Source of the DNA: SAR202 cluster bacterium bin87
Lineage (GTDB): Bacteria > Chloroflexota > Dehalococcoidia > Lucifugimonadales > UBA3495
Reading direction: 5' to 3'
DNA: 64,000 bases
NCBI GenBank assembly: GCA_002238825.1
Contig: MPNC01000003.1
Coordinates: forward strand, 124,001 to 188,000
Shown here: in pieces, positions 1 through 64,000 of the stretch
Layout of the letters: every line of letters starts with the position of its first letter
How positions within the stretch are numbered: position 1 is the first letter of the stretch
Notes under the pieces: model-generated
The model's database searches: none
What the model was told of the DNA's origin: nothing
Seen by the model: the letters and a program-made list of their open reading frames with translations, nothing else
Program-made: the position numbers and the translations under genes

Positions 1-1
1 C

Positions 2-295
2 GACCCCACGCAGCGGCCCGGGCTCCACGCCTCGTGCCTGAAGTTCATCCGCGAGAGCGACTGTTGCGTGCTGGTGTGGGACATGATGGATCACACGCCC
101 AACGGCTACGACCTGCCGTGGTCGGTACACGGCAGCATCTTCGCCTATGGCATCGGCCTGCTGGACAACGCACTGCTGCAGCCCCTGGCCGAAGCGTGCG
201 CCGAGGAGGGCCGCTGGGAGTTCATGCTGACCATCAACCCACTACGCGTGGTGGGCGGCACCGGCTCCCCGGTGAACCCGGTGGCAATTCTATAG
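2..295 (+). CDS. Cyclase family protein (kynurenine formamidase-like), C-terminal part
   Basis: Truncated by the window edge: an open frame runs from base 2 to a TAG at 293-295 (97 codons). The visible tail contains LHASCLKFIRE, then VWDMMDH, then a C-terminal GSPVNPVAIL. A terminal SPvNPiAi run following a W-D-M-x-D segment is typical of the metal-dependent hydrolases of the cyclase family (PF04199), which includes kynurenine formamidase and plant-cyclase-like enzymes. The family's metal-binding HxGTHxD motif would lie upstream and is not visible, so activity cannot be judged. The gene converges on the amidohydrolase on the other strand, with 40 bases between the two stops. Substrate unknown. 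Confidence 0.7.
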   Translation, partial: DPTQRPGLHASCLKFIRESDCCVLVWDMMDHTPNGYDLPWSVHGSIFAYGIGLLDNALLQPLAEACAEEGRWEFMLTINPLRVVGGTGSPVNPVAIL

Positions 296-335
296 AACGG
301 GCGCAGACTGGGCTTCACACTGCGCCGCTAGACCG

Positions 336-1541
336 CTAACTGGACGGCCGCTTGTCGGAGACGACGCGGCCGTTTTTGATGACCAACTGCAATTGCCGCA
401 GGTTGTTGATGTCTTCCAGCGGGTTGGCGCCCACCACGATCAGGTCGGCGAGCTTGCCCGCCTCGACGGTGCCCAGCTGATCGCCGACGCGGCATAGCTC
501 GGCGGCGTTGCGGGTGGCGGCCACCAGCGTCTGCCAGGTGGTGGCGCCGTCCCTGACCCACAGGCCCATCTCCAGGAGCGCGGCCTCACGCAGGGGGCGG
601 ATGTCGGAGCCCAGGGCCATCTTCGCGCCGGAGTCCAGAGCGCGGCGGAACCAATAGGCGTGCTCGCCGGATGCGGCGTCGGCGCGGCACTGCAACTCCT
701 GGGCGATGTTGCGCTGGGCCAGCCATCGTTGCTCGTACTCGTTCTGCGCCTGGCCCTCGGTGAGGTGGGATATGGCCAGTGTCGGCACGTACCAGGTGGG
801 CGACTCCGATAGGGTGCCGATGCACTCCTCATCCATGATGTAGCCATGCTCCACGGTATGCGCGCCCAGGCGCAGGGCCGACTTGACGGCGTCCGGGTTG
901 GCGGCGTGGGCCATGACCGGAAACTCGCGCTGACGGGCGATGGCGAAGGCGGCGCTCAGTTCCTCCTCCAGGAAGAAGGAGTGCCAGTGTCGGTCCCAGT
1001 CGGGCCCCATGATGCCGCCGGTGAGATTGAGTTTGATGTGGTCGACACCGTTCTTGATCTGCTCGCGGATGGCCTGGACGAAACCGTAGGGTCCGTCGCA
1101 CTCGCGCGCCTGCCCCGAGGTGAGAAAGTGCCCGCCGGTGGTGGTGAGGAAGTAGCCCGAGGCGAAGACCCGCGGGCCAACCACGTCGCCGGAGTCGAAG
1201 GCCCGCTTCCAGGCCACGTCCATGAAGTGGGCCGCGCCGCCGCAGCGCACGGCGGTGACACCGCCCTCGGTCAGCGCCAGGGAAAGAGCGCGGCCGAAGT
1301 TGGCCGTCTCTTGGGCCACTGTCATACCGGGCGGGACCGGATACTCGGGATGGATGTGCACGTCCCACAGGCCCGGGAGCAGGAACGCGCCGCGCAGGTC
1401 GATTACCGTGGCGCTGGGCGATGTGGCGGTGCCGGAGCCGACCTCGGCTATACGATCGTCGTCAATGACCACGGTGGCATCGGGCTTCACGCCTTCGTTC
1501 GCGCAGTCGATCAGGTTGGCGTTGGTCAGTATCAGGGACAT
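336..1541 (-). CDS. Amidohydrolase family protein
   Basis: Predicted cytoplasmic metal-dependent hydrolase of 401 aa. It has an N-terminal composite beta domain, then GLWDVHIHPE (first HxH metal site), a conserved K in HIKLNLTGG, H residues in MAHAANPDA and VEHGYI, the catalytic Asp in ALGSDIRPL and the C-terminal GKLADLIVVGANPL strand that closes the beta domain. This order matches the imidazolonepropionase/prolidase-like amidohydrolases; the natural substrate cannot be read. The start is placed at ATG 1541 because GGAGG sits seven bases upstream; an in-frame ATG at 1565 would bury that site inside the gene. It may be co-transcribed with the OppDF genes (179-bp gap), which would suit a peptide or amide hydrolase, but this is inference. 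Confidence 0.88.
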   Translation of the reverse strand: MSLILTNANLIDCANEGVKPDATVVIDDDRIAEVGSGTATSPSATVIDLRGAFLLPGLWDVHIHPEYPVPPGMTVAQETANFGRALSLALTEGGVTAVRCGGAAHFMDVAWKRAFDSGDVVGPRVFASGYFLTTTGGHFLTSGQARECDGPYGFVQAIREQIKNGVDHIKLNLTGGIMGPDWDRHWHSFFLEEELSAAFAIARQREFPVMAHAANPDAVKSALRLGAHTVEHGYIMDEECIGTLSESPTWYVPTLAISHLTEGQAQNEYEQRWLAQRNIAQELQCRADAASGEHAYWFRRALDSGAKMALGSDIRPLREAALLEMGLWVRDGATTWQTLVAATRNAAELCRVGDQLGTVEAGKLADLIVVGANPLEDINNLRQLQLVIKNGRVVSDKRPSS

Positions 1542-1720
1542 GCTGGAACCTCCGGCGGACGGCATTATACGGCACGGTGCGAGGGAGGAATGCGCACCTA
1601 GGGGCGCGACTAGGGGAAGCCGGAGGCGATTGGTGGCGCCCTTCCCATCTCGGGCGGTTGGCAGGATTATGCCCAGCGACAGCGCCCCGAGACGGCAGGA
1701 CGTGTGCCCGACCGCCGGCC

Positions 1721-2734
<1,014 letters not shown>

Positions 2735-2763
2735 CAGGAGAGCTCCTTGTGGCGTGGATCGCG

Positions 2764-3759
2764 CTAGGCGGAATCGCCGGTGAGTCGCCAGCAGGTGGCG
2801 ATGTGGCGCGGCGAGGTTTCGACGGCTGGCGGGAACTCTTCGCGGCAGCGGTCGAACACGTAGGGGCAGCGGTCGGCGAAGGTGCAGCCGGGAGGCAGGT
2901 CGTCGAGAGCGGGAGGCTGGCCTTCTATGGAGTACAGGAAGTCGACGTCGTCGTCCACGTTGGGCACGGAGCGCATCAGCGCCTCGGTGTACGGATGCTG
3001 CGGGTTGTTGAACAACTCCCGCACGTCGGCGATCTCGGCGACGCGACCGGCGTACATCACGGCGACGCGGTCACACATCTTGGCCACGATTCCAAAGTCG
3101 TGGGTGATGAAGATGATGGCCATGCCGGTATCTTCCTGCAACTCCTTGAGCAGGGCGAGGTACTGATACTGGATGGTGGCGTCGAGCGATGTGGTTGCCT
3201 CGTCGGCGATTAGGACATTCGGAGCGCCGGCCACGGCGATGGCGCCGACCACGCGCTGCCGCATGCCACCGGACATCTGGTGCGGGAAGTTGGTGAAACG
3301 CACGTCGGGCGATGGGATCTTGACCTTCTCCAGGAGCTCAATGGCTCGGGCCCGCAGGCCGGTGGACCGGCTGTCGCTGCCCTGCCGCAGGGTCTCGATG
3401 ACCTGGTTCCCCACAGTGTAGACGGGATTCAGGGAGGTCATGGGGTCCTGCAGGATCATGCAGATTTCGCGTCCGCGGATCGCGCGCATCTCGGAGGCGG
3501 ATTTTTGCAGCAGATCCTCACCGTGGTAGAGGATCTGGCCGCCCACCGTGCGACCCGCGGGTCCTGGCACCAGGCCCATGATGGACAGGGCGGTCATACT
3601 CTTGCCGGAGCCCGATTCGCCGACGACGCCCAGGGTCTCGCCCGGGTAGAGCTCAAAGCTGACACCGTCCACGGCCTTGACCGTTCCGGTGCGGGTGAAA
3701 AAGTAAGTCTGGAGGTCCTTCACCTCCAGGATGGCGCGCGTGTCGGCGGCGGTAGTCAC
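2764..3759 (-). CDS. oppD: Peptide/nickel ABC transporter ATP-binding protein, OppD-like
   Basis: First ATPase of the pair, 331 aa from a GTG start at 3759. That start is chosen because GGAGG lies seven bases before it and because the 38 upstream residues open in frame look unlike any OppD N-terminus. Walker A is GESGSGKS, the Q-loop MILQDPMTSLNPVY, the signature MSGGMRQRVVGAIA, Walker B VLIADEATTSLD and the H-loop FITHDFG. The C-terminus has the PPGCTFADRCP oligo_HPY motif. OppD and OppF normally form a heterodimer that powers import of peptides or nickel chelates. The gene is divergent from the lipoprotein gene at 3886, so promoters for both should lie in the 126 bp between. Confidence 0.93.
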   Translation of the reverse strand: MTTAADTRAILEVKDLQTYFFTRTGTVKAVDGVSFELYPGETLGVVGESGSGKSMTALSIMGLVPGPAGRTVGGQILYHGEDLLQKSASEMRAIRGREICMILQDPMTSLNPVYTVGNQVIETLRQGSDSRSTGLRARAIELLEKVKIPSPDVRFTNFPHQMSGGMRQRVVGAIAVAGAPNVLIADEATTSLDATIQYQYLALLKELQEDTGMAIIFITHDFGIVAKMCDRVAVMYAGRVAEIADVRELFNNPQHPYTEALMRSVPNVDDDVDFLYSIEGQPPALDDLPPGCTFADRCPYVFDRCREEFPPAVETSPRHIATCWRLTGDSA

Positions 3760-3885
3760 AAGAAGGCCTCCCCGTAATTGCGCCGACAAGGTTAGCGTAA
3801 GGTTCGGCGGGTGGCAAGCGCGAGAGACCGATGGCAACGCCGCGCCCAGGGCGGTACTATTGTCCCTACGCAAGCCAGGAGGTCA

Positions 3886-5631
3886 ATGGTGAAATCGCGA
3901 CGTGGTCGATCTCTTTTGACGATATCCGTAGCGATCACGCTGATTGTGTTGCTGGTATCGCCGGCCTGTACCTCGCCTGAGCCGACACCGGCGTCGGTCG
4001 TCGAAAGCAGACCCACTGATGCGCCGTTGCCCACGGCCACCGCGCTACCGACAGCGACGATGGCCGCGCCCCCGCCCACCGTCGCGGCGGCGCCGACCGC
4101 AACGCCCGTACCTCCGACAGATACGCCGGCGCCGACTTTCACGCCGGTGCCCCAGCCAACCGCCACGCCTGCCGCAACACCCAGGCCGACCTACACACCA
4201 CGACCGCGGTCTACGCCCACGCCGATCCCCACGTTTGCGCCCCGGCCGACGAACACGCCGACTATACCGAGCGCGGTCCGGGAACTGGAAAACGGCCAAT
4301 GGCTGGCAGACAACGAACGCACGCTCGCCAGCCAGATCGGGAGCCTTTCCTGGATCGCAGACGGCTTGGACAAGGGCGAGGCGCCACCTGCGCAGGACCT
4401 TGTGGACCTTGCAGTCTGGTACCCCGAGGTCTTCGCGATTGCCATCGAACTCGACTGGCTGGAAGACGGTGTATCCGAGGCGGAGGCAGCCGCGCTGGAT
4501 TCGGCGCGCTGGATGGCATTTTACGGGGACGAGTTGGCTCCCGCGGTCTTGCAAAAACCCTGGTTTGTCGACGGCATTACCGCCCACGAGGCAACGGTGG
4601 CCCAAAACCTCTACGGGCTGGTTTGGATCGAGGACGATCTGGTCCGGGAAAACATCATTGACGCGGCGATCCAGATGCTCTCCATGCCGTTCCTGGAAAC
4701 GGTGACCGGCAAGGATGCCCTGGCGGTGATGTCGTTGCGGAGACTCGAGTACGGCGATGAGGAAACCTTCCTGGACGTCCTGGCTCATCCGAAATTGAAG
4801 GGCGGTATCACGGATGAAGGGGCAAAGATGGTCGCCCTGCTCGGGGGCACCTATTCCTACCGGCCGGAATCCGGCGATGTGCTGCTGCGCGGGACCGGCG
4901 TCTACTGGGAAGAGCGCACCGTCGAGCTGCCGATCTCAGGCGATGTATCGCTGACCGTGGTCCGTATCCGCGACCAGTCGACCGCAAGCATGGACTACCT
5001 CGAACACAGCGTGCGGACCATCGAGGAGTTCATGGGCGTTGGCCTGCCCACCAATTACATCGCCCTGCTGTATGACGACGCCGTGTTCCCAGGATCAGGT
5101 GGGACAAACTTCGGCACGCACATGGCGATACAGCTCGTCTTTGACGTGGAAAACGGATTCGGGTGGGCTTACACGCCCTTCATAATTGGCCACGAGGTTG
5201 CGCATTACTATTGGCATGGCAATAGTGACTGGATCGACGAAGGGGCTGCTGAGATACTCGGGAGCATCTCCGAATTCGCCCGGGAGGAAACACCGATCGA
5301 CGTGACCAACAACCCCTGCGCGGCGGCGGAGACGATTGGCGAACTGGAGGCCATGGATCCAGATGCGCTGGGAACCAGGGGGTTCAACTGCAACTATACG
5401 CTTGGCGAGCGCCTTTTCCTCGATCTCTATCATGCCCTGGGCGAGGAGACCTTCCGACAGGGTTTCAGCAGCCTGTACCTGAAATCGCAGGCGGAGGACT
5501 ACTCCGACGACTGCGAGGGCACAGAGTTGGGCATCTGCCACCTGGTCGCCGCTTTCAAGGCCGACGTGTCGGCGACCGATGCGGCAAAGGTGGACGAGAT
5601 CGTGGCGCGGTGGTACGGGCCGCTGCCGTAG
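3886..5631 (+). CDS. Putative secreted lipoprotein with HExxH metallopeptidase-like domain
   Basis: 581 aa from ATG 3886, which follows AGGAGG at very short spacing; the GTG directly after it is better spaced and equally possible. The N-terminus is basic, then a hydrophobic stretch ending LVSPAC, an imperfect lipobox, suggesting a membrane-anchored exported protein. Next is a low-complexity linker rich in T-P repeats (about residues 30-125), common in Chloroflexota surface proteins. A helical region follows, then a gluzincin-like core: HEVAHYYWH with His436, Glu437 and His440, and DEGAAE with Glu452 as a likely third zinc ligand. This resembles the peptidase-MA-like group rather than classical M1 aminopeptidases. 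Substrate unknown. Confidence 0.75.
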   Translation: MVKSRRGRSLLTISVAITLIVLLVSPACTSPEPTPASVVESRPTDAPLPTATALPTATMAAPPPTVAAAPTATPVPPTDTPAPTFTPVPQPTATPAATPRPTYTPRPRSTPTPIPTFAPRPTNTPTIPSAVRELENGQWLADNERTLASQIGSLSWIADGLDKGEAPPAQDLVDLAVWYPEVFAIAIELDWLEDGVSEAEAAALDSARWMAFYGDELAPAVLQKPWFVDGITAHEATVAQNLYGLVWIEDDLVRENIIDAAIQMLSMPFLETVTGKDALAVMSLRRLEYGDEETFLDVLAHPKLKGGITDEGAKMVALLGGTYSYRPESGDVLLRGTGVYWEERTVELPISGDVSLTVVRIRDQSTASMDYLEHSVRTIEEFMGVGLPTNYIALLYDDAVFPGSGGTNFGTHMAIQLVFDVENGFGWAYTPFIIGHEVAHYYWHGNSDWIDEGAAEILGSISEFAREETPIDVTNNPCAAAETIGELEAMDPDALGTRGFNCNYTLGERLFLDLYHALGEETFRQGFSSLYLKSQAEDYSDDCEGTELGICHLVAAFKADVSATDAAKVDEIVARWYGPLP

Positions 5632-5646
5632 GTGACAGGGCCCGGT

Positions 5647-6342
5647 TTAGGGCGCTTCGGCGGTGTCCGGGCCGGCCGGCGGCATGAAGTCGGACACCGC
5701 CAGGACCACGTCGGGGAATGCCCGGGGGCTGATGTTCTCCCCCGCTCGGTAGGTTCGGACGGCCGCGTACTCCGCGCCGTTGGGCTCAGAGTAGGACGTC
5801 ACTTCCTGAGCCCGCAGGTTGGCTACCCACACCTCCGTGATACCGGCCGCGGCGTACCGGGCCAGCTTGGCGCCCTGGTCATAGGCCAGCGAGCTGTCAG
5901 CGACCTCAATGACCAGGTGGACGTCCGGCGGGAAATATGGCCCCAACTCGCTCAAAGGACGTTCACGCAACACGGCAATATCAGGTTGCGGCGCGCTGCG
6001 GTCATTCAGGCGAATTGCCCCCTGCACCCGTATTATCGCCCTGCCTATCAATGAGGGAACGAACAATCGGGTAAGCCAGTCGGTGCAGGCTTCGTGAGGG
6101 TCGCCAATCGGCGGCATAATGACTGTCTCCCCATCGATCAGTTCGATACGATCATCTTCATGCAGAATGCCGGCCCTCTCCATGGCCAGGTACTCGTCCA
6201 CAGTGAAACGGCGGTGGCCGGCCAACACGTCGGCTTGCTCCCCCGCGTCGATGATGCCGGCCCTGGCCAGGGCGGCGCACTCTTCAGAGCTGAACGGTCG
6301 CGCCGGGGGCATTCCGACCATCGTCAGCGTCGTTGTAGTCAT
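5647..6342 (-). CDS. Uma2 family endonuclease (DUF820)
   Basis: 231 aa. The pattern is that of the Uma2/DUF820 PD-(D/E)XK-fold nucleases: EYLAMERAGILHEDDRIELIDGE near the N-terminus, then PQPDIAVL (catalytic Asp), LVIEVADSS (catalytic Glu) followed by a Lys in GAKLARYAAAGI and VWVANL. The start is ATG 6342 with GGAGG eight bases upstream; the in-frame ATG at 6399 lacks such a site. Uma2 genes occur in large families in Cyanobacteria and Chloroflexota; their biological role is unsettled. This copy converges on the lipoprotein gene and is divergent from acs. A second, unlike copy lies at 54147-54887. Confidence 0.88.
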   Translation of the reverse strand: MTTTTLTMVGMPPARPFSSEECAALARAGIIDAGEQADVLAGHRRFTVDEYLAMERAGILHEDDRIELIDGETVIMPPIGDPHEACTDWLTRLFVPSLIGRAIIRVQGAIRLNDRSAPQPDIAVLRERPLSELGPYFPPDVHLVIEVADSSLAYDQGAKLARYAAAGITEVWVANLRAQEVTSYSEPNGAEYAAVRTYRAGENISPRAFPDVVLAVSDFMPPAGPDTAEAP

Positions 6343-6465
6343 CAGGGATTCCTCCGCCCGGGTCTGCGCTGTGGGCGCATGATGGCCGAATCTTACCATG
6401 CCGGCGATGTGCTAATATCTGCGGGTGATTGACACTGTCGTTACCCGCTCCGGAGGTTCCTTACC

Positions 6466-8418
6466 ATGACTCAGAATACCGGCGCTTTTGAGGCCCTGCT
6501 GCAGGAAGACCGGACGTATCCGCCCCCGGCCGAGTTCGTCGCCAACGCCAACATGTCCGACCCGGGGGTGTACGAAGAGGCTGCTCGGGACCCGGAGGCC
6601 TTCTGGGCGCGGTTCGCCGGCGAGCTGGACTGGTTCGAGCCCTGGCACACGGTGCTGGACTGGTCGGACGCGCCCTTCGCCAAGTGGTTCGTGGGGGGCA
6701 AGCTGAACGCCGCGTACAACTGCATCGACCGTCACCTCGACGGACCGCGCAAGAATAAGGCGGCCATCATCTGGGAGGGCGAGCCGGGAGACTGGCAGGT
6801 CTACACCTACCGCGATCTGTACCGCGAGGTGTGCAAGTTCGCCAACGGTTTGAAGAGCCTCGGCGTCAAGAAGGGCGACCGGGTCACGCTGTACATGCCT
6901 ATGGTGCCGGAGCTGGCCATCGCCATGCTGGCGTGCGCCCGCATCGGCGCGCCCCACAGCATCGTTTTCGGCGGGTTCAGCGCGGAGTCGCTGCGCGACC
7001 GCATCGAGGACTCCCAGTCCAAGGTGATGATCACGGCCGATGGGGGCTGGCGACGCGGCAGCATCATTCCGCTGAAGCAGAATGCCGACGCGTCCATCGA
7101 GGGCGACACGCCGGTGCAGAATGTGGTGGTGGTGAAACGCACCGCCCACGACGTGCCCATGGTGGAGGGTCGGGATGTCTGGTGGCACGACCTGGTCGCC
7201 GACCAGCCCCTGACCTGCGAGCCGGAGCAGATGGACAGCGAGGACATGCTGTTCATGCTGTATACCAGCGGCACCACCGGCAAGCCCAAGGGCATCGTCC
7301 ACACCACCGGCGGCTACATGACCGGCACCTACGCCACCAGCAAGTGGATCTTCGACCTCAAGGAAGATGACGTGTACTGGTGTACCGCCGACATCGGTTG
7401 GGTGACCGGCCACAGCTACATCATCTACGGGCCGCTGGCCAACGGCGCGACCACGGTGATGTACGAGGGCTCGCCGGATTATCCCGACCGGGACCGGTTC
7501 TGGGCCATCGTCGAGAAGTACGCCTGCACCATTTGCTACACGGCGCCCACGGCGATCCGGACCTTCATGCGATGGGGCGAGGAGTATCCCGAGCGGCACG
7601 ACATGTCGTCGCTGCGACTACTGGGTTCCGTTGGTGAGCCCATCAACCCGGAGGCGTGGGTTTGGTACTGGCAGCACATCGGCGGCGGCCGCTGCCCGGT
7701 GGTGGACACCTGGTGGCAGACCGAAACCGGTGCGGTGATGATTTCGGCCCTGCCGGGCATCACTACCCTGAAGCCCGGTTCGGCCACGCAGCCCTTCCCC
7801 GGCATCGACGCGGCCATCCTGGACGAGCAGGGCAACGAGATTGGCCCGGGCGGCGGCGGCTACCTGGTGGTCCGCAAGCCGTGGCCCAGCATGCTGCGCG
7901 GGATCTACGGCGACCCCGAGCGATTCGTGCAGCAGTACTGGTCCAATTACGAGGGCACTTACTTCACCAGCGACGGCGCGAAGCTGGACGAGGAATCCTA
8001 CTTCTGGCTGCTGGGTCGTGTCGACGACGTGATCAACGTGTCGGCGCACCGGATCAGCACCATGGAGGTGGAATCGGCGCTGGTGGATAACCTGAAGGTT
8101 GCCGAGGCGGCGTGCATCGGCCGCAGCCACGAGGTGAAAGGGCAGGCCATCGTCGCCTTCGTCACCCTCAAGGACCAGGTGGCCGGCTCCGACGACGTGA
8201 TCACCGAGCTGAAGCAGCACGTGGCCGGCAAGATCGGCCCCATGGCTCGTCCGGACGACATCTACTTCGCCGCCGAGCTTCCCAAGACCCGCAGCGGCAA
8301 GATCATGCGTCGCCTCCTCCGCGACGTGGCCGAAGGCCGGGCTCTTGGCGACACCACCACGCTGGCCGACCCTGCGGTGGTGGAGATGCTCAAGGAGCAG
8401 TACGGGGACGAGGACTAG
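6466..8418 (+). CDS. acs: Acetyl-CoA synthetase (AMP-forming)
   Basis: 650 aa, the usual length for acetyl-CoA synthetase, converting acetate, ATP and CoA to acetyl-CoA, AMP and PPi through acetyl-AMP. The N-terminal ACAS_N region is followed by the adenylation core with the P-loop [11 protein letters not shown] starting at about residue 266, [24 protein letters not shown] (A5-type motif) and [15 protein letters not shown]. The C-terminal domain carries [10 protein letters not shown] with Lys612, the position that in characterised Acs enzymes is acetylated by Pat-type enzymes to switch activity off. The ATG has GGAGG with about nine bases spacing. It stands alone and ends at a strong intrinsic terminator. 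Confidence 0.96.
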
Positions 8419-8454
8419 CGCGGTCCACTGTCCTCACAACACGAAGCGCTGAAC

Positions 8455-8484
8455 AAGGCCTTCTCCACAACGGAGAAGGCCTTT
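8455..8484 (+). terminator. Intrinsic terminator after acs
   Basis: A perfect 12-bp stem: arms 8455-8466 and 8472-8483 with a five-base loop, running into TTTATC. It lies 37 bases after the acs stop codon and before the HEPN/TPR gene. Confidence 0.85.
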
Positions 8485-8626
8485 ATCAATGCGCGAAAAT
8501 CGCGCTGGCTTTACGCGACGGGCTTCCGTTTCTTCATGCTATGTTGACCCGGAAGAATGCAGCTCAAGCATTTCTGTAGAAGTTGATCTTGCGCTCACCT
8601 TTTGGCGGTAATTTGGACGGAATTTC

Positions 8627-9634
8627 ATGACTGCGCCTGCGCCCTACAACAACCACAGCCTGGTCGGTGAGGCCCTGCGACTGCTGGCCGCCGGACTGGG
8701 TCCCTACGTATCCGGCAAGATGCAAGAGGCCGTGGACGCTGGACGCTACGCGCCCGACGACTCGGAAGCCCTCGGCGAGATTGCCGGGGATATCTCGGTG
8801 ACCCTGCGCGTGATGGCCATGGCCTGGAACGACGTTTTCCGCGATGCCCTGGGCCCTGCCGAGCGCAGCCTGGTGTCCGAGATCCGCGAAACCCGCAACC
8901 GTTGGGCGCACCAGGACACCTTCGACGACGATGACCTGGACCGCGCGCTGGACTCCATTGGCCGGCTGCTGGCTGCCGTCGGCGCCATCAACGAAGCCAA
9001 GCGCATCGACGGCGCCAAGCACCGCCTCCGCCTCAGGCGCTACGGAACGGCGTCGTCCAGGGCTGCCGCGCCGGATGATGCCGCGCCAGACCCCCAGGCC
9101 GAGCCGGACCCTGCGGCCGAAATGCAGCCGATGGATCCGCCCGGAGAAGCCGAGCTGCCTCCGGCCGCCGATCTGGACGACCGGCCCGCGGATGCGATTG
9201 CCGCCCCTGACTCCGCGCGCGAACACCTGATACAGGAATACATCCACAAAGGCGTGGAATACCGGCGTAACGAGCACTTCGGCCATGCCATGGGGGAATT
9301 TGAGCAGGCGATTCGCATCGACCCTGACCGGGCCGACACCTGGTTCCATCGGGGTATGACCTGGGGACTGATGGGCGACCACGGACGGGCCATCGCCGAT
9401 TTCAACCGCGCTATCGCCATCAGCCCGCTGTATGCCGAAGCCTACAACTGTCGGGGGTACGCCCATTTTTGTCGGGGCGATTATCGGCTGGCAGTGGATG
9501 ACCTGGAACGAGCTGACCGTTTGAACCCCGGCGACGAATTGATCCAGGGCAACCTGCAGCAGGCCCGGATGCGCTTCCTGCAGCAGCCGGGCAACCCCGA
9601 TCCGACGAGATACGGGGCCGGTCCAGCCCCGTAA
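8627..9634 (+). CDS. Swt1-type HEPN domain protein with C-terminal TPR repeats
   Basis: 335 aa. The first ~130 residues read as a Swt1-like HEPN domain: NHSLVGEALRLLAAGLGPYV at the N-terminus and RETRNRWAHQ, which contains an R-x4-H pair, the ribonuclease-type signature of HEPN domains. A proline/alanine-rich, acidic linker (about residues 140-200) leads to two or three TPR units (VEYRRNEHFGHAMGEFEQAI, then DRADTWFHRGMTWGLMGDHG and YAEAYNCRGYAHFCRGDY). HEPN domains are found in RNases of defence and toxin systems; the TPRs suggest docking to a partner. No partner gene is adjacent. Function not assigned. Confidence 0.75.
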   Translation: MTAPAPYNNHSLVGEALRLLAAGLGPYVSGKMQEAVDAGRYAPDDSEALGEIAGDISVTLRVMAMAWNDVFRDALGPAERSLVSEIRETRNRWAHQDTFDDDDLDRALDSIGRLLAAVGAINEAKRIDGAKHRLRLRRYGTASSRAAAPDDAAPDPQAEPDPAAEMQPMDPPGEAELPPAADLDDRPADAIAAPDSAREHLIQEYIHKGVEYRRNEHFGHAMGEFEQAIRIDPDRADTWFHRGMTWGLMGDHGRAIADFNRAIAISPLYAEAYNCRGYAHFCRGDYRLAVDDLERADRLNPGDELIQGNLQQARMRFLQQPGNPDPTRYGAGPAP

Positions 9635-9715
9635 CGACGAGACCCGACCGGTTACTCATCGCTCAATCCAGTCTTCCCGGGTTGGCACTTATGCGGATAC
9701 AGATTCGCCCGAGTT

Positions 9716-9806
9716 GTCATTGCGAGCGAAGCGCGGCAACCTCGTTACCATAGGGGTGATTCTCCAGACAACGAGATCGCAACGTCACTACGCTCCTCGC
9801 GATGAC
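9716..9806. repeat. Family A palindromic repeat, copy 1
   Basis: About 90 bp with imperfect inverted arms: left arm begins GTCATTGCGAGCGAAGCG, right arm ends CTCCTCGCGATGAC. The two arms are near reverse complements, so the transcript or single strand can form a long hairpin. It fills most of the 9635-9843 gap between convergent genes. Related copies lie at 12599, 21399, 29440, 35904 and 59855. Confidence 0.85.
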
Positions 9807-9843
9807 GAAGCGGGTACGCATGAGGGGGGCGGCGTGCGCGGTT

Positions 9844-11214
9844 CTACTGGTGCGGCTGCAGTTCGTCGAGGTCATCCAGCAGGGATGACATGGTTTCCGG
9901 GTCGGCGGCTTCGTAGCGGGCGCCGTAGTAGTAGCGCTGGAAACCACCGACGATCCGCGCCATCGGCGGGTCGGGCAGGGTCTCCCTGACGTCTTGCCGG
10001 TGCTCCTCGGGAGTCTGCGAACCGCGACGCGGGAAGCCGACGGCGTTGGCAACCTCCAGCATCCGGTGATACACCTCGCGGGGCGTGGCCGGCGGCGGGC
10101 GGCGACGGCGGAAACCGGACGCGCGCGACATCCATCCGGAAAGCGCGTCCGACAAGTCCTGCCCGGCGCCTCCCCAGGTGAAGATCGACTCGCGAACCTC
10201 GTCATCGGCGTAGCCGCCGCCCACCAGCCTCCGGCGCCGGAACATGCGGAACAGCACCCAGCCGGCCAGGGACAGGGCGGCCAGGAATGCCAGCCATTTG
10301 ATGACGGTCAGGATGATGCTGGGCGGACCGTCGCCCTCGACCTCGCGCAGGCTTTCGTGGAATTCTTCGATCTGCAACCGGGCCAGTTCCAGGCCACTGA
10401 GATCGCCGCCGCCAAACAGGCTGGAAACCCAGTTGCCCACTGCCACGAGTCCGGCCGCCAGCAGCCCCAACAGCAGGAGAACGGGCCGGAGCGTCCACAA
10501 GCCGAGGAAAGCCATCCCTTTGAGGATGGCCCGGGTTGCGTCGTCCAGGCCACCCACGCCAATTGCCCCCAGGATCACCGCCAGCAGCAGCACGCCGCCG
10601 ACGCTGAACAAAATGGCCAGCATCCAGCCGCGGTTCATGCGGCCGCCGCCGCCCTCGGCGGCAAACCGGCTTATGGCCAGCCCGGCGAGACCGGTGGCAA
10701 AAAACACCAGCAGTCCCGGCAGACGGATGATCGCCGCCGTCAACAGGGTGTCGGCGGCCACGGCAACAATGATTACCACCACGCCCCGAACGAAGGCGTT
10801 GCGGATCACGTCCAGCGTGACGTCGTCCCGGGCGATGGCCGTCCCCCGCCACCACAGCAGCAGCATGAAGATGGCGGACAGCCCCAGGGCCGCCGCGGCT
10901 CGCAGATCGCCGGAAAGCACCTGACCGACGGGGAACCAGCCGGCTCCCATGCTGATGCCGGCGAGCACCAGCACCGACACCGCGCTCAGGCCCAAGCCAA
11001 TGATTCCCCGGAGGTTGAGCGAGAAGCGGATGGTCTGCACGTACCAGGACAGGATGAACGACCAGGCCACGGCAAGCGTGGCGATGCCCAACGGTACGGA
11101 GGCGTCGGGCAACCGAATGACATGGGCGAACAGGCGGCAGCCCAGATAAACCGCGAAACCCTCCAGGAAGAGGGCGATACCGGCGATGAGTGCGGAGCGA
11201 GCGAATGCGCCCAT
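9844..11214 (-). CDS. Multi-pass membrane protein with DUF4129 domain
   Basis: 456 aa. About eight hydrophobic segments make up the first ~260 residues, followed by a larger extramembrane loop (VSSLFGGGDLSGLELARLQ), one more transmembrane segment near WLAFLAALSLAGWVLFRMF and a cytoplasmic tail. The tail has TPREVYHRMLEVANAVGFPR, QTPEEH and VGGFQRYYYGAR, the conserved features of DUF4129. DUF4129 proteins are usually encoded with MoxR ATPase, DUF58 and transglutaminase genes. Here only DUF58 is present, directly upstream with 24 bp between, so the two probably share a transcript. Role in that system is not known in detail. Confidence 0.85.
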   Translation of the reverse strand: MGAFARSALIAGIALFLEGFAVYLGCRLFAHVIRLPDASVPLGIATLAVAWSFILSWYVQTIRFSLNLRGIIGLGLSAVSVLVLAGISMGAGWFPVGQVLSGDLRAAAALGLSAIFMLLLWWRGTAIARDDVTLDVIRNAFVRGVVVIIVAVAADTLLTAAIIRLPGLLVFFATGLAGLAISRFAAEGGGGRMNRGWMLAILFSVGGVLLLAVILGAIGVGGLDDATRAILKGMAFLGLWTLRPVLLLLGLLAAGLVAVGNWVSSLFGGGDLSGLELARLQIEEFHESLREVEGDGPPSIILTVIKWLAFLAALSLAGWVLFRMFRRRRLVGGGYADDEVRESIFTWGGAGQDLSDALSGWMSRASGFRRRRPPPATPREVYHRMLEVANAVGFPRRGSQTPEEHRQDVRETLPDPPMARIVGGFQRYYYGARYEAADPETMSSLLDDLDELQPHQ

Positions 11215-11238
11215 GGCTGTTCCAGACCCGGGTCTGCC

Positions 11239-12522
11239 CTAACCCGCCGATTCAGAGGAAACCAGGGTGGGCTCACCGGTGGGATCTCCCGACCAATCGT
11301 CCCTCCAGATTTCTTCGAGGTTGGCCAGGCTGGAGCCGGCCAGATACACCGGAACCTCCGCGGGCAACTCGGACGCTCCGGGACCCGGAGGCCCGTCACC
11401 CGCGTAGAACACCACCACGCGATGGCCGCGCCGGCGAATCTGCTCGATTTCGAGTACAACCGCGCGGGACAGGATGGCGGTTACGAGCACAACCGTGGCG
11501 TCCGAGAGGAGTGTGTCTGTCTCAGTTCGCAAGACCGCTGAGAGCTCAGCTACCCAGAATGGACCGGCCATGGCCAGCGATTCCAGCACGGCTTCAAGCT
11601 GCAGGCTCCCTCCGCCGACGGGCACGGACATCCATTTGCTGGAATAGGACGCTACGGCGTTGCTGACCAGCCCGAAGGTGTAGCCCTCGCGTTCGGCGTA
11701 TTCGGCAACGGAGGCGGCAACGGTCACGGCGCGCTCGAAGAGCCGGCGGTTGCTGCCCTGCCAGGCGGCGTCGCCGGTGCGCGCGTTGAGCGCAATGAGC
11801 ATGTGGCGGGTAGCGGCCGGCTCAAAGATACGGGCTTCAACCTTGCCGTGTCGGGCGGTGGCCTTCCAGTCGATGCGCTTCAGCGGGTCGGTGGGACGGT
11901 ATTCGCGCAGGCCGACGAAACGGCTGGGGTCGTCCTGGATGAGACGGCGGCCCCGGCTGGCCCCCAGCGGGCGCTCCCAGACATTCATCATCTCACGCAG
12001 GTCGACGATGCGCGGATATACCAGCAGGTACTCCACGTCGGGAACGTATTTTTCGGCGGCGGTGATGCCGAACATGTCCCCGCTGCGCAAACGGGCCGGC
12101 CCGATGCGATGGTTGCCCCGTGCCCGGCAACGCACCTGGTATCGCCAGGTCACCCGCTGGTAAGGCAGCAACGAGGTGGTGATCCGGTGGTCCAGTTCCG
12201 CCTCCATCCCGACGCCGCGCTGGTGCGTCCCGCCGGTCTGCAGTCCAATGGGAAAGGCGTCGGATATGTCCAGCCAGATCATGGGCAGGATCTTGCCGTT
12301 GTCCACCGTGATGTAGTAGTCGACCACGTCGCCGATGAAGGCCCGGCGGCGTTCCAGGCGGCGTTGGTAGGTCAGGCGGCCGAAGGCATACCGGGGCCAG
12401 TGCTTGCCCGTCAGCCAGATGAGCACGACCAGTACGCCCACCACGATCAGCAGCAACTGGCTGGCCAGGAGACCGGCCAGGATCAGGATGGCGGCGACGA
12501 TTACCCAGAGGTCACTCAGCAT
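11239..12522 (-). CDS. DUF58 domain-containing protein
   Basis: 427 aa from ATG 12522. Two N-terminal hydrophobic segments (LWVIVAAILILAGLLASQLL, then VGVLVVLIWL) anchor the protein, followed by a beta-rich region and the DUF58 core SRFVGLREYRPTDPLKRIDWKATARHG, its hallmark. After it comes a vWA-like fold with ATRHMLIALNARTGDA. DUF58 proteins accompany MoxR AAA+ ATPases and are thought to act with them in envelope-protein assembly or maturation. An upstream in-frame ATG at 12621 is rejected because the extra residues are read from a family A repeat. Operon with the DUF4129 gene; neither MoxR nor transglutaminase is adjacent. Confidence 0.88.
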   Translation of the reverse strand: MLSDLWVIVAAILILAGLLASQLLLIVVGVLVVLIWLTGKHWPRYAFGRLTYQRRLERRRAFIGDVVDYYITVDNGKILPMIWLDISDAFPIGLQTGGTHQRGVGMEAELDHRITTSLLPYQRVTWRYQVRCRARGNHRIGPARLRSGDMFGITAAEKYVPDVEYLLVYPRIVDLREMMNVWERPLGASRGRRLIQDDPSRFVGLREYRPTDPLKRIDWKATARHGKVEARIFEPAATRHMLIALNARTGDAAWQGSNRRLFERAVTVAASVAEYAEREGYTFGLVSNAVASYSSKWMSVPVGGGSLQLEAVLESLAMAGPFWVAELSAVLRTETDTLLSDATVVLVTAILSRAVVLEIEQIRRRGHRVVVFYAGDGPPGPGASELPAEVPVYLAGSSLANLEEIWRDDWSGDPTGEPTLVSSESAG

Positions 12523-12598
12523 GGGCGCAGGATACCCGATTTGGGGATGCCGGTCATCCGGACACGCGTGAACAGCGTCGCCCGGATGGATGAAACCG

Positions 12599-12687
12599 TC
12601 ATTGCGAGCGAAGCCCGGCAATCTCGTCGCCGGAGGGGGCGTTCTTCGGGCAACGAGACCGCCGCGTCAGCGTGTTTTTTCGATGAC
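12599..12687. repeat. Family A palindromic repeat, copy 2
   Basis: Same structure as copy 1, with left arm GTCATTGCGAGCGAAGCC and a more diverged right arm ending TTTTTTCGATGAC. It sits in the 275-bp gap between the MFS pseudogene and the DUF58 gene. The rest of that gap (12688-12797) is very GC-rich and shows no gene. Confidence 0.8.
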
Positions 12688-12797
12688 AAAGTGGACACCA
12701 TGAGGATGGCGCGCGCGCCCTCAGGTTCGGCGCGCCCTGGCGAGCGCGCGGCGGCTCGACGCCCCGCCCGCCTGGTGCGCCGACCCCGACACTGGAG

Positions 12798-14117
12798 CTA
12801 CGCGGGAGCCCGCTGGCCGGCGAGCTCGGCGATCCTGGCGCCGGGCCGGTTGTCCCCGATAGTCCAGACCAGCGCCGCGGAGACGACCAGCAGGATAATG
12901 TTGGTCCAGATGGCAATCTCGTAGTTGCCGCGCAGGTCGAACATATACCCGCTGAGCGCGGAACCGATCCCCGAACCGATGGGCATCACCGCGAACATCG
13001 TCCCGTAAATCCGGCCCAGGTTGGTTGTGCCGAAACCGTCGGAGGTGTAGGCCGCCGTAATTCCGACCACCGCGTTCCATGAGAAGCCCACCAGTACCAT
13101 CCCGATCACCAGCGGCACGACGCCCAGCGGCGGTATCCCCAGGAATGGGACACCCATCGACAACAGGACGACCACGAAACCTCCCATGCGCAGCTGGTAC
13201 GAGGCGGCCAGCAGCCTCCGTCTCCCGTACTGGTCCGACAGGTGCCCCAGCAGCAGCGCGCCCACGATGGCCGTGGCGCCGATGAGGCTGAACGCGCCCG
13301 CTCCCACCAGCGGCGAGTAGCCCAGGTCGCGGGCGTAGGTCACGAAATGAGCATTCACGAAGCTCATCGAGTAACCTCAAACGAAGTAGCCGAAGGTCAG
13401 CCGGTAGAAGAATCCGGTGCGCAGCGCCTGCCCAAAACTCACGTGTTCCAGCGCCGCCGCCGATGCCCGCGACCCACCGGTGCCCGGACCGCCCGCGCCA
13501 TCGGGAGCCTGCCCGTAGGGCTGCAATCCCTTGTCTTGGGGCTGGTTCTTGATCAGTAAAGCGCCCACGGGAAAGATCACCACCAGCAGCAGCAGGCCGA
13601 GGAAAAGATACGCTTCGCGCCAGTCCAGCAGCACCAGGAAGACCGAAGTGGCCGGCACCAGCAGCATGGCGCCCATCGAGCCGGCTCCGCCGTTGATCCC
13701 CAGGGTTAGCCCGCGGCGGGTCACGAACCACTGGCTGACGATCTTGGTCAGGATGGGCCCGGTGCCCAGGGTGATGCCGGTGCTCATCACCGCGAACACC
13801 AGGTACAACTGCCACAGGGTGTTGACCGTTGGCAGCAACACCAGCATGAAGCCCATGATGACCACGCCGCTCAGCGCAGCCCACTTGGCGTTGTACCGGT
13901 CGGCCAGGTACCCGGCCAGCGGCCGCAGCAGGCCCGAAATCATGTAGGTGATGCCGAAGGCCAGCGACAGGGTGCCGCGGCTCCACCCGAATTCCTGGGT
14001 CATGGGATGCAGAAATACGCCGAAGGAGAACTGGCCACCCGACACGCCCAGTGTCACCATGGCGCAGCCGAAAACGACGTACCAGCCGTAGAAGGTATTT
14101 CGGAACGTCGAAACCAT
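12798..14117 (-). pseudogene. MFS transporter interrupted by one in-frame TGA
   Basis: Reads as a single 440-codon frame from ATG 14117 to the stop at 12798, except for a TGA at 13379-13377. The first part (246 aa) starts VSTFRNTFYGWYVVFGCAMV and contains six transmembrane helices plus the loop motif GYLADRYNAKWA; the second restarts in the same frame with MSFVNAHFVTYARDLGYSP and has the C-terminal helices with GHLSDQYGRRR. Together they make a normal-length OFA/monocarboxylate-type MFS carrier. The flanking residues are GYFV(stop)GYS, where related carriers commonly have Cys or another small residue, so one base change from TGC/TGT/TGG explains the stop. Nonsense mutation, consensus error or recoding are all open. 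Confidence 0.82.
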
Positions 14118-14255
14118 TGCAGCGGCGGACCATACCTCAAAGAGTGAGCCGCCCGTGCTCGCTGCGCGGGCGCAGGGCTGGCGCAATAGTAGATGCACGG
14201 AAGACGGCGCGCAACCGCGCCGACCGCGGCGAGGCCCGTGCAAAGTGACCGACCT

Positions 14256-14541
14256 CCCTGGTTTCCGCTCATCCTGAGACTGTCGCTCCTTGGTTTCCGC
14301 TCATCCTGAGCCTGTCGCTCCCTGGTTTCCGCTCATCCTGAGCCTGTCGCTCCTCGGTTTCCGCTCATCCTGAGCCTGTCGCTCCTCGGTTTCCGCTCAT
14401 CCTGAGCCTGTCGCTCCCTGGTTTCCGCTCATCCTGAGCCTGTCGCTCCTCGGTTGCCGCTCATCCTGAGCCTGTCGCTCCTCGGTTTCCGCTCATCCTG
14501 AGCCTGTCGCTCCCTGGTTTCCGCTCATCCTGAGCCTGTCG
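14256..14541. repeat. Nine-copy 32-bp tandem repeat
   Basis: Nine head-to-tail units with an exact 32-bp period: the CCGCTCATCCTGAG core starts at 14265, 14297, 14329, 14361, 14393, 14425, 14457, 14489 and 14521. Units differ at only a few positions (CCCTGG, CCTCGG or CCTTGG before the core; one TTGCCG variant; one GAGACTG in the first unit). There are no spacers. It lies in the 573-bp gap between the start of the MFS pseudogene and the CMD gene. Confidence 0.95.
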
Positions 14542-14589
14542 AAGGATGCCACCGTTGTTGGATTCATGGTCCGACAGGCTCACCATGAA
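14532..14589. repeat. Palindrome closing the tandem array
   Basis: The last repeat unit flows into a palindromic element. GAGCCTGTCG (14532-14541) is perfectly complementary to CGACAGGCTC (14572-14581), and TTCATGGT (14563-14570) pairs with ACCATGAA (14582-14589). The GAGCCTGTCG core is the same one repeated in the 32-bp array, suggesting the array grew from one arm of this element. Confidence 0.8.
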
Positions 14590-14690
14590 CGGTTAGATAG
14601 ACTTTGCACCAGCCCTGCTGACCGCGCCGACGCCGGCCGCGATTCGGCCTATGGTATCCTGAACGGCAGTTTGAGCCGGAGGGTTTCGAT

Positions 14691-15239
14691 ATGGCACGGG
14701 TTCCTTACGTCGCACGGGAAGAACTGGACGCGGACGGGCAGACGATCTACGACCGGATCCGGGAGGATCGCGGCGCGGCGGACGTGGGGCTCCAGTTCCG
14801 GGCGTTGCTGCACAGCCCGCAAGCCGCCGGCTACCTGACCTCCATGGGCGCTACGCTCCGGTTCCAGTCCTCCATGTCGGACGACCTCAAGGAACTGGCC
14901 ATCATACTGGTCGCGCGGGAGTGGGATTCCGGCATCGAGTGGACCGGCCACGCCGTTGCCGCTGCCAACGCGGGAGTGAGCGACGAAGCCATCGAAGGGA
15001 TCCGCACCTGGAAGGCTCCCGACTGCCTGGACGGCCAGCCGGCCGCCATCGCCCGCTTCGTGCAGCAGATGATCCGCGAAAAGGACGTATCCGACGAGAA
15101 CTTCGAGGCGGTGCGGGCATTCCTGGGTGACCGGGGCGTCGTCGACCTCACCATGACCGTCGCCTACTACTCCGCCCTGGCCCTGGCGCAGATCGCGCTG
15201 CGGCCGGAGATGGGCGACGGAAGAGAGTCGACCCTGTAG
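14691..15239 (+). CDS. Carboxymuconolactone decarboxylase (CMD) family protein
   Basis: 182 aa. The alpha-helical CMD/AhpD fold is indicated by LHSPQAAGYLTSMGATLRF, DDLKELAIILVAREWDSGIEWTGHA and AVAAANAGVSDEAIEGIR. The segment that in AhpD-type peroxidases carries the CxxC redox pair is here SGIEWTGH, with no cysteine, so this belongs to the CMD branch with the E-W-x-x-H arrangement and is not expected to be a thiol peroxidase. The ATG has GGAGG eight bases upstream. The substrate is unknown; proteins of this type often occur in aromatic or lactone degradation settings, but nothing adjacent supports a pathway. Confidence 0.85.
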   Translation: MARVPYVAREELDADGQTIYDRIREDRGAADVGLQFRALLHSPQAAGYLTSMGATLRFQSSMSDDLKELAIILVAREWDSGIEWTGHAVAAANAGVSDEAIEGIRTWKAPDCLDGQPAAIARFVQQMIREKDVSDENFEAVRAFLGDRGVVDLTMTVAYYSALALAQIALRPEMGDGRESTL

Positions 15240-15297
15240 GGATCGGTGCGGCGCCTGGCCGGATAACGGTCGGCGCCCCAAGTCGGATGGTCAAGCA

Positions 15298-16482
15298 ATG
15301 AGCAGCGCAACCGCGGACGGGTTGTTGGGACGGTTGGCCGGCCTGTTGGAATGGCATGGGCTGGGGTCGGCCGCGCTGACCCCCCGGCCCCGTGGCGGCC
15401 GCTTGACTGGAGAGGACGCTGACGAGGTCGCATCCCTGCTTGACCAGTTGACGGTGGCGGACTCCGGGTTGAAGCAGGGGCAAAGCCCCCGCAGCCTGAT
15501 CTTCGGCAACGGCTGCTTCGCCATCGGCCGATATGCGGAAGCGTACACCGTCTACCAGGAGATGGCGGCGCAGCGTCCCGACGATTATGCGGTCAGGTTC
15601 AACCTGGGCGTGACCTGCCTGCGCCGAAGAAGGCCGGAAGAGGCGGTCAGCGCTCTCGACGTTGCGCTGGAGATCGATCGCTTCTCGGCGTCGGCGTACT
15701 ACCAGCGGGGCAATGCCAAAGACGACGTCGGCGATGCGACCGGGGCGCTGGATGACTACGCGGAGGCCATCAGCCTGAATCCGGTGTACCTCCAGGCCTA
15801 CTACAACCAGGGGATCGTGTTGAATAACCTGGGCAGATACGCCGACGCCATCGCGGCCTTCGACGCGGTGGTGACCCTTCGCCCCGATATCTCCAACGCC
15901 TATCTGAACCGGGGAGTGGCGCGGGACGAACTGGGCGACGGGGGAGGCGCGGTGGCCGACTATGATGAGGCGTTGCGACACAATCCGGACAATGCGGACG
16001 CCCGGTTCAACAAAGCTCGGGTCTGCTACCGCCTGGGTCGATATGACGACGCGGTGGCGAACTACACCGCTGCCATCGAGTTGCGGCCGGACGACGTGGA
16101 GGCGATCAACAACCGCGGGCTGGCCTACGACGCCCAGGGGAAATACGTCGAGGCCATTGCCGACTACGACGTGGCGCTGCGCCTGCGTCCGGACTTCGCC
16201 GAGGTGTTGAGCAACCGGGGGGCCGCGCGTGAAAGCCTGGGGGATATTGAGGCGGCGTTGACCGACTACCTCGAAGCGCAGAAAGTCGTCCCCGAGTTTG
16301 CCGCCCCTTACTACAATGCGGCGCGGTTGTACGCCGACCAGGGAGACATTCCCAAGTGTGCGGAGCAGCTTTCGGAGGCGGTGCGTTTGCAGCCCGGCCT
16401 GTACGCCGAAGCGGAATCCGACGAGATGCTGGGCTGGGTACTGGACCTGTCTCGAATGCGGGATGAAAGGCAGGGCGGATAA
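15298..16482 (+). CDS. Tetratricopeptide repeat protein
   Basis: 394 aa, no signal peptide. After an N-terminal stretch of about 65 residues (LLGRLAGLLEWHG...LTGEDADEVASLLDQL) there are about nine consecutive TPR units of 34 residues, each with the usual W/Y-x2-L/G-x2-Y...A...P pattern, such as AYYQRGNAKDDVGDATGALD and AEVLSNRGAARESLGDIEAA. TPR proteins act as scaffolds for protein-protein contact; no catalytic domain is visible. It starts 58 bp after the CMD gene on the same strand and converges on the plsY-like gene eight bp from its end. Partner unknown. Confidence 0.88.
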   Translation: MSSATADGLLGRLAGLLEWHGLGSAALTPRPRGGRLTGEDADEVASLLDQLTVADSGLKQGQSPRSLIFGNGCFAIGRYAEAYTVYQEMAAQRPDDYAVRFNLGVTCLRRRRPEEAVSALDVALEIDRFSASAYYQRGNAKDDVGDATGALDDYAEAISLNPVYLQAYYNQGIVLNNLGRYADAIAAFDAVVTLRPDISNAYLNRGVARDELGDGGGAVADYDEALRHNPDNADARFNKARVCYRLGRYDDAVANYTAAIELRPDDVEAINNRGLAYDAQGKYVEAIADYDVALRLRPDFAEVLSNRGAARESLGDIEAALTDYLEAQKVVPEFAAPYYNAARLYADQGDIPKCAEQLSEAVRLQPGLYAEAESDEMLGWVLDLSRMRDERQGG

Positions 16483-16490
16483 ACGCCGTC

Positions 16491-17231
16491 TCAAGAAGGA
16501 CGCTGGGTCTCGCTCTCCTCGTCCGGCGGGAGCACGTCGAGCAGGATCGCCTCTTCGCTGAGGCGGGCGGCCTCTCCGAGGATTTCGGGCCGATCCTCGA
16601 TGAGCAGATCTGGATCTATTGCCGCAGATTTTTCGGGTCGGTGGTCGGAGTTGGTCAGGATGTTGTGGGTGACCACCACCATGGCCAGGGCGGTCAAGCC
16701 AAACATGACAGCCCAATCATGTCCACGCAGCGTGTTGAGGGCCAGCATGGCTCCGAACCCCAGGAATATACCTATGGACGACCGGAACGCCGAGCGGCGG
16801 AACAGCAGCACGGTGACGATCCCGACGGCGATACCCACCAGGATGTACCAATTGAGGTAGGCCAGCGAAACGCCCACCAGGACGACCATGCCATCGCCAC
16901 CTCTGAACCCCGTGAATATGCTCTTCCAGTGACCCGCAATCGCGGCCGCCCCCGCGACAATAGCGGCCAGCTCGGGTACACCCAGCATCCAGGCGACCGC
17001 CACGGCCACGGCGCCCTTGATGACGTCGCAGGCGAATACCAGCATGCCGCGTCGCCGTCCCACGTGCCAGAAAACGTTGGCGGTGCCGGCGCGCCGGCTG
17101 CCGGTGGCGAAAATATCCACGCCCTTGAGGCGCGCCACCAGGTAGGCGAAGGGGATGCTGCCCAGGAGATAACCGACCAGCGCCGCCGCGAGCACGCGGG
17201 GGATCAGGGGCAGAAGATCGTCAAAAAACAT
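16491..17231 (-). CDS. plsY: PlsY-like glycerol-3-phosphate acyltransferase with altered motifs
   Basis: 246 aa. Five or so transmembrane helices with the PlsY framework: YLLGSIPFAYLVARLKGVD, the DVIKG segment, AIAGHWKSIFTGFRGGDGM. PlsY transfers acyl from acyl-phosphate to glycerol 3-phosphate to make lysophosphatidate. Two family motifs are changed: GSGNxGAxN is GSRRAGTANV and FxGGKGVAT is FRGGDGMVV, so the phosphate-binding loop has Asp where the Lys normally sits. It is a clear family member, but standard activity is uncertain and it may be a paralogue with another substrate. The C-terminal ~45 residues are an acidic, non-family tail. ATG 17231 is used; a TTG one codon earlier is possible. 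Confidence 0.75.
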   Translation of the reverse strand: MFFDDLLPLIPRVLAAALVGYLLGSIPFAYLVARLKGVDIFATGSRRAGTANVFWHVGRRRGMLVFACDVIKGAVAVAVAWMLGVPELAAIVAGAAAIAGHWKSIFTGFRGGDGMVVLVGVSLAYLNWYILVGIAVGIVTVLLFRRSAFRSSIGIFLGFGAMLALNTLRGHDWAVMFGLTALAMVVVTHNILTNSDHRPEKSAAIDPDLLIEDRPEILGEAARLSEEAILLDVLPPDEESETQRPS

Positions 17232-17290
17232 CAAAAAGCGAAATCAGATGGTCGGCCGGGCGAGAATGATACCACAGCGGGTTGCAATCA

Positions 17291-18079
17291 TTACGGATTG
17301 CGGCCCACGTACAACCAGTAACCGATCTGTCCGCGAGACACCGATTGCTCCACGCGCTCCAGCAAGCCGGGGGCGGATTCCGCCAGATCGGCGGTCAGTT
17401 CCGATGGGGAGAAGCCAACGGCTCCGCCCAGGGCGAGCTTGCCGCGCAGGTCGGCCAGCAGCGTCATCACCTCGCCGGAAAGGTCTTCCGGTCCACCAAC
17501 CACAAAGCCGGCACGCTCCAGGAGATTCTGGTATCCGTCGGCGGGCAGGGCGTCGGTGAGGCAGAGCATCATGCCCACGGTTCCGTCCAGTTCGGGCGGC
17601 AGGCTGCCGGGCTCGACCGTGACATCGGAGATTCCGACCACGCCACCGGGCCGGAGCAGACCACGCACGCGGGAGATGGCGGATTCCTTGTCCACGAACA
17701 GGCTGGTGGCGCACTCGATGATCACGGCGTCAAAAGCGCCCTCGCGGAATGGGGGCATTTCGGCGTCGCCCCGGACGAATGCAACGTCAGCGGGCACCGG
17801 CTGTTCCTGTGCGCGCCGGCGGGAGGCAACCGACGCCTCCGCTCCCAGTTCCAGGCCCACCACGTGGCAGCGGAACACCCGGGAGATGGCCGTGGCGCTG
17901 GTTCCCAGGCCGCACGCAAGGTCCAGCACGCGCCAGCCGGCCTGCAGGCCCATGGCGCGGCCCAGCCGGTTGGTGGCGCGCAGCCCGCCGGGATGCAGGC
18001 TGTCGCCCAGGATCAGGCGCGCCAGTTCCGATGAGTAGAGGTCCGCGCAGCATATCTTGGCCGCGTAGGTGTCGAGCAT
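17291..18079 (-). CDS. Class I SAM-dependent methyltransferase
   Basis: 262 aa. Rossmann-fold methyltransferase motif I is VLDLACGLGTSATAI (about residues 50-64), followed by GLELGAEA, the acidic VRGDAEMPPF and FDAVIIECATSLFVDK. The C-terminal half has the RGLLRPGGVVGISDV post-motif typical of Methyltransf_11/UbiE-like enzymes. The N-terminal AAKICCADLYSSELARLILG with two adjacent cysteines is unusual. It starts 12 bp after the radical-SAM gene, so the two form one operon and probably act on the same product. Substrate unknown; lipid or thiol/metalloid methylation are possibilities only. Confidence 0.82.
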   Translation of the reverse strand: MLDTYAAKICCADLYSSELARLILGDSLHPGGLRATNRLGRAMGLQAGWRVLDLACGLGTSATAISRVFRCHVVGLELGAEASVASRRRAQEQPVPADVAFVRGDAEMPPFREGAFDAVIIECATSLFVDKESAISRVRGLLRPGGVVGISDVTVEPGSLPPELDGTVGMMLCLTDALPADGYQNLLERAGFVVGGPEDLSGEVMTLLADLRGKLALGGAVGFSPSELTADLAESAPGLLERVEQSVSRGQIGYWLYVGRNP

Positions 18080-18091
18080 CGACCGCGACCC

Positions 18092-19552
18092 TTACGCCTG
18101 TTCTTCCCGGTCACGCGAGACGGCAAGGATCTTCTGCCGGCCCTGTTCCATGGTCAGTTGCTCCCGGATCTGCTCACGGTATCCCACGGAGTTGTAGGAG
18201 CAGAAGGGGATGGCCCGGCCGTCCGGCGTCAGGATGCCGACGCAGCACTTCATCACCTGCTTGACGTTGAAGGTCCAGGCGTCCAGGAAGTCCTTGATGG
18301 CGATCTGGAAGACATGCTCCTTGAGATGGTTGACCTCGTAGGGCAGGTCCAGGCCGGGTCCGCAAGCGCACTCAAACTGCCCGGCGGTCTGCTCGGTGCC
18401 AGCCACGGCGGAGGCCGACCACAGGCCCTCCAGCGCGGTCTGGATATCGGCGGCGTTGGGTGGCTTGGGCAACGCGCGGTTGGTGATGTAGTCCAGGTAC
18501 TGGTCGATGTCCAATATTCTGGGCAATGGCGTGACGGTGTCGCCGTCCACGAACAGGTAGGAATTGACCTGGCAGGTGGGGAAGCAGCAGGGGACGGGAA
18601 CGAAATCTTCCAGGATGAAACGGCCGTCGGTCTGGTCGACGATGCCGTGGATGATGTCGGGGATGGTGACCCTGGTCATGGGATCGAACTCGATGTGCCG
18701 GCCCACATGGGTGACGGGCTGGAAGACGACGCCGCGCACCGCCGGATGCTTCAGGCCGAACTCGACGATGCTGCCCACCTCGTCGGTGTTCACGTCCCGC
18801 TCGATGGCGGCCACCAGCACGGCGGTCATGCCAACCTCTGCCAACCGGTCCAGCGCGCGCATCTTGGTATCCAGCAGGGGTTCGCCGCGGATGGTCAGGT
18901 AGGTCTCCTCGCGGAGGCCGTCGAACTGGAAGTAGACCACCGGGTCCAGGGCCTGCATCTGCGCCAGGAAGCGGTCGTCGCGGGCCAGGCGCACGCCGTT
19001 GGTGTTGATCATCACCTGCCGGATGCCGCGGTCCTTGGCGGCCTGGATCATCTCGGGAAGCTGCGGGTGTATGGTGGGCTCACCGCCGCTGAACTGGACC
19101 ACCTCGGGGTCGCCCTCGATCTCCACCAGGCGGTCAAGCATGAACTCGACCTGCTCCAGGGTGAGGTTGTATCCGGCGCCGGCGTTGGCGAAGCACACCG
19201 GGCAGTCGAGGTTGCAGGCGGTGTTGACCTCGATGAGGGCCAGGCAGATGTGCTGCTTGTGCTCGGGGCAGAGGCCGCAGTCCAGCGGGCAACCGTCCTT
19301 GACCTCGGTGCTGAAGTCCAGGGGGATGGTGCCGGGTTTGTTGAACCGGATGCTCCCGACGTACATCTCGGCGTCGGAGCTGATGATGCCCTCGAACCAG
19401 CCGTGCTCGGGGCACCGTTTCCGCATGTAGACCTTGTTATCGCGGATGATTACCTGGGCGTCGATGACGGTTTTGCACTCGGGGCAGATGGATCGGGTGA
19501 GTTCGTGAAAGATATAGTCGGCGTCCTGCTTTATGCGGTTATTGGTTGTCAA
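18092..19552 (-). CDS. Radical SAM protein of the COG1964 / tetraether-synthase-like group
   Basis: 486 aa from a TTG start with GGAG nine bases upstream; no ATG fits the conserved N-terminus. Cysteines are arranged as in archaeal COG1964 proteins: C23-x2-C26 with C47 (rubredoxin-like), C88-x3-C92-x2-C95 (likely auxiliary Fe-S cluster) and the radical-SAM C113-x3-C117-x2-C120 in TACNLDCPVCFA. VQFSGGEPTIHPQL is the SAM-binding GGE motif. More conserved Cys occur near the C-terminus (FVPVPCCFPTC, FECACGPGLD, VMKCCVGI). Known members include the tetraether lipid synthase (Tes), which couples acyl chains, but other functions exist. Operon with the methyltransferase downstream. Confidence 0.82.
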   Translation of the reverse strand: MTTNNRIKQDADYIFHELTRSICPECKTVIDAQVIIRDNKVYMRKRCPEHGWFEGIISSDAEMYVGSIRFNKPGTIPLDFSTEVKDGCPLDCGLCPEHKQHICLALIEVNTACNLDCPVCFANAGAGYNLTLEQVEFMLDRLVEIEGDPEVVQFSGGEPTIHPQLPEMIQAAKDRGIRQVMINTNGVRLARDDRFLAQMQALDPVVYFQFDGLREETYLTIRGEPLLDTKMRALDRLAEVGMTAVLVAAIERDVNTDEVGSIVEFGLKHPAVRGVVFQPVTHVGRHIEFDPMTRVTIPDIIHGIVDQTDGRFILEDFVPVPCCFPTCQVNSYLFVDGDTVTPLPRILDIDQYLDYITNRALPKPPNAADIQTALEGLWSASAVAGTEQTAGQFECACGPGLDLPYEVNHLKEHVFQIAIKDFLDAWTFNVKQVMKCCVGILTPDGRAIPFCSYNSVGYREQIREQLTMEQGRQKILAVSRDREEQA

Positions 19553-19583
19553 TGTGGCTTGCTCCTTACACCCGGTTGCAATT

Positions 19584-20456
19584 TTATGCGGTCAGTTCGT
19601 TGCCGTTGCTGATCTCAACGTACGTGGTATCCCAAAGTGCCACCATCACGGCGCCGGTATTGGGGTCTGTGCGCAACCGTGTACCGGCTACCACTGGCAA
19701 CGCAATTCCGGTTTCTTCCGGTGGTCCGTCATGGCCTAGGATGGTTTCCAGGGTCTCCGCCTGCGCCGATGCACGCTTCACATCACCACGCTTGACTTCA
19801 AAGGATGCTTGAACAATCAAATAAACCGGCATGTCATCTTCGGCCCGGCGACCGTAGAAATAGACGTCACCGGAGTGGAGATCGTTGGCCGAGCTGCCGG
19901 AGACGATGCCGCGCTGGGCGGCGCCAATCGCCATTGTGAACATTTTCTCCCGTGGGAAGAGCTCGATACTGCTCAATTTCAGCGCATTAGCAAAATCACC
20001 GGGACGGCGTTCGCAGAGGAATTCCATTCCCCAGCCTTTCAAGGTGGAAACGTCATTTGAAGTGTAGTCATGCTCGGCACTCAGTTCTGAGACTCTGCCT
20101 CTCGTTTCCCGGTGAGATTCCATTAGTCGCTCGAACCTGCGGTCCATGCGTTCCTGTGACGTGCGCAGCTCTTCGAGTCCTCTTGAATTCTCCGATTGCA
20201 AAGCGCGGATCTCCGCCATCTCCCGGTCGTGCTGAGCGGCACGCTCCCGTTGCTCCGCGCGCATCTCGACGGCAGATTCCCGGATCTCCGCCATCTCCCG
20301 GTCATGCCGGGCGTCGCGCTCCACATTGGCGGCACGCATTTCGGCGATAGCGCGGGCGTTTTCACTCGCCAGTTGCGCAGTTTGCTCCAGTAACGCCCGC
20401 AATTGGGCAACGGTCATGGGCTGAGGATCGTTGGCGGGAAAATGATCTGTGGCCAT
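19584..20456 (-). CDS. Coiled-coil protein with a PD-(D/E)XK-like C-terminal domain
   Basis: 290 aa. Residues ~15-125 form a long coiled coil with repeated blocks (DREMAEIRESAVEMRAEQRE, DREMAEIRALQSE). The C-terminal half has FLCERRPGDFANALKLSS, SGDVYFYGRRAEDDMPVYLI, VQASFEVKRGDVKRASAQAETL and a terminal beta strand. This layout matches a widespread group of coiled-coil/restriction-endonuclease-fold proteins in Cyanobacteria and Chloroflexota. The usual catalytic ExK-type strand here reads VQAS, with Gln where a Glu is expected, so nuclease activity is doubtful. It lies between the radical-SAM gene and an orphan DNA methyltransferase on the same strand. Function unknown. Confidence 0.6.
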   Translation of the reverse strand: MATDHFPANDPQPMTVAQLRALLEQTAQLASENARAIAEMRAANVERDARHDREMAEIRESAVEMRAEQRERAAQHDREMAEIRALQSENSRGLEELRTSQERMDRRFERLMESHRETRGRVSELSAEHDYTSNDVSTLKGWGMEFLCERRPGDFANALKLSSIELFPREKMFTMAIGAAQRGIVSGSSANDLHSGDVYFYGRRAEDDMPVYLIVQASFEVKRGDVKRASAQAETLETILGHDGPPEETGIALPVVAGTRLRTDPNTGAVMVALWDTTYVEISNGNELTA

Positions 20457-20492
20457 AGCGACGACGTCCCGAAATATTCGCCTTCCATGTTA

Positions 20493-21323
20493 TCAGGTTG
20501 TCGCCTGGCCGATATCCGTGGCAGCAACGGCCAACCGTCTCTTCATGAGTTGAACCGCCTCCGGATTATTGTCGATCAGCGTGAACTCCCGACCCTCCTG
20601 GTGTGCCGCCTCGCCCAGTGTCCCGCTGCCGGCGAAGAAATCGAGCACGCGGTCCCCCGGGTTGGAATGGACGCGGACGATGCGGCTGAGGATGGCCATT
20701 GGTTTCTGGGTGGAGTAGCCGGTCTTCTCTTTTCCGGTCACTATGGTCTGCCACCACACGTCGGTGGGCGTCTTGCCCCGGGCGGCCTTCTCCGGTCCAA
20801 CCAGGCCGGGGGCCATGTAGGGGATGCGGTCCATGGCGTCGTAGTTGAAGGTGTAGTTGCCGGGGTCCCTCGCGTACCACAGGATGTTGTCGTGCTTGGC
20901 CGGCCAGCGGGTCTTCGGACGGCCGCCATAGTCGTAGGCCCAGATGATCTCGTTGATGAAGGAGGCGCGGCCGAAGATCTCGTCCAGCATCACCTTGCAG
21001 TAGTGGACCTCGCGGTAGTCGACGTGGAGGAAAAGGCTGCCGTGGTCGTCAAGCACCCGGTACGCCTCCTCCATGCGCGGGCGCAGGAAGCCGATGTAGT
21101 CGTCGAAAATGTCGGCGTACTCGCTGGACCCAACGACCTGCGTGCGGTAGCGGCGGCCCTGGAACCCGGTGCGGTCGCCGTCCGGGTCGGGCGTGACCCG
21201 GATGCGGGTGCGGGACTGGGACTTGCCGGTGTTGAAGGGAGGATCGACGTAGATCAACTGGAACGCGCGGTCGGGAAGCGTCCGCAGGACATCCAAATTG
21301 TCGCCGAGTATAATCTCGCCCAT
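20493..21323 (-). CDS. DNA methyltransferase (beta-class, N4-cytosine or N6-adenine)
   Basis: 276 aa from ATG 21323, which has GGAGG six bases upstream. The catalytic motif IV DPPFNTGK is near residue 27 and the SAM-binding motif I VLDFFAGSGTLGEAA near residue 230; motif IV before motif I is the beta-class order. The middle contains the target-recognition region (EIIWAYDYGGRPKTRWP, TDVWWQTIVTG and EKTGYSTQKP). It methylates an exocyclic amino group of A or C in a sequence it alone recognises. No restriction endonuclease or specificity subunit is adjacent, so it looks like an orphan, regulatory-type methylase. The coiled-coil nuclease-fold gene 36 bp downstream is the only possible partner. 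Confidence 0.9.
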   Translation of the reverse strand: MGEIILGDNLDVLRTLPDRAFQLIYVDPPFNTGKSQSRTRIRVTPDPDGDRTGFQGRRYRTQVVGSSEYADIFDDYIGFLRPRMEEAYRVLDDHGSLFLHVDYREVHYCKVMLDEIFGRASFINEIIWAYDYGGRPKTRWPAKHDNILWYARDPGNYTFNYDAMDRIPYMAPGLVGPEKAARGKTPTDVWWQTIVTGKEKTGYSTQKPMAILSRIVRVHSNPGDRVLDFFAGSGTLGEAAHQEGREFTLIDNNPEAVQLMKRRLAVAATDIGQATT

Positions 21324-21398
21324 CCTGCGCCTCCGATGCGAGGCCGCATTATCCCGTGCGCCGCTAACCGGCGTCAAACCAACACTCACGCCGCACCG

Positions 21399-21428
21399 GC
21401 GAGATTGCCACGCTACGCTCGCAATGAC
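21399..21428. repeat. Family A repeat, half copy
   Basis: A single arm, GCGAGATTGCCACGCTACGC followed by TCGCAATGACA, in the inverted orientation relative to copy 1. It sits between the divergent DNA methyltransferase and CoA transferase genes. Confidence 0.65.
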
Positions 21429-21464
21429 AAAAGAGGATGCGCGTGAGGATACCAGGTGAGATCA

Positions 21465-22694
21465 ATGACCCAGAACGATGGAACTCCGAACAATCATCCC
21501 GCTGGCCCGCTGGTCGGCGTCAAGGTGCTGGACCTGACGCAGATCATGGCCGGCCCCATGTGCACCATGCTGCTGGCCGACATGGGCGCCGACGTCATTA
21601 AGGTCGAGCGCCCCGGCACCGGCGACGACACGCGGCGCATGGGGTCGCGCCTGACCCACGACATCGCTGGCGGTTTCCTCGCGCTGAACCGCAACAAGCG
21701 CAGCATCGCGCTGGACCTGCGCTCGGACGAGGGCAAGGCGGTGTTCCGGCGCATGGCGGAAACGGCGGACATCGTGGCGGAGAACTTCCGGCCCGGCGTA
21801 ATGGACCGCCTGGGCCTGGGGTACGAGGCGCTGGCGGAGATCAACCCCCGGCTGGTGTACGCCAGCATATCCGGCTTCGGCGGCACGGGGCCGTATCGCA
21901 ACCGCGGCGGGTTCGACCTGGTAGCCCAGGGGATGAGCGGGCTGATGTCGATCACCGGCTTCCCGGGCGGGCCTCCGGCCAAGGTGGGCGTGCCCATCAC
22001 TGACATCGGCGCGGGCAGCTTTACCGCCTTCGGCATCCTGGCGGCGTATATCCACGCCCAGCGCACGGGACAGGGTCAGCAGGTGGACGGGTCGCTGTTG
22101 GAGGCCGGCATCGCCTTCACGGTCTGGGAGTCGTCGGAGTACTTCGCCAACGGGGAGATCCCCGGCCCACTGGGCTCCGCCCACCGGGTCAACGCGCCGT
22201 ACCAGGCCCTGCGCACCAGTGACGGTTACATCAACATCGGCGCGGCGTCGCAGCCGACGTGGGAGCAGTTCTGCTGCGCCATCGGGCAGGATGCCCTGAT
22301 CGAGGACGAGCGTTACCTGGAGCCCAACGACCGCAAGGCCCGCGAGGCAGAATTGGCCGAACTTCTGGAGGGCATCCTCGCCGAGCACACCACGGCCCAC
22401 TGGATGGAACTCCTGGAAGCCGCCGGCGTGGTGGCCGGCCCCATCTACGACATGGAGCAGGTGTACAGCGACGAGCAGGTCCTCGCCCGCGACATGAAAG
22501 TCACGCTGGACGACCCGGAACTGGGCCAACTGAACCACATCGGGGTTCCCGTGAAGCTATCGGAGACGCCAGGAAGCATCCGGCACCGCGGACCGGCGCT
22601 GGGCCAGCACAGCCGCGAGATACTGGCCGAGCACGGGTACAGTGAGGCGGAGATAGACGCGCTGGTCGAGGGCAAGACCGTCGGAGCGGTGTAG
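21465..22694 (+). CDS. CaiB/BaiF family III CoA transferase (1)
   Basis: 409 aa. Family III signature at the N-terminus: VLDLTQIMAGPMCTMLLADMGADVIKVERP, then LNRNKRSIALDLRS and ADIVAENFRPGVMDRLGLGYE; the Asp in VGVPITDIGAG is at the position of the family's catalytic aspartate, followed by GQGQQVDGSLLEAGI. These enzymes move CoA between carboxylic acids via an aspartyl-CoA intermediate; examples act on formate/oxalate, carnitine or bile acids, and the substrate cannot be read here. ATG 21465 is preferred over the GTG at 21456, which is part of its AGGTGAG ribosome-binding site. Single gene; the intrinsic terminator 150 bp downstream may end its transcript. Confidence 0.92.
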   Translation: MTQNDGTPNNHPAGPLVGVKVLDLTQIMAGPMCTMLLADMGADVIKVERPGTGDDTRRMGSRLTHDIAGGFLALNRNKRSIALDLRSDEGKAVFRRMAETADIVAENFRPGVMDRLGLGYEALAEINPRLVYASISGFGGTGPYRNRGGFDLVAQGMSGLMSITGFPGGPPAKVGVPITDIGAGSFTAFGILAAYIHAQRTGQGQQVDGSLLEAGIAFTVWESSEYFANGEIPGPLGSAHRVNAPYQALRTSDGYINIGAASQPTWEQFCCAIGQDALIEDERYLEPNDRKAREAELAELLEGILAEHTTAHWMELLEAAGVVAGPIYDMEQVYSDEQVLARDMKVTLDDPELGQLNHIGVPVKLSETPGSIRHRGPALGQHSREILAEHGYSEAEIDALVEGKTVGAV

Positions 22695-22843
22695 CTGCCC
22701 GAGGTTCCGGGTTCCGCCGAATTAGACACCGCTTTGCGGATCAATTCGGCGAGAAGAGCCATTTTGCCCGCGTGTTCCGATCCATTGAGGAGAACTGGGG
22801 TCATTAATCAGATGTAAGGGTATTGACCATTGGCAGTTGGCTG

Positions 22844-22874
22844 ACGGGCGGTGCGAAGGCGCCGCCCGTTTTTT
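22844..22874 (+). terminator. Intrinsic terminator
   Basis: An 11-bp GC-rich stem (arms 22844-22854 and 22859-22869, one G-T wobble) with a four-base loop, followed directly by six or more Ts. It probably ends the transcript of the CoA transferase that stops at 22694. Confidence 0.8.
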
Positions 22875-22939
22875 GTTGTAAGTCTGCTGCCTTTCGTGTG
22901 CATTTTTGGAATTGCACAGACACGCCGATGATAGAAGCC

Positions 22940-23020
22940 CAATATACAAATATATCGTATATCTGCGCGTGTTTATTACATATATCGAACTTATATGAGT
23001 TCGTATGAATTATTAAGGCC
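22940..23020 (+). promoter_or_regulatory. AT-rich regulatory patch upstream of the surface protein
   Basis: The gap 22695-23137 holds no gene. After the terminator it becomes strikingly AT-rich, with AATATACAAATATATCGTAT and TTATTACATATAT, in a chromosome otherwise in the 60s % GC. It contains a perfect inverted repeat, CGAACT (22986-22991) and AGTTCG (22998-23003), around TATATG. The composition suits a promoter/operator for the gene at 23138, but no convincing -35/-10 pair can be singled out. Confidence 0.4.
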
Positions 23021-23137
23021 ATATTGTCGCTGGAGACGGCCTTTTGGGCCATGGACTCTACCTCCGCGACTGTGGCCGCACTCACGCGCAGATAGGCCGA
23101 CACGCGCCGAAGGGCGACCAACGCGGAGGAAGGGACA

Positions 23138-25540
23138 ATGGACAGGCGACAAATGCGTGCGGGATACCGAATCCTAGGGTTGGCGGTGCTCATGCTGGCC
23201 CTCGCCGCTGCGGCAATGATTCCCGGCAACCCCAACGTCCCGCCAATTGCGGCGGACCACGACGACCGACCCAGTCCCAAGGTCTACGTAGATTGTCCAC
23301 AGACCCATGTGGAAGAGGGCAATTCACTGAAGGTTTACCTGGTGCGCACGGACGTGAACGGTCACGAGGAGGACAATTTCGGAGGGTGGTGGCATACCCA
23401 TTGGTACACCGCCAACGGATCAGATTACCCTCGCCTCGACGGGGTCTGGCAGGCCAGCACCGAGGCCGAGCGCCGCGCCAATCGTATGGAACGAACCATC
23501 CGGACCTACGAAGACGACCGCCTGGAAGGTGAAGAATCTTTCGTCGTTAGGTTCTCCCCGCCCAGCATTGTGAAAGATCTGGATGATCCGCAGCGGGACG
23601 ACCGGTGCGATATCACGATCGTGGACGACGAAGCGCGCGTGACCAGCATCGACATAATCTCGCGACCTGCCGCAGGGGACACCTACGGTCGGAAGGAGAC
23701 CATCGAATTCGCGGTCACCTTCAATCGCGAGGTCGAGGTGGGAGGCCGGCTGATCATGGGGATCTGGGTCAACCCTGGATGGCGGGCCGCCGGTTACCAG
23801 AGAGGGTCCGGCACGGATACCCTGGTGTTCGGATACACCGTCAAGGATCGAGACCGAGACGGCAATGGCGTCAGCGTCCCTAACGGCTACCACGACGGAA
23901 AACGATGGCACGGGTTCGGGCTCTCCAGCGTGATCAAGGTCAAAGACACGGATATCGGGGTCAGCGGCATATACCGTGGCATCGGAAACCAGTCGGGTCA
24001 CCGGGCGGACGGTTCAATTCGCCGGGGCGCCGTCGGCGTGCGGATTGTCTCAACGCCGGCCAACGGCGTCGCTTATGACGCTGGCGAGGACATCGAGATC
24101 GAAATCCGGTACCAGGAGGCGGTAAGAGTGACCGGCCGGAAGGGGATTGCCATCCGGGTCGGCGACTACGGGTCGGGACGGTCAACCTACCGCGCGGCAA
24201 GGTACGTGCGGGGCTCCGGCACCGACAGGATCGTCTACGCCTACACTGTGCAGGCCGGCGAACAGGACGACACGGGCATCAGTGTCGATCGCGGCAGCAG
24301 GAGCTCGGGGTATACGCGCGACGGCAGGCTCAATGTTCAGTCCTCCGGCGCCGCGGTCTCCGTCTACTACCCGGCCCTCGACGCTGACCCGGATCACAAG
24401 GTGTACGCCAGGGACAGAATCGCTCCCACTGTCTCCTCCGTTGCCCTGACCTCCGATCCCGGCGACGATGACACCTACACCGTCGGGGAAAGTGTTGAAG
24501 CAACGGTTACCTTCAGTGAGAACGTGCAGGTGACCGGTTCGCCGGAGATCGAGTTGGATGTCGGTGGTGCGGCGAAACATGCCGCGTACCGCCGGGTGGA
24601 CGGTTCGGCGGCGGTTTTCACCTACACCATTGCGGAAGGCGACGCCGACACCGACGGCATCTCCATCGGCGCGAACAAGATCATGCAAAACGGCGGAACC
24701 ATCGCCGACCTGTCCGGAAACCCGGCGACCCTGACCCACAACGCGGTGGCGGCCGACACGGGCCACCTAGTGGATGGGATAAGTCCGCAATTCGTGAGCG
24801 CGATCACGGTTACCATTGCCGGCAGCCCGGGTATACCGCCTTTCGTGCCGCCCACGCCGGAGCAACCAGGAGTAAGGGTAACGCTGAGCGAAGCCACGGA
24901 TCCCCTGCGCTTTGTTGATTGGCTTTCTGAACACCACGCCGTAGAAATACAGCACTTTTTTGAAGACATCCTGGACGTGACCGTGGATGGGGCTCCGGCC
25001 AAAGCCACCGGACTGAGCACTACGGGGAACACCTTGACCATTCCCCTGCAGCACGAGATAACAGCCGGCCAGGATGTGAGGGTGAGTTACGACAACAACT
25101 TCGCCAGGGATTCCCACGGCGCCTACGCGGACAGCGACGGAAACCCGCTCGTGCTTTTCTCTAACCAACCCGTGAACAACGTGTCAACAGCGACTGAAAC
25201 GACCGCGGACAACGACGCGGATGGCATCATATTCAGCGTCGCCGAGGTGAACATGGCCGAGGGCGCCACCGCGACTTACTCCGTGTCACTGGCGACGCAA
25301 CCCGCTTCCGACGTCACCGTTTCGCTCAGCATCGACCCACCCGGAGGCCGGGTTTCCGCAAACGTCGCAAGCCTGACCTTCACTTCAGACAATTGGAGCA
25401 CAACTCAGGACGTGAGGCTGACCGCATCCGAAGACACCGTATCCAGCAAATACTGGGCGATGGTCAACCACGCGGCGACGGGAGGCGGGTACGACGGCGA
25501 AACCGGCAGCGTGCGGGTGGTGGTCGAAGACAACGACTAG
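23138..25540 (+). CDS. Exported surface protein with SwmB-like and Calx-beta-like repeats
   Basis: 800 aa. The signal peptide is basic then hydrophobic (GLAVLMLALAAAAMIPG) with cleavage likely around residue 30-45. A first Calx-beta-like domain ends FVVRFSPPSIV...CDITIVDDEA. Three related units follow, each with a 'VTFxxxVxVxGxPxIxLxVG...AAYxxGSGxxxLxFxYTVxxGDxDxDGIxI' pattern: VTFNREVEVGG, IRYQEAVRVTG and VTFSENVQVTG. An SwmB-type unit (PPFVPPTPEQ...SYDNNF) and a final Calx-beta-like unit (MAEGATATYSVSLATQPASD) complete it. It ends abruptly at DND with no visible anchor or sorting domain. Such proteins are putative adhesins or surface-layer components. Confidence 0.8.
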   Translation: MDRRQMRAGYRILGLAVLMLALAAAAMIPGNPNVPPIAADHDDRPSPKVYVDCPQTHVEEGNSLKVYLVRTDVNGHEEDNFGGWWHTHWYTANGSDYPRLDGVWQASTEAERRANRMERTIRTYEDDRLEGEESFVVRFSPPSIVKDLDDPQRDDRCDITIVDDEARVTSIDIISRPAAGDTYGRKETIEFAVTFNREVEVGGRLIMGIWVNPGWRAAGYQRGSGTDTLVFGYTVKDRDRDGNGVSVPNGYHDGKRWHGFGLSSVIKVKDTDIGVSGIYRGIGNQSGHRADGSIRRGAVGVRIVSTPANGVAYDAGEDIEIEIRYQEAVRVTGRKGIAIRVGDYGSGRSTYRAARYVRGSGTDRIVYAYTVQAGEQDDTGISVDRGSRSSGYTRDGRLNVQSSGAAVSVYYPALDADPDHKVYARDRIAPTVSSVALTSDPGDDDTYTVGESVEATVTFSENVQVTGSPEIELDVGGAAKHAAYRRVDGSAAVFTYTIAEGDADTDGISIGANKIMQNGGTIADLSGNPATLTHNAVAADTGHLVDGISPQFVSAITVTIAGSPGIPPFVPPTPEQPGVRVTLSEATDPLRFVDWLSEHHAVEIQHFFEDILDVTVDGAPAKATGLSTTGNTLTIPLQHEITAGQDVRVSYDNNFARDSHGAYADSDGNPLVLFSNQPVNNVSTATETTADNDADGIIFSVAEVNMAEGATATYSVSLATQPASDVTVSLSIDPPGGRVSANVASLTFTSDNWSTTQDVRLTASEDTVSSKYWAMVNHAATGGGYDGETGSVRVVVEDND

Positions 25541-25550
25541 CTATCGCAGC

Positions 25551-25580
25551 GGGCCGGCGGCATGGGTTTGCCGCCGGCCC
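25551..25580. terminator. Bidirectional hairpin between convergent genes
   Basis: A perfect 12-bp GC stem, arms 25551-25562 and 25569-25580, with a six-base loop, placed 10 bases after the surface-protein stop and 24 before the CoA transferase stop on the other strand. There is no clear T-tract, so it may act with Rho or as an RNA-end stabiliser. Confidence 0.65.
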
Positions 25581-25604
25581 TCGCTCCGGTTGCACCCACC
25601 GGCG

Positions 25605-26996
25605 CTATTCCGGCGGCCGGCTCGGGTAGCCCGTGTCGTAATCGACCGTCCATCCCAGCTCTACCTGCCGGTCCAGGGGAACCGATGCCGGGATGCGCGC
25701 GCCGGCCAGGGTCTGGCCGATAGCCTCGGCCGCTTCCAGGTCGGCGATGCGGGAGTCGGTCAGGCCCAGCAGATCGGAGAGGATGTGCCGGTTGTCCTCG
25801 CCCAGCATCGGGGCCGGCTTGCGGATGCGGACGTCGCTGCCGGACATGCGCCAGCCGCGCGTCAGGTATTCCCGGCGACCCAAACCCGTCTTCGGGTGAT
25901 GATCCATGGCCTCGAAATAACCCCGGTCGCGGAAGTGCGGATCGCCAAGCATGTCCCTCCCGTCGAGAACCGGCCCGGCGGGCACTCCGGCATTCTGCAG
26001 GACGGTCATGACCTCGTATTTGGTGCGCGAGGACGTCCATCCCGAGATGATTTCGTCCAGCTCATCCTGGTTACTGTGGCGGGTCACCGGGTCGGCGAAG
26101 CGAGGGTCTGACGCCAGCCCGGGCGTGCCGATGGCGTCGCAGAAGGCCCGCCAGTCGGCGTCGTCGCGCACGGCGATCACGGCCCATTGGTCGTTGCCCT
26201 GGCACGGGTAACAGCCGTGGGGCGACATCGACTCATGGCGGTTGCCCAGGCGGCGGGCGCGGCGGCCGTTGAAGGCGTAATCCAGGATGCCCTCGCCGAG
26301 GAAGGACGCGCCCACCTGGTACATGGCGAGATCGATCCACATGCCCCGGCCCGTCTTCGCCCGGTGGATCAGGCTGACCAGCACCGCCAGTTGCGCGGTC
26401 CAGCTGGCCAGGAAATCGGTGTAGGAGTTGGCGATCTTGTTGGGAACCGTGCCGGATGAGGTGCGCCCGTCGGCGTCCACGTCCAGGTATCCCATGAACG
26501 CGCCGGTGCCGTGGGTCGGTTCCAGGGCGGTGGCCATGGCGCCGAAGTTGGTCCACGGGCCGGAGTGGCCGTAGCCGGTGTTGGACACCATTATGAGGTC
26601 GGGGCGCACGGATTTCAGGTTGGGATAGTCCAGCCCGAACCGGCGCATGACCCGGGGCGTGAAGTTCTCCAACACCACGTCGGATATGGAAACCAGTTCG
26701 CGCAGCACCTCCAGCGCCTCGTCGGAGCGCAGGTCCAGGGTTACGCTGATCTTGCCGTGGTTCAAGGTTTGGAAGGTGCCACCGCGCTCCCAGTACAGCT
26801 CGCCCGGGTCGTTGTCGGGGTAGGGGCCGTTGAGGGTGCGGGTTGTATCGACAAACTGGTTGTGGTGAGTGTCGACCTTGATGACCTCGGCGCCCAGGTC
26901 GGCCAGGTAGGCGCCGCAGTAGGGCATGGCGAAGACCCGGCTGAGGTCGACCACGCGGATGCCTTCCAATGGCAGGGTGCGTTCCGGCATCGTCAT
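25605..26996 (-). CDS. CaiB/BaiF family III CoA transferase (2)
   Basis: 463 aa, slightly long because of an extended C-terminus. Family III features: IRVVDLSRVFAMPYCGAYLADLGAEVIKVD, LNHGKISVTLDLRSDEAL, DVVLENFTPRVMRRFGLDYP and GRGMWIDLAMYQVGASFLGE. At the position of the catalytic Asp the segment reads NSYTDFLASWTAQ. Its ATG overlaps the stop of the next upstream CoA transferase (ATGA), so the two are translationally coupled. It is the last gene of a three-gene operon with a MaoC-type hydratase. Two tandem CoA transferases suggest either two subunits or sequential CoA transfers on one dicarboxylate-type intermediate; that is inference. Confidence 0.9.
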   Translation of the reverse strand: MTMPERTLPLEGIRVVDLSRVFAMPYCGAYLADLGAEVIKVDTHHNQFVDTTRTLNGPYPDNDPGELYWERGGTFQTLNHGKISVTLDLRSDEALEVLRELVSISDVVLENFTPRVMRRFGLDYPNLKSVRPDLIMVSNTGYGHSGPWTNFGAMATALEPTHGTGAFMGYLDVDADGRTSSGTVPNKIANSYTDFLASWTAQLAVLVSLIHRAKTGRGMWIDLAMYQVGASFLGEGILDYAFNGRRARRLGNRHESMSPHGCYPCQGNDQWAVIAVRDDADWRAFCDAIGTPGLASDPRFADPVTRHSNQDELDEIISGWTSSRTKYEVMTVLQNAGVPAGPVLDGRDMLGDPHFRDRGYFEAMDHHPKTGLGRREYLTRGWRMSGSDVRIRKPAPMLGEDNRHILSDLLGLTDSRIADLEAAEAIGQTLAGARIPASVPLDRQVELGWTVDYDTGYPSRPPE

Positions 26997-28198
26997 ATCG
27001 CCCCCAACGCCCTGAGCTGGGCCAGTTCGTCGGCGGAGCAGCCCAGCTCGGCGCCGTAGATTTCGGAGTTGTGCTGACCCAGCAGCGGCGCGTGACGTCG
27101 CACTTTATACTCCACACCCGACAGGCTCGGCCCCATGCCCGGATAGTCGGCCTCGCCGGCCACGGGATGGGACACGGTGCGGAAGAACTCCCGCTCGTGC
27201 AGATGGGGACACTCGTGCAGGTCGCCGGCATCCTGGGCCATGCCGAACACCAGGCGGCGCTCGCCGGATGCCTGGTGCAGCGCTTTGCGGTCCCACTGGG
27301 CCAGCCCTTGCAGCAGCAGGTCGTGGATCTGCTCGCCAAACTCGATGCGGCCGGAGCCCGAGGCGAACCGCTCGTCCTGCAGCTCGGGCACGCCGATCAG
27401 CTCGGCCACCGTCGACCACGGCTGCGAGCCCTGCACCGAGGGGATCACGTAGCCGTCGCGGGCGGGCATCAGCTCCTCGAATCCGGAACCGCGCACCGGC
27501 CGGCGGCCCTTGATGGCGCCCATGTAGTTGTAGTAGGGCAGCGCCTGGACAAGATGGGAGGCGAGGCACTCGACCGTGGAGACGTCGATGGTCTGGCCTT
27601 GGCCCGTGAACATGCGCTGGAACAGGGCGGCCGACGTGGCCACCGCGGCGTTGATGCCCGCCACGTAGAATGACTGGTTCAGGGCGTTGCGCAGCGGCTC
27701 CTGGTCGGAGTCGCCCGAGTGGTACATCAGGCCGCTGATGGCCGTGGTGACGATGTCGGTGGCCGCGAAGTCGCGGTAGGGGCCGGTCTGCCCGAAGGGT
27801 GTGATGGAGGTGACGATCAGGTGGGGGTACCGCTCGGCCAGCGCTTTGGGGTCCAGGCAGGATGGCCGGGCATCGGGCGGGTAGTTTTCCACCAGCACGT
27901 CGGCATATTCGAGCAGCCGATCCAGCAGGCCGGCTCCCGCCACCGTTTCCACGTCCAGCGTGATGCCGCGCTTGTTGGTGTTGAGATAGAGGAACGGGAT
28001 GCTCTTTTCCGGATGCGGGTCGTCGCCGGCGAAGGGGCCCATCCGCCGCGCCTCGTCACCTCCGCCCGGCGGCTCGATCTTGATGACGTCCGCGCCGTAG
28101 TCGGCCAGCAGCCGGCCGCAGTACGGCGCGGACACGTACCTGCCCAGCTCCAGCACACGCACGCCGTCAAGCGGCAGTCCAAAGGGAACGCCGACCAT
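26993..28198 (-). CDS. CaiB/BaiF family III CoA transferase (3)
   Basis: 401 aa from ATG 28198, where the preceding gene's TGA shares one base (TGATG). The open frame continues far upstream, but that extension overlaps the MaoC gene in another frame and is rejected. Motifs: VRVLELGRYVSAPYCGRLLADYGADVIKIEPP, LNTNKRGITLDVETV, ADVLVENYPPDARPS, SITPFGQTGPYRDFAATDIV and GQGQTIDVSTVECLAS. The sequence differs clearly from its neighbour, so this is not a recent duplication. Operon MaoC - CoA transferase 3 - CoA transferase 2. Likely role is activating or recycling an organic acid as its CoA ester. Confidence 0.9.
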   Translation of the reverse strand: MVGVPFGLPLDGVRVLELGRYVSAPYCGRLLADYGADVIKIEPPGGGDEARRMGPFAGDDPHPEKSIPFLYLNTNKRGITLDVETVAGAGLLDRLLEYADVLVENYPPDARPSCLDPKALAERYPHLIVTSITPFGQTGPYRDFAATDIVTTAISGLMYHSGDSDQEPLRNALNQSFYVAGINAAVATSAALFQRMFTGQGQTIDVSTVECLASHLVQALPYYNYMGAIKGRRPVRGSGFEELMPARDGYVIPSVQGSQPWSTVAELIGVPELQDERFASGSGRIEFGEQIHDLLLQGLAQWDRKALHQASGERRLVFGMAQDAGDLHECPHLHEREFFRTVSHPVAGEADYPGMGPSLSGVEYKVRRHAPLLGQHNSEIYGAELGCSADELAQLRALGAI

Positions 28199-29268
28199 CA
28201 CCAGGCCTCCGCTTCCCAGTCCAGGGGCAACGACTGGCCGCGCCTGGGCAGGACGACGGTTGCAGTGCCGGAGGCGGTCTGGTGGCCCCGGTCGTTCTGC
28301 AGGTTCACCGCGCAGTCCACCAGGCCGAAGCCGTTCTCCTCCCGCTTGCCCGTGATGATGCCGGCGGCGGTGATCGTGTCGCCGGGGAAGTCCATGCCCC
28401 GGTGCTCCACGTAGAACCGCCGGAACCAACCCTCGTCGCCGGCGAAGTCCAGCAGCAGCTGCCCAAGGTACTGGTTCTTCAGCGAGCCGTTCACCACCAC
28501 ATTGGGCAGACCCTGGTGCAGCTGCGCGAAGGGCAGGTCCCAGTGTATGCGGGCGTAGTTGCCGTTGGCGGCAGCCCAGCGGATCAGGTGGGTCGTGGTC
28601 ATCGGACCCTTCACCACCGGCGGCAGGCTGTCGCCCACGGTCACGTCCTCGAAGTAACGCTGCTCGTTGCCCACCGGCGCCGGCTTGGACAGGATCACCT
28701 CCGGGTTCGGCGGGGCAACGGCCACGGTGGACAGGTCGGTGGCCACCTGGGCCACGTCGGTGGGCTGGTCGCCGGCCGGCAGGGCGCGGTGGATACTGAC
28801 CCGGCGGGCGCGGCTGATCTCCCGGTCGTGCTGGTCGGTCTGGATCTCCTCGCGGACGATGAATACCAGCGCGCCGGAGCGGCCCGGCTTCTCGAAGATG
28901 TCCAGCATGCGGAACCGGCGGGTGATCCAGGTCCCGACCCGCACCGGCGCGAGGAACTGCCAGTCGCTGCCGCCGTTGAGTCCGTAGCTGTTGAAGGGCA
29001 GGGGAACCTCGAAGTGCCACTCCTGGCCGGCGCCGAAGTATCCGATGGGCGGCGCGATGTCTTTCCACGCCGCCAGAGGCGGGCAGAGCAGGCTGCCGAA
29101 GCGGCTGCGTTCGGCATATTCGGGATCGACGTACAGCGGGTCGTAGTCCTCGATGGCATCGGCCACGTCGTAGGCCATCTCCGCGCTGATGGGGAACCGG
29201 TTGCGTTCGGGCTCCGACTCCGTTCCGATCAGCGCGCGGACTTCATCGGTGATCAGGCTGCCTGGCAT
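28198..29268 (-). CDS. MaoC-like double hot-dog dehydratase
   Basis: 356 aa from ATG 29268, which has GGAG seven bases upstream (the in-frame ATG at 29352 does not). It holds two hot-dog domains. The N-terminal one (FPISAEMAYDVADAIEDYDPLYVDPEYA and FGSLLCPP) is FAS1_DH_region-like; the C-terminal one (YFEDVTVGDSLPPVVKGPMT, ANGNYARIHWDLPFAQ, VVNGSLKNQYLGQLL) is MaoC-like, with Asp/His at the hydratase positions. Double hot-dog MaoC proteins hydrate or dehydrate enoyl-CoA esters, for example mesaconyl-CoA hydratase in Chloroflexus. Being first in an operon with two family III CoA transferases, it may hydrate the CoA ester they produce. Exact substrate unknown. Confidence 0.85.
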   Translation of the reverse strand: MPGSLITDEVRALIGTESEPERNRFPISAEMAYDVADAIEDYDPLYVDPEYAERSRFGSLLCPPLAAWKDIAPPIGYFGAGQEWHFEVPLPFNSYGLNGGSDWQFLAPVRVGTWITRRFRMLDIFEKPGRSGALVFIVREEIQTDQHDREISRARRVSIHRALPAGDQPTDVAQVATDLSTVAVAPPNPEVILSKPAPVGNEQRYFEDVTVGDSLPPVVKGPMTTTHLIRWAAANGNYARIHWDLPFAQLHQGLPNVVVNGSLKNQYLGQLLLDFAGDEGWFRRFYVEHRGMDFPGDTITAAGIITGKREENGFGLVDCAVNLQNDRGHQTASGTATVVLPRRGQSLPLDWEAEAW

Positions 29269-29439
29269 CTGGCTGCTCCTTGTTGGCTCAACTGGTAAGG
29301 TCGCGCGAATTCTAGCCAAACGGAGTGGATTCCACAAACGGGCGGGCGGCATGGTGTATGCGCGTTTCGTGCTTTACATCGATATACAGGATGGACAGGA
29401 TTCTCATCCATAGCCAGTTTGATCAGAACCGCCATCGCC

Positions 29440-29527
29440 ATCGCCATCGCGGCGCGGCCATCTCGTGTGAGCAACGGGGTCTCTTCCGGCAACGAGATCG
29501 CCACGTCGCTGCGCTCCTGGCGATGAC
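29440..29527. repeat. Family A palindromic repeat, copy 4
   Basis: Good right arm (ATCGCCACGTCGCTGCGCTC then CTGGCGATGAC) and a decayed left arm in which the usual start is replaced by three GCCATC hexamers (29432-29449). It lies in the 352-bp gap between the TauE and MaoC genes, which otherwise shows nothing gene-like. Confidence 0.75.
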
Positions 29528-29620
29528 AAACTGGGTACGCGTCAGGAAACCAACCCGTCGCCGTGAAATGGTTGCGTATGATCGAAGTTGGTGCGCCGTG
29601 GCTTGAGGCAAGTGGTTTGG

Positions 29621-30364
29621 TCACACGAGTCGCAACAGTTCCCGGGTCATCAACGAGACGCTGCCGATCACGGTTACCGCCACTACCACGTAGCGAAAGG
29701 CCCGCAGGCTGATGCGACTGGCGATCACCGCTGCGACCGCCGTCCCGCATAGCACCGCCAGGCTGAGCACGCCGATGTTCTGTGCTGTCGTGACTGGAAT
29801 CAGTCCTGTCACGAAGAAAAGCAGCAGCGCCAGCGCCGACGCCAGGAAGAAGTACAGGCCCAGCGTCGCCCGGATGGTATCCCGCGACCAGTCCTGCTCA
29901 ATGGAATAGAGCCCGGCCAACGGCGCTCCGACGCCCAGCGTGGTGACCAGCAGCGTGGCGATAAACCCGCAAACCGGAGCCGCCCATCGACTTCGCGCGC
30001 CGGGCAAACGTATCTGGAACAGGCTCATCACGCCCAGCGCCAGGATGACCGCGACGATGGTCAGCCTGAGCGCCGTAGCATCAGCCCCGTGGAGCAGCAG
30101 GACTCCCAGGGGCACCGGCGGCAGACCGGCGACCACGAATGGCCAGGATCCCCTCAGGTTCAGGTGCCGCCAGGTCTGGATCACCGTCAGGCCGGTGGTG
30201 AGCACGACCACGGCGTTGACGATCACCACCGCATCCTGGGGCGGCAGGATCAGCAGCATGAAGGGCATCGCCACGGTGCCCAGCCCGAAACTGATGGTGC
30301 CCAGCACGATGGCCCCGAAGAACATCGCGGTCAGGCCAAGGGCCAGTTCCCAACCGGTTAGCAT
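29621..30364 (-). CDS. TauE/SafE family sulfite/organosulfonate exporter-like protein
   Basis: 247 aa, almost entirely hydrophobic with eight predicted transmembrane segments in two halves of four. The first half has FFGAIVLGTISFGLGTVAMPFM, with the Gly-rich and Pro turn typical of TauE/SafE; the second has a related ATLLVTTLGVGAPLAGLY. Family members are proposed to export sulfite, sulfoacetate or other anions after sulfonate breakdown, but most are uncharacterised. No sulfonate genes are adjacent, so the substrate is open. Single gene. Confidence 0.88.
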   Translation of the reverse strand: MLTGWELALGLTAMFFGAIVLGTISFGLGTVAMPFMLLILPPQDAVVIVNAVVVLTTGLTVIQTWRHLNLRGSWPFVVAGLPPVPLGVLLLHGADATALRLTIVAVILALGVMSLFQIRLPGARSRWAAPVCGFIATLLVTTLGVGAPLAGLYSIEQDWSRDTIRATLGLYFFLASALALLLFFVTGLIPVTTAQNIGVLSLAVLCGTAVAAVIASRISLRAFRYVVVAVTVIGSVSLMTRELLRLV

Positions 30365-30539
30365 GGAGCAGCAACTAGGCCTGAGGACGCTGAGTAGACC
30401 TGGATTATGCTCAACTTTTGATCAGCGGATCGCCACGCAATTTCCCTTAACAATCCTACGGCGTCCTCGATGCCGGAACTAAACGCTTGCGGCTGTCGTC
30501 CGATACCGCCGCATTTGTCGAGCTGAATTGGTAGCGCTA

Positions 30540-31697
30540 CTAATTGCCGGAGTCGAACAGGGGACTAGGATTATTTAGTGAAAGGCTTCGTCTTTCTCTG
30601 CCGCTGGCGTCGGTGTCTATTGTCTCTACGCACTCGAATTCATACGCGGTTCCTATCGTCAGCCCGTCCAAGTCTCCAGGATCTTCCACCTTGCCGTAAT
30701 GCCGATTCCCATCATAGTCAACAATGCACCAGGTTCCTGATCGGTCATTGGCTTGCTCCAACTTGCCCCTGACCGTGACCTCCTCGGTGCTCAATTCTAC
30801 GGCCGTTTCCAAAACGTCAGCTAATTCTTTTGCCTGTGCTCGCGTGACTCCGGCGTCCCTGCTCTCGTCTGAATCACTTGTTGCCCATCGGTACCGCAAG
30901 CCCGTTTCGGTTGCTGCCAACAGGCGCATCAGCTGTATGTAAGACCCGGCTAAGTGCCCTTTGTGTTCCGCTAGGTTCTGGCGGGCAGTGGCAGGGTCAT
31001 TGCCGGTCGCAAAAACCCGATCTATGCGTTCCATGGCTCTACTCAGTTCGCTGTGTCCGAACATATCAGTCGGACTTGCAGGCTCCATAACGATGCGATA
31101 CGAACCAGCCGCTGCTGGTTCGGTCACATCCATCAAATCTGCGTGGGGTATGCTTAGGATTCTACGGTATGTCTGTCTCAACGACCTTATCTCGGCGCGG
31201 TACGCATAGCGGACCAACCTTTGGATATGAAGTATGAGGTTCCCGAGTGTATTGGCACGCATGCGGTGCCCCGCCGCTGACTCAGGTGGCGCCGTGATGA
31301 TCTCCAATATAAGGTTGTTTCGTAACTTGGCCTCAGATACCAAAGCATCCTGGACTGGCTCTTCTTCCAAGAAAAAGCCTTCGTCGGGCAGCAGGGAGTT
31401 GTACTCCAACGGCTGTCCTATTGCAGTTAGGCTCAACGCGTCCGAAAATTTACCAGAGGCGACAGTAGTGAACCGCTCATGTGGCGGAGACGCCAGCAAG
31501 AGCGTCCGCAAGTCGATCTCGCCGCACCGAAACCGACGCAAGTTGGACGGCGACACGCCCGTCACCAAATAGCGGCCATGGTCACCCACGGTTCCGACCA
31601 TAGTGGCCAAGTAATTGCCGCCAATCTCGTCGGTAGCAGTGAAGATTTGGATCCCGTCGTAATAATCTAGGACGGTGATAGGGGTGATCGTTTTCAT
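30540..31697 (-). CDS. Hypothetical protein, DUF6575-like, second gene of a two-gene module
   Basis: 385 aa, soluble, not confidently recognised. The N-terminus ITVLDYYDGIQIFTATDEIGGNYLAT resembles the DUF6575 family as I recall it; this is tentative. The middle is helical and charged (LRNNLILEIITAPP, LGNLILHIQRLVRYAYRAEI); the C-terminus has a small beta domain (TVRGKLEQANDRSGTWCIVD, HYGKVEDPGDLDGL) that could be OB- or SH3-like. Its ATG overlaps the stop of the upstream 123-aa gene by four bases (ATGA), so the two are co-expressed. Base composition here is close to 50% GC, well below neighbours, pointing to recent acquisition. No toxin, nuclease or transposase motif is visible. Confidence 0.65.
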   Translation of the reverse strand: MKTITPITVLDYYDGIQIFTATDEIGGNYLATMVGTVGDHGRYLVTGVSPSNLRRFRCGEIDLRTLLLASPPHERFTTVASGKFSDALSLTAIGQPLEYNSLLPDEGFFLEEEPVQDALVSEAKLRNNLILEIITAPPESAAGHRMRANTLGNLILHIQRLVRYAYRAEIRSLRQTYRRILSIPHADLMDVTEPAAAGSYRIVMEPASPTDMFGHSELSRAMERIDRVFATGNDPATARQNLAEHKGHLAGSYIQLMRLLAATETGLRYRWATSDSDESRDAGVTRAQAKELADVLETAVELSTEEVTVRGKLEQANDRSGTWCIVDYDGNRHYGKVEDPGDLDGLTIGTAYEFECVETIDTDASGRERRSLSLNNPSPLFDSGN

Positions 31698-32065
31698 AGT
31701 TGGACCGTCCCCACGTCAGTTTTGACAAAGTAGCCCGCGAAAGGCCACCAAGTACGATGCGCTCCTCCCGTTTTCTCCAGTTTTCCTGCGCCCACGTTTA
31801 GATCAAGTTCACAAACGTGGTGGTCTCGAAAGTCGGGAGTGCGCTGCCGATTTTCGGCACTGCTCCTCCTGGTATAGACAGATAAACCATTGGCTTTACA
31901 TTCATTCGGTCCGAAGTCATCAAGCGGACGCAGTGTGCGGTACGACTTGAAGTCATCAATGCTCGGAGGCAGAGTCTTAACCAACCGGTAGAGCTTAATC
32001 GGCTTCGTAATTTCTTCAGCGTCTTCAGGCGGGCAGTCGGGAGGCAGCTTATCGTAGTATCGCAT
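31694..32065 (-). CDS. Small hypothetical protein, first gene of a two-gene module
   Basis: 123 aa from ATG 32065 (an ATG at 32119 is less likely: no ribosome-binding site). The sequence starts MRYYDKLPPDCPPEDAEEI and continues with an acidic region, a basic segment YTRRSSAENRQRTPDFRDHH and a terminal WWPFAGYFVKTDVG. No signal peptide, transmembrane segment or known domain is recognised. It overlaps the following gene by four bases and shares its low GC content. The size pairing (123 + 385 aa, coupled) recalls two-component accessory modules such as antitoxin-toxin or immunity-effector pairs, but nothing in the sequence proves this. Confidence 0.6.
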   Translation of the reverse strand: MRYYDKLPPDCPPEDAEEITKPIKLYRLVKTLPPSIDDFKSYRTLRPLDDFGPNECKANGLSVYTRRSSAENRQRTPDFRDHHVCELDLNVGAGKLEKTGGAHRTWWPFAGYFVKTDVGTVQL

Positions 32066-32263
32066 TTGGGTTCCCCGTTCCGGGGTAGTAATTGTAGCCA
32101 AGCGGACAAATGGCGTCAAAATAGAAACCCACGACCGCCGGAAACGGCCGTCCGACGAGAGCCAACTCGAATCGCGTTATACTCGCGGAAATCCCTAATG
32201 CAAGGTAAGGCGAGGGTTCCTGCTGTGGATCCCTGCGAACCTCAAAATATCAGGAGCTTGGCA

Positions 32264-33448
32264 ATGGCAGCGAACGGTTCGACGGCAGTGCTGGACGGAG
32301 TGCGGGTTCTGGAGCTGGCCCGCTGGCAGGCGGCGCCCCGGGGCGGGTTGATCCTGCAGGACATGGGCGCGGAGGTGCTCAAGCTGGAGTGGCGCAAGGG
32401 CGCGGACCTGCGGAACTCCGGGCCCTTCGTGGGCGGGATGAGCGTCCAATTCGCCGCGTACAACCGGGGCAAGAAGAGCGTGACCCTGAACACGCGGCAC
32501 GACAAGGGCAAGGATCTGTTCTTCCGGCTGCTGGAGGTCTCCGACGTGGTCCTGGAGAACTTCCGGCCCGGCACCATGGAGCAGATGGGGTTCAGCTACG
32601 AGGAGATGCGCAAGGTGAACCCCGGCATCATCCTCGCTTCGGTGTCCGGCTTCGGACAGTACGGCCCCTACCGCGACCGCCAGTGCTTCGACCCTATCAT
32701 CCAGGCCATGAGCGGCTTCGGCGACCAGACCGGCCGGGGATTCGGTGAGCCCATCATGGGCAACGGGCCGGTGATGGATCGCACCGCCGCCCTCCACGCG
32801 GTGATCGGCATCCTGGGCGCGTTGCGGCATCGCGACCGCACCGGCGAGGGCCAGTGGCTGGAGGTAGCCATGCTGGACGGCGGCATCACCCTGGAAGAGG
32901 TCGCCCTGGCGATGTGCTACGACACCGGCACCAACGACTTCGTGCGGGTGGGCACCTTCCTGCGCTGCAAGGACGGCTGGATTACCACGGGCGCCGCCCG
33001 CGCGGGCATGTGGGAACGCATGCTCCGGGTGATGAAGTTCGACGAATTGGCCGAGGATCCCGAGTTCGCCGCGCCCATGTTCGCCACCGACATGGCCGAG
33101 ATCCGCATGGAACTGCTGCGAGAGTGGTGCGAGGAACGCACCGTTCGGGAGGTGGAGGACGCGCTGGTCGCCGCCGACATCCCCTTCGGCCCGGTCAAGT
33201 CCATCCCCGAGGTGCTGGCCGACGACCACATGTGGGAGCGCAACGTGATGATGGAGGCCGACGCCCACGACCCGCCGGGCAAGAAGGTGTTGGTGCCGGG
33301 CCCCACCATCATCAAGTTCTCGAAGACCCCCACCTCCGCCGGCCCGATACCCAAGTACGGCGAACACAACGGCGAGATCTACGGCGACCTGCTGGGCATG
33401 TCCGAGAAGCAGATGGAAACACTGGTCGAGGAAGGGGTGATTACCTAG
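32264..33448 (+). CDS. CaiB/BaiF family III CoA transferase (4)
   Basis: 394 aa from ATG 32264, preceded by GGAG at seven bases; the open frame extends 66 codons upstream without family similarity. Motifs: VRVLELARWQAAPRGGLILQDMGAEVLKLE, YNRGKKSVTLNTRHDKG, DVVLENFRPGTMEQMGFSYEEM, SVSGFGQYGPYRDRQCFDPI and GEGQWLEVAMLDGGITL. At the catalytic position the sequence is NGPVMDRTAALHA, with the Asp retained. Stands alone between the low-GC module and the toxin-antitoxin pair. The 198-bp region before it has no recognisable feature other than an AT-poor spacer. Substrate unknown. Confidence 0.92.
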   Translation: MAANGSTAVLDGVRVLELARWQAAPRGGLILQDMGAEVLKLEWRKGADLRNSGPFVGGMSVQFAAYNRGKKSVTLNTRHDKGKDLFFRLLEVSDVVLENFRPGTMEQMGFSYEEMRKVNPGIILASVSGFGQYGPYRDRQCFDPIIQAMSGFGDQTGRGFGEPIMGNGPVMDRTAALHAVIGILGALRHRDRTGEGQWLEVAMLDGGITLEEVALAMCYDTGTNDFVRVGTFLRCKDGWITTGAARAGMWERMLRVMKFDELAEDPEFAAPMFATDMAEIRMELLREWCEERTVREVEDALVAADIPFGPVKSIPEVLADDHMWERNVMMEADAHDPPGKKVLVPGPTIIKFSKTPTSAGPIPKYGEHNGEIYGDLLGMSEKQMETLVEEGVIT

Positions 33449-33574
33449 CGTGCGGGGAAAACGGCCGTCGCGGTGATGACATCGCAACGCCTCTTCGCTC
33501 CTCGAGAAGGAAAAACTCATCTGCGTTTAGGGTCCGGCGGGCGCCCCACGCACAGAGCGGCCCGTCTGCCGGGG

Positions 33575-33907
33575 TCAGCGCAGTTCGATGAAGGCCCCGC
33601 GCTCGTCCTGGTAGAAGCTCAGCAGCTCGTCGCGATGGACCCGTAGCAGATCGGCGACGACCGCCGTTGGGCAGTTGCCCAGCCCGATGCGAACCACTTT
33701 GGGCGGGTGACCCAGCCGGGCGCCAATGGTCAGGTAATCGGCATCTTTGGTGACGATCACAAAACCGTTGGTTCGAGCGTATTCCCAGATAGCGAGATCT
33801 TCATGATCGGCCATACCGGAGAGACGGACGTGAGCCGACTGTGGGTACAAGTCCTGGAGCAATGCCACGAGCTGATACGACAGATTTTGATCAAACAGCA
33901 GCCGCAT
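33575..33907 (-). CDS. DUF5615 PIN-like toxin
   Basis: 110 aa. Compact PIN-like fold: RLLFDQNLSYQL (first Asp), ADHEDLAIWEYARTNGFVIVTKDADYL (further acidic cluster) and PPKVVRIGLGN. DUF5615 proteins are Mut7-C/PIN-like and are regularly paired with a DUF433 antitoxin, as here. PIN-family toxins cleave RNA using three or four acidic residues around one or two metal ions; the DQN, DHED and DAD acids fit. The gene follows the antitoxin by 11 bp on the same strand. Confidence 0.85.
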   Translation of the reverse strand: MRLLFDQNLSYQLVALLQDLYPQSAHVRLSGMADHEDLAIWEYARTNGFVIVTKDADYLTIGARLGHPPKVVRIGLGNCPTAVVADLLRVHRDELLSFYQDERGAFIELR

Positions 33908-33918
33908 AGCGGTTGCGC

Positions 33919-34155
33919 TTACCGGTATTTTGACAGGGATACGATGCGCTCTCTGCGGAGGGCATCGAACTCATGGCAGGCCAGAATATCCTCGGGCGTC
34001 AGTTCGGGAAAATCGGCGAGAACCTCTTCCTCCGTCATGCCGCCGGCCAGGTAACCCAACACGTCATCAACGGTGATGCGCATGTTGCGGATGCAGGCTT
34101 GCCCGCTGCGCTTGCCCGGTTCCACTGTGATCCTCTCGATGTAAGACGGTGGCAT
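33919..34155 (-). CDS. DUF433 antitoxin
   Basis: 78 aa. The DUF433 pattern is visible: ERITVEPGKRSGQACIRNMRITVDDVLGYL and GMTEEEVLADFPELTPEDILACHEFA-type helices. The C-terminal part is a predicted winged-helix/HTH that binds its own promoter and the partner toxin in characterised families. Antitoxin first, toxin second with 11 bp between is the standard order, so the pair is likely autoregulated. Upstream is the radical-SAM DNA-repair-type gene, 47 bp away on the same strand. Confidence 0.85.
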   Translation of the reverse strand: MPPSYIERITVEPGKRSGQACIRNMRITVDDVLGYLAGGMTEEEVLADFPELTPEDILACHEFDALRRERIVSLSKYR

Positions 34156-34202
34156 GATTTCAACCTTTTCCAGCGTGCTGGTCGCGGGTGCGATTCAGTT
34201 TA

Positions 34203-35621
34203 TCATGCGGTCGTTCCCGGTTCCGGACGCATCACCGGGCACCCGGCGCACATCGCGCCCCGGCTGCCGGGGACGCAGGCGTGATCCGGTGCGTAAGGCG
34301 CCGGCGTCTCCATCACGGAGGCCAGGGCCGGCGACCTCGGCGGCGGCAGGTTGACGCCGTCGGCCTCAGCGGCGCGCCTATCAATAGCCTCGCCGAACAG
34401 GTCCAGGCGCAACTGTCGGCCCGACGGCGGACGCTGCCCGGGGAACACCACGTAAGGCCAGGCGCGCTTGCGGACCACTCCCATGGCCCGCAGATCGCGC
34501 CAGGTGTCGATGCTGTGCTGGCGGCGGTTTTTCAGTATCCGCTCGGCGGACACCGGCCCGATGCCGGGGATGCGCAGCAGTTGATCCCGGGATGCCGCGT
34601 TGAGATCAATGGGAAAGGCGTCCAGGTTCTCCATGGCGATGACTGTCTTGGGGTCCTGTTCCAGCGAAAGGAACCCGGAGTGGTCGAAGGCCAGGCCGAT
34701 CTCGTCGCTGGAGAACCGGTAGACGCGCCGCAGCCAGTCCATCTGGTAGAGGCGGTGCTCGCGCCCGGCGTGGACGGGCGGCTTCTCCTCCATGGGCGTG
34801 TGGGTCGCCGGACGGAAGGGTGGGTAGTACACCCGCTTCAGGTTCCAGTCGGTGTACATCTGGTCAACGCGGCGGTAGATCTGCCGGTCCGACTCGTCGG
34901 CCGCGCCCACGACGAACTGGGTGGCCTGGCCGACGGCGCCGCCGCTGGTGGACGCGGTGAGGTCGTTGATCCAGGCCATGGGGTCGAGGATGTCGCGTTG
35001 CAGGTCTTTGTGCGGGCTGATGCGGCGCATCATGTCGGGTTCGGGCGTCTCGATGTTCACCGACAGCCGGCTGCCCAGCCGGTGGGCGCGTTCGACCAAC
35101 TCGCGGCTGGCGCCGGGCATCACTTTCAAGTGAATGTAGCCACGGAAGCCGTGCTTCTTGCGGATGATCTCGACCGTCTCCACCATGCGCTGGGTGGTCT
35201 TGGTCCCGTCGCCGGCGATGCCGGAACTCAGGAACAAGCCGTCTACAGCAAAGCGGTTGTGCAGCTCCATGAAGGTGTCCGCCAGCTCCTCGCGCTTGAA
35301 GGCGTAGCGTTTGCGGGGCACGTAGATGCTGTTGGGACAGTACGCGCAGTCCATCTTGCAGAAGTCGGTGAACATCACCCGCAGCAGGCTGATCTTCTTG
35401 CCGTTGGGCAGGCTGGACTTGTAGATGCCCGGCGTGGGGTTCTTGCGCGGGTCGGAGTAGGCGACGCGGTTGGGGCCGCTGGTGGCGTAGCCGCTGGCGA
35501 ACTTGCCGGAACCGGCGTCTTCAGAACGTGCCGCTCCTCCGGTCAGGATGTCGTCGGCGGCCACCATGCCGCCCAGGGTGCGCAGCTTGTCGTATCGGTC
35601 GGGCGAGGACTTGATGAGCAT
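34203..35621 (-). CDS. Putative DNA modification/repair radical SAM protein
   Basis: 472 aa from ATG 35621, with AGGAG ten bases upstream. The radical-SAM cluster motif is FCKMDCAYCPN (C-x3-C-x2-C), followed by FLSSGIAGDG in place of the GGE motif, HLKVMPGAS and RLSVNIETP. The C-terminal section PIDLNAASRDQLLRIPGIGPVSAERIL is a helix-hairpin-helix, a non-specific DNA-binding element. This combination matches the TIGR03916-type family, which elsewhere is usually paired with a TIGR03915/DUF4130 protein; no such partner is adjacent here. The chemistry is unknown; DNA lesion or base modification is the usual guess. The tail after the HhH carries extra Cys residues (DHACVPG, AMCAGCP). Confidence 0.85.
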   Translation of the reverse strand: MLIKSSPDRYDKLRTLGGMVAADDILTGGAARSEDAGSGKFASGYATSGPNRVAYSDPRKNPTPGIYKSSLPNGKKISLLRVMFTDFCKMDCAYCPNSIYVPRKRYAFKREELADTFMELHNRFAVDGLFLSSGIAGDGTKTTQRMVETVEIIRKKHGFRGYIHLKVMPGASRELVERAHRLGSRLSVNIETPEPDMMRRISPHKDLQRDILDPMAWINDLTASTSGGAVGQATQFVVGAADESDRQIYRRVDQMYTDWNLKRVYYPPFRPATHTPMEEKPPVHAGREHRLYQMDWLRRVYRFSSDEIGLAFDHSGFLSLEQDPKTVIAMENLDAFPIDLNAASRDQLLRIPGIGPVSAERILKNRRQHSIDTWRDLRAMGVVRKRAWPYVVFPGQRPPSGRQLRLDLFGEAIDRRAAEADGVNLPPPRSPALASVMETPAPYAPDHACVPGSRGAMCAGCPVMRPEPGTTA

Positions 35622-35750
35622 GGTCAGGCATCTCCTGTGAGGCCATGGCATCAGTTGCCCGGCAATATGGCGAACCGATGTTCTCACGCGAACGTGCAAT
35701 TGGTCAACAGGTGGATGTCATTCATGCACGCCCGTTTTGTAGCGAGGAAC

Positions 35751-35860
35751 GTCAGAAGCAGGATTTTCAAGATTTTGGGATTATCAGGATTGGGATGGTG
35801 CCGTGATGGAGAACTCCCAATCCTGCCCAATCATAAAATCCCGTGGATCCTGCTTCTGAC
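35751..35860. repeat. Family B palindromic repeat, copy 1
   Basis: About 110 bp with inverted arms: GTCAGAAGCAGGATTTTCAA with GATTTTGGGATTATCAGGATTGGGA, against TCCCAATCCTGCCCAATCAT with AAAATCCCGTGGATCCTGCTTCTGAC. It is notably AT-richer than the chromosome. Other copies are at 59722 and 60494. Confidence 0.85.
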
Positions 35861-35903
35861 GATTTACGCAACCGGGCTGTCGAGCGATGCAGGGCCTTTT
35901 CAA

Positions 35904-36010
35904 AGTCATCGCGAGGAGCAAAGCGACGTGGCGATCCCGTCGATGAAACAATGTTTTCCCGTATGAGTCATGCTCCCGGAGCGAAATTGCCGCGCTTCGC
36001 TCGCAATGAC
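35904..36010. repeat. Family A palindromic repeat, copy 5 (inverted)
   Basis: Reverse orientation relative to copy 1: begins GTCATCGCGAGGAGCAAAGC and ends GCCGCGCTTCGCTCGCAATGAC. Lies just downstream of the family B copy, in the 685-bp region between the radical-SAM gene start and pyrR. Confidence 0.85.
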
Positions 36011-36024
36011 AAAAGCTACTTTAA

Positions 36025-36827
<803 letters not shown>

Positions 36828-36828
<1 letters not shown>

Positions 36829-37859
36829 TGGCAACCGGACAGGCTATCGAAACGGCTCCCGCGTCCGGCACGTTCACGCCCGTGGACAGCCGGCGTCGCC
36901 ACGTGCTGGACCTGGACGATTTCACGGCGGAGGAGATCACGGCGGTGCTGGACGACGCGGCCGCCATGCGCGAAGTGCTGTCCCGCGACGTCAAGAAGGT
37001 GCCGACCCTGCGTGGCAAGGTCGTGGTCACCCTGTTCTACGAGGCGAGCACCCGCACCCGCATCTCCTTCGAGGAAGCCGGCAAGATCCTCAGCGCCGAC
37101 GTGATCAACATGACCGCCACCGCCAGCAGCGTCGAAAAAGGCGAGTCCCTGCTGAACACCGGCCTCACTCTGCAGGCCATGGGCGTGGACGCCATAGTGG
37201 TCCGGCACCCCCACTCCGGCGCGCCGCACTTCCTGGCCCGGAGCCTCAAGAACGTGGCTGTAATCAACGCCGGCGACGGAGCGCACGCCCACCCCACTCA
37301 GGGCCTGCTGGACCTGTACACCGCCCGTGACCACCTGGGGGACCTGGAGGGTCGCAAGGTTGTCATCGTGGGCGACGTGCTGCACAGCCGAGTCGCCCGT
37401 TCGGCCGTCTGGGGTTTCGCTCATTTGGGCGCCAGCGTCGTGCTCTGCGGCCCGCCCACGCTGCTGCCCGACCCCTTCACGTCGGCGGGATGGGGACCCG
37501 GCGGGAACGGAGCACACAATCCGCTAGCCAATGTGCGGATACAGCCGGACCTGGACGCCGCCATTGAGGGGGCCGACCTGGTGATGGCGTTGCGGCTGCA
37601 GCTGGAGCGGCAGAAGGTCGGGTTCTTCCCCAGCATGCGGGAGTACATCCGCCGCTGGCAGGTGAACGACGCGCGTATGGCCCGCGCCAACCCCGATGCG
37701 CTGCTGATGCACCCGGGCCCGATGAACGAGGGCATTGAGGTCAGCACCGCGCTGGCCCACGGAGAACGCTCCCTGATCGAAGAGCAGGTCACCAACGGCG
37801 TGGCAATCCGCATGGCGCTGCTGTACCAGCTGGTGGGTTCCGGATCGGGCGGCGACTGA
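36828..37859 (+). CDS. pyrB: Aspartate carbamoyltransferase, catalytic subunit
   Basis: 343 aa from ATG 36828 (TGATG junction with pyrR). It catalyses carbamoyl phosphate + aspartate to N-carbamoylaspartate, the committed step of pyrimidine synthesis. The carbamoyl-phosphate loop is LFYEASTRTRISFEEAG; the 80s loop is TASSVEKGES; NAGDGAHAHPTQGLLDLYT and VVIVGDVLHSRVARS are the second domain's signatures, and LLMHPGPMNEGIEV is near the C-terminus. An insertion near GWGPGGNGAHN is a little longer than in E. coli PyrB. No regulatory pyrI chain is seen, in keeping with PyrB trimers encoded beside dihydroorotase. Confidence 0.95.
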
Positions 37860-37861
37860 CT

Positions 37862-39238
37862 ATGGCAACAACCAACCACATCGGACTGATCCTGATCGCC
37901 GGCGGGCGCGTGATTGATCCCGCCAACGGCGTGGATGCAGTGGCCGACGTACTGGTCAGCGATGGCGTGGTGCGCGCAGTCGCCCCCAGCATCCCGGCCG
38001 AATCGGTCGGTGAACATGGTCACGTAATCAACGCGGCTGGTCTGGTGGTCGCCCCCGGGTTCATCGACATCCACGCGCACCTGCGGGAGCCGGGGTACGA
38101 ATACAAGGAGACCATCGCGACGGGCGCGGCGGCGGCAGCCCGCGGCGGGTTCACCACTGTGTGCGCCATGCCCAACACCGACCCGGCCGTGGACAACGAG
38201 GCGGTGGTGGAGTTGGTCAATCGCCGCGCCGCCGACGCGGCAGTACGGGTGCGCGTCATCGGATGCGTCAGCCGCGGCCGCGCTGGGCATGAGCTGGCCG
38301 ACATGGAAGAACTGGCCTCGGCCGGCGTGGTGGCGTTCAGCGACGACGGCGACCCGGTGCGCGACGCGGGCCTGATGCGCATGGCGCTGACCTACAGCCG
38401 GGACCTCGGCCCGCCCATAAGCAACCACTGTCAGGACCATGGCTTGTGTTGCGGCGGCGTCATGGCCGAGGGCTGGGTCAGCAGCCGCCTGGGACTGCCC
38501 GGCATCCCGGCGGTGGCCGAGGAGGCAATGGTGGCCCGGGACATCGCGCTGGCCGAGCTGACCGGCGGCCGGCTCCACTTGGCGCACCTGAGCACCGCTG
38601 GCAGCGTGTCCATGGTGCGCGAGGCCAAGGAGCGCGGCATCGCGGTGACCGCCGAGGTTTGCCCCCACCACCTTTGGTTGACCGACGAGTGGGCCCTGGG
38701 CGGCAAGGGGGATGCTGAGGCCACGGGCGCGATGGCCTACGACACCGCCACCAAGGTCTACCCGCCCTTGCGGAGCCATGCGGACGTGGTGGCCTGTCTC
38801 GCCGGCCTGGCCGACGGCACCATCGATTGCGTCGCCACCGACCACGCGCCCCACGAGCGGGCCAGCAAGGAATGCACCTACAACGACGCGGCCTTCGGCA
38901 TCAGCGTGCTGGAAACGGCTTTGGGTACCCTGATGGCGCCGGTGCGCCGGGGTTCGATCGACCTGACCACCATGATCCATCGGCTTACCGTCGGACCGGC
39001 CCGGGTGCTGGGCGATGACTTTGCACCGTTCGCGTCCCTGACGCCGGGGACGCCCGCCGACCTGGTTATTTTCGATCCCAACGCGCGCTGGACGGTGGAC
39101 GTGAACCGGTTCGCATCCCTGGGCCGCAACACCCCGCTGGACGGCGTGGAACTGCAGGGGCAGGTCGCGGCGACAATGGTTGCGGGGCGGACCGTATTCG
39201 AGGAGGAAACCCTGTTGAAGCAAGGAGCAAGTGCATGA
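37862..39238 (+). CDS. pyrC: Dihydroorotase (class I)
   Basis: 458 aa. It cyclises N-carbamoylaspartate to dihydroorotate. Class I motifs: APGFIDIHAHLREPGYEYKE (HxH metal site), TTVCAMPNTDPAVD, GVVAFSDDGDPV (where some members have a metal-bridging Asp), NHCQDHGL, LHLAHLSTAGS and DHAPHERASKE (catalytic Asp). GTPADLVIFDPNA closes the amidohydrolase fold. It starts two bases after the pyrB stop and its own stop overlaps carA (ATGA), so translation is coupled. PyrB and class I PyrC often form a complex, which the gene order suggests. Confidence 0.95.
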   Translation: MATTNHIGLILIAGGRVIDPANGVDAVADVLVSDGVVRAVAPSIPAESVGEHGHVINAAGLVVAPGFIDIHAHLREPGYEYKETIATGAAAAARGGFTTVCAMPNTDPAVDNEAVVELVNRRAADAAVRVRVIGCVSRGRAGHELADMEELASAGVVAFSDDGDPVRDAGLMRMALTYSRDLGPPISNHCQDHGLCCGGVMAEGWVSSRLGLPGIPAVAEEAMVARDIALAELTGGRLHLAHLSTAGSVSMVREAKERGIAVTAEVCPHHLWLTDEWALGGKGDAEATGAMAYDTATKVYPPLRSHADVVACLAGLADGTIDCVATDHAPHERASKECTYNDAAFGISVLETALGTLMAPVRRGSIDLTTMIHRLTVGPARVLGDDFAPFASLTPGTPADLVIFDPNARWTVDVNRFASLGRNTPLDGVELQGQVAATMVAGRTVFEEETLLKQGASA

Positions 39239-40365
39239 CCCGTCCGGTACACCTGGCCCTGGAAGACGGATCCGTCTTCACCGGCGAGTCATTTGGAGCG
39301 CAGCGGGACGGCTGGGGCGAGGTGGTCTTCAACACCACCATGACCGGCTACCAGGAGGTGCTGACCGACCCCTCCTACGCGGGCCAAATGGTCGCGCTCA
39401 CCTATCCTTTGGTGGGCAACTACGGCATCAATCGCCGGGACTTCGAATCCCGGCGAATTCAGGTTTCGGCCCTGATCGTCCGCCAGCACTGCGACCTGCC
39501 CAGCCACGCCTCCAGCGACATGACCCTGGACGCCTTCCTGTGGGAATACAACATCCCCGGCATCAGCGGCGTGGACACCCGCGCGCTGACCCGCCGCCTG
39601 CGCACCCGTGGCGCGATGACCGGCCTGATCACCGCCGACGATCCGGACCGCGCGCTGCAACGGCTGGCCGAGATTCCCCGCTACGACGACCTGGACCTGG
39701 TGAGCACGGTCACCACGCCCGGCGCGTACGCCTGGGACCACGGTGAGCAGGAGGGATACCCGATGTCGTCACCGCCGGCTGGAGTGCGGCGCATTTTGGT
39801 CACCGATGCCGGCGTGAAGTACAACATCCTGCGCCTGTTGCAGAGCCGGGGCTGCGAGGTCATCGCCGTGCCCGCCTACACGCCGGCCGAGGACATGCTC
39901 GCCATGCAGCCCAACGGCGTGCTGCTGTCGCCCGGACCGGGCGACCCCGAGCTGCTGGGCGGCATTGTGGAAAACCTGGGTCGGCTCGTCGGCCGGGTTC
40001 CCATCATGGGCATTTGCCTGGGTCACCAGCTGGCCGCCCGCGCGCTGGGCGCCGGCACCTACAAACTCAAGTTCGGGCACCGGGGCGGCAACCATCCGGT
40101 GAAGGACCTGCTGACCGAGCGGGTGCATATCACCGCGCAGAACCACGGTTACGCGGTCTCCTCGGACAACCTGCCTCCCGGCCTCGAGGTGTCCCACATC
40201 AACCTGAACGACTACACCGTGGAGGGCCTGCGCCACCGGGAACTGCCCCTGTTCACCATCCAGTACCACTCCGAAGCCTCGCCCGGCCCCCAGGACAACG
40301 AATACCTGTTCGACCGCTTCCTGGCCATGGTGGACGACGCCAAGCCTGCGGAGCGGGTGTTGTAA
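39235..40365 (+). CDS. carA: Carbamoyl phosphate synthase small (glutaminase) subunit
   Basis: 376 aa. It hydrolyses glutamine and channels ammonia to CarB. The N-terminal CPSase_sm domain shows LALEDGSVFTGESFGA, VFNTTMTGYQEVLTDPSYAGQMV and YPLVGNYGIN; the class I amidotransferase domain has GPGDPELLG, GICLGHQLAARALGA with catalytic Cys261, and FTIQYHSEASPGP with the His/Glu of the triad. The ATG overlaps the pyrC stop by four bases. Standard length; no missing residues noted. Confidence 0.96.
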   Translation: MTRPVHLALEDGSVFTGESFGAQRDGWGEVVFNTTMTGYQEVLTDPSYAGQMVALTYPLVGNYGINRRDFESRRIQVSALIVRQHCDLPSHASSDMTLDAFLWEYNIPGISGVDTRALTRRLRTRGAMTGLITADDPDRALQRLAEIPRYDDLDLVSTVTTPGAYAWDHGEQEGYPMSSPPAGVRRILVTDAGVKYNILRLLQSRGCEVIAVPAYTPAEDMLAMQPNGVLLSPGPGDPELLGGIVENLGRLVGRVPIMGICLGHQLAARALGAGTYKLKFGHRGGNHPVKDLLTERVHITAQNHGYAVSSDNLPPGLEVSHINLNDYTVEGLRHRELPLFTIQYHSEASPGPQDNEYLFDRFLAMVDDAKPAERVL

Positions 40366-40414
40366 CGTCCTCGCCTTCGACTGCACCCAACGTTAAGACT
40401 GGAGCTTCCATCAC

Positions 40415-40840
40415 ATGACCGGATTTACCGCCTTTCTGCTGGAGCAGGGCATTGAAACCCAGCTACCCATCGGCTTGAACGAAACGCTGGGCCTGCTGGA
40501 AGAGGTGGTGCCCACCTTCGCCCACGACGGCCACGGCTACCTGCTGGCGGCAGTGAGCCGCGGACAACTGGGCGCTCGCTGGGAACTGGCCGTGAAGGTC
40601 ACTGACCAGGGAACCGGTCAGCCGATCAGCGACGAGCCGGTGGGGTTTGTCCACGCCATCAACGTGGGGCCGGACGCTACCGATTTCGTCATACCGCCGC
40701 GCACGCCCGAGGGCGGCATCGACCTGGCGCATTTTGACGCCGAGGGAGCCTTCTTCGGCGCGTTCATTTTCCAGATGATCAATGCGCTCACCGAGCGCAA
40801 CCTGATGGAGCTGCCCGGCTCCATGCCCCGTTTTTCCTGA
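40415..40840 (+). CDS. Hypothetical protein between carA and carB
   Basis: 141 aa, not recognised. It is soluble with no signal peptide or transmembrane segment. Readable features: a helical N-terminus [33 protein letters not shown], a beta-rich centre [16 protein letters not shown] with [14 protein letters not shown], and a C-terminal helix with [18 protein letters not shown]. It begins 49 bp after carA and ends 10 bp before carB, on the same strand and with normal base composition, so it is part of the pyr transcript. It could be an accessory or regulator of carbamoyl-phosphate synthase. It is not PyrI: no zinc-binding cysteines are present. Confidence 0.7.
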
Positions 40841-40850
40841 CCACTGGTCC

Positions 40851-43800
40851 ATGGCCACAGAGGACACTGCATTGACTGACGCTCCACAACAACCCCGCAA
40901 GGTACTGGTTATCGGGTCTGGCCCCATCGTGATCGGGCAGGCCGCCGAGTTCGACTACGCCGGCACCCAGGCGTGCAAGGCGCTCCGCGAAGAAGGCGTA
41001 GAGGTGGTCTTGGTCAACTCCAACCCGGCCACCATCATGACCGACCGGGACGTTGCCGACCGCGTATACATCGAACCGCTCACCGTTCCAGTGCTGGAAC
41101 GCATCATCGCCCATGAGCGTCCCGACGGCGTCCTGCCCACCCTGGGGGGGCAGACCGGCCTGAACCTGGCCGTGGCCCTGGCCGACGCCGGCGTGCTGGA
41201 TCGCTACGACGTGCGGCTCCTCGGCACCCCGCTGGAGACCATCCGCAAGGCCGAGGACCGGGACTTCTTCCGCCAGTTTCTGACCGACATCGGCGAGCCC
41301 ATGCCACCCAACCGCACCGTCTCCACCATGGAGGAGGCGATGGCGTACCGCGCCGAAATGGGGTTGCCTCTGGTGATCCGTCCGGCATACACCCTGGGCG
41401 GCACCGGCGGCGGCATCGCCGACACTGAGGAGGAGTTCCAGGCCTTTGTTGAGAGCGGCCTGGCGGCCAGCCCCATCAGCCAGGTGCTGCTGGAACGCTC
41501 CCTGGTGGGCTGGAAGGAGGTCGAATACGAGGTCATCCGCGACGGGGCCGATAACTGCATCACCATCTGCAACATGGAGAATTTAGACCCCATGGGCGCC
41601 CACACCGGTGACAGCATCGTCGTGGCGCCCAGCCAGACGCTGACCGACAAGGAGTACCAGATGCTCCGGACGGCCAGCCTCAAGATCATCCGGGGCCTGG
41701 GCATCGAGGGCGGGTGCAACATCCAGCTGGCCCTGCGGCCGCATCCCGACGCCATGCGCAACCGGCCCGGCGATTGGGACGCCGACTCGGATTACTACGT
41801 TATCGAAGTCAATCCCCGGGTCAGCAGGTCTTCCGCGCTGGCCAGCAAGGCGACGGGCTACCCCATTGCCCGGGTCTCCGCGAAGATTGCCGTGGGCCGG
41901 CGTCTCGATGAGATCCCCAACGCGGTAACCGGCAGCACCGGCGCGGCCTTCGAGCCGGCGCTGGACTACTGCGTGGTCAAGATACCCCGCTGGCCCTTCG
42001 ACAAGTTTCCCGATGGCGACCGGAACGTAACCACCCAGATGAAGGCCACCGGCGAGGTCATGGCCATCGACCGCAGCTTCGAGGCGGCCCTGCAGAAGGC
42101 GACCCGCGCCCTGGAGCAGCCCAACACCTCCCTGCTCTGGGAGGCCCAGGACTGGCGCGGCCTGAGCATCCGTGACGGCTATCAGCAGTTGCTCGATGCG
42201 CTGCCCCTCCATCCCAACGACCTGCGGCTGTGGGGATTGACGGCAGCCCTGCGCCGGGGGATCACCCGCGACCAGCTGGTGGCGCACACCAGCATCGACC
42301 CGTGGTTCATCGCCGCGCTGGAGCGCATCGTCGACCAGGAACGGCGGCTGCTGGGCAACCCACTGGCGCCGCCCATACTGCTGGCTTCCAAGCGGCTGGG
42401 GTTTTCCGACGCGGAGATTGCCACTCTCTCGGGCCTCCTGCCCGAACAGGTGCGGCAATTGCGCCTGCAGCACGGGATCAAGCCGGTTTTCAAGATGGTC
42501 GATACGTGCGCGGCGGAGTTCGAGGCAGCGACGCCCTATTACTACAGCGCCTACGACACCGAGAACGAGGCGCCGCCACTGGAAGGCCCCAAGGCCATCG
42601 TCATCGGGAGCGGGCCGATACGCATCGGGCAGGGCATCGAGTTTGACTACTGCAGCGTGCACGCGGCATGGGCCCTCTCGCAGGAGGGGGTGGCCAGCAT
42701 CATGGTCAACTCCAACCCGGAAACGGTGTCCACAGACTTCGATACCAGCGACCGGCTCTACTTCGAACCATTGGACGAGGAGGCCGTTCGCGATATCATC
42801 GACAACGAGACGGTGGACGACAACCCGCCGCCCAGCCTGGTGCAGTTCGGCGGGCAGACCGCCATCAACCTGTCCCAGTCACTGGCCGCGGTCGGCCTGC
42901 CCATCCTGGGCTCCAGCGCCGAGGCCATCGATATTGCCAGTGACCGGCAGAAGTTCGAGCGGTTCCTGGTCAACCTGGGCATCCCCCAACCGCCCGGCGG
43001 TACCGTGCAGTCCGTGGACCAGGCCCTGCGCGTCGCCCAGCGTATCGGCTACCCCGTGGTGGTGCGGCCCAGCTACGTCCTGGGCGGACGCGCCATGGAA
43101 ATCGTGCGCAACGCCACGGAGCTGATCCGCTACCTGACCATCGCCACGGAGGTCACACCGGAACGCGAGGTCCTAGTGGATCACTACATGGAAGGCCGCG
43201 AGTGCGAGGTGGACGCCATCTGCGACGGCGAGCACGTCCTGATCCCCGGGATCATGGAGCACGTCGAACGAGCCGGCGTCCATAGCGGCGACTCCATGGC
43301 CATCTACCCGGGCCTGAACCTCACCGAGGAGGAAGTCGACACGCTGGTGGACTACACCACGCGCATCGGGCTGGCCCTGGGCGTGCGCGGGCTGATGAAC
43401 ATCCAGTTCGTGCTGCAGGGCGGCAATGCGTACCGCAGCCCCAGCGTGAGCCCGTCCGACGAGGCGAACGACACCACTGTGTACGTGCTCGAGGTCAACC
43501 CCCGGGGCAGCCGGACCATACCGTTCATATCCAAGGTCACCGGCGTACCGGTGGCCAACCTGGCCACCCGGGTCATGCTCAACGCCAAGCTGAAGGACAT
43601 GGGCTACCAGGGAGGGCTCTGGCCGAAGCAGAAACTGGTCGGCATCAAGGCGCCGGTGTTCTCAATGTCCAAGCTGGTGGGCGTCGACTGGTACATGGGG
43701 CCGGAGATGAAGTCCACCGGCGAGGTCATGGGCATTGACCGGGACTTCACGGGCGCGCTGACCAAGGCGCTGCAGGCGGCCAGCATCAACCTGTCGCCCG

Positions 43801-44207
43801 GCATGGGCGTGCTGCTCAGCATCTCCGACCAGGCCAAGGCGGACTCGCTGCCGCTGATCCGCGGGCTGGCCGACGCCGGGTGCCAGCTTTACGCCACCGA
43901 GGGCACGGCAGCCATGATCACCGCCATGGACCTGCCCGTGACAACCATTACCAAACGGATCGGCCAGGGATCGCCGGACGTGCTGGACGTGATCAACGAC
44001 GGCACCGTCGGCGCGGTGGTCAACACCCTGTCAGGCGACTCTTCGGTAATGCGGGACGGGTTCTACATCCGCCGGGCCGCGGTGGAGCGGCGCATCCCCT
44101 GTTTCACTTCGCTGGACACGGCTCGGGCAGCCATGGAGAGCATGCTGACCGGCCTGGACAACTACAGCATCCTGACCACGGACGAATACCTGGCAATGTC
44201 CAGCTAG
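40851..44207 (+). CDS. carB: Carbamoyl phosphate synthase large subunit
   Basis: 1118 aa, complete. It makes carbamoyl phosphate from bicarbonate, ammonia and two ATP. Two homologous halves each carry an ATP-grasp domain: the first begins [23 protein letters not shown] with [15 protein letters not shown]; the second [20 protein letters not shown] with [33 protein letters not shown] and [16 protein letters not shown] are the nucleotide loops. The C-terminal MGS-like domain ([28 protein letters not shown]) would bind allosteric ligands. A 17-residue N-terminal extension precedes the family start; translation may begin at TTG 40872. An ~20-residue insertion ([12 protein letters not shown]) interrupts the second half. 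Confidence 0.96.
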
Positions 44208-44239
44208 CCGGCGGTTAGGGGACGGACTGAGGCTGCCCG

Positions 44240-45193
44240 CTAGAAGTCGACCTCGACGCCGATGTTGAGTTGTTCGGAGCGGTCCAGGACCAGCTTGGCG
44301 GCCGCGACGTCGGCCAAGCCGGTGCCCATCAGCTTGCAATAGATGATTTCGTCCGGAGCAGTCCTGCCGGGAACAAGACCGACGGCCACGTGGCGCAGTT
44401 CGTGGAACTGGCTCCACCGGATCAGACCGCGATCGACCGCCGCGTTGATGTCGCCGCACTCCAGCGGGGCCTGTTCCAGGGAGTCGAGAAACAGCCGGCT
44501 GGCCCTGGTCAGAACCTCGTCGTCCACCTCGTGACTGCGCGGCGTGGTTGGCCCGGCTCCGATCACTGTGGCGCCTGCGGCCAGCCATTCGCCCTGGACA
44601 ACCGGGGTGGCCGCCGGAGCGATGCCGATGACCACGGCGCAATCCGCCACCGCGTCCCGGTTAGCGTCCGCAGCGATCACCGGACGGCCCAGCTCCTCGG
44701 ACATGCGCGTTGCGAAAGCCTGGCGGCGTTCCGCGTTGCGGCTGTACGCGTAGATCTCACCGACGTCACGCACGGCGCAGGCGGCGCGCAGTTGGTCTCC
44801 GGCCTGGTTGCCGGTGCCAATGACGCCGAGGCGCGGGACCTCCGCGCTGGCGAGCATCCGCAGGGCGACGCCCGTGGTCGACCCGGTGCGCAGCTGTCCG
44901 AGGCGATTGGCCTGGGTATAGAGCAGCAGACGCCCGGACGCAGCGTCGTAAAGGCTGACCTGGAACGAATAGCCGTTGGCGGTGAAGGTAAAGGTCTTCA
45001 CGCCGAACACGCCGTCGTAGAATAACCCGCCGCCCATGACGGCCAGGTAACCGTTCGGGGAGTGGATCTTACGCCGGGTGAGGTTGGCGGCCTCCCCTCG
45101 GCCGTAGTTGGCCATCATCGACTCGATGGCCGGCAGCATCTCGGGGATGCCGGCGCAGCGGTCCACATCGGCGTCGGTCAAAAAGCGTGTCAT
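44240..45193 (-). CDS. Ornithine cyclodeaminase / mu-crystallin family protein
   Basis: 317 aa, NAD(P)-dependent. The N-terminal substrate domain includes AAIESMMANYGRG and KIHSPNGYLAVMGG; a conserved Lys in FGVKTFTF and QANRLGQLRTGSTTGVAL follow. The Rossmann domain is RLGVIGTGNQAGDQLRAACAV, and VIGAGPTTPRSHEVDDEVLTR is a typical family motif. Members include ornithine cyclodeaminase, alanine dehydrogenase and ketimine reductases; the sequence does not decide which. Converges on carB with 32 bp between. The ferredoxin gene lies 30 bp upstream on the same strand, suggesting a shared transcript. Confidence 0.88.
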   Translation of the reverse strand: MTRFLTDADVDRCAGIPEMLPAIESMMANYGRGEAANLTRRKIHSPNGYLAVMGGGLFYDGVFGVKTFTFTANGYSFQVSLYDAASGRLLLYTQANRLGQLRTGSTTGVALRMLASAEVPRLGVIGTGNQAGDQLRAACAVRDVGEIYAYSRNAERRQAFATRMSEELGRPVIAADANRDAVADCAVVIGIAPAATPVVQGEWLAAGATVIGAGPTTPRSHEVDDEVLTRASRLFLDSLEQAPLECGDINAAVDRGLIRWSQFHELRHVAVGLVPGRTAPDEIIYCKLMGTGLADVAAAKLVLDRSEQLNIGVEVDF

Positions 45194-45223
45194 GGCAGTT
45201 GCTCAAGGCGCAAACGGGCAGGG

Positions 45224-45463
45224 CTACGAGAAGTAGAGCCGGTTTGTCCGGATGTATGCCCGCATATCGGCGGGTACGGTGAACTCGTCGAATATGGCCT
45301 GTACCGGGCAGACTGCCACGCAATAGGCGCAGTCAATGCAGTCGTCGGGGTTGATGTAGTACATCGGCGCGTCGTCGTCGGAATGAATGCAATCCACGGG
45401 GCAAACATCGACGCAGGAGGCGTCCTTCACTCCCTCGCAAGGTTGTGTAATCACGAATGCCAT
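45224..45463 (-). CDS. 7Fe (3Fe-4S/4Fe-4S) ferredoxin
   Basis: 79 aa, a small cytoplasmic electron carrier. The first cluster motif is C-x7-C-x3-CP (TQPCEGVKDASCVDVCPVDC), in which the missing second Cys of a normal 4Fe site suggests a 3Fe-4S cluster; the second is DDCIDCAYCVAVCP, a full C-x2-C-x2-C-x3-CP 4Fe-4S site. The extra C-terminal tail (ADMRAYIRTNRLYF) is seen in FdxA-type ferredoxins. ATG has AGG about nine bases upstream. Its redox partner is not identifiable here. Confidence 0.93.
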   Translation of the reverse strand: MAFVITQPCEGVKDASCVDVCPVDCIHSDDDAPMYYINPDDCIDCAYCVAVCPVQAIFDEFTVPADMRAYIRTNRLYFS

Positions 45464-45860
45464 CAGATTACCTCGGCCACGGGCAATAAATCGTGGTCAG
45501 TTGCCCGCCAACAGACGGCCGGCGCAGACCATCGACGTCCCGCTAGTGCGGCGTATTCTGCGGTTTGACCCGATATTTTGTCAAGGCATACGGGCCGCAT
45601 ATTGCTATCGACGCCGGCAATACGTTTCGGGGGCCACGTACACGTAATGGGGCAAGCCGCCGTTCTGTTTCAGCCTTCATTTCCGGTGATGATCAGATCT
45701 TCGCGCAGCCGCATCCATTCATCCCCGAAGTCTTATTCCCGAAGACGACCGAGAACCCAAACATTGTAGGGAGAGCCGACCTGAGACCGCAGTGGCCGCG
45801 CTGCCAGACTGCGAAAAAGCCGGCATGGGCCCAGGTTGGGAGATCGACGCGGGCAATGAG

Positions 45861-45910
45861 TTGACAAAGATTATGGGTTTGCATTATCCGCCTCGTTGAT
45901 ATAGTATATC
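45861..45910 (+). promoter_or_regulatory. Possible promoter/operator for the LysR gene
   Basis: The 503-bp gap 45464-45966 shows no gene. Near its right end are TTGACA (45861-45866), an AT-rich stretch TTTGCATTATCC, and a perfect 13-bp palindrome GATATAGTATATC (45898-45910) that contains a TATAGT hexamer. A palindrome upstream of a LysR gene is often its own binding site. Spacing of the -35-like box to either -10-like box is not ideal, so this is a candidate only. Confidence 0.35.
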
Positions 45911-45966
45911 GTCCATATTGCGGAATCGCTCCGTCGAAACACGCGGATTGCCAAGGTGTAGTGTCA

Positions 45967-46926
45967 ATGGAACTGCGAGAGATTATCAGCTTTTACCATG
46001 TAGCCAGGCTGCGGAGCGTTTCCAAGGCGGCTCGCAAGCTGGAACTGGGGCAGCCCACCGTAACTACCCACCTGAGAAAGCTGGAGGGCGAATTCGGCAT
46101 AACCCTCTTTGATCGGATCAAACGGCCCATACAGCTGACATCCGAAGGCACGCTGTTCTACGAGTTGGTGACGCCCATCGTGGAGTCCATTGACACCCTG
46201 AAAACGCAGATGGACTACTCCGAAGGGCGGGGTTCTTTCGTGGTCGGCGCGTATCCGGATATTGTTTCCTACCATATGCCCAGGCCGATTCGCCAGTTCC
46301 GCGCGCGTTATCCTGACGTGCGGATGCGCCTGGTCGCCCGCTCGTACGCCAACCTCATCCAACTGGTGAAGTCGGGCGAAGTGGACCTGGCCCTGTGCTC
46401 CGCTCCGCCGACCGATGATCCGTCCCTGGAGTTCTCCGAGCTATTCGACTACAACGTGGTGCTCATTACCGAGCCCGGCCACGACCTGCTGCACCGGGAC
46501 CCGGTTTCAATCGAGGATATGGCGAAGTTCCCGCTGATCCTGAACAGTCCGGAGAGCCTCAGCCGCCGTCGGGTGGAGCAGAAGCTTCGCGAAGGCAGCG
46601 TCAGCTACGACGTGGTCCTGGAGATGGACAACACCGAGATGATCAAGCGTTACGTGGCGATAGGCATGGGCATCGCCATCGTCAGCGACTTCACCCTGCA
46701 CCCGGAGGACCACGACCGACTGGCCGTGGTGCGCCTGGACCACATCTTCCCGTCGGCCAACATTGGCGTATGCACCCTGCGGGGCAAGTTCCACGGCCGG
46801 GGCGTCCGCAACTTCATCAACACCCTGGCGGAGAACCTTTCAGGCTTCCACGCCGACCTGTGGGACTGGGACGTCGATCACGGCGGCGAGCCGAGGCGGC
46901 AGGCGATCGCCAACGCCACCCAGTAG
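45967..46926 (+). CDS. LysR family transcriptional regulator
   Basis: 319 aa from ATG 45967 (AAGGTG nine bases upstream; a GTG at 45961 is less well spaced). The N-terminal winged HTH is ISFYHVARLRSVSKAARKLE followed by LGQPTVTTHLRKLEGEFGITLFDR, the classic LysR pattern; the linker helix follows at about residues 60-90. The effector domain contains FVVGAYPDIVSYHMP, VDLALCSAPPTDDPSLEF and IGMGIAIVSDFTL, close to the CysB/Cbl-like subgroup. The regulated genes are unknown; the ferredoxin/OCD genes lie on the opposite strand upstream and the aldolase downstream. A strong hairpin ends the gene. Confidence 0.92.
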   Translation: MELREIISFYHVARLRSVSKAARKLELGQPTVTTHLRKLEGEFGITLFDRIKRPIQLTSEGTLFYELVTPIVESIDTLKTQMDYSEGRGSFVVGAYPDIVSYHMPRPIRQFRARYPDVRMRLVARSYANLIQLVKSGEVDLALCSAPPTDDPSLEFSELFDYNVVLITEPGHDLLHRDPVSIEDMAKFPLILNSPESLSRRRVEQKLREGSVSYDVVLEMDNTEMIKRYVAIGMGIAIVSDFTLHPEDHDRLAVVRLDHIFPSANIGVCTLRGKFHGRGVRNFINTLAENLSGFHADLWDWDVDHGGEPRRQAIANATQ

Positions 46927-46953
46927 CGGGCGCAGCACAATTGAAATCAGAGA

Positions 46954-46976
46954 GGGGCGGGCCTTTTGCCCGCCCC
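46954..46976. terminator. Hairpin between convergent LysR and aldolase genes
   Basis: Perfect 9-bp stem GGGGCGGGC (46954-46962) / GCCCGCCCC (46968-46976) with a five-base loop, 27 bases after the LysR stop. Usable on both strands; the T-tract is weak. Confidence 0.7.
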
Positions 46977-46988
46977 GATTGCTGCCGT

Positions 46989-47735
46989 TTACGGTATCCG
47001 GTTCAGGAATTCGGCGCCGCCCCTGGCCGCCCACGCGTTCCACGAGGTCATCAGGAAGCGCGCGCCCTTTTCAACGTAGGATGCCACGTTGTCGTCGTTG
47101 ACCAGGGTGCCGGCGGTGCGCCCGGCGCTCACGATGCGGGCGATGGCATCGTCGATGGCGGACTGCACTTCCGGATGCCCAACGTTGCCAATATGGCCCA
47201 TGGTCTGGGAGAGGTCGGTGGGCGCGACGAAGAACACGTCGACACCATCGACTTTCAGGATGTCGTCTAGGTTGTCCAGCGCGGTGACCTCTTCGATCAG
47301 GACGACCACCATGGTCTGGTCGTTGGCGCGGTGAACGTAGTCCGGCACTCCGAACGACTGCCGGCCGCCGAACATCCCGCGGTACCCCAGTGGCGCGAAC
47401 TTAGCTGCGCCAACGGCGGCCTCCGCCTCCTCACGGGTGTTCACGTGGGGAAGCACCACGCCCATGGAGCCCCGGTCCAGGGTACGGGTGATCAGCGCGG
47501 CGTCATTGGCGTTGCAGCGCGTGATTGACGCCATGCCCCACAGGTCGCAGGCGCGCGTCATGTCGCCCAGGGCTTCCCAGTCCACCGGGCCGTGCTCACA
47601 CTCCATCCAGGCGGAATCAAACCCCAACGGGCCCAGAAAGTCGATGATCTCGCTGGTCATCAGGCCGGAGATGCAGGTGGTCGGCTGCCCCTGCCGCAAC
47701 TTGTCCTTGGCCCGGTTCGCACGTATTGCTACCAC
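46989..47735 (-). CDS. HpcH/HpaI aldolase/citrate lyase family protein
   Basis: 248 aa, starting at a GTG with GGAGG seven bases upstream. TIM-barrel class II aldolase of the HpcH/HpaI family: FDSAWMECEHGPVDWEAL (with the metal/substrate-contact Glu-His), ITRCNANDAALITRTLDRGSMGVVLPHVNT, RGMFGGRQSFG, VVVLIEEVTALDNLDDIL (metal-binding Glu) and VDVFFVAPTDLSQTMGHIG. These enzymes split 4-hydroxy-2-oxo acids into pyruvate and an aldehyde, or perform the reverse. The catalytic Arg-x-N and Glu/Asp set appears complete. Substrate not determined. Single gene, near the cobalamin cluster but not evidently part of it. Confidence 0.9.
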   Translation of the reverse strand: MVAIRANRAKDKLRQGQPTTCISGLMTSEIIDFLGPLGFDSAWMECEHGPVDWEALGDMTRACDLWGMASITRCNANDAALITRTLDRGSMGVVLPHVNTREEAEAAVGAAKFAPLGYRGMFGGRQSFGVPDYVHRANDQTMVVVLIEEVTALDNLDDILKVDGVDVFFVAPTDLSQTMGHIGNVGHPEVQSAIDDAIARIVSAGRTAGTLVNDDNVASYVEKGARFLMTSWNAWAARGGAEFLNRIP

Positions 47736-47821
47736 GGTTGGTCCTCCTGAAAGGTGGGTTCGCGGCAGTATAACAGCATCGGTCCGGGGAACGTCCCTGG
47801 ACCGGGGTCGGCGCGAATTGG

Positions 47822-48580
47822 CTACTGTTTCACCTCATAGCCGCGCGGGGTGACCATGCGCCCATTGTGTACGTAGGTGTTGGAATTGCCGATCACTACG
47901 GTGGTGAACATATCCACGCCCAGGGCCGCTCCGTCCAGACCACCCAAATCGGCCAGGGCGACTGCCTGCTCGGGCCGGTAGGCGTGACGGACGATGCCCA
48001 CCGGGGTATCGGAGGCCCGGTGCTCGAGGAAAATCGCGCGTGCCTCTTCGAGTTGACTCGTGCGCCGGCGACTGCGCGGGTTGTAGAGCGCGGCCACGAA
48101 GTCGCCAGCGGCGGCAGCCTCCAGCCGGCGTCGGATCTGCTCCCACGGGGTGAGCAGGTTGCTGAGGCTGATGGCGCAGAAGTCCTGCATCAGGGGCGAT
48201 CCCAGCAGGGCCGCCGCCGATTGCAGAGCGGACACTCCCGGAACCGATTCCACTGCGGGATCGACGCCGTCCCAATCACGGTCCGTAAGGACGCGATACA
48301 CCGGGCCGGCCATGCCGTAGATGCCGGCGTCGCCAGAAGATACGACCGCCACTGTCTTGCCCGAGTAGGCGATGTCCACAGCCAGGGCGGCGCGTTCGAG
48401 TTCCTGGCCCAATTCCATGCTGTGCAGCGTCTTGCCGGATGCCGGCTCCGCCACCTGTTCGATGTAGTAGTGGTAGCCGACCAGCTCATCGCTGTCGGCG
48501 ATGGCTGCCGCGGCAGCCGGCGTCAGATGGCCGGCATCACCGGGTCCGAGGCCTACGAGGTAGAGTTTGCCACCGTTCAA
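47822..48580 (-). CDS. cbiH: Cobalt-precorrin-3B C17-methyltransferase
   Basis: 252 aa from a TTG start at 48580, chosen because GGAGG precedes it by six bases and the family start is LYLVGLGPGD; an ATG at 48625 is in frame but has no site. Tetrapyrrole methylase fold: KLYLVGLGPGDAGHLTPAA, VVSSGDAGIYGMAGPV, VPGVSALQSAAALLGSPLMQDF and AISLSNLLTPWEQI, with NPRSRRRTSQL typical of the CbiH/CobJ branch. It methylates C17 and drives ring contraction. Last gene of the cbi operon; separated from cbiG by the two HEPN-like genes. Confidence 0.92.
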   Translation of the reverse strand: MNGGKLYLVGLGPGDAGHLTPAAAAAIADSDELVGYHYYIEQVAEPASGKTLHSMELGQELERAALAVDIAYSGKTVAVVSSGDAGIYGMAGPVYRVLTDRDWDGVDPAVESVPGVSALQSAAALLGSPLMQDFCAISLSNLLTPWEQIRRRLEAAAAGDFVAALYNPRSRRRTSQLEEARAIFLEHRASDTPVGIVRHAYRPEQAVALADLGGLDGAALGVDMFTTVVIGNSNTYVHNGRMVTPRGYEVKQ

Positions 48581-48621
48581 GGAGGTCCTCCCTTGGGAAC
48601 CGGGACCAATCGCCGAATGGG

Positions 48622-49026
48622 TCAAGCAACTGGCGACCCGCTGGAGCGCGGTGTCTGAGAGGCAATGTCGATCAGGCGTTGAACCAGTTCAATTCCGCCG
48701 GTTATGTACTGTGCCAATTCGATATCGCCAAGCTGGCCGGTGTAGAAGTGATTGTGCAATCGCCTCTGGACCATGTTGAGGCCATCTATCAAGTCAGCGC
48801 GAACCGGGTGTTCTGCTACGGCGTGAGTAAGAAGTCTGTCCAGTTCCCTTTTTTGACGCGGGTGTTGCGGTCTCCAATCCAAGTGGTGAGCAATTGCAAC
48901 ACAAGCATGAATTGCCGCCCCCCAAACCAGTTCGCCAGCTACCAGCGCGGCTGTAGAAGTCCGCGCCAGATTTGCGGCCATTTCTACCAGAGTTTCCGCT
49001 ATGGCATTATGCTCATCCCCGCTCAT
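48622..49026 (-). CDS. Small HEPN-like protein inside the B12 operon (2nd of pair)
   Basis: 134 aa, all-helical by appearance. The C-terminal part has MVQRRLHNHFYTGQL, with an R-x4-H pair as in HEPN domains; HEPN proteins typically act as RNases or as minimal nucleotidyltransferase partners. The N-terminus GDEHNAIAETLVEMAANLARTS is also helical. It overlaps the upstream 139-aa gene by four bases, and base composition of the pair is lower in GC than the flanking cbi genes. No corrin-related motif is present. The call of HEPN is by pattern only. Confidence 0.55.
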   Translation of the reverse strand: MSGDEHNAIAETLVEMAANLARTSTAALVAGELVWGAAIHACVAIAHHLDWRPQHPRQKRELDRLLTHAVAEHPVRADLIDGLNMVQRRLHNHFYTGQLGDIELAQYITGGIELVQRLIDIASQTPRSSGSPVA

Positions 49027-49442
49027 TGCTTGGTATTGCCTGTCGTTTGGTTGTTGAGCGACTTGATGAATCTGCGTATCGAATCAAGGTACAGAGTGTA
49101 CTCGTCTGGTTCCCACCGGAACTCTGGATCGCCCAAGAGCTCCTCCCGATTTTCATGTTCTTCTCGGTAGGAGTCAGCGACCGAGAACGATACCAAGTTT
49201 CGGTAAGTATAGAATTCACCGGGAGCCGGGGGATCGGCTAAATCGTCAAGGTGATTGACCAACTCGACAGCTTCTTCCCGGTTGCCACACGGCATGCCAT
49301 AGCGCGCTCCAGCCGCCGCCAGCGCTTCCATGGTGGCATCCCAGACCAGTCCCGCGCCCTCGCGCAGGTTGCCTTTGCCAATTTCCCGCTCGGCAGCTTC
49401 CAGCAGGGCCTCGCCCGGGAGCCTGGTTTCCGTCTCGCTCAT
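49023..49442 (-). CDS. Small PaREP1/HEPN-like protein inside the B12 operon (1st of pair)
   Basis: 139 aa. AEREIGKGNLREGAGLVWDA followed by TMEALAAAGARYGMPCGNREE resembles the PaREP1/HEPN-type helical domain found in archaea and some bacteria; NLVSFSVADSYREEHENREE follows. It starts 21 bp after the cbiG stop and overlaps the next small gene by four bases (ATGA), so both travel with the operon transcript. There is no predicted enzyme motif linked to corrin synthesis. Probably an accessory module that inserted into the operon; the identification is weak. Confidence 0.55.
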   Translation of the reverse strand: MSETETRLPGEALLEAAEREIGKGNLREGAGLVWDATMEALAAAGARYGMPCGNREEAVELVNHLDDLADPPAPGEFYTYRNLVSFSVADSYREEHENREELLGDPEFRWEPDEYTLYLDSIRRFIKSLNNQTTGNTKQ

Positions 49443-49463
49443 GTGCTCATCCGGCGCGCGTCG

Positions 49464-50603
49464 CTATGACAATGGAATACGCGCCACAGCAATGGTAGCA
49501 CGGTCGGATTTGGCCCGGGGCACGATCACGCCGTCTGCTCCCGAGGACAGCATTGCGGCCGGCTCGGCGACGCCGAAAACCCCGAGCAAGTCCCGCGCCG
49601 CTGATGCAGTGGGCTGATGGAGATCGGGAGCCCTGTCTTCCGGGTCGGAACTTTCCGCCACGACCGAATTCAGCCGGTCGCCGTCATAGGTCTCCATCGG
49701 CACGGCGAGGGATGTCGCCAACGCGATTATCCCGGCTTCGTCGGCTTTGATGTCGGCAGTCGCAAGTTTAGCGACGCTCATCGCCGCCAGGCCGTGTTCT
49801 TCCAGGGTGTGGAGCATCAAATCACGCAGGTGTTCTTCCGACACACCGCGCCGGCACCCGACACCCACCGCCAGTGTCGGCGGGCGATAGGTGACCAGGG
49901 GTCGGCCGGTTTCCAGCGCAAACAGCCGGTCCGACACGATGAGGGCTGCTGCGTAACGGGGTTCCTGCACATCGGACAGGTAGGTTACGGGAAATATGTT
50001 CGCCGATAACGGAGTGTCATCGGGCCACGCAACTCCCGCTTCGGGGTCGATCCACAGGGCCACCGGGTCGCGGTTGACCACTGCGGCAGCGACTCGGGTG
50101 AGGTCGGTTGGAGACGCTTCGGCGCGCCAGCCGACGTCGCGTCCCACCAGGTCGATCGCCGTAACGTCAAGCGCGTCGGACGCCGAGGTAATGATGGCCT
50201 GCGCGCCGATGGCGTCGGCCACCCGGTGCGCCAGGGCGTCCGCGCCCCCGAGGTGAGCGGACAGGACGCTCACGGCGTAGCGTCCCGCATCGTCCACGCA
50301 AACCACCGCCGGATCCTGCCGCTTGCTCCCGAGCACCGGGGCCAGCAAACGCACGGCAGCGCCAACGGGCAGGAAGACCACCAACGCTTCGTGCCGCGAA
50401 AACAGGTCCTGAATCACCGGGCGCAGGGGCAGGTCGTAACTTTGGTGGGCGGCATTGTTTGGGGACGGATCGTCTCCGGTTCGCCGTTCCAGGTACAGGG
50501 TTGCATCCGTGATTGACGACGCCAGCCGCCGCGCCAGGACCGCGCCCGGCCGTGACACCGCGACGATGGCGGTTCGGGGCGGGACAACTTCCGGATCGGG
50601 CAT
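49464..50603 (-). CDS. cbiG: Cobalt-precorrin-5A hydrolase
   Basis: 379 aa. CbiG opens the delta-lactone of cobalt-precorrin-5A, releasing acetaldehyde. The three-domain order is seen: N-terminal IVAVSRPGAVLARRL and VVFLPVGAAVRLLAPVLGSK, the middle VVCVDDAGRYAVSVLSAHLGGADALAHRVAD (the family's most conserved stretch), and the C-terminal TLAVGVGCRRGVSEEHLRDLM ending in a Rossmann-like region. In the operon it follows cbiF by 12 bp, matching the reaction order CbiF then CbiG. Confidence 0.92.
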   Translation of the reverse strand: MPDPEVVPPRTAIVAVSRPGAVLARRLASSITDATLYLERRTGDDPSPNNAAHQSYDLPLRPVIQDLFSRHEALVVFLPVGAAVRLLAPVLGSKRQDPAVVCVDDAGRYAVSVLSAHLGGADALAHRVADAIGAQAIITSASDALDVTAIDLVGRDVGWRAEASPTDLTRVAAAVVNRDPVALWIDPEAGVAWPDDTPLSANIFPVTYLSDVQEPRYAAALIVSDRLFALETGRPLVTYRPPTLAVGVGCRRGVSEEHLRDLMLHTLEEHGLAAMSVAKLATADIKADEAGIIALATSLAVPMETYDGDRLNSVVAESSDPEDRAPDLHQPTASAARDLLGVFGVAEPAAMLSSGADGVIVPRAKSDRATIAVARIPLS

Positions 50604-50615
50604 GGCTACAGGCGG

Positions 50616-51509
50616 TCAGTCGTCGCCGGTGGACGTGTGAACCGCGCGCTCCGGTTGGACTTCGTAACCGCCGGCCTCGTAGAGGTCCGTGCGGTCGGCG
50701 TCGGCGTGGTCGCCCTGTCCGGCGCGGCGGTAGAGATGGGTGTACTCGTCGGAGTAGAGGTGAGACACCGCCACCTGCTCGCCGGCTTCAGGGTCCAACA
50801 GTTTGGGGTCAACTGCCTTGCCGACAATGATCAGGGCCTGGAGGGTGATCTTGGCATCGCGCACCTTCTGGGCGATGTCGGTGAGCGTCCCGCGAATGAT
50901 CTGCTCGTCGGGCCAGCCCACGCGGTAGGCGACGGCAACCGGCGTGTCGGCCGGGTATCCAGCCTCCTGGAGCTGGTTGGCGATGCGGAACATGCGGGTA
51001 ACGCTGAGGAATATCACCAGGGTACTGCCGTGGCGGGCCAAGCCGATCAGGTCCTCGCCTTCGGGCATGGGCACTCGTCCTTCGGCGCGGGTCATGATCA
51101 CCGTTTGCGAGACCTCGGGTACGGTCAGCTCGGACTTCAGGACGGCGGCGGCGGCGAAGGCTGCGCTCACGCCGGGGATGATTTCGTAGTCGATACCTTC
51201 CGCTTCGAGGATGCGCATCTGCTCCAGGGTCGCGCCGTACAGCGACGGGTCGCCGCTCTGGATGCGGGCCACGGTCTTTCCCTCGGATACGGCCTGCAGC
51301 GTGACCTGCATGATCTCAGGCAGGGCCATATCCTTGCTGCCGTAGACTGCTGCCCCGGGCTTGGCGTAACCGGCGATCTCTTCCGGCACCAGCGAGTCCG
51401 CGTAGATGATCACATCCGCGTCGTCGATGATCCGCTTCGCCTTGAGAGTCAGCAGCTCGGGGTCCCCCGGGCCGGCGCCGATGATGTAGACCTTGCCGTC
51501 GTTCGCCAT
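50616..51509 (-). CDS. cbiF: Cobalt-precorrin-4 C11-methyltransferase
   Basis: 297 aa. Tetrapyrrole methylase: VYIIGAGPGDPELLTLKAKRII, VIIYADSLVPEEIAGYA, VARIQSGDPSLYGATLEQMRIL, IIPGVSAAFAAAAVLKSELTVPEVSQTVIMTR and FLSVTRMFRIANQL are characteristic of CbiF/CobM. It adds the C11 methyl group using SAM. GGAGG lies nine bases before the ATG. The C-terminal ~40 residues (AGQGDHADADRTDLYEAGG...) exceed the family end and are hydrophilic. Next gene is cbiG, 12 bp on. Confidence 0.93.
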   Translation of the reverse strand: MANDGKVYIIGAGPGDPELLTLKAKRIIDDADVIIYADSLVPEEIAGYAKPGAAVYGSKDMALPEIMQVTLQAVSEGKTVARIQSGDPSLYGATLEQMRILEAEGIDYEIIPGVSAAFAAAAVLKSELTVPEVSQTVIMTRAEGRVPMPEGEDLIGLARHGSTLVIFLSVTRMFRIANQLQEAGYPADTPVAVAYRVGWPDEQIIRGTLTDIAQKVRDAKITLQALIIVGKAVDPKLLDPEAGEQVAVSHLYSDEYTHLYRRAGQGDHADADRTDLYEAGGYEVQPERAVHTSTGDD

Positions 51510-51538
51510 GTGGTCGTGCCTCCGTGGTGTCGGGCTCG

Positions 51539-52255
51539 TCAGCGCCGGATGATAAGCAGGGAGAAGTAGTCGAGGTCCTCTGCGGATAGTTCCTGGATGT
51601 TGCGGACCACCCGCTCGCTTTCCGTGGTGGCGCGGCGCACGTATATGGTGCGGCCGGAAAGACCCAGGCGTTCCAGGTTGGCCAGCGCGTCCAGCAGGGT
51701 ACGGTTGACCTTCATCAGTACGATGGTGTCGTAGAGCGCGATGGCCTCCCGGAGGTCATCGATGCCGTACACCGCCGGCAGGATGGCCAAGCGCTGGCCG
51801 TGGTGTACCAACGGAGCCGCCGCCGAAGCGGCCGCGGCCATGACCGAGGATACGCCGGGCACCACCTCCACCTGCAGGTGGGGATATTCTTCCTGGATGG
51901 TCTCCAGCACGTAGGCGAAGGTGCTGTACAGCATGGGGTCGCCTTCGGTGATGAAGGCCACGTCGCTGCCCGCCTCCAGGCGGGTGGCCAGTTCGCGGGC
52001 GGCGCGGCGCCAGACGTCGCCGGCCGCGTCCTCGTCGTTGGTGGGGAACCTGGCGCGGACGACTTCCTGGCGGGATTCGTCGATGATGCCTTTCACGATG
52101 GTGAAGGCGTAGCTCTCGGAGCTGATGCCGGCTTGGGGTACCCAGATGACCGGAACCGACTGCAGCACGCGCTGCGCCTTCACAGTCAGCAGTTCCGGGT
52201 CTCCGGGGCCGACGCCGACGCCGTAGAGGCGTCCGGTTTGGGAGCCTGTGGTCAT
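51539..52255 (-). CDS. cbiL: Cobalt-precorrin-2 C20-methyltransferase
   Basis: 238 aa. Tetrapyrrole methylase of the CbiL/CobI branch: LYGVGVGPGDPELLTVKAQRVL, VIWVPQAGISSESYAFTIVKGI, AFITEGDPMLYSTFAYVLETI, VEVVPGVSSVMAAAASAAAPL and TIVLMKVNRTL. It adds the C20 methyl, the first SAM-dependent step after cobalt insertion. ATG 52255 overlaps the cbiT stop by four bases (ATGA) and is preferred over the GTG at 52270. CbiL is often next to CbiF, as here (29 bp). Confidence 0.93.
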   Translation of the reverse strand: MTTGSQTGRLYGVGVGPGDPELLTVKAQRVLQSVPVIWVPQAGISSESYAFTIVKGIIDESRQEVVRARFPTNDEDAAGDVWRRAARELATRLEAGSDVAFITEGDPMLYSTFAYVLETIQEEYPHLQVEVVPGVSSVMAAAASAAAPLVHHGQRLAILPAVYGIDDLREAIALYDTIVLMKVNRTLLDALANLERLGLSGRTIYVRRATTESERVVRNIQELSAEDLDYFSLLIIRR

Positions 52256-52878
52256 TCCTTCTGTCCCCACACGATGAACACCGGGTTCATGGCTTCGAGC
52301 CGCAACGCGCCGTCGGGTAACTCCCGACCGCGGGCGGCGGATATCACGGTCATTTCGGGCGACATGCCGGCGTCTCGCAAAGCGCCGTAGGTCCTGTTGG
52401 CCCGTTCCATCACGGCGAAATTGGCCACCACCCGTCCTCCCGCGCGCAAGCGGCGGAGCGCTGTGTCCAGTATCTCCGGCATGGCGGCGCCGCCGCCTCC
52501 GATGAACACTGCGTCCGGATCGGGCAATTCGTTCAGCGCATCGGGAGCCGCGCCGATGACCACGGAAACGCGGCCGTCGCCGTAGCGGGCCACGTTGTTC
52601 CGGAGCAGGTCCGCGCTGTCGGCGTCCTTGTCTATCGCGTAGACGCAGCCGTCGTGAGCGATGCGGGCCGCTTCCACGGCGACCGATCCGGTGCCCGCCC
52701 CGATGTCCCAGACCAGGCTGTCGGGACGTAGTTGCAGGGCGTACAGGCTCACCGCCCGCACCTCGGATTTGGTGATCTGGCCTCGCAGCGGACGGCGCTG
52801 CTCGAGCGCGTCGTCGGACAAGCCCAACGCCCGGCCGACAGCCGGCGCAACCTCCACCGGGGAATTAGCCCTGACCAT
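52252..52878 (-). CDS. cbiT: Cobalt-precorrin-6B C15-methyltransferase (decarboxylating)
   Basis: 208 aa from ATG 52878, inside the end of cbiD (14-base overlap). CbiT methylates C15 and decarboxylates the C12 acetate. Motifs: GQITKSEVRAVSLYALQLRPD, VWDIGAGTGSVAVEAARIA (SAM-binding) and AVFIGGGGAAMPEILDTALRRLRAGGRVVANFAV. It is CbiT alone: the ~200-residue CbiE half found in fused CobL is absent and no separate cbiE is in the window. Strong overlaps on both sides imply coupling with cbiD and cbiL. Confidence 0.92.
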   Translation of the reverse strand: MVRANSPVEVAPAVGRALGLSDDALEQRRPLRGQITKSEVRAVSLYALQLRPDSLVWDIGAGTGSVAVEAARIAHDGCVYAIDKDADSADLLRNNVARYGDGRVSVVIGAAPDALNELPDPDAVFIGGGGAAMPEILDTALRRLRAGGRVVANFAVMERANRTYGALRDAGMSPEMTVISAARGRELPDGALRLEAMNPVFIVWGQKE

Positions 52879-54094
52879 CGACCACCACTGTCGACGCGGA
52901 GCGCATTGGGATACCATCCGGGGACGTGCTCGCCGAGCCCAGCAGATTGCCTTCGAAGTCGTAGCACAGGGCGTCGACGATGATCGCGTCGCCGCCGTCG
53001 CCCAGATATTTCTGCGCTTCCGAGCACACCATCTGGCACATCAGGGGGAACACGCCCATGACGTTGTGCTCCTGGGCCAGCTCCTGGAAATGCCGACCGC
53101 TGGCGGCATCGGCCATTTCCGCCTGCAGTTCGGCGGATGCGCCGCACTGGCCGGCGAGTCCGGCAAGGAATGCGGTGTCCACCTGGTTGCCGGCGACGTG
53201 GGTAACGAAATAGCCCATGGCCATCTTGGAGAACTTGCCCACCATGCCCACGTGGGCCACGCGCTTGATACCCTTGTTGACGCAGCGCTTCATCGAAGGG
53301 CCCGAGAAGATTCCCGCCTCGACGTAGGCCATGTCGGGCAGATCCAGCAGCAGCCTGGTGTATTCCTCGCTGCGGGTGCCGGTGGACAGCACCAGGTGGT
53401 CTAGGCCGTTGGCCGCCGCCACATCGATGGCCAGGTGGACGCTGGCGCGCCACGCCGCCGTGCTGAAGGGTTGCACCACGCCGGTACTGCCGAGGATGCT
53501 GATGCCGTTCAGGACGCCGAGCCGGGCGTTGGTGGTCTGCTTGGCGATCTCCTCGCCGTTGGGCACCGAGACGCGCGCGCGCACCCCGGTATCGGCCGGC
53601 CAGCCGCACTCCACCAGCCCTTCGGCCACGGCGTCGGCCATCATGCGGCGCGGAACCCGGGTTACGGCCGGTTCGCCGACCTCGATGCCGGTGCCGGGGC
53701 GCGTAACCGTGCCCACGCCCGGGCCGCCGGTGATGTGCAGGCCATTGATGCCGTCGGGCAAACGCCACACGCCGACCACGATCTCCGCGCCATGGGTGAC
53801 GTCAGGGTCGTCGCCGCCATCCTTGATGGCCGAGCACCGGACTCCCTCTGCGGGATCCATGCGCCAACTCTGGTGAACCTTGAGGGTGGCCCGGCCCGTT
53901 CCGCCGGGCAGCGGGACGGATACCTCCTCGGGAGCGTTGCCGGACAACATCAGGATCACGGCAGCCTTGGCCGCCGCCGCCGCCGTAGTGCCGGTGGTGT
54001 AGCCGGTGCGCATTCCGCGAGGGTCGCGCTTGGTGGGGCGCGAGTAATCGCTTTCGGGACGCTCGGCGTCGCTATTTTGGGCAGGGATGGTCAT
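52865..54094 (-). CDS. cbiD: Cobalt-precorrin-5B C1-methyltransferase
   Basis: 409 aa from ATG 54094. CbiD methylates C1. The signature MRTGYTTGTTAAAAAKAAVI near residue 30 and VSVPLPGGTGRATLKVHQSW, AIKDGGDDPDVTHGAEI and GVGTVTRPGTGIEVGEPAVTRVPRRM are all present, along with GISILGSTGVVQPFS and AHVGMVGKFSKMAMG further on. The large in-frame extension upstream overlaps the intergenic region and a Uma2 gene and is not used; a GTG three codons earlier is possible. Its end overlaps cbiT by 14 bases. Confidence 0.94.
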   Translation of the reverse strand: MTIPAQNSDAERPESDYSRPTKRDPRGMRTGYTTGTTAAAAAKAAVILMLSGNAPEEVSVPLPGGTGRATLKVHQSWRMDPAEGVRCSAIKDGGDDPDVTHGAEIVVGVWRLPDGINGLHITGGPGVGTVTRPGTGIEVGEPAVTRVPRRMMADAVAEGLVECGWPADTGVRARVSVPNGEEIAKQTTNARLGVLNGISILGSTGVVQPFSTAAWRASVHLAIDVAAANGLDHLVLSTGTRSEEYTRLLLDLPDMAYVEAGIFSGPSMKRCVNKGIKRVAHVGMVGKFSKMAMGYFVTHVAGNQVDTAFLAGLAGQCGASAELQAEMADAASGRHFQELAQEHNVMGVFPLMCQMVCSEAQKYLGDGGDAIIVDALCYDFEGNLLGSASTSPDGIPMRSASTVVVDGQG

Positions 54095-54146
54095 CAAGTC
54101 CACTGTTATGCCGGGCAGCCGCTGAGTGGTGGCTGGCCTCGGTCGC

Positions 54147-54887
54147 TCATCCGCCTTCCTGCAGGCGGCGAATTTGTTCGCGCAGGCGTTCGTTTTCCGC
54201 TTCGAGAGCAGCCTGCTCCGCTTCCATTGCGGCCCGCATTTGTCGCCAATTCTCGAGATACCGGCCGGTGGCTGGGTCGTAAAATCGAGGCCAGCCGTCA
54301 TCCCAGCACAGGTACAGCCGCAGCAATGGGCTGTATGCCTTGAGAATACCGTCCGGTTCGGTGGTCAACTCAACCGGCTGATACTCCCCTTCCAACAGCA
54401 ATCCGCCCCACAAAGGCCCCCCGTGGTGCTCGCCGCCGCTGGGGTCGAACCGCCAGTACTCGTAAATGCCGACGGCGGCGTACACGCCCGGTTTCACGCG
54501 GGTGTCCTCGGAGCCGGTGCTCTCCGAACCCACTTCCAGGGCCAGGTCAGGCGGCTTGCCCGCCTCCCAGGGCAGGTAGATCCGGCGGCGACGGATGGCT
54601 GCCTGGTCCACTCCGAAGGCCAGGTAGATGTCCGGCTGCCGGCGCACGTTCAGGTTGGTCGGGTCGTAGCAGAGGATGGTGTTGCTGCTGAGGAAAACGT
54701 CCGGGCGCGTCTTGAAGTCGGTGAACCGGCTGTGCATCATGTCCAGGATTTCGTTTACGACGAATTCCTGCTCCATGGCGTTGGGCATCGGCTCCGGATC
54801 ATCGGGGTTGTAGTCCAGAGCGGCATAATCGATGTCGCCCTGCTTGACGTAGGGCAACATGGCGAATGTAGACGCTGTGATGGTCAT
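54147..54887 (-). CDS. Uma2 family endonuclease with C-terminal coiled coil
   Basis: 246 aa from ATG 54887 with GGAAGG before it. A Uma2/DUF820 core: PMPNAMEQEFVVNEILDMMHSRF, RRQPDIYLAF (catalytic Asp), PDLALEVGSESTGSEDTRVK (Glu, later Lys) and YAAVGIYEYWRFDPSGGEHH. Then YSPLLRLYLCWDDGWPRFYDPATG and a ~45-residue coiled coil rich in E-A-x-A-L. It sits between cbiX and cbiD (56 and 52 bp) on the same strand, but no function in corrin synthesis is known for the family. Different branch from the 5647-6342 copy. Confidence 0.88.
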   Translation of the reverse strand: MTITASTFAMLPYVKQGDIDYAALDYNPDDPEPMPNAMEQEFVVNEILDMMHSRFTDFKTRPDVFLSSNTILCYDPTNLNVRRQPDIYLAFGVDQAAIRRRRIYLPWEAGKPPDLALEVGSESTGSEDTRVKPGVYAAVGIYEYWRFDPSGGEHHGGPLWGGLLLEGEYQPVELTTEPDGILKAYSPLLRLYLCWDDGWPRFYDPATGRYLENWRQMRAAMEAEQAALEAENERLREQIRRLQEGG

Positions 54888-54943
54888 GGTAGACCTTCCC
54901 CGGACCCGTGGTAATGCCGCTTTGATGGTATCACATTGCAATC

Positions 54944-55834
54944 TCAGGCCACCCGGGCCTGGGCTTCGCGCACGCGGTCGCGGGCCACCGAGACCAACCG
55001 GTCGTCCACCCCGAGCGGCGGCGCCACCGACATGGGCACATCGGGATAGGTTTCCTGAAGCTGCTGCATGGTTCCCAGCACGTTGCGCCGCAGGATCATT
55101 CCGGGGAAGAAGACGTAGGGAACGCAGATGATGCTGCTCACGCCCCTTTCGCCCACCAGTGCGGCGGCGGCATGCTCCATGGTCGGATCACCGTAGTGGG
55201 ACTGGGCCACCTCGACGGCGTAGCCCTCGCCCAGATCGCGTTCGACCCAGCTGCCCAACTCTTTCAGCCAGAGGCAGTCGTCGTATCGAGTCTGCGTGCC
55301 GGCTTTGACCAGCAATATGCCCACCATCCCGTTGTCTGCCGGTTCGCGCACCTCCTGGGGCAGCGCGGCGATGCGCGCCCGCACCAACTCGGCGATGCGG
55401 ATGTCCGCGCCGAGGCCATCGGCCAGCCGCACTTCCACGCCGGGCGTTTGCGCGGTGATCTCCTCGAGAACCTCCTCCATTTCAAGGGTGGCATGCTTGC
55501 CGTTGCCCAGCAGATAGGGAGCGATCACGACGCGGTTCAGGCCCGCGTCGGCCAGGATGGAAACGGCCTCCGGAGGATGGGGCGGCAGGAACTCCAGGCA
55601 GGAGACGATGACCTGTTCGGCGTCTTCGCCCAGGGAATCGGTCAGGCGGCGGGCGGCTTCTCGCAGTCCCACCGGCGTATTCGGGCAGCCCAGGCACCAT
55701 GCCGGGAACCGGGCGCCGTCGGCCGCCCAGGCGCAGGAGCACTCGTCGCGACTGGCCCCGCGCTGGCTGCCGTGGCACAGGAGTACAACGCCCCAGCCAC
55801 CGGATCCGTTGTTGGTATGGTCGGCGTCGGGCAT
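54944..55834 (-). CDS. cbiX: Sirohydrochlorin cobaltochelatase, two-domain CbiX with inserted Cys motif
   Basis: 296 aa, consisting of two CbiX-type chelatase domains. The first has VVLLCHGSQRGASRDE (His21 as candidate metal ligand) and VVIAPYLLGNGKHATLEMEEV; the second reads GILLVKAGTQTRYDD, VAQSHYGDPTMEHAAAAL and VPYVFFPGMILRRNVLG. It inserts cobalt into sirohydrochlorin at the start of the anaerobic B12 route. Two oddities: between the first strand and helix is a CxC...CxxC stretch (Cys32, Cys34, Cys47, Cys50), and in the second domain the usual His of the H-G-S motif is replaced (VKAG). The gene follows cbiC by six bases. Confidence 0.85.
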   Translation of the reverse strand: MPDADHTNNGSGGWGVVLLCHGSQRGASRDECSCAWAADGARFPAWCLGCPNTPVGLREAARRLTDSLGEDAEQVIVSCLEFLPPHPPEAVSILADAGLNRVVIAPYLLGNGKHATLEMEEVLEEITAQTPGVEVRLADGLGADIRIAELVRARIAALPQEVREPADNGMVGILLVKAGTQTRYDDCLWLKELGSWVERDLGEGYAVEVAQSHYGDPTMEHAAAALVGERGVSSIICVPYVFFPGMILRRNVLGTMQQLQETYPDVPMSVAPPLGVDDRLVSVARDRVREAQARVA

Positions 55835-55840
55835 AGCGGC

Positions 55841-56488
55841 TCAGTCCTCCAGCAGGTCCAGCAGGGCATTCACGGTGGCAGCAGCGGCAGAGCTCCCCCC
55901 GCGTCGTCCCAGGATGGTGATGTGCGGCACGTTTCTTGCGGCCAGTTCGGCCTTGGATTCGGGGCAGGCCACGAATCCCACCGGCATCCCGATCACGGCA
56001 GCCGGAGACACCTGACCTTCATCGATCAGGTCCAGCAGGGCCAGCAGGGCCGTGGGCGCGTTGCCGATGGCCAGCACCGCGCCGTCCATCTGCGGGGCTA
56101 ACTCACGCACGGCGGCGACGCTGCGGGTGGTACCTTCGCGGCGGGCGCGCTCGGCGACCTCGGGCGCGTCGATGAGGCACGCGGTTTCGACCCCACGTCG
56201 GGTCAGCGCCGCTCGGGAGATGCCCACCTGCACCATGCGCACGTCGGTGACGACACGGCGGACGTCGCGGAGAGAAGCCAGCGCCGCGTTGACGGCGCCG
56301 TCGCTGAAGCGAACATCGGCGGCGATGTCGGGGTCGCCCTCGGCGCGGACGATGCGGTGCAGCACGTAGCGTTCGGCCTCGGGCAGGTTGGCTGCGTCGG
56401 CAATCCCGCTCAGGCTGTCAGCCACCATCACGAGGCTCAGCCGGTCGATCTCCTCGGGGAGCAGGGCGTATTTTTCAACAAGGGTCAT
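55841..56488 (-). CDS. cbiC: Cobalt-precorrin-8 methylmutase
   Basis: 215 aa from ATG 56488. CbiC moves the C11 methyl to C12, giving cobyrinate. Motifs: VLHRIVRAEGDPDIAADVRF (with the catalytic His-Arg), ALTRRGVETACLID, VLAIGNAPTALLALLDLI and VIGMPVGFVACPESKAELAAR, as in CbiC/CobH. First gene of the cbi operon, so the promoter must lie in 56489-56615; I see no B12-box (GCCACTG-type) motif there, i.e. no cobalamin riboswitch. An in-frame ATG at 56566 adds residues unrelated to the family. Confidence 0.93.
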   Translation of the reverse strand: MTLVEKYALLPEEIDRLSLVMVADSLSGIADAANLPEAERYVLHRIVRAEGDPDIAADVRFSDGAVNAALASLRDVRRVVTDVRMVQVGISRAALTRRGVETACLIDAPEVAERARREGTTRSVAAVRELAPQMDGAVLAIGNAPTALLALLDLIDEGQVSPAAVIGMPVGFVACPESKAELAARNVPHITILGRRGGSSAAAATVNALLDLLED

Positions 56489-56615
56489 TAGTTTAGAGAT
56501 CAAGTTGATACTTCGGCAAGATGTGCAGGTAATTGCCATGCTCCGCAGCATCGGTCTGAAAATCACGGATCACAGCGGTATAAAATCCGCGTAGCGTGGC
56601 CGACCTCGGAGTGGA

Positions 56616-56972
56616 TTACCGATAGGCCGCCACGCTTATCAGGCGGTGATTTACGGGGTCGACGCCCATGCCTAGTCCCTGCAGGGTTTCGCTGCCCAAA
56701 AGTTTGGGACATCCATTTTCGCCGAAAATAAAGATGCGGGACAGAACGTAGTCTTTGTACTGGATTTTGACTTCGCCCAGTTCAACCATGGCCCGAGTGC
56801 CGTCAGCGAGATCAGCGTAGCGCGGAGGCAGGTTTGGGGCCCACCCCAAATCAACGAGCATGTCACTGGGGAGTTGGCTATAAGAAGCGCCGGTATCTAC
56901 CCGCATCTCCAAGTCGTGGCGAGTAGAACCGTCAGCCGACCAAACCCCAAGTATCGCGCGTACCTCGCCCAT
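56616..56972 (-). CDS. Clan AA aspartic protease (retropepsin-like)
   Basis: 118 aa. One retropepsin-like half: MRVDTGASYSQLPSDMLVDLGW with the catalytic Asp in DTGAS, a hydrophobic flap region and ILGSETLQGLGMGVDP-type C-terminal strand (CPKLLGSETLQGLGM). Proteins of this size act as homodimers, each giving one Asp. Similar single-domain proteins (AF_0612-type) occur in archaea and Chloroflexota with unknown role. It begins nine bases after the leuS stop on the same strand, so it is likely co-transcribed with leuS. Confidence 0.8.
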   Translation of the reverse strand: MGEVRAILGVWSADGSTRHDLEMRVDTGASYSQLPSDMLVDLGWAPNLPPRYADLADGTRAMVELGEVKIQYKDYVLSRIFIFGENGCPKLLGSETLQGLGMGVDPVNHRLISVAAYR

Positions 56973-56981
56973 GTTGACCGC

Positions 56982-59459
56982 CTACCCCACCACCACGTTT
57001 ACCAGCCGGCCCGGCACGTACACCACGTTGCGCACGGTCTTGCCGTTGATGTGGGACTGGACCTTCGGGCTCTCCAGGGCGCGTTCGCGGGCGTCGTCAT
57101 CGCCGATGCTGGCCGGCACCGTGATGCGGTCACGGAGGCGGCCGTTGACCTGCACCACCAGGGTCAGCTCGTCCTCGGCGGCGAGTTCGTCGTCCCAACT
57201 GGGGAAGGGCTGCTGGTGGACGCTGTAGCCGTGGCCGGTCCGTTCCCACCACTCTTCCGCAACGTGGGGTGCGATGGGGGCGAGCATGAGCAGGAACTTC
57301 TCGATACAGTCGCGCCAGGTGGTGCTGTCTACGGAGCCGTCGTTCCACACCCGGCTCAGGTGGTTCACGAGCTCCATCAGCGAGGCGATGGTGGTGTTGA
57401 ACTTGAACTTGTCCAGGTCCTCGTAGCACTTGCGGATGGTCTGGTGCAGGATGCGTTGGGTTTCGCGCACCGTCGCCGCGTCGGTGGCGCTGTCGTCAAG
57501 CTGCGAAGGGTCGTGTTCCACCAGGCTCCAGGCACGATTGAGCCAGCGCACCACGCCGTTGATGCCTTCGTCGCTCCACGGGCCGCCCTGGTCCCAGGGT
57601 CCGATGAACATCAGGAAGCAGCGGACGGCGTCAGCGCCAACCTGTCCGACCACGTCGTCGGGGTTCACCACGTTGCCTCGGCTCTTGCTCATCTTCTCGT
57701 GGTCGCTGCCGAGGATGACACCCTGGTTGAACAGGCGCAGGAAGGGCTCGTTGATGTCGAGCATTCCCATGTCGCGCAGCGACTTGATGAAGAACCGGCT
57801 GTAGAGCAGGTGCATCACCGCGTGTTCAGCGCCGCCGGTGTACTGCCGCACCGGCATCCAGTCGGCGGTCACGCTGGGCTCGTACGGCCCGCCATCGTAC
57901 TGCGGAGTGCAGTACCGGAGCATGTACCACGACGAGTCCATGAAGGTGTCCATGGTGTCGGTTTCGCGCCGGCCCGGACCCCCGCATTTCGGGCACACCG
58001 TGTTCACGAAGGTCTCGTTGATGGCCAGCGGCGATTCGCCGGTGGGCCGGAACTCGGCGTCCTCGGGCAGAAGCACGGGCAGGTCCGCTTCGGGCACGGG
58101 CTGCACGCCACACTCTTCGCAATAAACCATTGGGATGGGCGTGCCCCAGTAGCGCTGACGGGAAATCAGCCAGTCGCGCAGGCGATAGGTGACCGCGCGG
58201 TGACCCCAGCCTCGCCGTTCCACGTCCCTGGCGATGGCCTCCATGCCTTCTTCGTTGGTCATGCCCTCGTAGGCGCCCGAGTTGGTCATGAACCCGTCGC
58301 CGATGAAAGCCTCGCCGAGTTCGCTGCCGTCCCAGGTTATGGGCGCGATCACGGTGCGAATGGGCAGCCGGTACTTGCGAGCGAAGTCATAGTCGCGGTG
58401 GTCGTGAGCGGGAACGCCCATCACCGCGCCGGTGCCGTAGGTGGTCAGCACGTAGTCGGCCACGTAAATCGGTACTTTTTCATTGTTCAGGCGGTTGCGC
58501 GCGTAGGCGCCGATGAACACGCCGGTCTTGTCGCGGTCGGCGGACAGCCGGTCAATTTCGGACGAAGCGCGAGCCTGGTCGACGTAAGCTTCGACCTCCG
58601 CCCGGCGGCTTTCCGAAGTGAGCTTGGACACCAGGGGGTGCTCCGGCGCCAGCACGAGGAAAGTTACGCCGAATATGGTGTCGATGCGCGTGGTGAAGGT
58701 GCGGATCTCTCGTTCCTCGATGTTGTAGTCAGAGATGTCGAACCCGATGTCCACGCCCTCGCTGCGTCCGATCCAGTTCCGCTGCATCGTGAGGATCTTG
58801 TCCGGCCATTCCTCCAGCGTGTCGAAGTCCAGCAGTTCGTCGGCGTAGTCGGTGATGCGGAAGAACCACTGCTCGAAATCGCGGCGGGTGATGGGTGTTT
58901 CGCACCGCTCGCATTCGCCGTTGAGCACCTGTTCGTTGGCGAGTACCGTCTGGCAGGATGGGCACCACACCACGGGCGCTTTCTCGCGGTAGGCGAGGCC
59001 GCGCTCGTACAGCTTGATGAAGAACCACTGGTTCCAGCGATAGTACTCGGGCAGGCAGCAGACCACTTCGCGATCCCAGTCGTAGATCGCGCCGATGGAA
59101 CGCAGCTGCCGGCGCATGTTCTCCACGTTGGACATGGTCCATTCGTAGGGATGGATACCCCGGGATATGGCGGCGTTTTCGGCCGGCAGACCGAAGGCGT
59201 CGAACCCGATGGGGTGCAGCACGTTGTAGCCCTGCATCCGGCGGAACCGGGCGTGAGCGTCCGACGGCGCCATGGCGTACCAGTGGCCGATGTGCAGATC
59301 ACCCGACGGGTACGGGTACATGGTCATTTCGAACCATTTGGGGCGGGGATCGTCGTCCTCGACATGGTAGATCCCGTCCCGTTCCCACCGCTCCTGCCAC
59401 TTGCGGTCAATCTCAACCGCGTCGAAGCGGAGCTCAACTTGACGCTGGGCTGTGGTCAT
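56982..59459 (-). CDS. leuS: Leucyl-tRNA synthetase
   Basis: 825 aa, complete, bacterial type. It charges tRNA-Leu with leucine. The class I signature is PYPSGDLHIGHWYAMAPSDA (HIGH) near residue 50, the zinc-site cysteines are CPSCQTVLANEQVLNGECERCETP, the editing (CP1) domain includes TTRIDTIFGVTFLVLAP and AVPAHDHRD-type motif (GVPAHDHRDYDFA), and KMSKSRGN lies near residue 585 with an anticodon-binding C-terminus. A long open frame on the opposite strand is only a high-GC shadow. Single gene plus the protease downstream; upstream is a repeat-rich gap. Confidence 0.97.
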   Translation of the reverse strand: MTTAQRQVELRFDAVEIDRKWQERWERDGIYHVEDDDPRPKWFEMTMYPYPSGDLHIGHWYAMAPSDAHARFRRMQGYNVLHPIGFDAFGLPAENAAISRGIHPYEWTMSNVENMRRQLRSIGAIYDWDREVVCCLPEYYRWNQWFFIKLYERGLAYREKAPVVWCPSCQTVLANEQVLNGECERCETPITRRDFEQWFFRITDYADELLDFDTLEEWPDKILTMQRNWIGRSEGVDIGFDISDYNIEEREIRTFTTRIDTIFGVTFLVLAPEHPLVSKLTSESRRAEVEAYVDQARASSEIDRLSADRDKTGVFIGAYARNRLNNEKVPIYVADYVLTTYGTGAVMGVPAHDHRDYDFARKYRLPIRTVIAPITWDGSELGEAFIGDGFMTNSGAYEGMTNEEGMEAIARDVERRGWGHRAVTYRLRDWLISRQRYWGTPIPMVYCEECGVQPVPEADLPVLLPEDAEFRPTGESPLAINETFVNTVCPKCGGPGRRETDTMDTFMDSSWYMLRYCTPQYDGGPYEPSVTADWMPVRQYTGGAEHAVMHLLYSRFFIKSLRDMGMLDINEPFLRLFNQGVILGSDHEKMSKSRGNVVNPDDVVGQVGADAVRCFLMFIGPWDQGGPWSDEGINGVVRWLNRAWSLVEHDPSQLDDSATDAATVRETQRILHQTIRKCYEDLDKFKFNTTIASLMELVNHLSRVWNDGSVDSTTWRDCIEKFLLMLAPIAPHVAEEWWERTGHGYSVHQQPFPSWDDELAAEDELTLVVQVNGRLRDRITVPASIGDDDARERALESPKVQSHINGKTVRNVVYVPGRLVNVVVG

Positions 59460-59721
59460 AAAAAGTCAACCCTCAATATCGGTGGGCGCGGGCGGCAGCG
59501 GCGATGGCGCCCAGCAAACTTACGTCTGGCGGCCCTCAATATAGCACACGGCATAATCGAGGAATTGCGGCGGGTCACAGTATAACACCCGGCCGCCGGG
59601 AACGGCTGTCCGGACCCGGTAGGGCGGCTCAATAGCAGCTATATTGATGCGGGGCAACCCGCCGAACGGTACTGAACGAACCGGCTGAAACCAACCCCAC
59701 GCGTACCCAGTTTGGGTAGTT

Positions 59722-59829
59722 TGTCAGGATGAGGAATATCAGGGTTCACGGATCGGTCGGTTTGAGACTATTGGGGCAGAGAGCCCCCAATCCTGACAAT
59801 CCATAAATCCGGCAAATCCTGAATCTGAC
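59722..59829. repeat. Family B palindromic repeat, copy 2
   Basis: A degenerate copy: the left arm GTCAGGATGAGGAATATCAGG is poor, while the right arm CCCCCAATCCTGACAATCCA with AATCCTGAATCTGACG matches well. It is immediately followed by family A copy 6, in the 553-bp gap 59460-60012 between leuS and the cupin gene, which otherwise has no gene. Confidence 0.75.
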
Positions 59830-59854
59830 GTTTCCCTACGGCCAAACTGGAACC

Positions 59855-59946
59855 GTCATTGCGAGTGGAGCGCGGCAATCCCGTCGGTGCAAGAGACGCT
59901 ACTGCGGGAACGAGATCGCCACGTCGCTTCGCTTCTCGGGATGACA
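59855..59946. repeat. Family A palindromic repeat, copy 6
   Basis: Left arm GTCATTGCGAGTGGAGCGCG with GGCAATC, right arm AACGAGATCGCCACGTCGCT followed by TCGCTTCTCGGGATGAC. Adjacent to family B copy 2, the same A-next-to-B arrangement seen at 35751-36010. Confidence 0.85.
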
Positions 59947-60012
59947 AAGGGGTAAGCGTGGGCGCGCAGGCGCGGCTGCAGACATCCCGCGGATACGCCG
60001 GGCCTGCTTCCG

Positions 60013-60351
60013 TCAGTCGTCCAGGTGAATGGTAGCCGTTACGCGGGGAACGTCGCCGACCACCCGCGTGGTGTGGCCGTGACCGGTGAGGTCCTCGGCA
60101 AGGTTCACGTCGCCGGGCCCCAGACGGTGAACGGTACCGTCCGCCAGACCGATTTCCGCTTCTCCGGAAAGGGTGATGATGTACTGGCGACGCGGCGCCA
60201 CGTGCCAGTCGCTGAAGTACCCCGGAGGGGAGGCGCGGAATATGATCCCCCTGGCGTTGTGGAGCTGGCTCCAATCCGGATGGGACGGCGGGTCTATCGC
60301 TTCAATGTGGGAGTGGCCGTCGTCGCCAGTGTACAGTCGTATGGAACCCAT
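60013..60351 (-). CDS. Cupin domain protein
   Basis: 112 aa, a single small beta-barrel. Cupin motif 1 is FSDWHVAPRRQYIITLSGEA, with one histidine and with Arg-Gln where the usual H-x-H...E metal set would be, and motif 2 is RLGPGDVNLAEDLTGHGHTT with two His. The metal site is therefore reduced. LSGEAEIGLADG is the conserved Gly turn between the motifs. Functions in this group include sugar isomerases, dioxygenases and small-molecule sensors; nothing adjacent helps. Single gene flanked by repeat-bearing gaps. Confidence 0.78.
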   Translation of the reverse strand: MGSIRLYTGDDGHSHIEAIDPPSHPDWSQLHNARGIIFRASPPGYFSDWHVAPRRQYIITLSGEAEIGLADGTVHRLGPGDVNLAEDLTGHGHTTRVVGDVPRVTATIHLDD

Positions 60352-60493
60352 GATCCCTCCTCTGATGACGTGGTTTCACGCAGGATATTAACACAAACCC
60401 GGGAGCGCGGCTCGAACCGCACCGACGTTCGCCGATCCGCGCCGGCCGCCCGAACCCATGACTTTCCGCTCATGCGTAGCCGTTTTCATAATC

Positions 60494-60603
60494 GTCAGAA
60501 TCAGGACTTTCAAGATTTGGGGATTATCAGGATTGAGACCGTTCCGCGATGGAGATCTCCCAATCCTGCCAAATCATAAAATCCCGTAAATCCTGCTTCT
60601 GAC
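60494..60603. repeat. Family B palindromic repeat, copy 3
   Basis: GTCAGAATCAGGACTTTCAA with GGGGATTATCAGGATTGAGA, against TCTCCCAATCCTGCCAAATC with AAATCCCGTAAATCCTGCTTCTGAC. Very similar to copy 1 at 35751. It lies in the 439-bp gap 60352-60790 upstream of ktrB, which otherwise shows no gene. Confidence 0.85.
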
Positions 60604-60790
60604 GTTCCCACGCCGCAAACCGAGTACGCGCGAGGAACCGTTCGCGCGAGGAACTTCGCTGCGGAGCAACTTCACTGCGATTGACATATCCCCGCGCCTC
60701 GTCATAATTACGATGCCTGCGTCTGGCACGCGAATCAACCCACCGCCCGGCATCCCAATTTGAGCCTCAACCAGCGTCCGGTGCTTCCCA

Positions 60791-62314
60791 GTGAACGACC
60801 CGTCTCGCGGTAACGCCGGCTCGACCGAGCCGGAAGCAGGAGCCACTCTCGCCGCGCCCGGCGATAATGGTTCGTCGTGGCGAGTGCGGCGCGTCGACCC
60901 GGTTCGCATTCCCGTACGTCGCCACCGCATCCCGCCGCGTCGATGGTCGTCCACGCCGCTGCTGCTGCTGCTCACCTTCCTGTTGCTGAACGTTGTCGGC
61001 GGGGCCATGCTGTCCCTGCCCATATCTACCGCCGACGGGAGCGCGCCCAGCCTGCGGGTGGCGTTCTTCACCGCAATTTCAGCCTCCACCGTCACCGGCC
61101 TGACAGTGGTGGATACCCCGGAGTTCTGGTCCCAATTCGGCAAGGCCGTCATCTTCGTGCTGATGCTGGTGGGAGGGCTGGAGTTCATCACTGCGGCCAC
61201 CGTTTTGATCGCTTTCATCGGCAGGCGGGCAACCGCGCTCGAAGAGGACGTGTACCAGGACACCGTGGGCGACGTCTCCGCGCGGAACCTGACCCGGGTG
61301 GCGCGCAACATCGTGGTTGCGTTCTTCATCGGTTACCTGGCGGGAGCCGCTTTGATTTTCCTGCGGATGCGGTCGGTGGCAGACTTCACGACCCTGGAAG
61401 CGGTCTGGCAGTCGCTGTTTCTCTCCGTGTCGGCGCTCAACAACGCCGGGTTTTCGATCCTGCCCAACTCGCCGGGCGGCGGCAATGCGGAGACTTTGGG
61501 GGCGAACCCGTACCTGATGTGGGTCATCACGCCGCTGATCATCGCCGGCGCCCTGGGGTGGCCCTTCATCATGGACATGCGCCGGAACTGGAGCCCGAGC
61601 CTGTCGCGGCGGCGCTGGCCCGGCCTGTTCGTGTTCAATTTCCAACGATTCAGCCTGGACACCAAGCTGGTGTTGATCCTGACCACGTTCCTCTACGGGT
61701 TCAGCGCGCTGGCGTTTCTGTTCGCCGAATGGAACGGCGTGCTGTGGGACCATTCCGAGCACGGCGTCGTAGGGTCGGCGATTTTCCACGGGGTGAGCGG
61801 GCGCACGGCCGGGTTCGCGGCGCTGGACTGGAGCGCGACCCGCGACTTCACGCAGTTGGTGTTCGCCGGCCTGATGTTCATCGGCGGGTCCACCGCGTCG
61901 GTGGCCGGGGGGATCAAGGTGAACACCGTGGCGGTGCTCCTGGCGTCGGCCCGGTCGTCGGCCCTGCGCAACCCCACCACTGAAATATTCCGCCGGGAGA
62001 TCGCTCCGGTGCTGGTGTCCCGCGCGTTGCTGGTGGCGCTGTTGGGCGTGACCTTCCTCGCTGTCGTATTGCCCATTCTGACCTACACCGACCCCCACCT
62101 GCCGTTTTTGCCGTTGATGTTCGAGACGGTATCGGCCTTCGGCACCAACGGAATGTCCACCGGAGTGTCCGGCCAACTCAGCCTGGCCGGTTCGATCATA
62201 TTCATGATCACGATGCTGGTGGGTCGGGTCGGCCCGCTGACCCTCGTGATGCTGCTGGCTCCCCGGGAGGACGCCACCTACCGCTACCCCGAAGAACCCG
62301 TTAGAATTGGTTGA
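60791..62314 (+). CDS. ktrB: Potassium uptake channel subunit, TrkH/KtrB type
   Basis: 507 aa. The start is a GTG (60791) with no clear ribosome-binding site, so the true start may be a few residues further on; the first ~55 residues are hydrophilic and not family-like. Membrane part: pore-region signatures AISASTVTGLTVV (first selectivity loop), SVSALNNAGFSI (second), GVSGRTAGFAALD (third) and ETVSAFGTNGMSTG (fourth) give four M1-P-M2 repeats with the conserved Gly. It conducts K+ (usually with Na+) and is gated by the RCK protein encoded next. Confidence 0.92.
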   Translation: MNDPSRGNAGSTEPEAGATLAAPGDNGSSWRVRRVDPVRIPVRRHRIPPRRWSSTPLLLLLTFLLLNVVGGAMLSLPISTADGSAPSLRVAFFTAISASTVTGLTVVDTPEFWSQFGKAVIFVLMLVGGLEFITAATVLIAFIGRRATALEEDVYQDTVGDVSARNLTRVARNIVVAFFIGYLAGAALIFLRMRSVADFTTLEAVWQSLFLSVSALNNAGFSILPNSPGGGNAETLGANPYLMWVITPLIIAGALGWPFIMDMRRNWSPSLSRRRWPGLFVFNFQRFSLDTKLVLILTTFLYGFSALAFLFAEWNGVLWDHSEHGVVGSAIFHGVSGRTAGFAALDWSATRDFTQLVFAGLMFIGGSTASVAGGIKVNTVAVLLASARSSALRNPTTEIFRREIAPVLVSRALLVALLGVTFLAVVLPILTYTDPHLPFLPLMFETVSAFGTNGMSTGVSGQLSLAGSIIFMITMLVGRVGPLTLVMLLAPREDATYRYPEEPVRIG

Positions 62315-62319
62315 TAATC

Positions 62320-62979
62320 ATGGCGAAGCAAGTATGTGTGATCGGTTTGGGCCGGTTCGGAGCAAAGCTGGCCAGCACGCTGTTCCAGCGGGACCACGAG
62401 GTGCTGGCTATCGATCAGGATGAGCAGCGCGTGCAGGGAATGCTGGGGCGCGTCACCTACGCGGTGGAGGCCAACGCAACCAACGAGACGGCGCTGCGCG
62501 ACCTCGGCGTCAGCGATATGGACGTGGCCGTCGTGGCCCTGGGCAGCCAGATCCAGTCCAGCATCATCGTCACCATGATGCTCAAGTCCATGGGGCTGCC
62601 CTACGTAATCGCCCGGGCAACCGACACGCAGCACGCGGAGATCCTGCACCGCGTGGGCGCGGACAAGGTGATCTTTCCCGAGGAAGAGGCCGCCGAGCGA
62701 GCCGCGAGCCTGGACCTGAGCCCCAATTACGTCGAGTTCATGCACATCACCGACGACACCGGCGTGCACAAATTGCGGCCGCCGGAAAAGATGCGGGGCA
62801 TGTCACTGCGGGACGCCGGCCTCGTCTCCGAATCAATCCGCCATCACGTTTCGGTGATGGTAATCAGGCGCGGGAATGAATACATCATCAACCCGGCCGA
62901 AGATGAAATGATCGACGATGGCGACATCCTCGTAGTGGTTGGGAATCACGAGGATGTCGAAAGGGCGTTTGCCCGGTGA
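62320..62979 (+). CDS. ktrA: Potassium uptake regulatory subunit, TrkA/KtrA type (RCK)
   Basis: 219 aa from ATG 62320; a TTG at 62311 overlapping the ktrB stop is less likely. The N-terminal RCK_N domain has the Rossmann motif VCVIGLGRFGAKLA and the acidic AIDQDEQRV, with NATNETALRDLGVSDMD and VIARATDTQHAEILHRVGADKVIFPEEEA. The C-terminal RCK_C domain is EKMRGMSLRDAGL through ILVVVGNHEDVERAF. KtrA-type proteins form an octameric ring that opens KtrB on ATP or c-di-AMP binding. The pair is a single operon. Confidence 0.93.
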   Translation: MAKQVCVIGLGRFGAKLASTLFQRDHEVLAIDQDEQRVQGMLGRVTYAVEANATNETALRDLGVSDMDVAVVALGSQIQSSIIVTMMLKSMGLPYVIARATDTQHAEILHRVGADKVIFPEEEAAERAASLDLSPNYVEFMHITDDTGVHKLRPPEKMRGMSLRDAGLVSESIRHHVSVMVIRRGNEYIINPAEDEMIDDGDILVVVGNHEDVERAFAR

Positions 62980-63012
62980 CCGCGGGCACGCCCCGTATGA
63001 CGGCGTAATCCT

Positions 63013-63849
63013 ATGAGCAACAGCATCGGATATCTGGGACCGGCCGGAACCTACACGGAGCAGGCTGCGCTGCTCTACTCGCCCCAGGGCGTCCTGACGG
63101 CCTATCCTTCAATCGCCGCAGTGGGCGCTGCCGTCTCCAACAGCGAGGTGGACGTCGGGGTGGTGCCCATTGAGAACAGTCTCGAGGGATCGGTCACCTT
63201 CACGCTGGACCTGCTCATCGCCCAGTCCGGCCTGTCCATTCAGAACGAGGTGGTGATCCCCATCGACCACTACCTGGTCGCAGCGCCCGGCGTGGCCGTC
63301 GAGTCCGTAGAGGTGATTTACTCCCATCCGCAGGCTCTGGCCCAGTGCCGGGAATACCTGGAAGCGCGCTTTCCCGCGGTTCCTCGCGAAGCATCGCTGA
63401 GCACGTCCGCTGCCGTCGCCGACATGCAGGGCAGCCGGGTTCCGGCCGCAGCGATCTGCCCGCAGCGGGCCGCCGAAATCTACGACGTGCAAATCCTGGA
63501 CCGGGGGATACAGGACAACACGGCGAACCAGACCCGATTCGTCGTCCTGGCCCACGCCGACCATGCGCCCACCGGCCATGATCGCACGTCCATCTGCTTC
63601 TCGTTCACTGTCGACCGTCCCGGGAACCTGTACAGCACCATCGGCGAGTTCGCCAGCCGGGACATCAACCTGGTCAAGATCGAAAGCCGCCCGACCAAGC
63701 AGGAACTGGGCAGGTACATCTTCCTGATCGACTGCGAAGGCCACCGGCACCAGCCGGAGGTCGCCGCCGCGCTGGACGGGTTGCGCCGGCGTACGGACAT
63801 GCTGAAGATACTGGGGTCATATCCCTTCTGGGAACCCGGCGTCGAGTAA
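63013..63849 (+). CDS. pheA: Prephenate dehydratase
   Basis: 278 aa, monofunctional. It converts prephenate to phenylpyruvate in phenylalanine synthesis. PDT domain: IGYLGPAGTYTEQAALLY, VGVVPIENSLEGSVTFTLDLL, VIYSHPQALAQCREYLE and the catalytic NQTRFVVL. A C-terminal ACT domain (SICFSFTVDRPGNLYSTIGE, ASRDINLVKIESRPTKQELG) binds Phe as feedback inhibitor; the ESRP motif is intact. No chorismate mutase domain is attached. 33 bp after ktrA on the same strand. Confidence 0.94.
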   Translation: MSNSIGYLGPAGTYTEQAALLYSPQGVLTAYPSIAAVGAAVSNSEVDVGVVPIENSLEGSVTFTLDLLIAQSGLSIQNEVVIPIDHYLVAAPGVAVESVEVIYSHPQALAQCREYLEARFPAVPREASLSTSAAVADMQGSRVPAAAICPQRAAEIYDVQILDRGIQDNTANQTRFVVLAHADHAPTGHDRTSICFSFTVDRPGNLYSTIGEFASRDINLVKIESRPTKQELGRYIFLIDCEGHRHQPEVAAALDGLRRRTDMLKILGSYPFWEPGVE

Positions 63850-63851
63850 CG

Positions 63852-64000
63852 GTGGCGCGGAATAGTTTCCGTAGGCTCGGCCCGGCGTTAATTGTCATCC
63901 GAAACGCGGGCATCAGCGTACTTCGGGTACCGTTCCGCTCTCTCTTTCTGGTTCGGGGCGACAGCATGCGTCCCACGTTGCGCGACGGTGACCTGATACT
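63852..64000 (+). CDS. S26 signal peptidase family protein, N-terminal part
   Basis: Cut by the window edge; 49 codons from a GTG at 63852, two bases after the pheA stop. After LRVPFRSLFL comes VRGDSMRPTLRDGDLI, where the Ser of GDSMxPTL is the nucleophile of S26 signal peptidases and the catalytic Lys would lie beyond the window. No clear N-terminal transmembrane segment is visible before it, which fits the nickel-SOD-processing or LexA-like soluble S26 members better than standard LepB. The start codon is uncertain. Confidence 0.7.
   Translation, partial: MARNSFRRLGPALIVIRNAGISVLRVPFRSLFLVRGDSMRPTLRDGDLI

Follow-up and report, generated by a model that had tools for sequence, protein, structure and literature searches.

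Does a bacterial radical-SAM enzyme that resembles the archaeal tetraether synthase (Tes) and is encoded beside a methyltransferase act on membrane lipids, or do the two enzymes perform a different chemistry? This question is raised by a locus in the window analyzed here, i.e., the whole stretch of 64,000 nt from one contig of SAR202 cluster bacterium bin87. Two open reading frames on the minus strand span exactly positions 17291–19552. The first encodes a COG1964 radical-SAM protein with a Tes-like fold (rSAM; 18092..19552, 486 aa, TTG start), which matches Pfam families PF04055 and PF23545; the second, following after a gap of 12 bp, encodes a class-I SAM methyltransferase of DVU_1556-like/ArsM-like type (17291..18079, 262 aa). 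Thus, the operon that a previous, sequence-only reading of this DNA had proposed was found as described.

The dN/dS values against five relatives were 0.05–0.10 for rSAM and 0.10–0.21 for the methyltransferase, and the two genes were located side by side, in unchanged order, in 20 of 20 relatives examined. Together, these observations argue that the pair is real and not a chance arrangement. rSAM was present in all 13 genomes of the same genus and in about half of the family. Both genes occurred in the same 25 of 60 related genomes and were jointly absent from the others. Within the rSAM clade (91 loci), the methyltransferase gene lies directly downstream in 78 cases (74 were recognized by their motif; the others are L099, L118, L132 and L139, which is frameshifted), whereas 10 loci possess an Lgt-like gene instead (prolipoprotein diacylglyceryl transferase family; two examined genes scored below the cut-off) and three end with the contig. 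This pairing spans several phyla. The presumed functional coupling of rSAM to the methyltransferase, its dedicated partner, is therefore supported. Two misleading cases were discarded: a fusion of both proteins in Streptomyces sp. AV19 (L139, 925 aa) is created by a frameshift before the last Cys, and the “methyltransferase” of L098 is an alternative-frame ORF at a locus with an Lgt-like gene. A search of viral contigs yielded no relative.

A further coupling, to a PlsY-like gene, proved weak. The respective ORF (16491..17234, minus strand, 247 aa) begins 56 bp downstream of the methyltransferase gene and encodes a membrane protein that matches PF02660 with 104.6 bits (cut-off 24.1), but TIGR00023 with only 93.7 bits (cut-off 137.2). 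In two relatives (L036 and L037) PlsY is 4–5 kb distant, at three of the 20 relative loci (L034, L035 and L040) it was not found, and the genome contains five PlsY-family genes. Therefore, we regard PlsY as a neighbor rather than a partner; it probably lies outside the module. On the other side, directly upstream of rSAM, a coiled-coil-rich ORF (19584–20456, minus strand) is 36–67% identical or undetected in relatives of the same genus, unlike its own neighbors, which are conserved. A CoA-transferase gene (21456–22694, plus strand; CaiB-like by eye) is oriented divergently from the rSAM side, and its position is kept in 19 of 20 relatives. An ORF of 800 aa with beta-rich repeated segments (23138–25540, plus strand) by eye resembles a surface or adhesion protein. 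The window also contains a second radical-SAM ORF (34203–35699, minus strand; PF04055 match, genome C49:158962-159375) without close kinship to the rSAM studied here.

How similar is rSAM to Tes? The AlphaFold2 model (pLDDT 91.6, pTM 0.91) matched the Tes structure 7tom with Z 54.7 (rmsd 3.2, 443 residues aligned), whereas the next, unrelated radical-SAM protein reached Z 20.9. Foldseek aligned the model to Tes with E 3e-47 and 32% identity, and Tes of M. jannaschii is the closest solved structure to rSAM (E 7e-89). Pterin methylation (HMPTM), from which the name of PF23545 derives, was rejected, because Lloyd et al. moved MJ0619 to Tes; they also described the FeS-cluster and rubredoxin-site ligands of this enzyme. 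The ligand Cys and His residues of the RS, N and C clusters and of the rubredoxin site are all found in rSAM and are kept in 44–49 of 49 clade rows. They comprise, all on the minus strand, a rubredoxin-type Fe site (C23x2C26x20C47x2H50; 19403..19486), spaced as C9x2C12x20C33x2H36 in Tes, the N-terminal auxiliary [4Fe-4S] motif (C88x3C92x2C95x2H98; 19259..19291), the radical-SAM motif (C113x3C117x2C120; 19193..19216) and, predicted from the alignment to Tes, the ligands of the C-terminal auxiliary cluster, C327 (18572..18574), C436 (18245–18247) and C451 (18200–18202). The three Cys groups reported from the letters alone are present, and so are the further Cys close to the C terminus (C323, C327, C395, C397, C436, C437 and C451).

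Despite this fold and cluster arrangement, the assignment of rSAM to the Tes group itself was not sustained. Among curated families, TrsS (NF045646) gave the best score with 366.7 bits (cut-off 490), followed by Tes (NF045702) with 350.3 bits (cut-off 450). In a careful tree of 33 rows, rooted at the midpoint, rSAM falls, with strong support (ultrafast bootstrap 99, SH-aLRT 97), into a group that also includes sequences from SAR202-type Chloroflexota, Ktedonobacteria, Acidobacteria, Actinobacteria (Streptomyces, Mycobacterium) and others. Constraining rSAM to the Tes rows of this tree lowered lnL by 86 and was rejected (p-AU 3.8e-12); a quick tree of 78 rows agrees in placing rSAM outside Tes. 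This is strictly not a placement in a clade with a known non-lipid function, as the clade around rSAM has no known function. Two Tes residues are replaced as well: Met439, a labile cluster ligand, corresponds to K420 (18293..18295, minus strand), with Q, K, R, H or T but never Met in the clade, and Tyr459 corresponds to I440. Both were reported to occur in every one of 1000 archaeal Tes homologues, but the Tes variants M439A and Y459F/L stay active; their absence thus marks a different lineage and leaves a different reaction unproven.

The strongest argument against a tetraether function of the pair comes from genomes that possess both systems. One Ca. Nitrosotalea genome encodes a true Tes (690 bits, over the cut-off) and the rSAM–methyltransferase pair at separate loci, and two Acidobacteria genomes likewise carry the pair apart from a Tes-like gene of 700 aa. 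In view of the rejected grouping, the scores below the cut-off, the lack of Met439 and Tyr459 and the coexistence with a true Tes in Nitrosotalea, rSAM and similar “bacterial Tes homologues” probably perform a separate chemistry and do not make tetraether lipids. Other bacterial sequences, L052/L089 (from the class of the bin87 genome) and L172 and L174 (Acidobacteria), cluster with Tes and have retained both Met439 and Tyr459. They are better candidates than rSAM for making bacterial membrane-spanning lipids.

The methyltransferase provides further hints. Its best family is DVU_1556 (NF045667; 122.5 bits, below the cut-off of 155), followed by arsenite methyltransferase (ArsM, NF008823; 62 bits, cut-off 263). 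The N terminus, MLDTYAAKICCADLY, contains the CC that had been noticed as unusual (C10–C11; 18047..18052, minus strand); it is found in 30 of 31 homologues and aligns with ArsM Cys44. Two more residues, C123 (17711..17713, minus strand) and C173 (17561..17563, minus strand), are present without exception in all 31 homologues and coincide in the alignment with the central and the second As(III) Cys of ArsM, respectively. MitM and RebM, related methyltransferases that do not act on arsenic, lack such Cys. Three ArsM Cys positions are thereby aligned (N-terminal, C123 and C173), while an equivalent of ArsM Cys72 is absent; ArsM residue numbers other than Cys44 presumably follow CmArsM. Most ArsM need four Cys (PMC8552651). 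In the fold comparison, AtmM, phosphoethanolamine methyltransferases and mycolate cyclopropane synthases were tied (Z 25–27), and ArsM was not among the best 50 structural rows, which we did not count as evidence against ArsM likeness. These Cys suggest a metalloid or thiol, and not a lipid tail, as the target.

We therefore favor, though tentatively and with less than even confidence, a dedicated two-enzyme module acting on a soft centre of a putative substrate, to which rSAM would add carbon and which the methyltransferase would methylate. The two would work successively on a single substrate, whose centre would be soft and thiophilic; trivalent arsenic (or another metalloid) is the most likely candidate, and a thiol comes second. 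rSAM would join a carbon group to this centre via a 5′-deoxyadenosyl radical, perhaps with a substrate carbon bound, as in Tes, to its C-terminal FeS cluster. The methyltransferase would grip the centre between its conserved Cys and methylate it with a second SAM. By analogy, this sequence of steps may follow the logic of ArsS/ArsM (arsenosugars) and ArsL/ArsM (arsinothricin) with a different radical-SAM family. The reading builds on the conserved pairing, on the position of rSAM outside Tes, on the invariance of C123 and C173 and their alignment with ArsM Cys, on arsenite methyltransferase being one of the closest curated families, on Methanococcoides, in which the gene of a related rSAM shares 4 bp with a true arsM (356.9 bits, cut-off 263), and on the precedent that C–As bond formation by radical-SAM enzymes together with ArsM is established for arsenosugar and arsinothricin (PMC12159101, PMC8552651). 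Against it stand the missing Cys72 equivalent, the missed ArsM cut-off and a fold comparison that does not single out ArsM. Furthermore, a better ArsM is encoded elsewhere in the genome (264 bits, cut-off 263) and no ars genes stand out in the neighborhood: among the 25 commonest Pfam families in 123 neighboring ORFs none is arsenic-specific, and recurrent members are disulfide-type flavoproteins, some of them MerA-like. Finally, the Lgt-like gene replacing the methyltransferase in 10 clade loci fits a lipid context better.

Metal-related genes were observed near the pair in L104, L076, L119, L125 and L129; they encode MerA-like flavoproteins, a heavy-metal P-type ATPase (L129) and a small CCVGP-containing membrane protein. 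A mercury context was dismissed, as of the MerA-like proteins tested only L104:15085-16749 (minus strand), about 6 kb from the pair, exceeded the MerA cut-off.

The Lgt-like partners lead to the alternative that comes closest to the original proposal, a bacterial lipid enzyme in which rSAM, like Tes, would couple or alkylate the ends of fatty-acyl chains and its partner would methylate the lipid chain or head group. This would agree with the Tes-like fold and cluster Cys of rSAM, with a methyltransferase fold that is also that of mycolate cyclopropane synthases, and with the PlsY-like gene adjoining the pair in the genus of bin87. In a distant sister branch, an Lgt-like (diacylglyceryl transferase) gene is linked to rSAM in 20 of 25 loci; the hosts are Planctomycetes, Paenibacillus, Bacteroidota, Melainabacteria and Ktedonosporobacter. 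Such a COG1964 rSAM beside an Lgt-like gene forms a second conserved module (e.g., L127:6699-7469 with rSAM at 7986-9494; also L154 and L167), which exists in Anaerolineae and mycobacteria, too, and a plasmid of M. branderi (L204:4331-7524) shows a similar arrangement. As the Lgt-like partner belongs to a lipid enzyme family, lipid modification is still conceivable. We nevertheless regard it as unlikely, considering that the rSAM clade falls outside Tes and that carriers of Tes keep the pair at a separate locus, that Met439 and Tyr459 are missing, that the PlsY linkage is inconsistent and that the methyltransferase Cys are left unexplained.

Similarly doubtful is a TrsS-type pathway, e.g., for the modification of a cofactor or peptide, that is metalloid-free and in which the methyltransferase Cys would be structural or redox-active. 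The best curated matches of our pair, TrsS and the DVU_1556 methyltransferase, do adjoin in the true TrsS locus (L088). By eye, this locus also contains genes for a C-GCAxxG-C-C protein, a redox protein and a CoA-ligase-like protein, but the C-GCAxxG-C-C, small redox-protein and CoA-ligase-like genes were not found around the studied rSAM or at the loci of its relatives. In addition, TrsS falls nearer to Tes in the 33-row tree than the rSAM clade does.

Still less probable is an insertion of sulfur with subsequent capping, in which rSAM would transfer sulfide of its C-terminal cluster into an unreactive C–H bond and the methyltransferase, or the Lgt-like protein in the sister branch, would alkylate the resulting thiol: a sulfur-containing lipid accumulates with Tes under limiting SAM, thiol alkylation is plausible for either partner, the rSAM clade keeps the three C-cluster Cys and genes of thiol–disulfide exchange (CcdA, redoxin, glutaredoxin, disulfide reductases) recur near the pair, but about half of the Lgt-linked branch has lost some of these C-terminal cluster Cys and the thiol product is only putative.

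Returning to the soft-centre reading, a far-reaching version of it would be that the Tes fold serves a second, widespread purpose: together with an ArsM-like partner it would link a metalloid to carbon in an unreactive alkyl chain, as an arsenolipid-type synthase. The tetraether synthases would then be younger than this pairing or descend from it. We consider this very improbable. In the 33-row tree, loci with the rSAM/methyltransferase pairing fall on either side of the midpoint root.

Bacterial “Tes homologues” are counted as possible makers of the branched tetraethers (brGDGTs) on which temperature proxies are based. A Black Sea study counted such homologues in 111 Chloroflexota and 110 Planctomycetota genomes (PMC11868695), and 20 Halobacteria genomes with Tes homologues but without GDGTs were flagged elsewhere (PMC8941075). 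The Chloroflexota, Planctomycetota and haloarchaeal relatives that we read fell outside the Tes group, and nearly all had either an ArsM-like methyltransferase or an Lgt-like protein as their partner, which suggests that published counts may overstate the number of tetraether producers. The haloarchaeal homologues had been left unexplained (PMC8941075). At four haloarchaeal plasmid loci (L202, L203, L206 and L207), the rSAM is 30–32% identical to ours and is followed by a methyltransferase gene that overlaps it or begins at most 5 bp away; the two methyltransferase sequences read kept the HPGG motif and both Cys. Genes encoding redoxin, DUF547, dihydrolipoyl-dehydrogenase-like and DUF3179 proteins are located nearby. 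The TrsS and DVU_1556 families are already named yet uncharacterized, and the pair represents an unnamed sister lineage of TrsS/DVU_1556 that scores below every curated cut-off. Since Streptomyces and haloarchaea are among its carriers, the pair is also well suited to testing whether the Tes scaffold supports a new chemistry.

Among known systems, Tes/GDGT-MAS (MJ0619, 7tol/7tom) shares with rSAM the fold over the whole length, the radical-SAM core, the auxiliary cluster Cys and the rubredoxin-type site. In contrast to Tes, to which it is about one third identical, rSAM has a methyltransferase partner and the extra conserved Cys C103, C395 and C397, which are common to TrsS, the Nitrosotalea and Methanococcoides relatives and the Lgt-linked branch. 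TrsS resembles rSAM as its best curated family, in these additional Cys and in its DVU_1556-type methyltransferase neighbor, but rSAM is only 33–34% identical to the one true TrsS found and belongs to a different branch. The DVU_1556 methyltransferase has the HPGG/RPGG motif and two ArsM-type Cys in common with ours, whereas the N-terminal CC is missing from the methyltransferase of the TrsS locus. Compared with ArsM, our methyltransferase is below the cut-off and lacks both the Cys72 equivalent and an ars operon, but it shares with ArsM (NF008823, 4fr0, 5evj) the two As-site Cys in equivalent motifs, an N-terminal Cys and the overall domain. Relative to the organoarsenic pairs ArsS/ArsM and ArsL/ArsM, the module described here employs an rSAM of a different family with extra auxiliary clusters, while its operon logic is alike: a radical-SAM enzyme encoded together with a methyltransferase carrying a Cys site.
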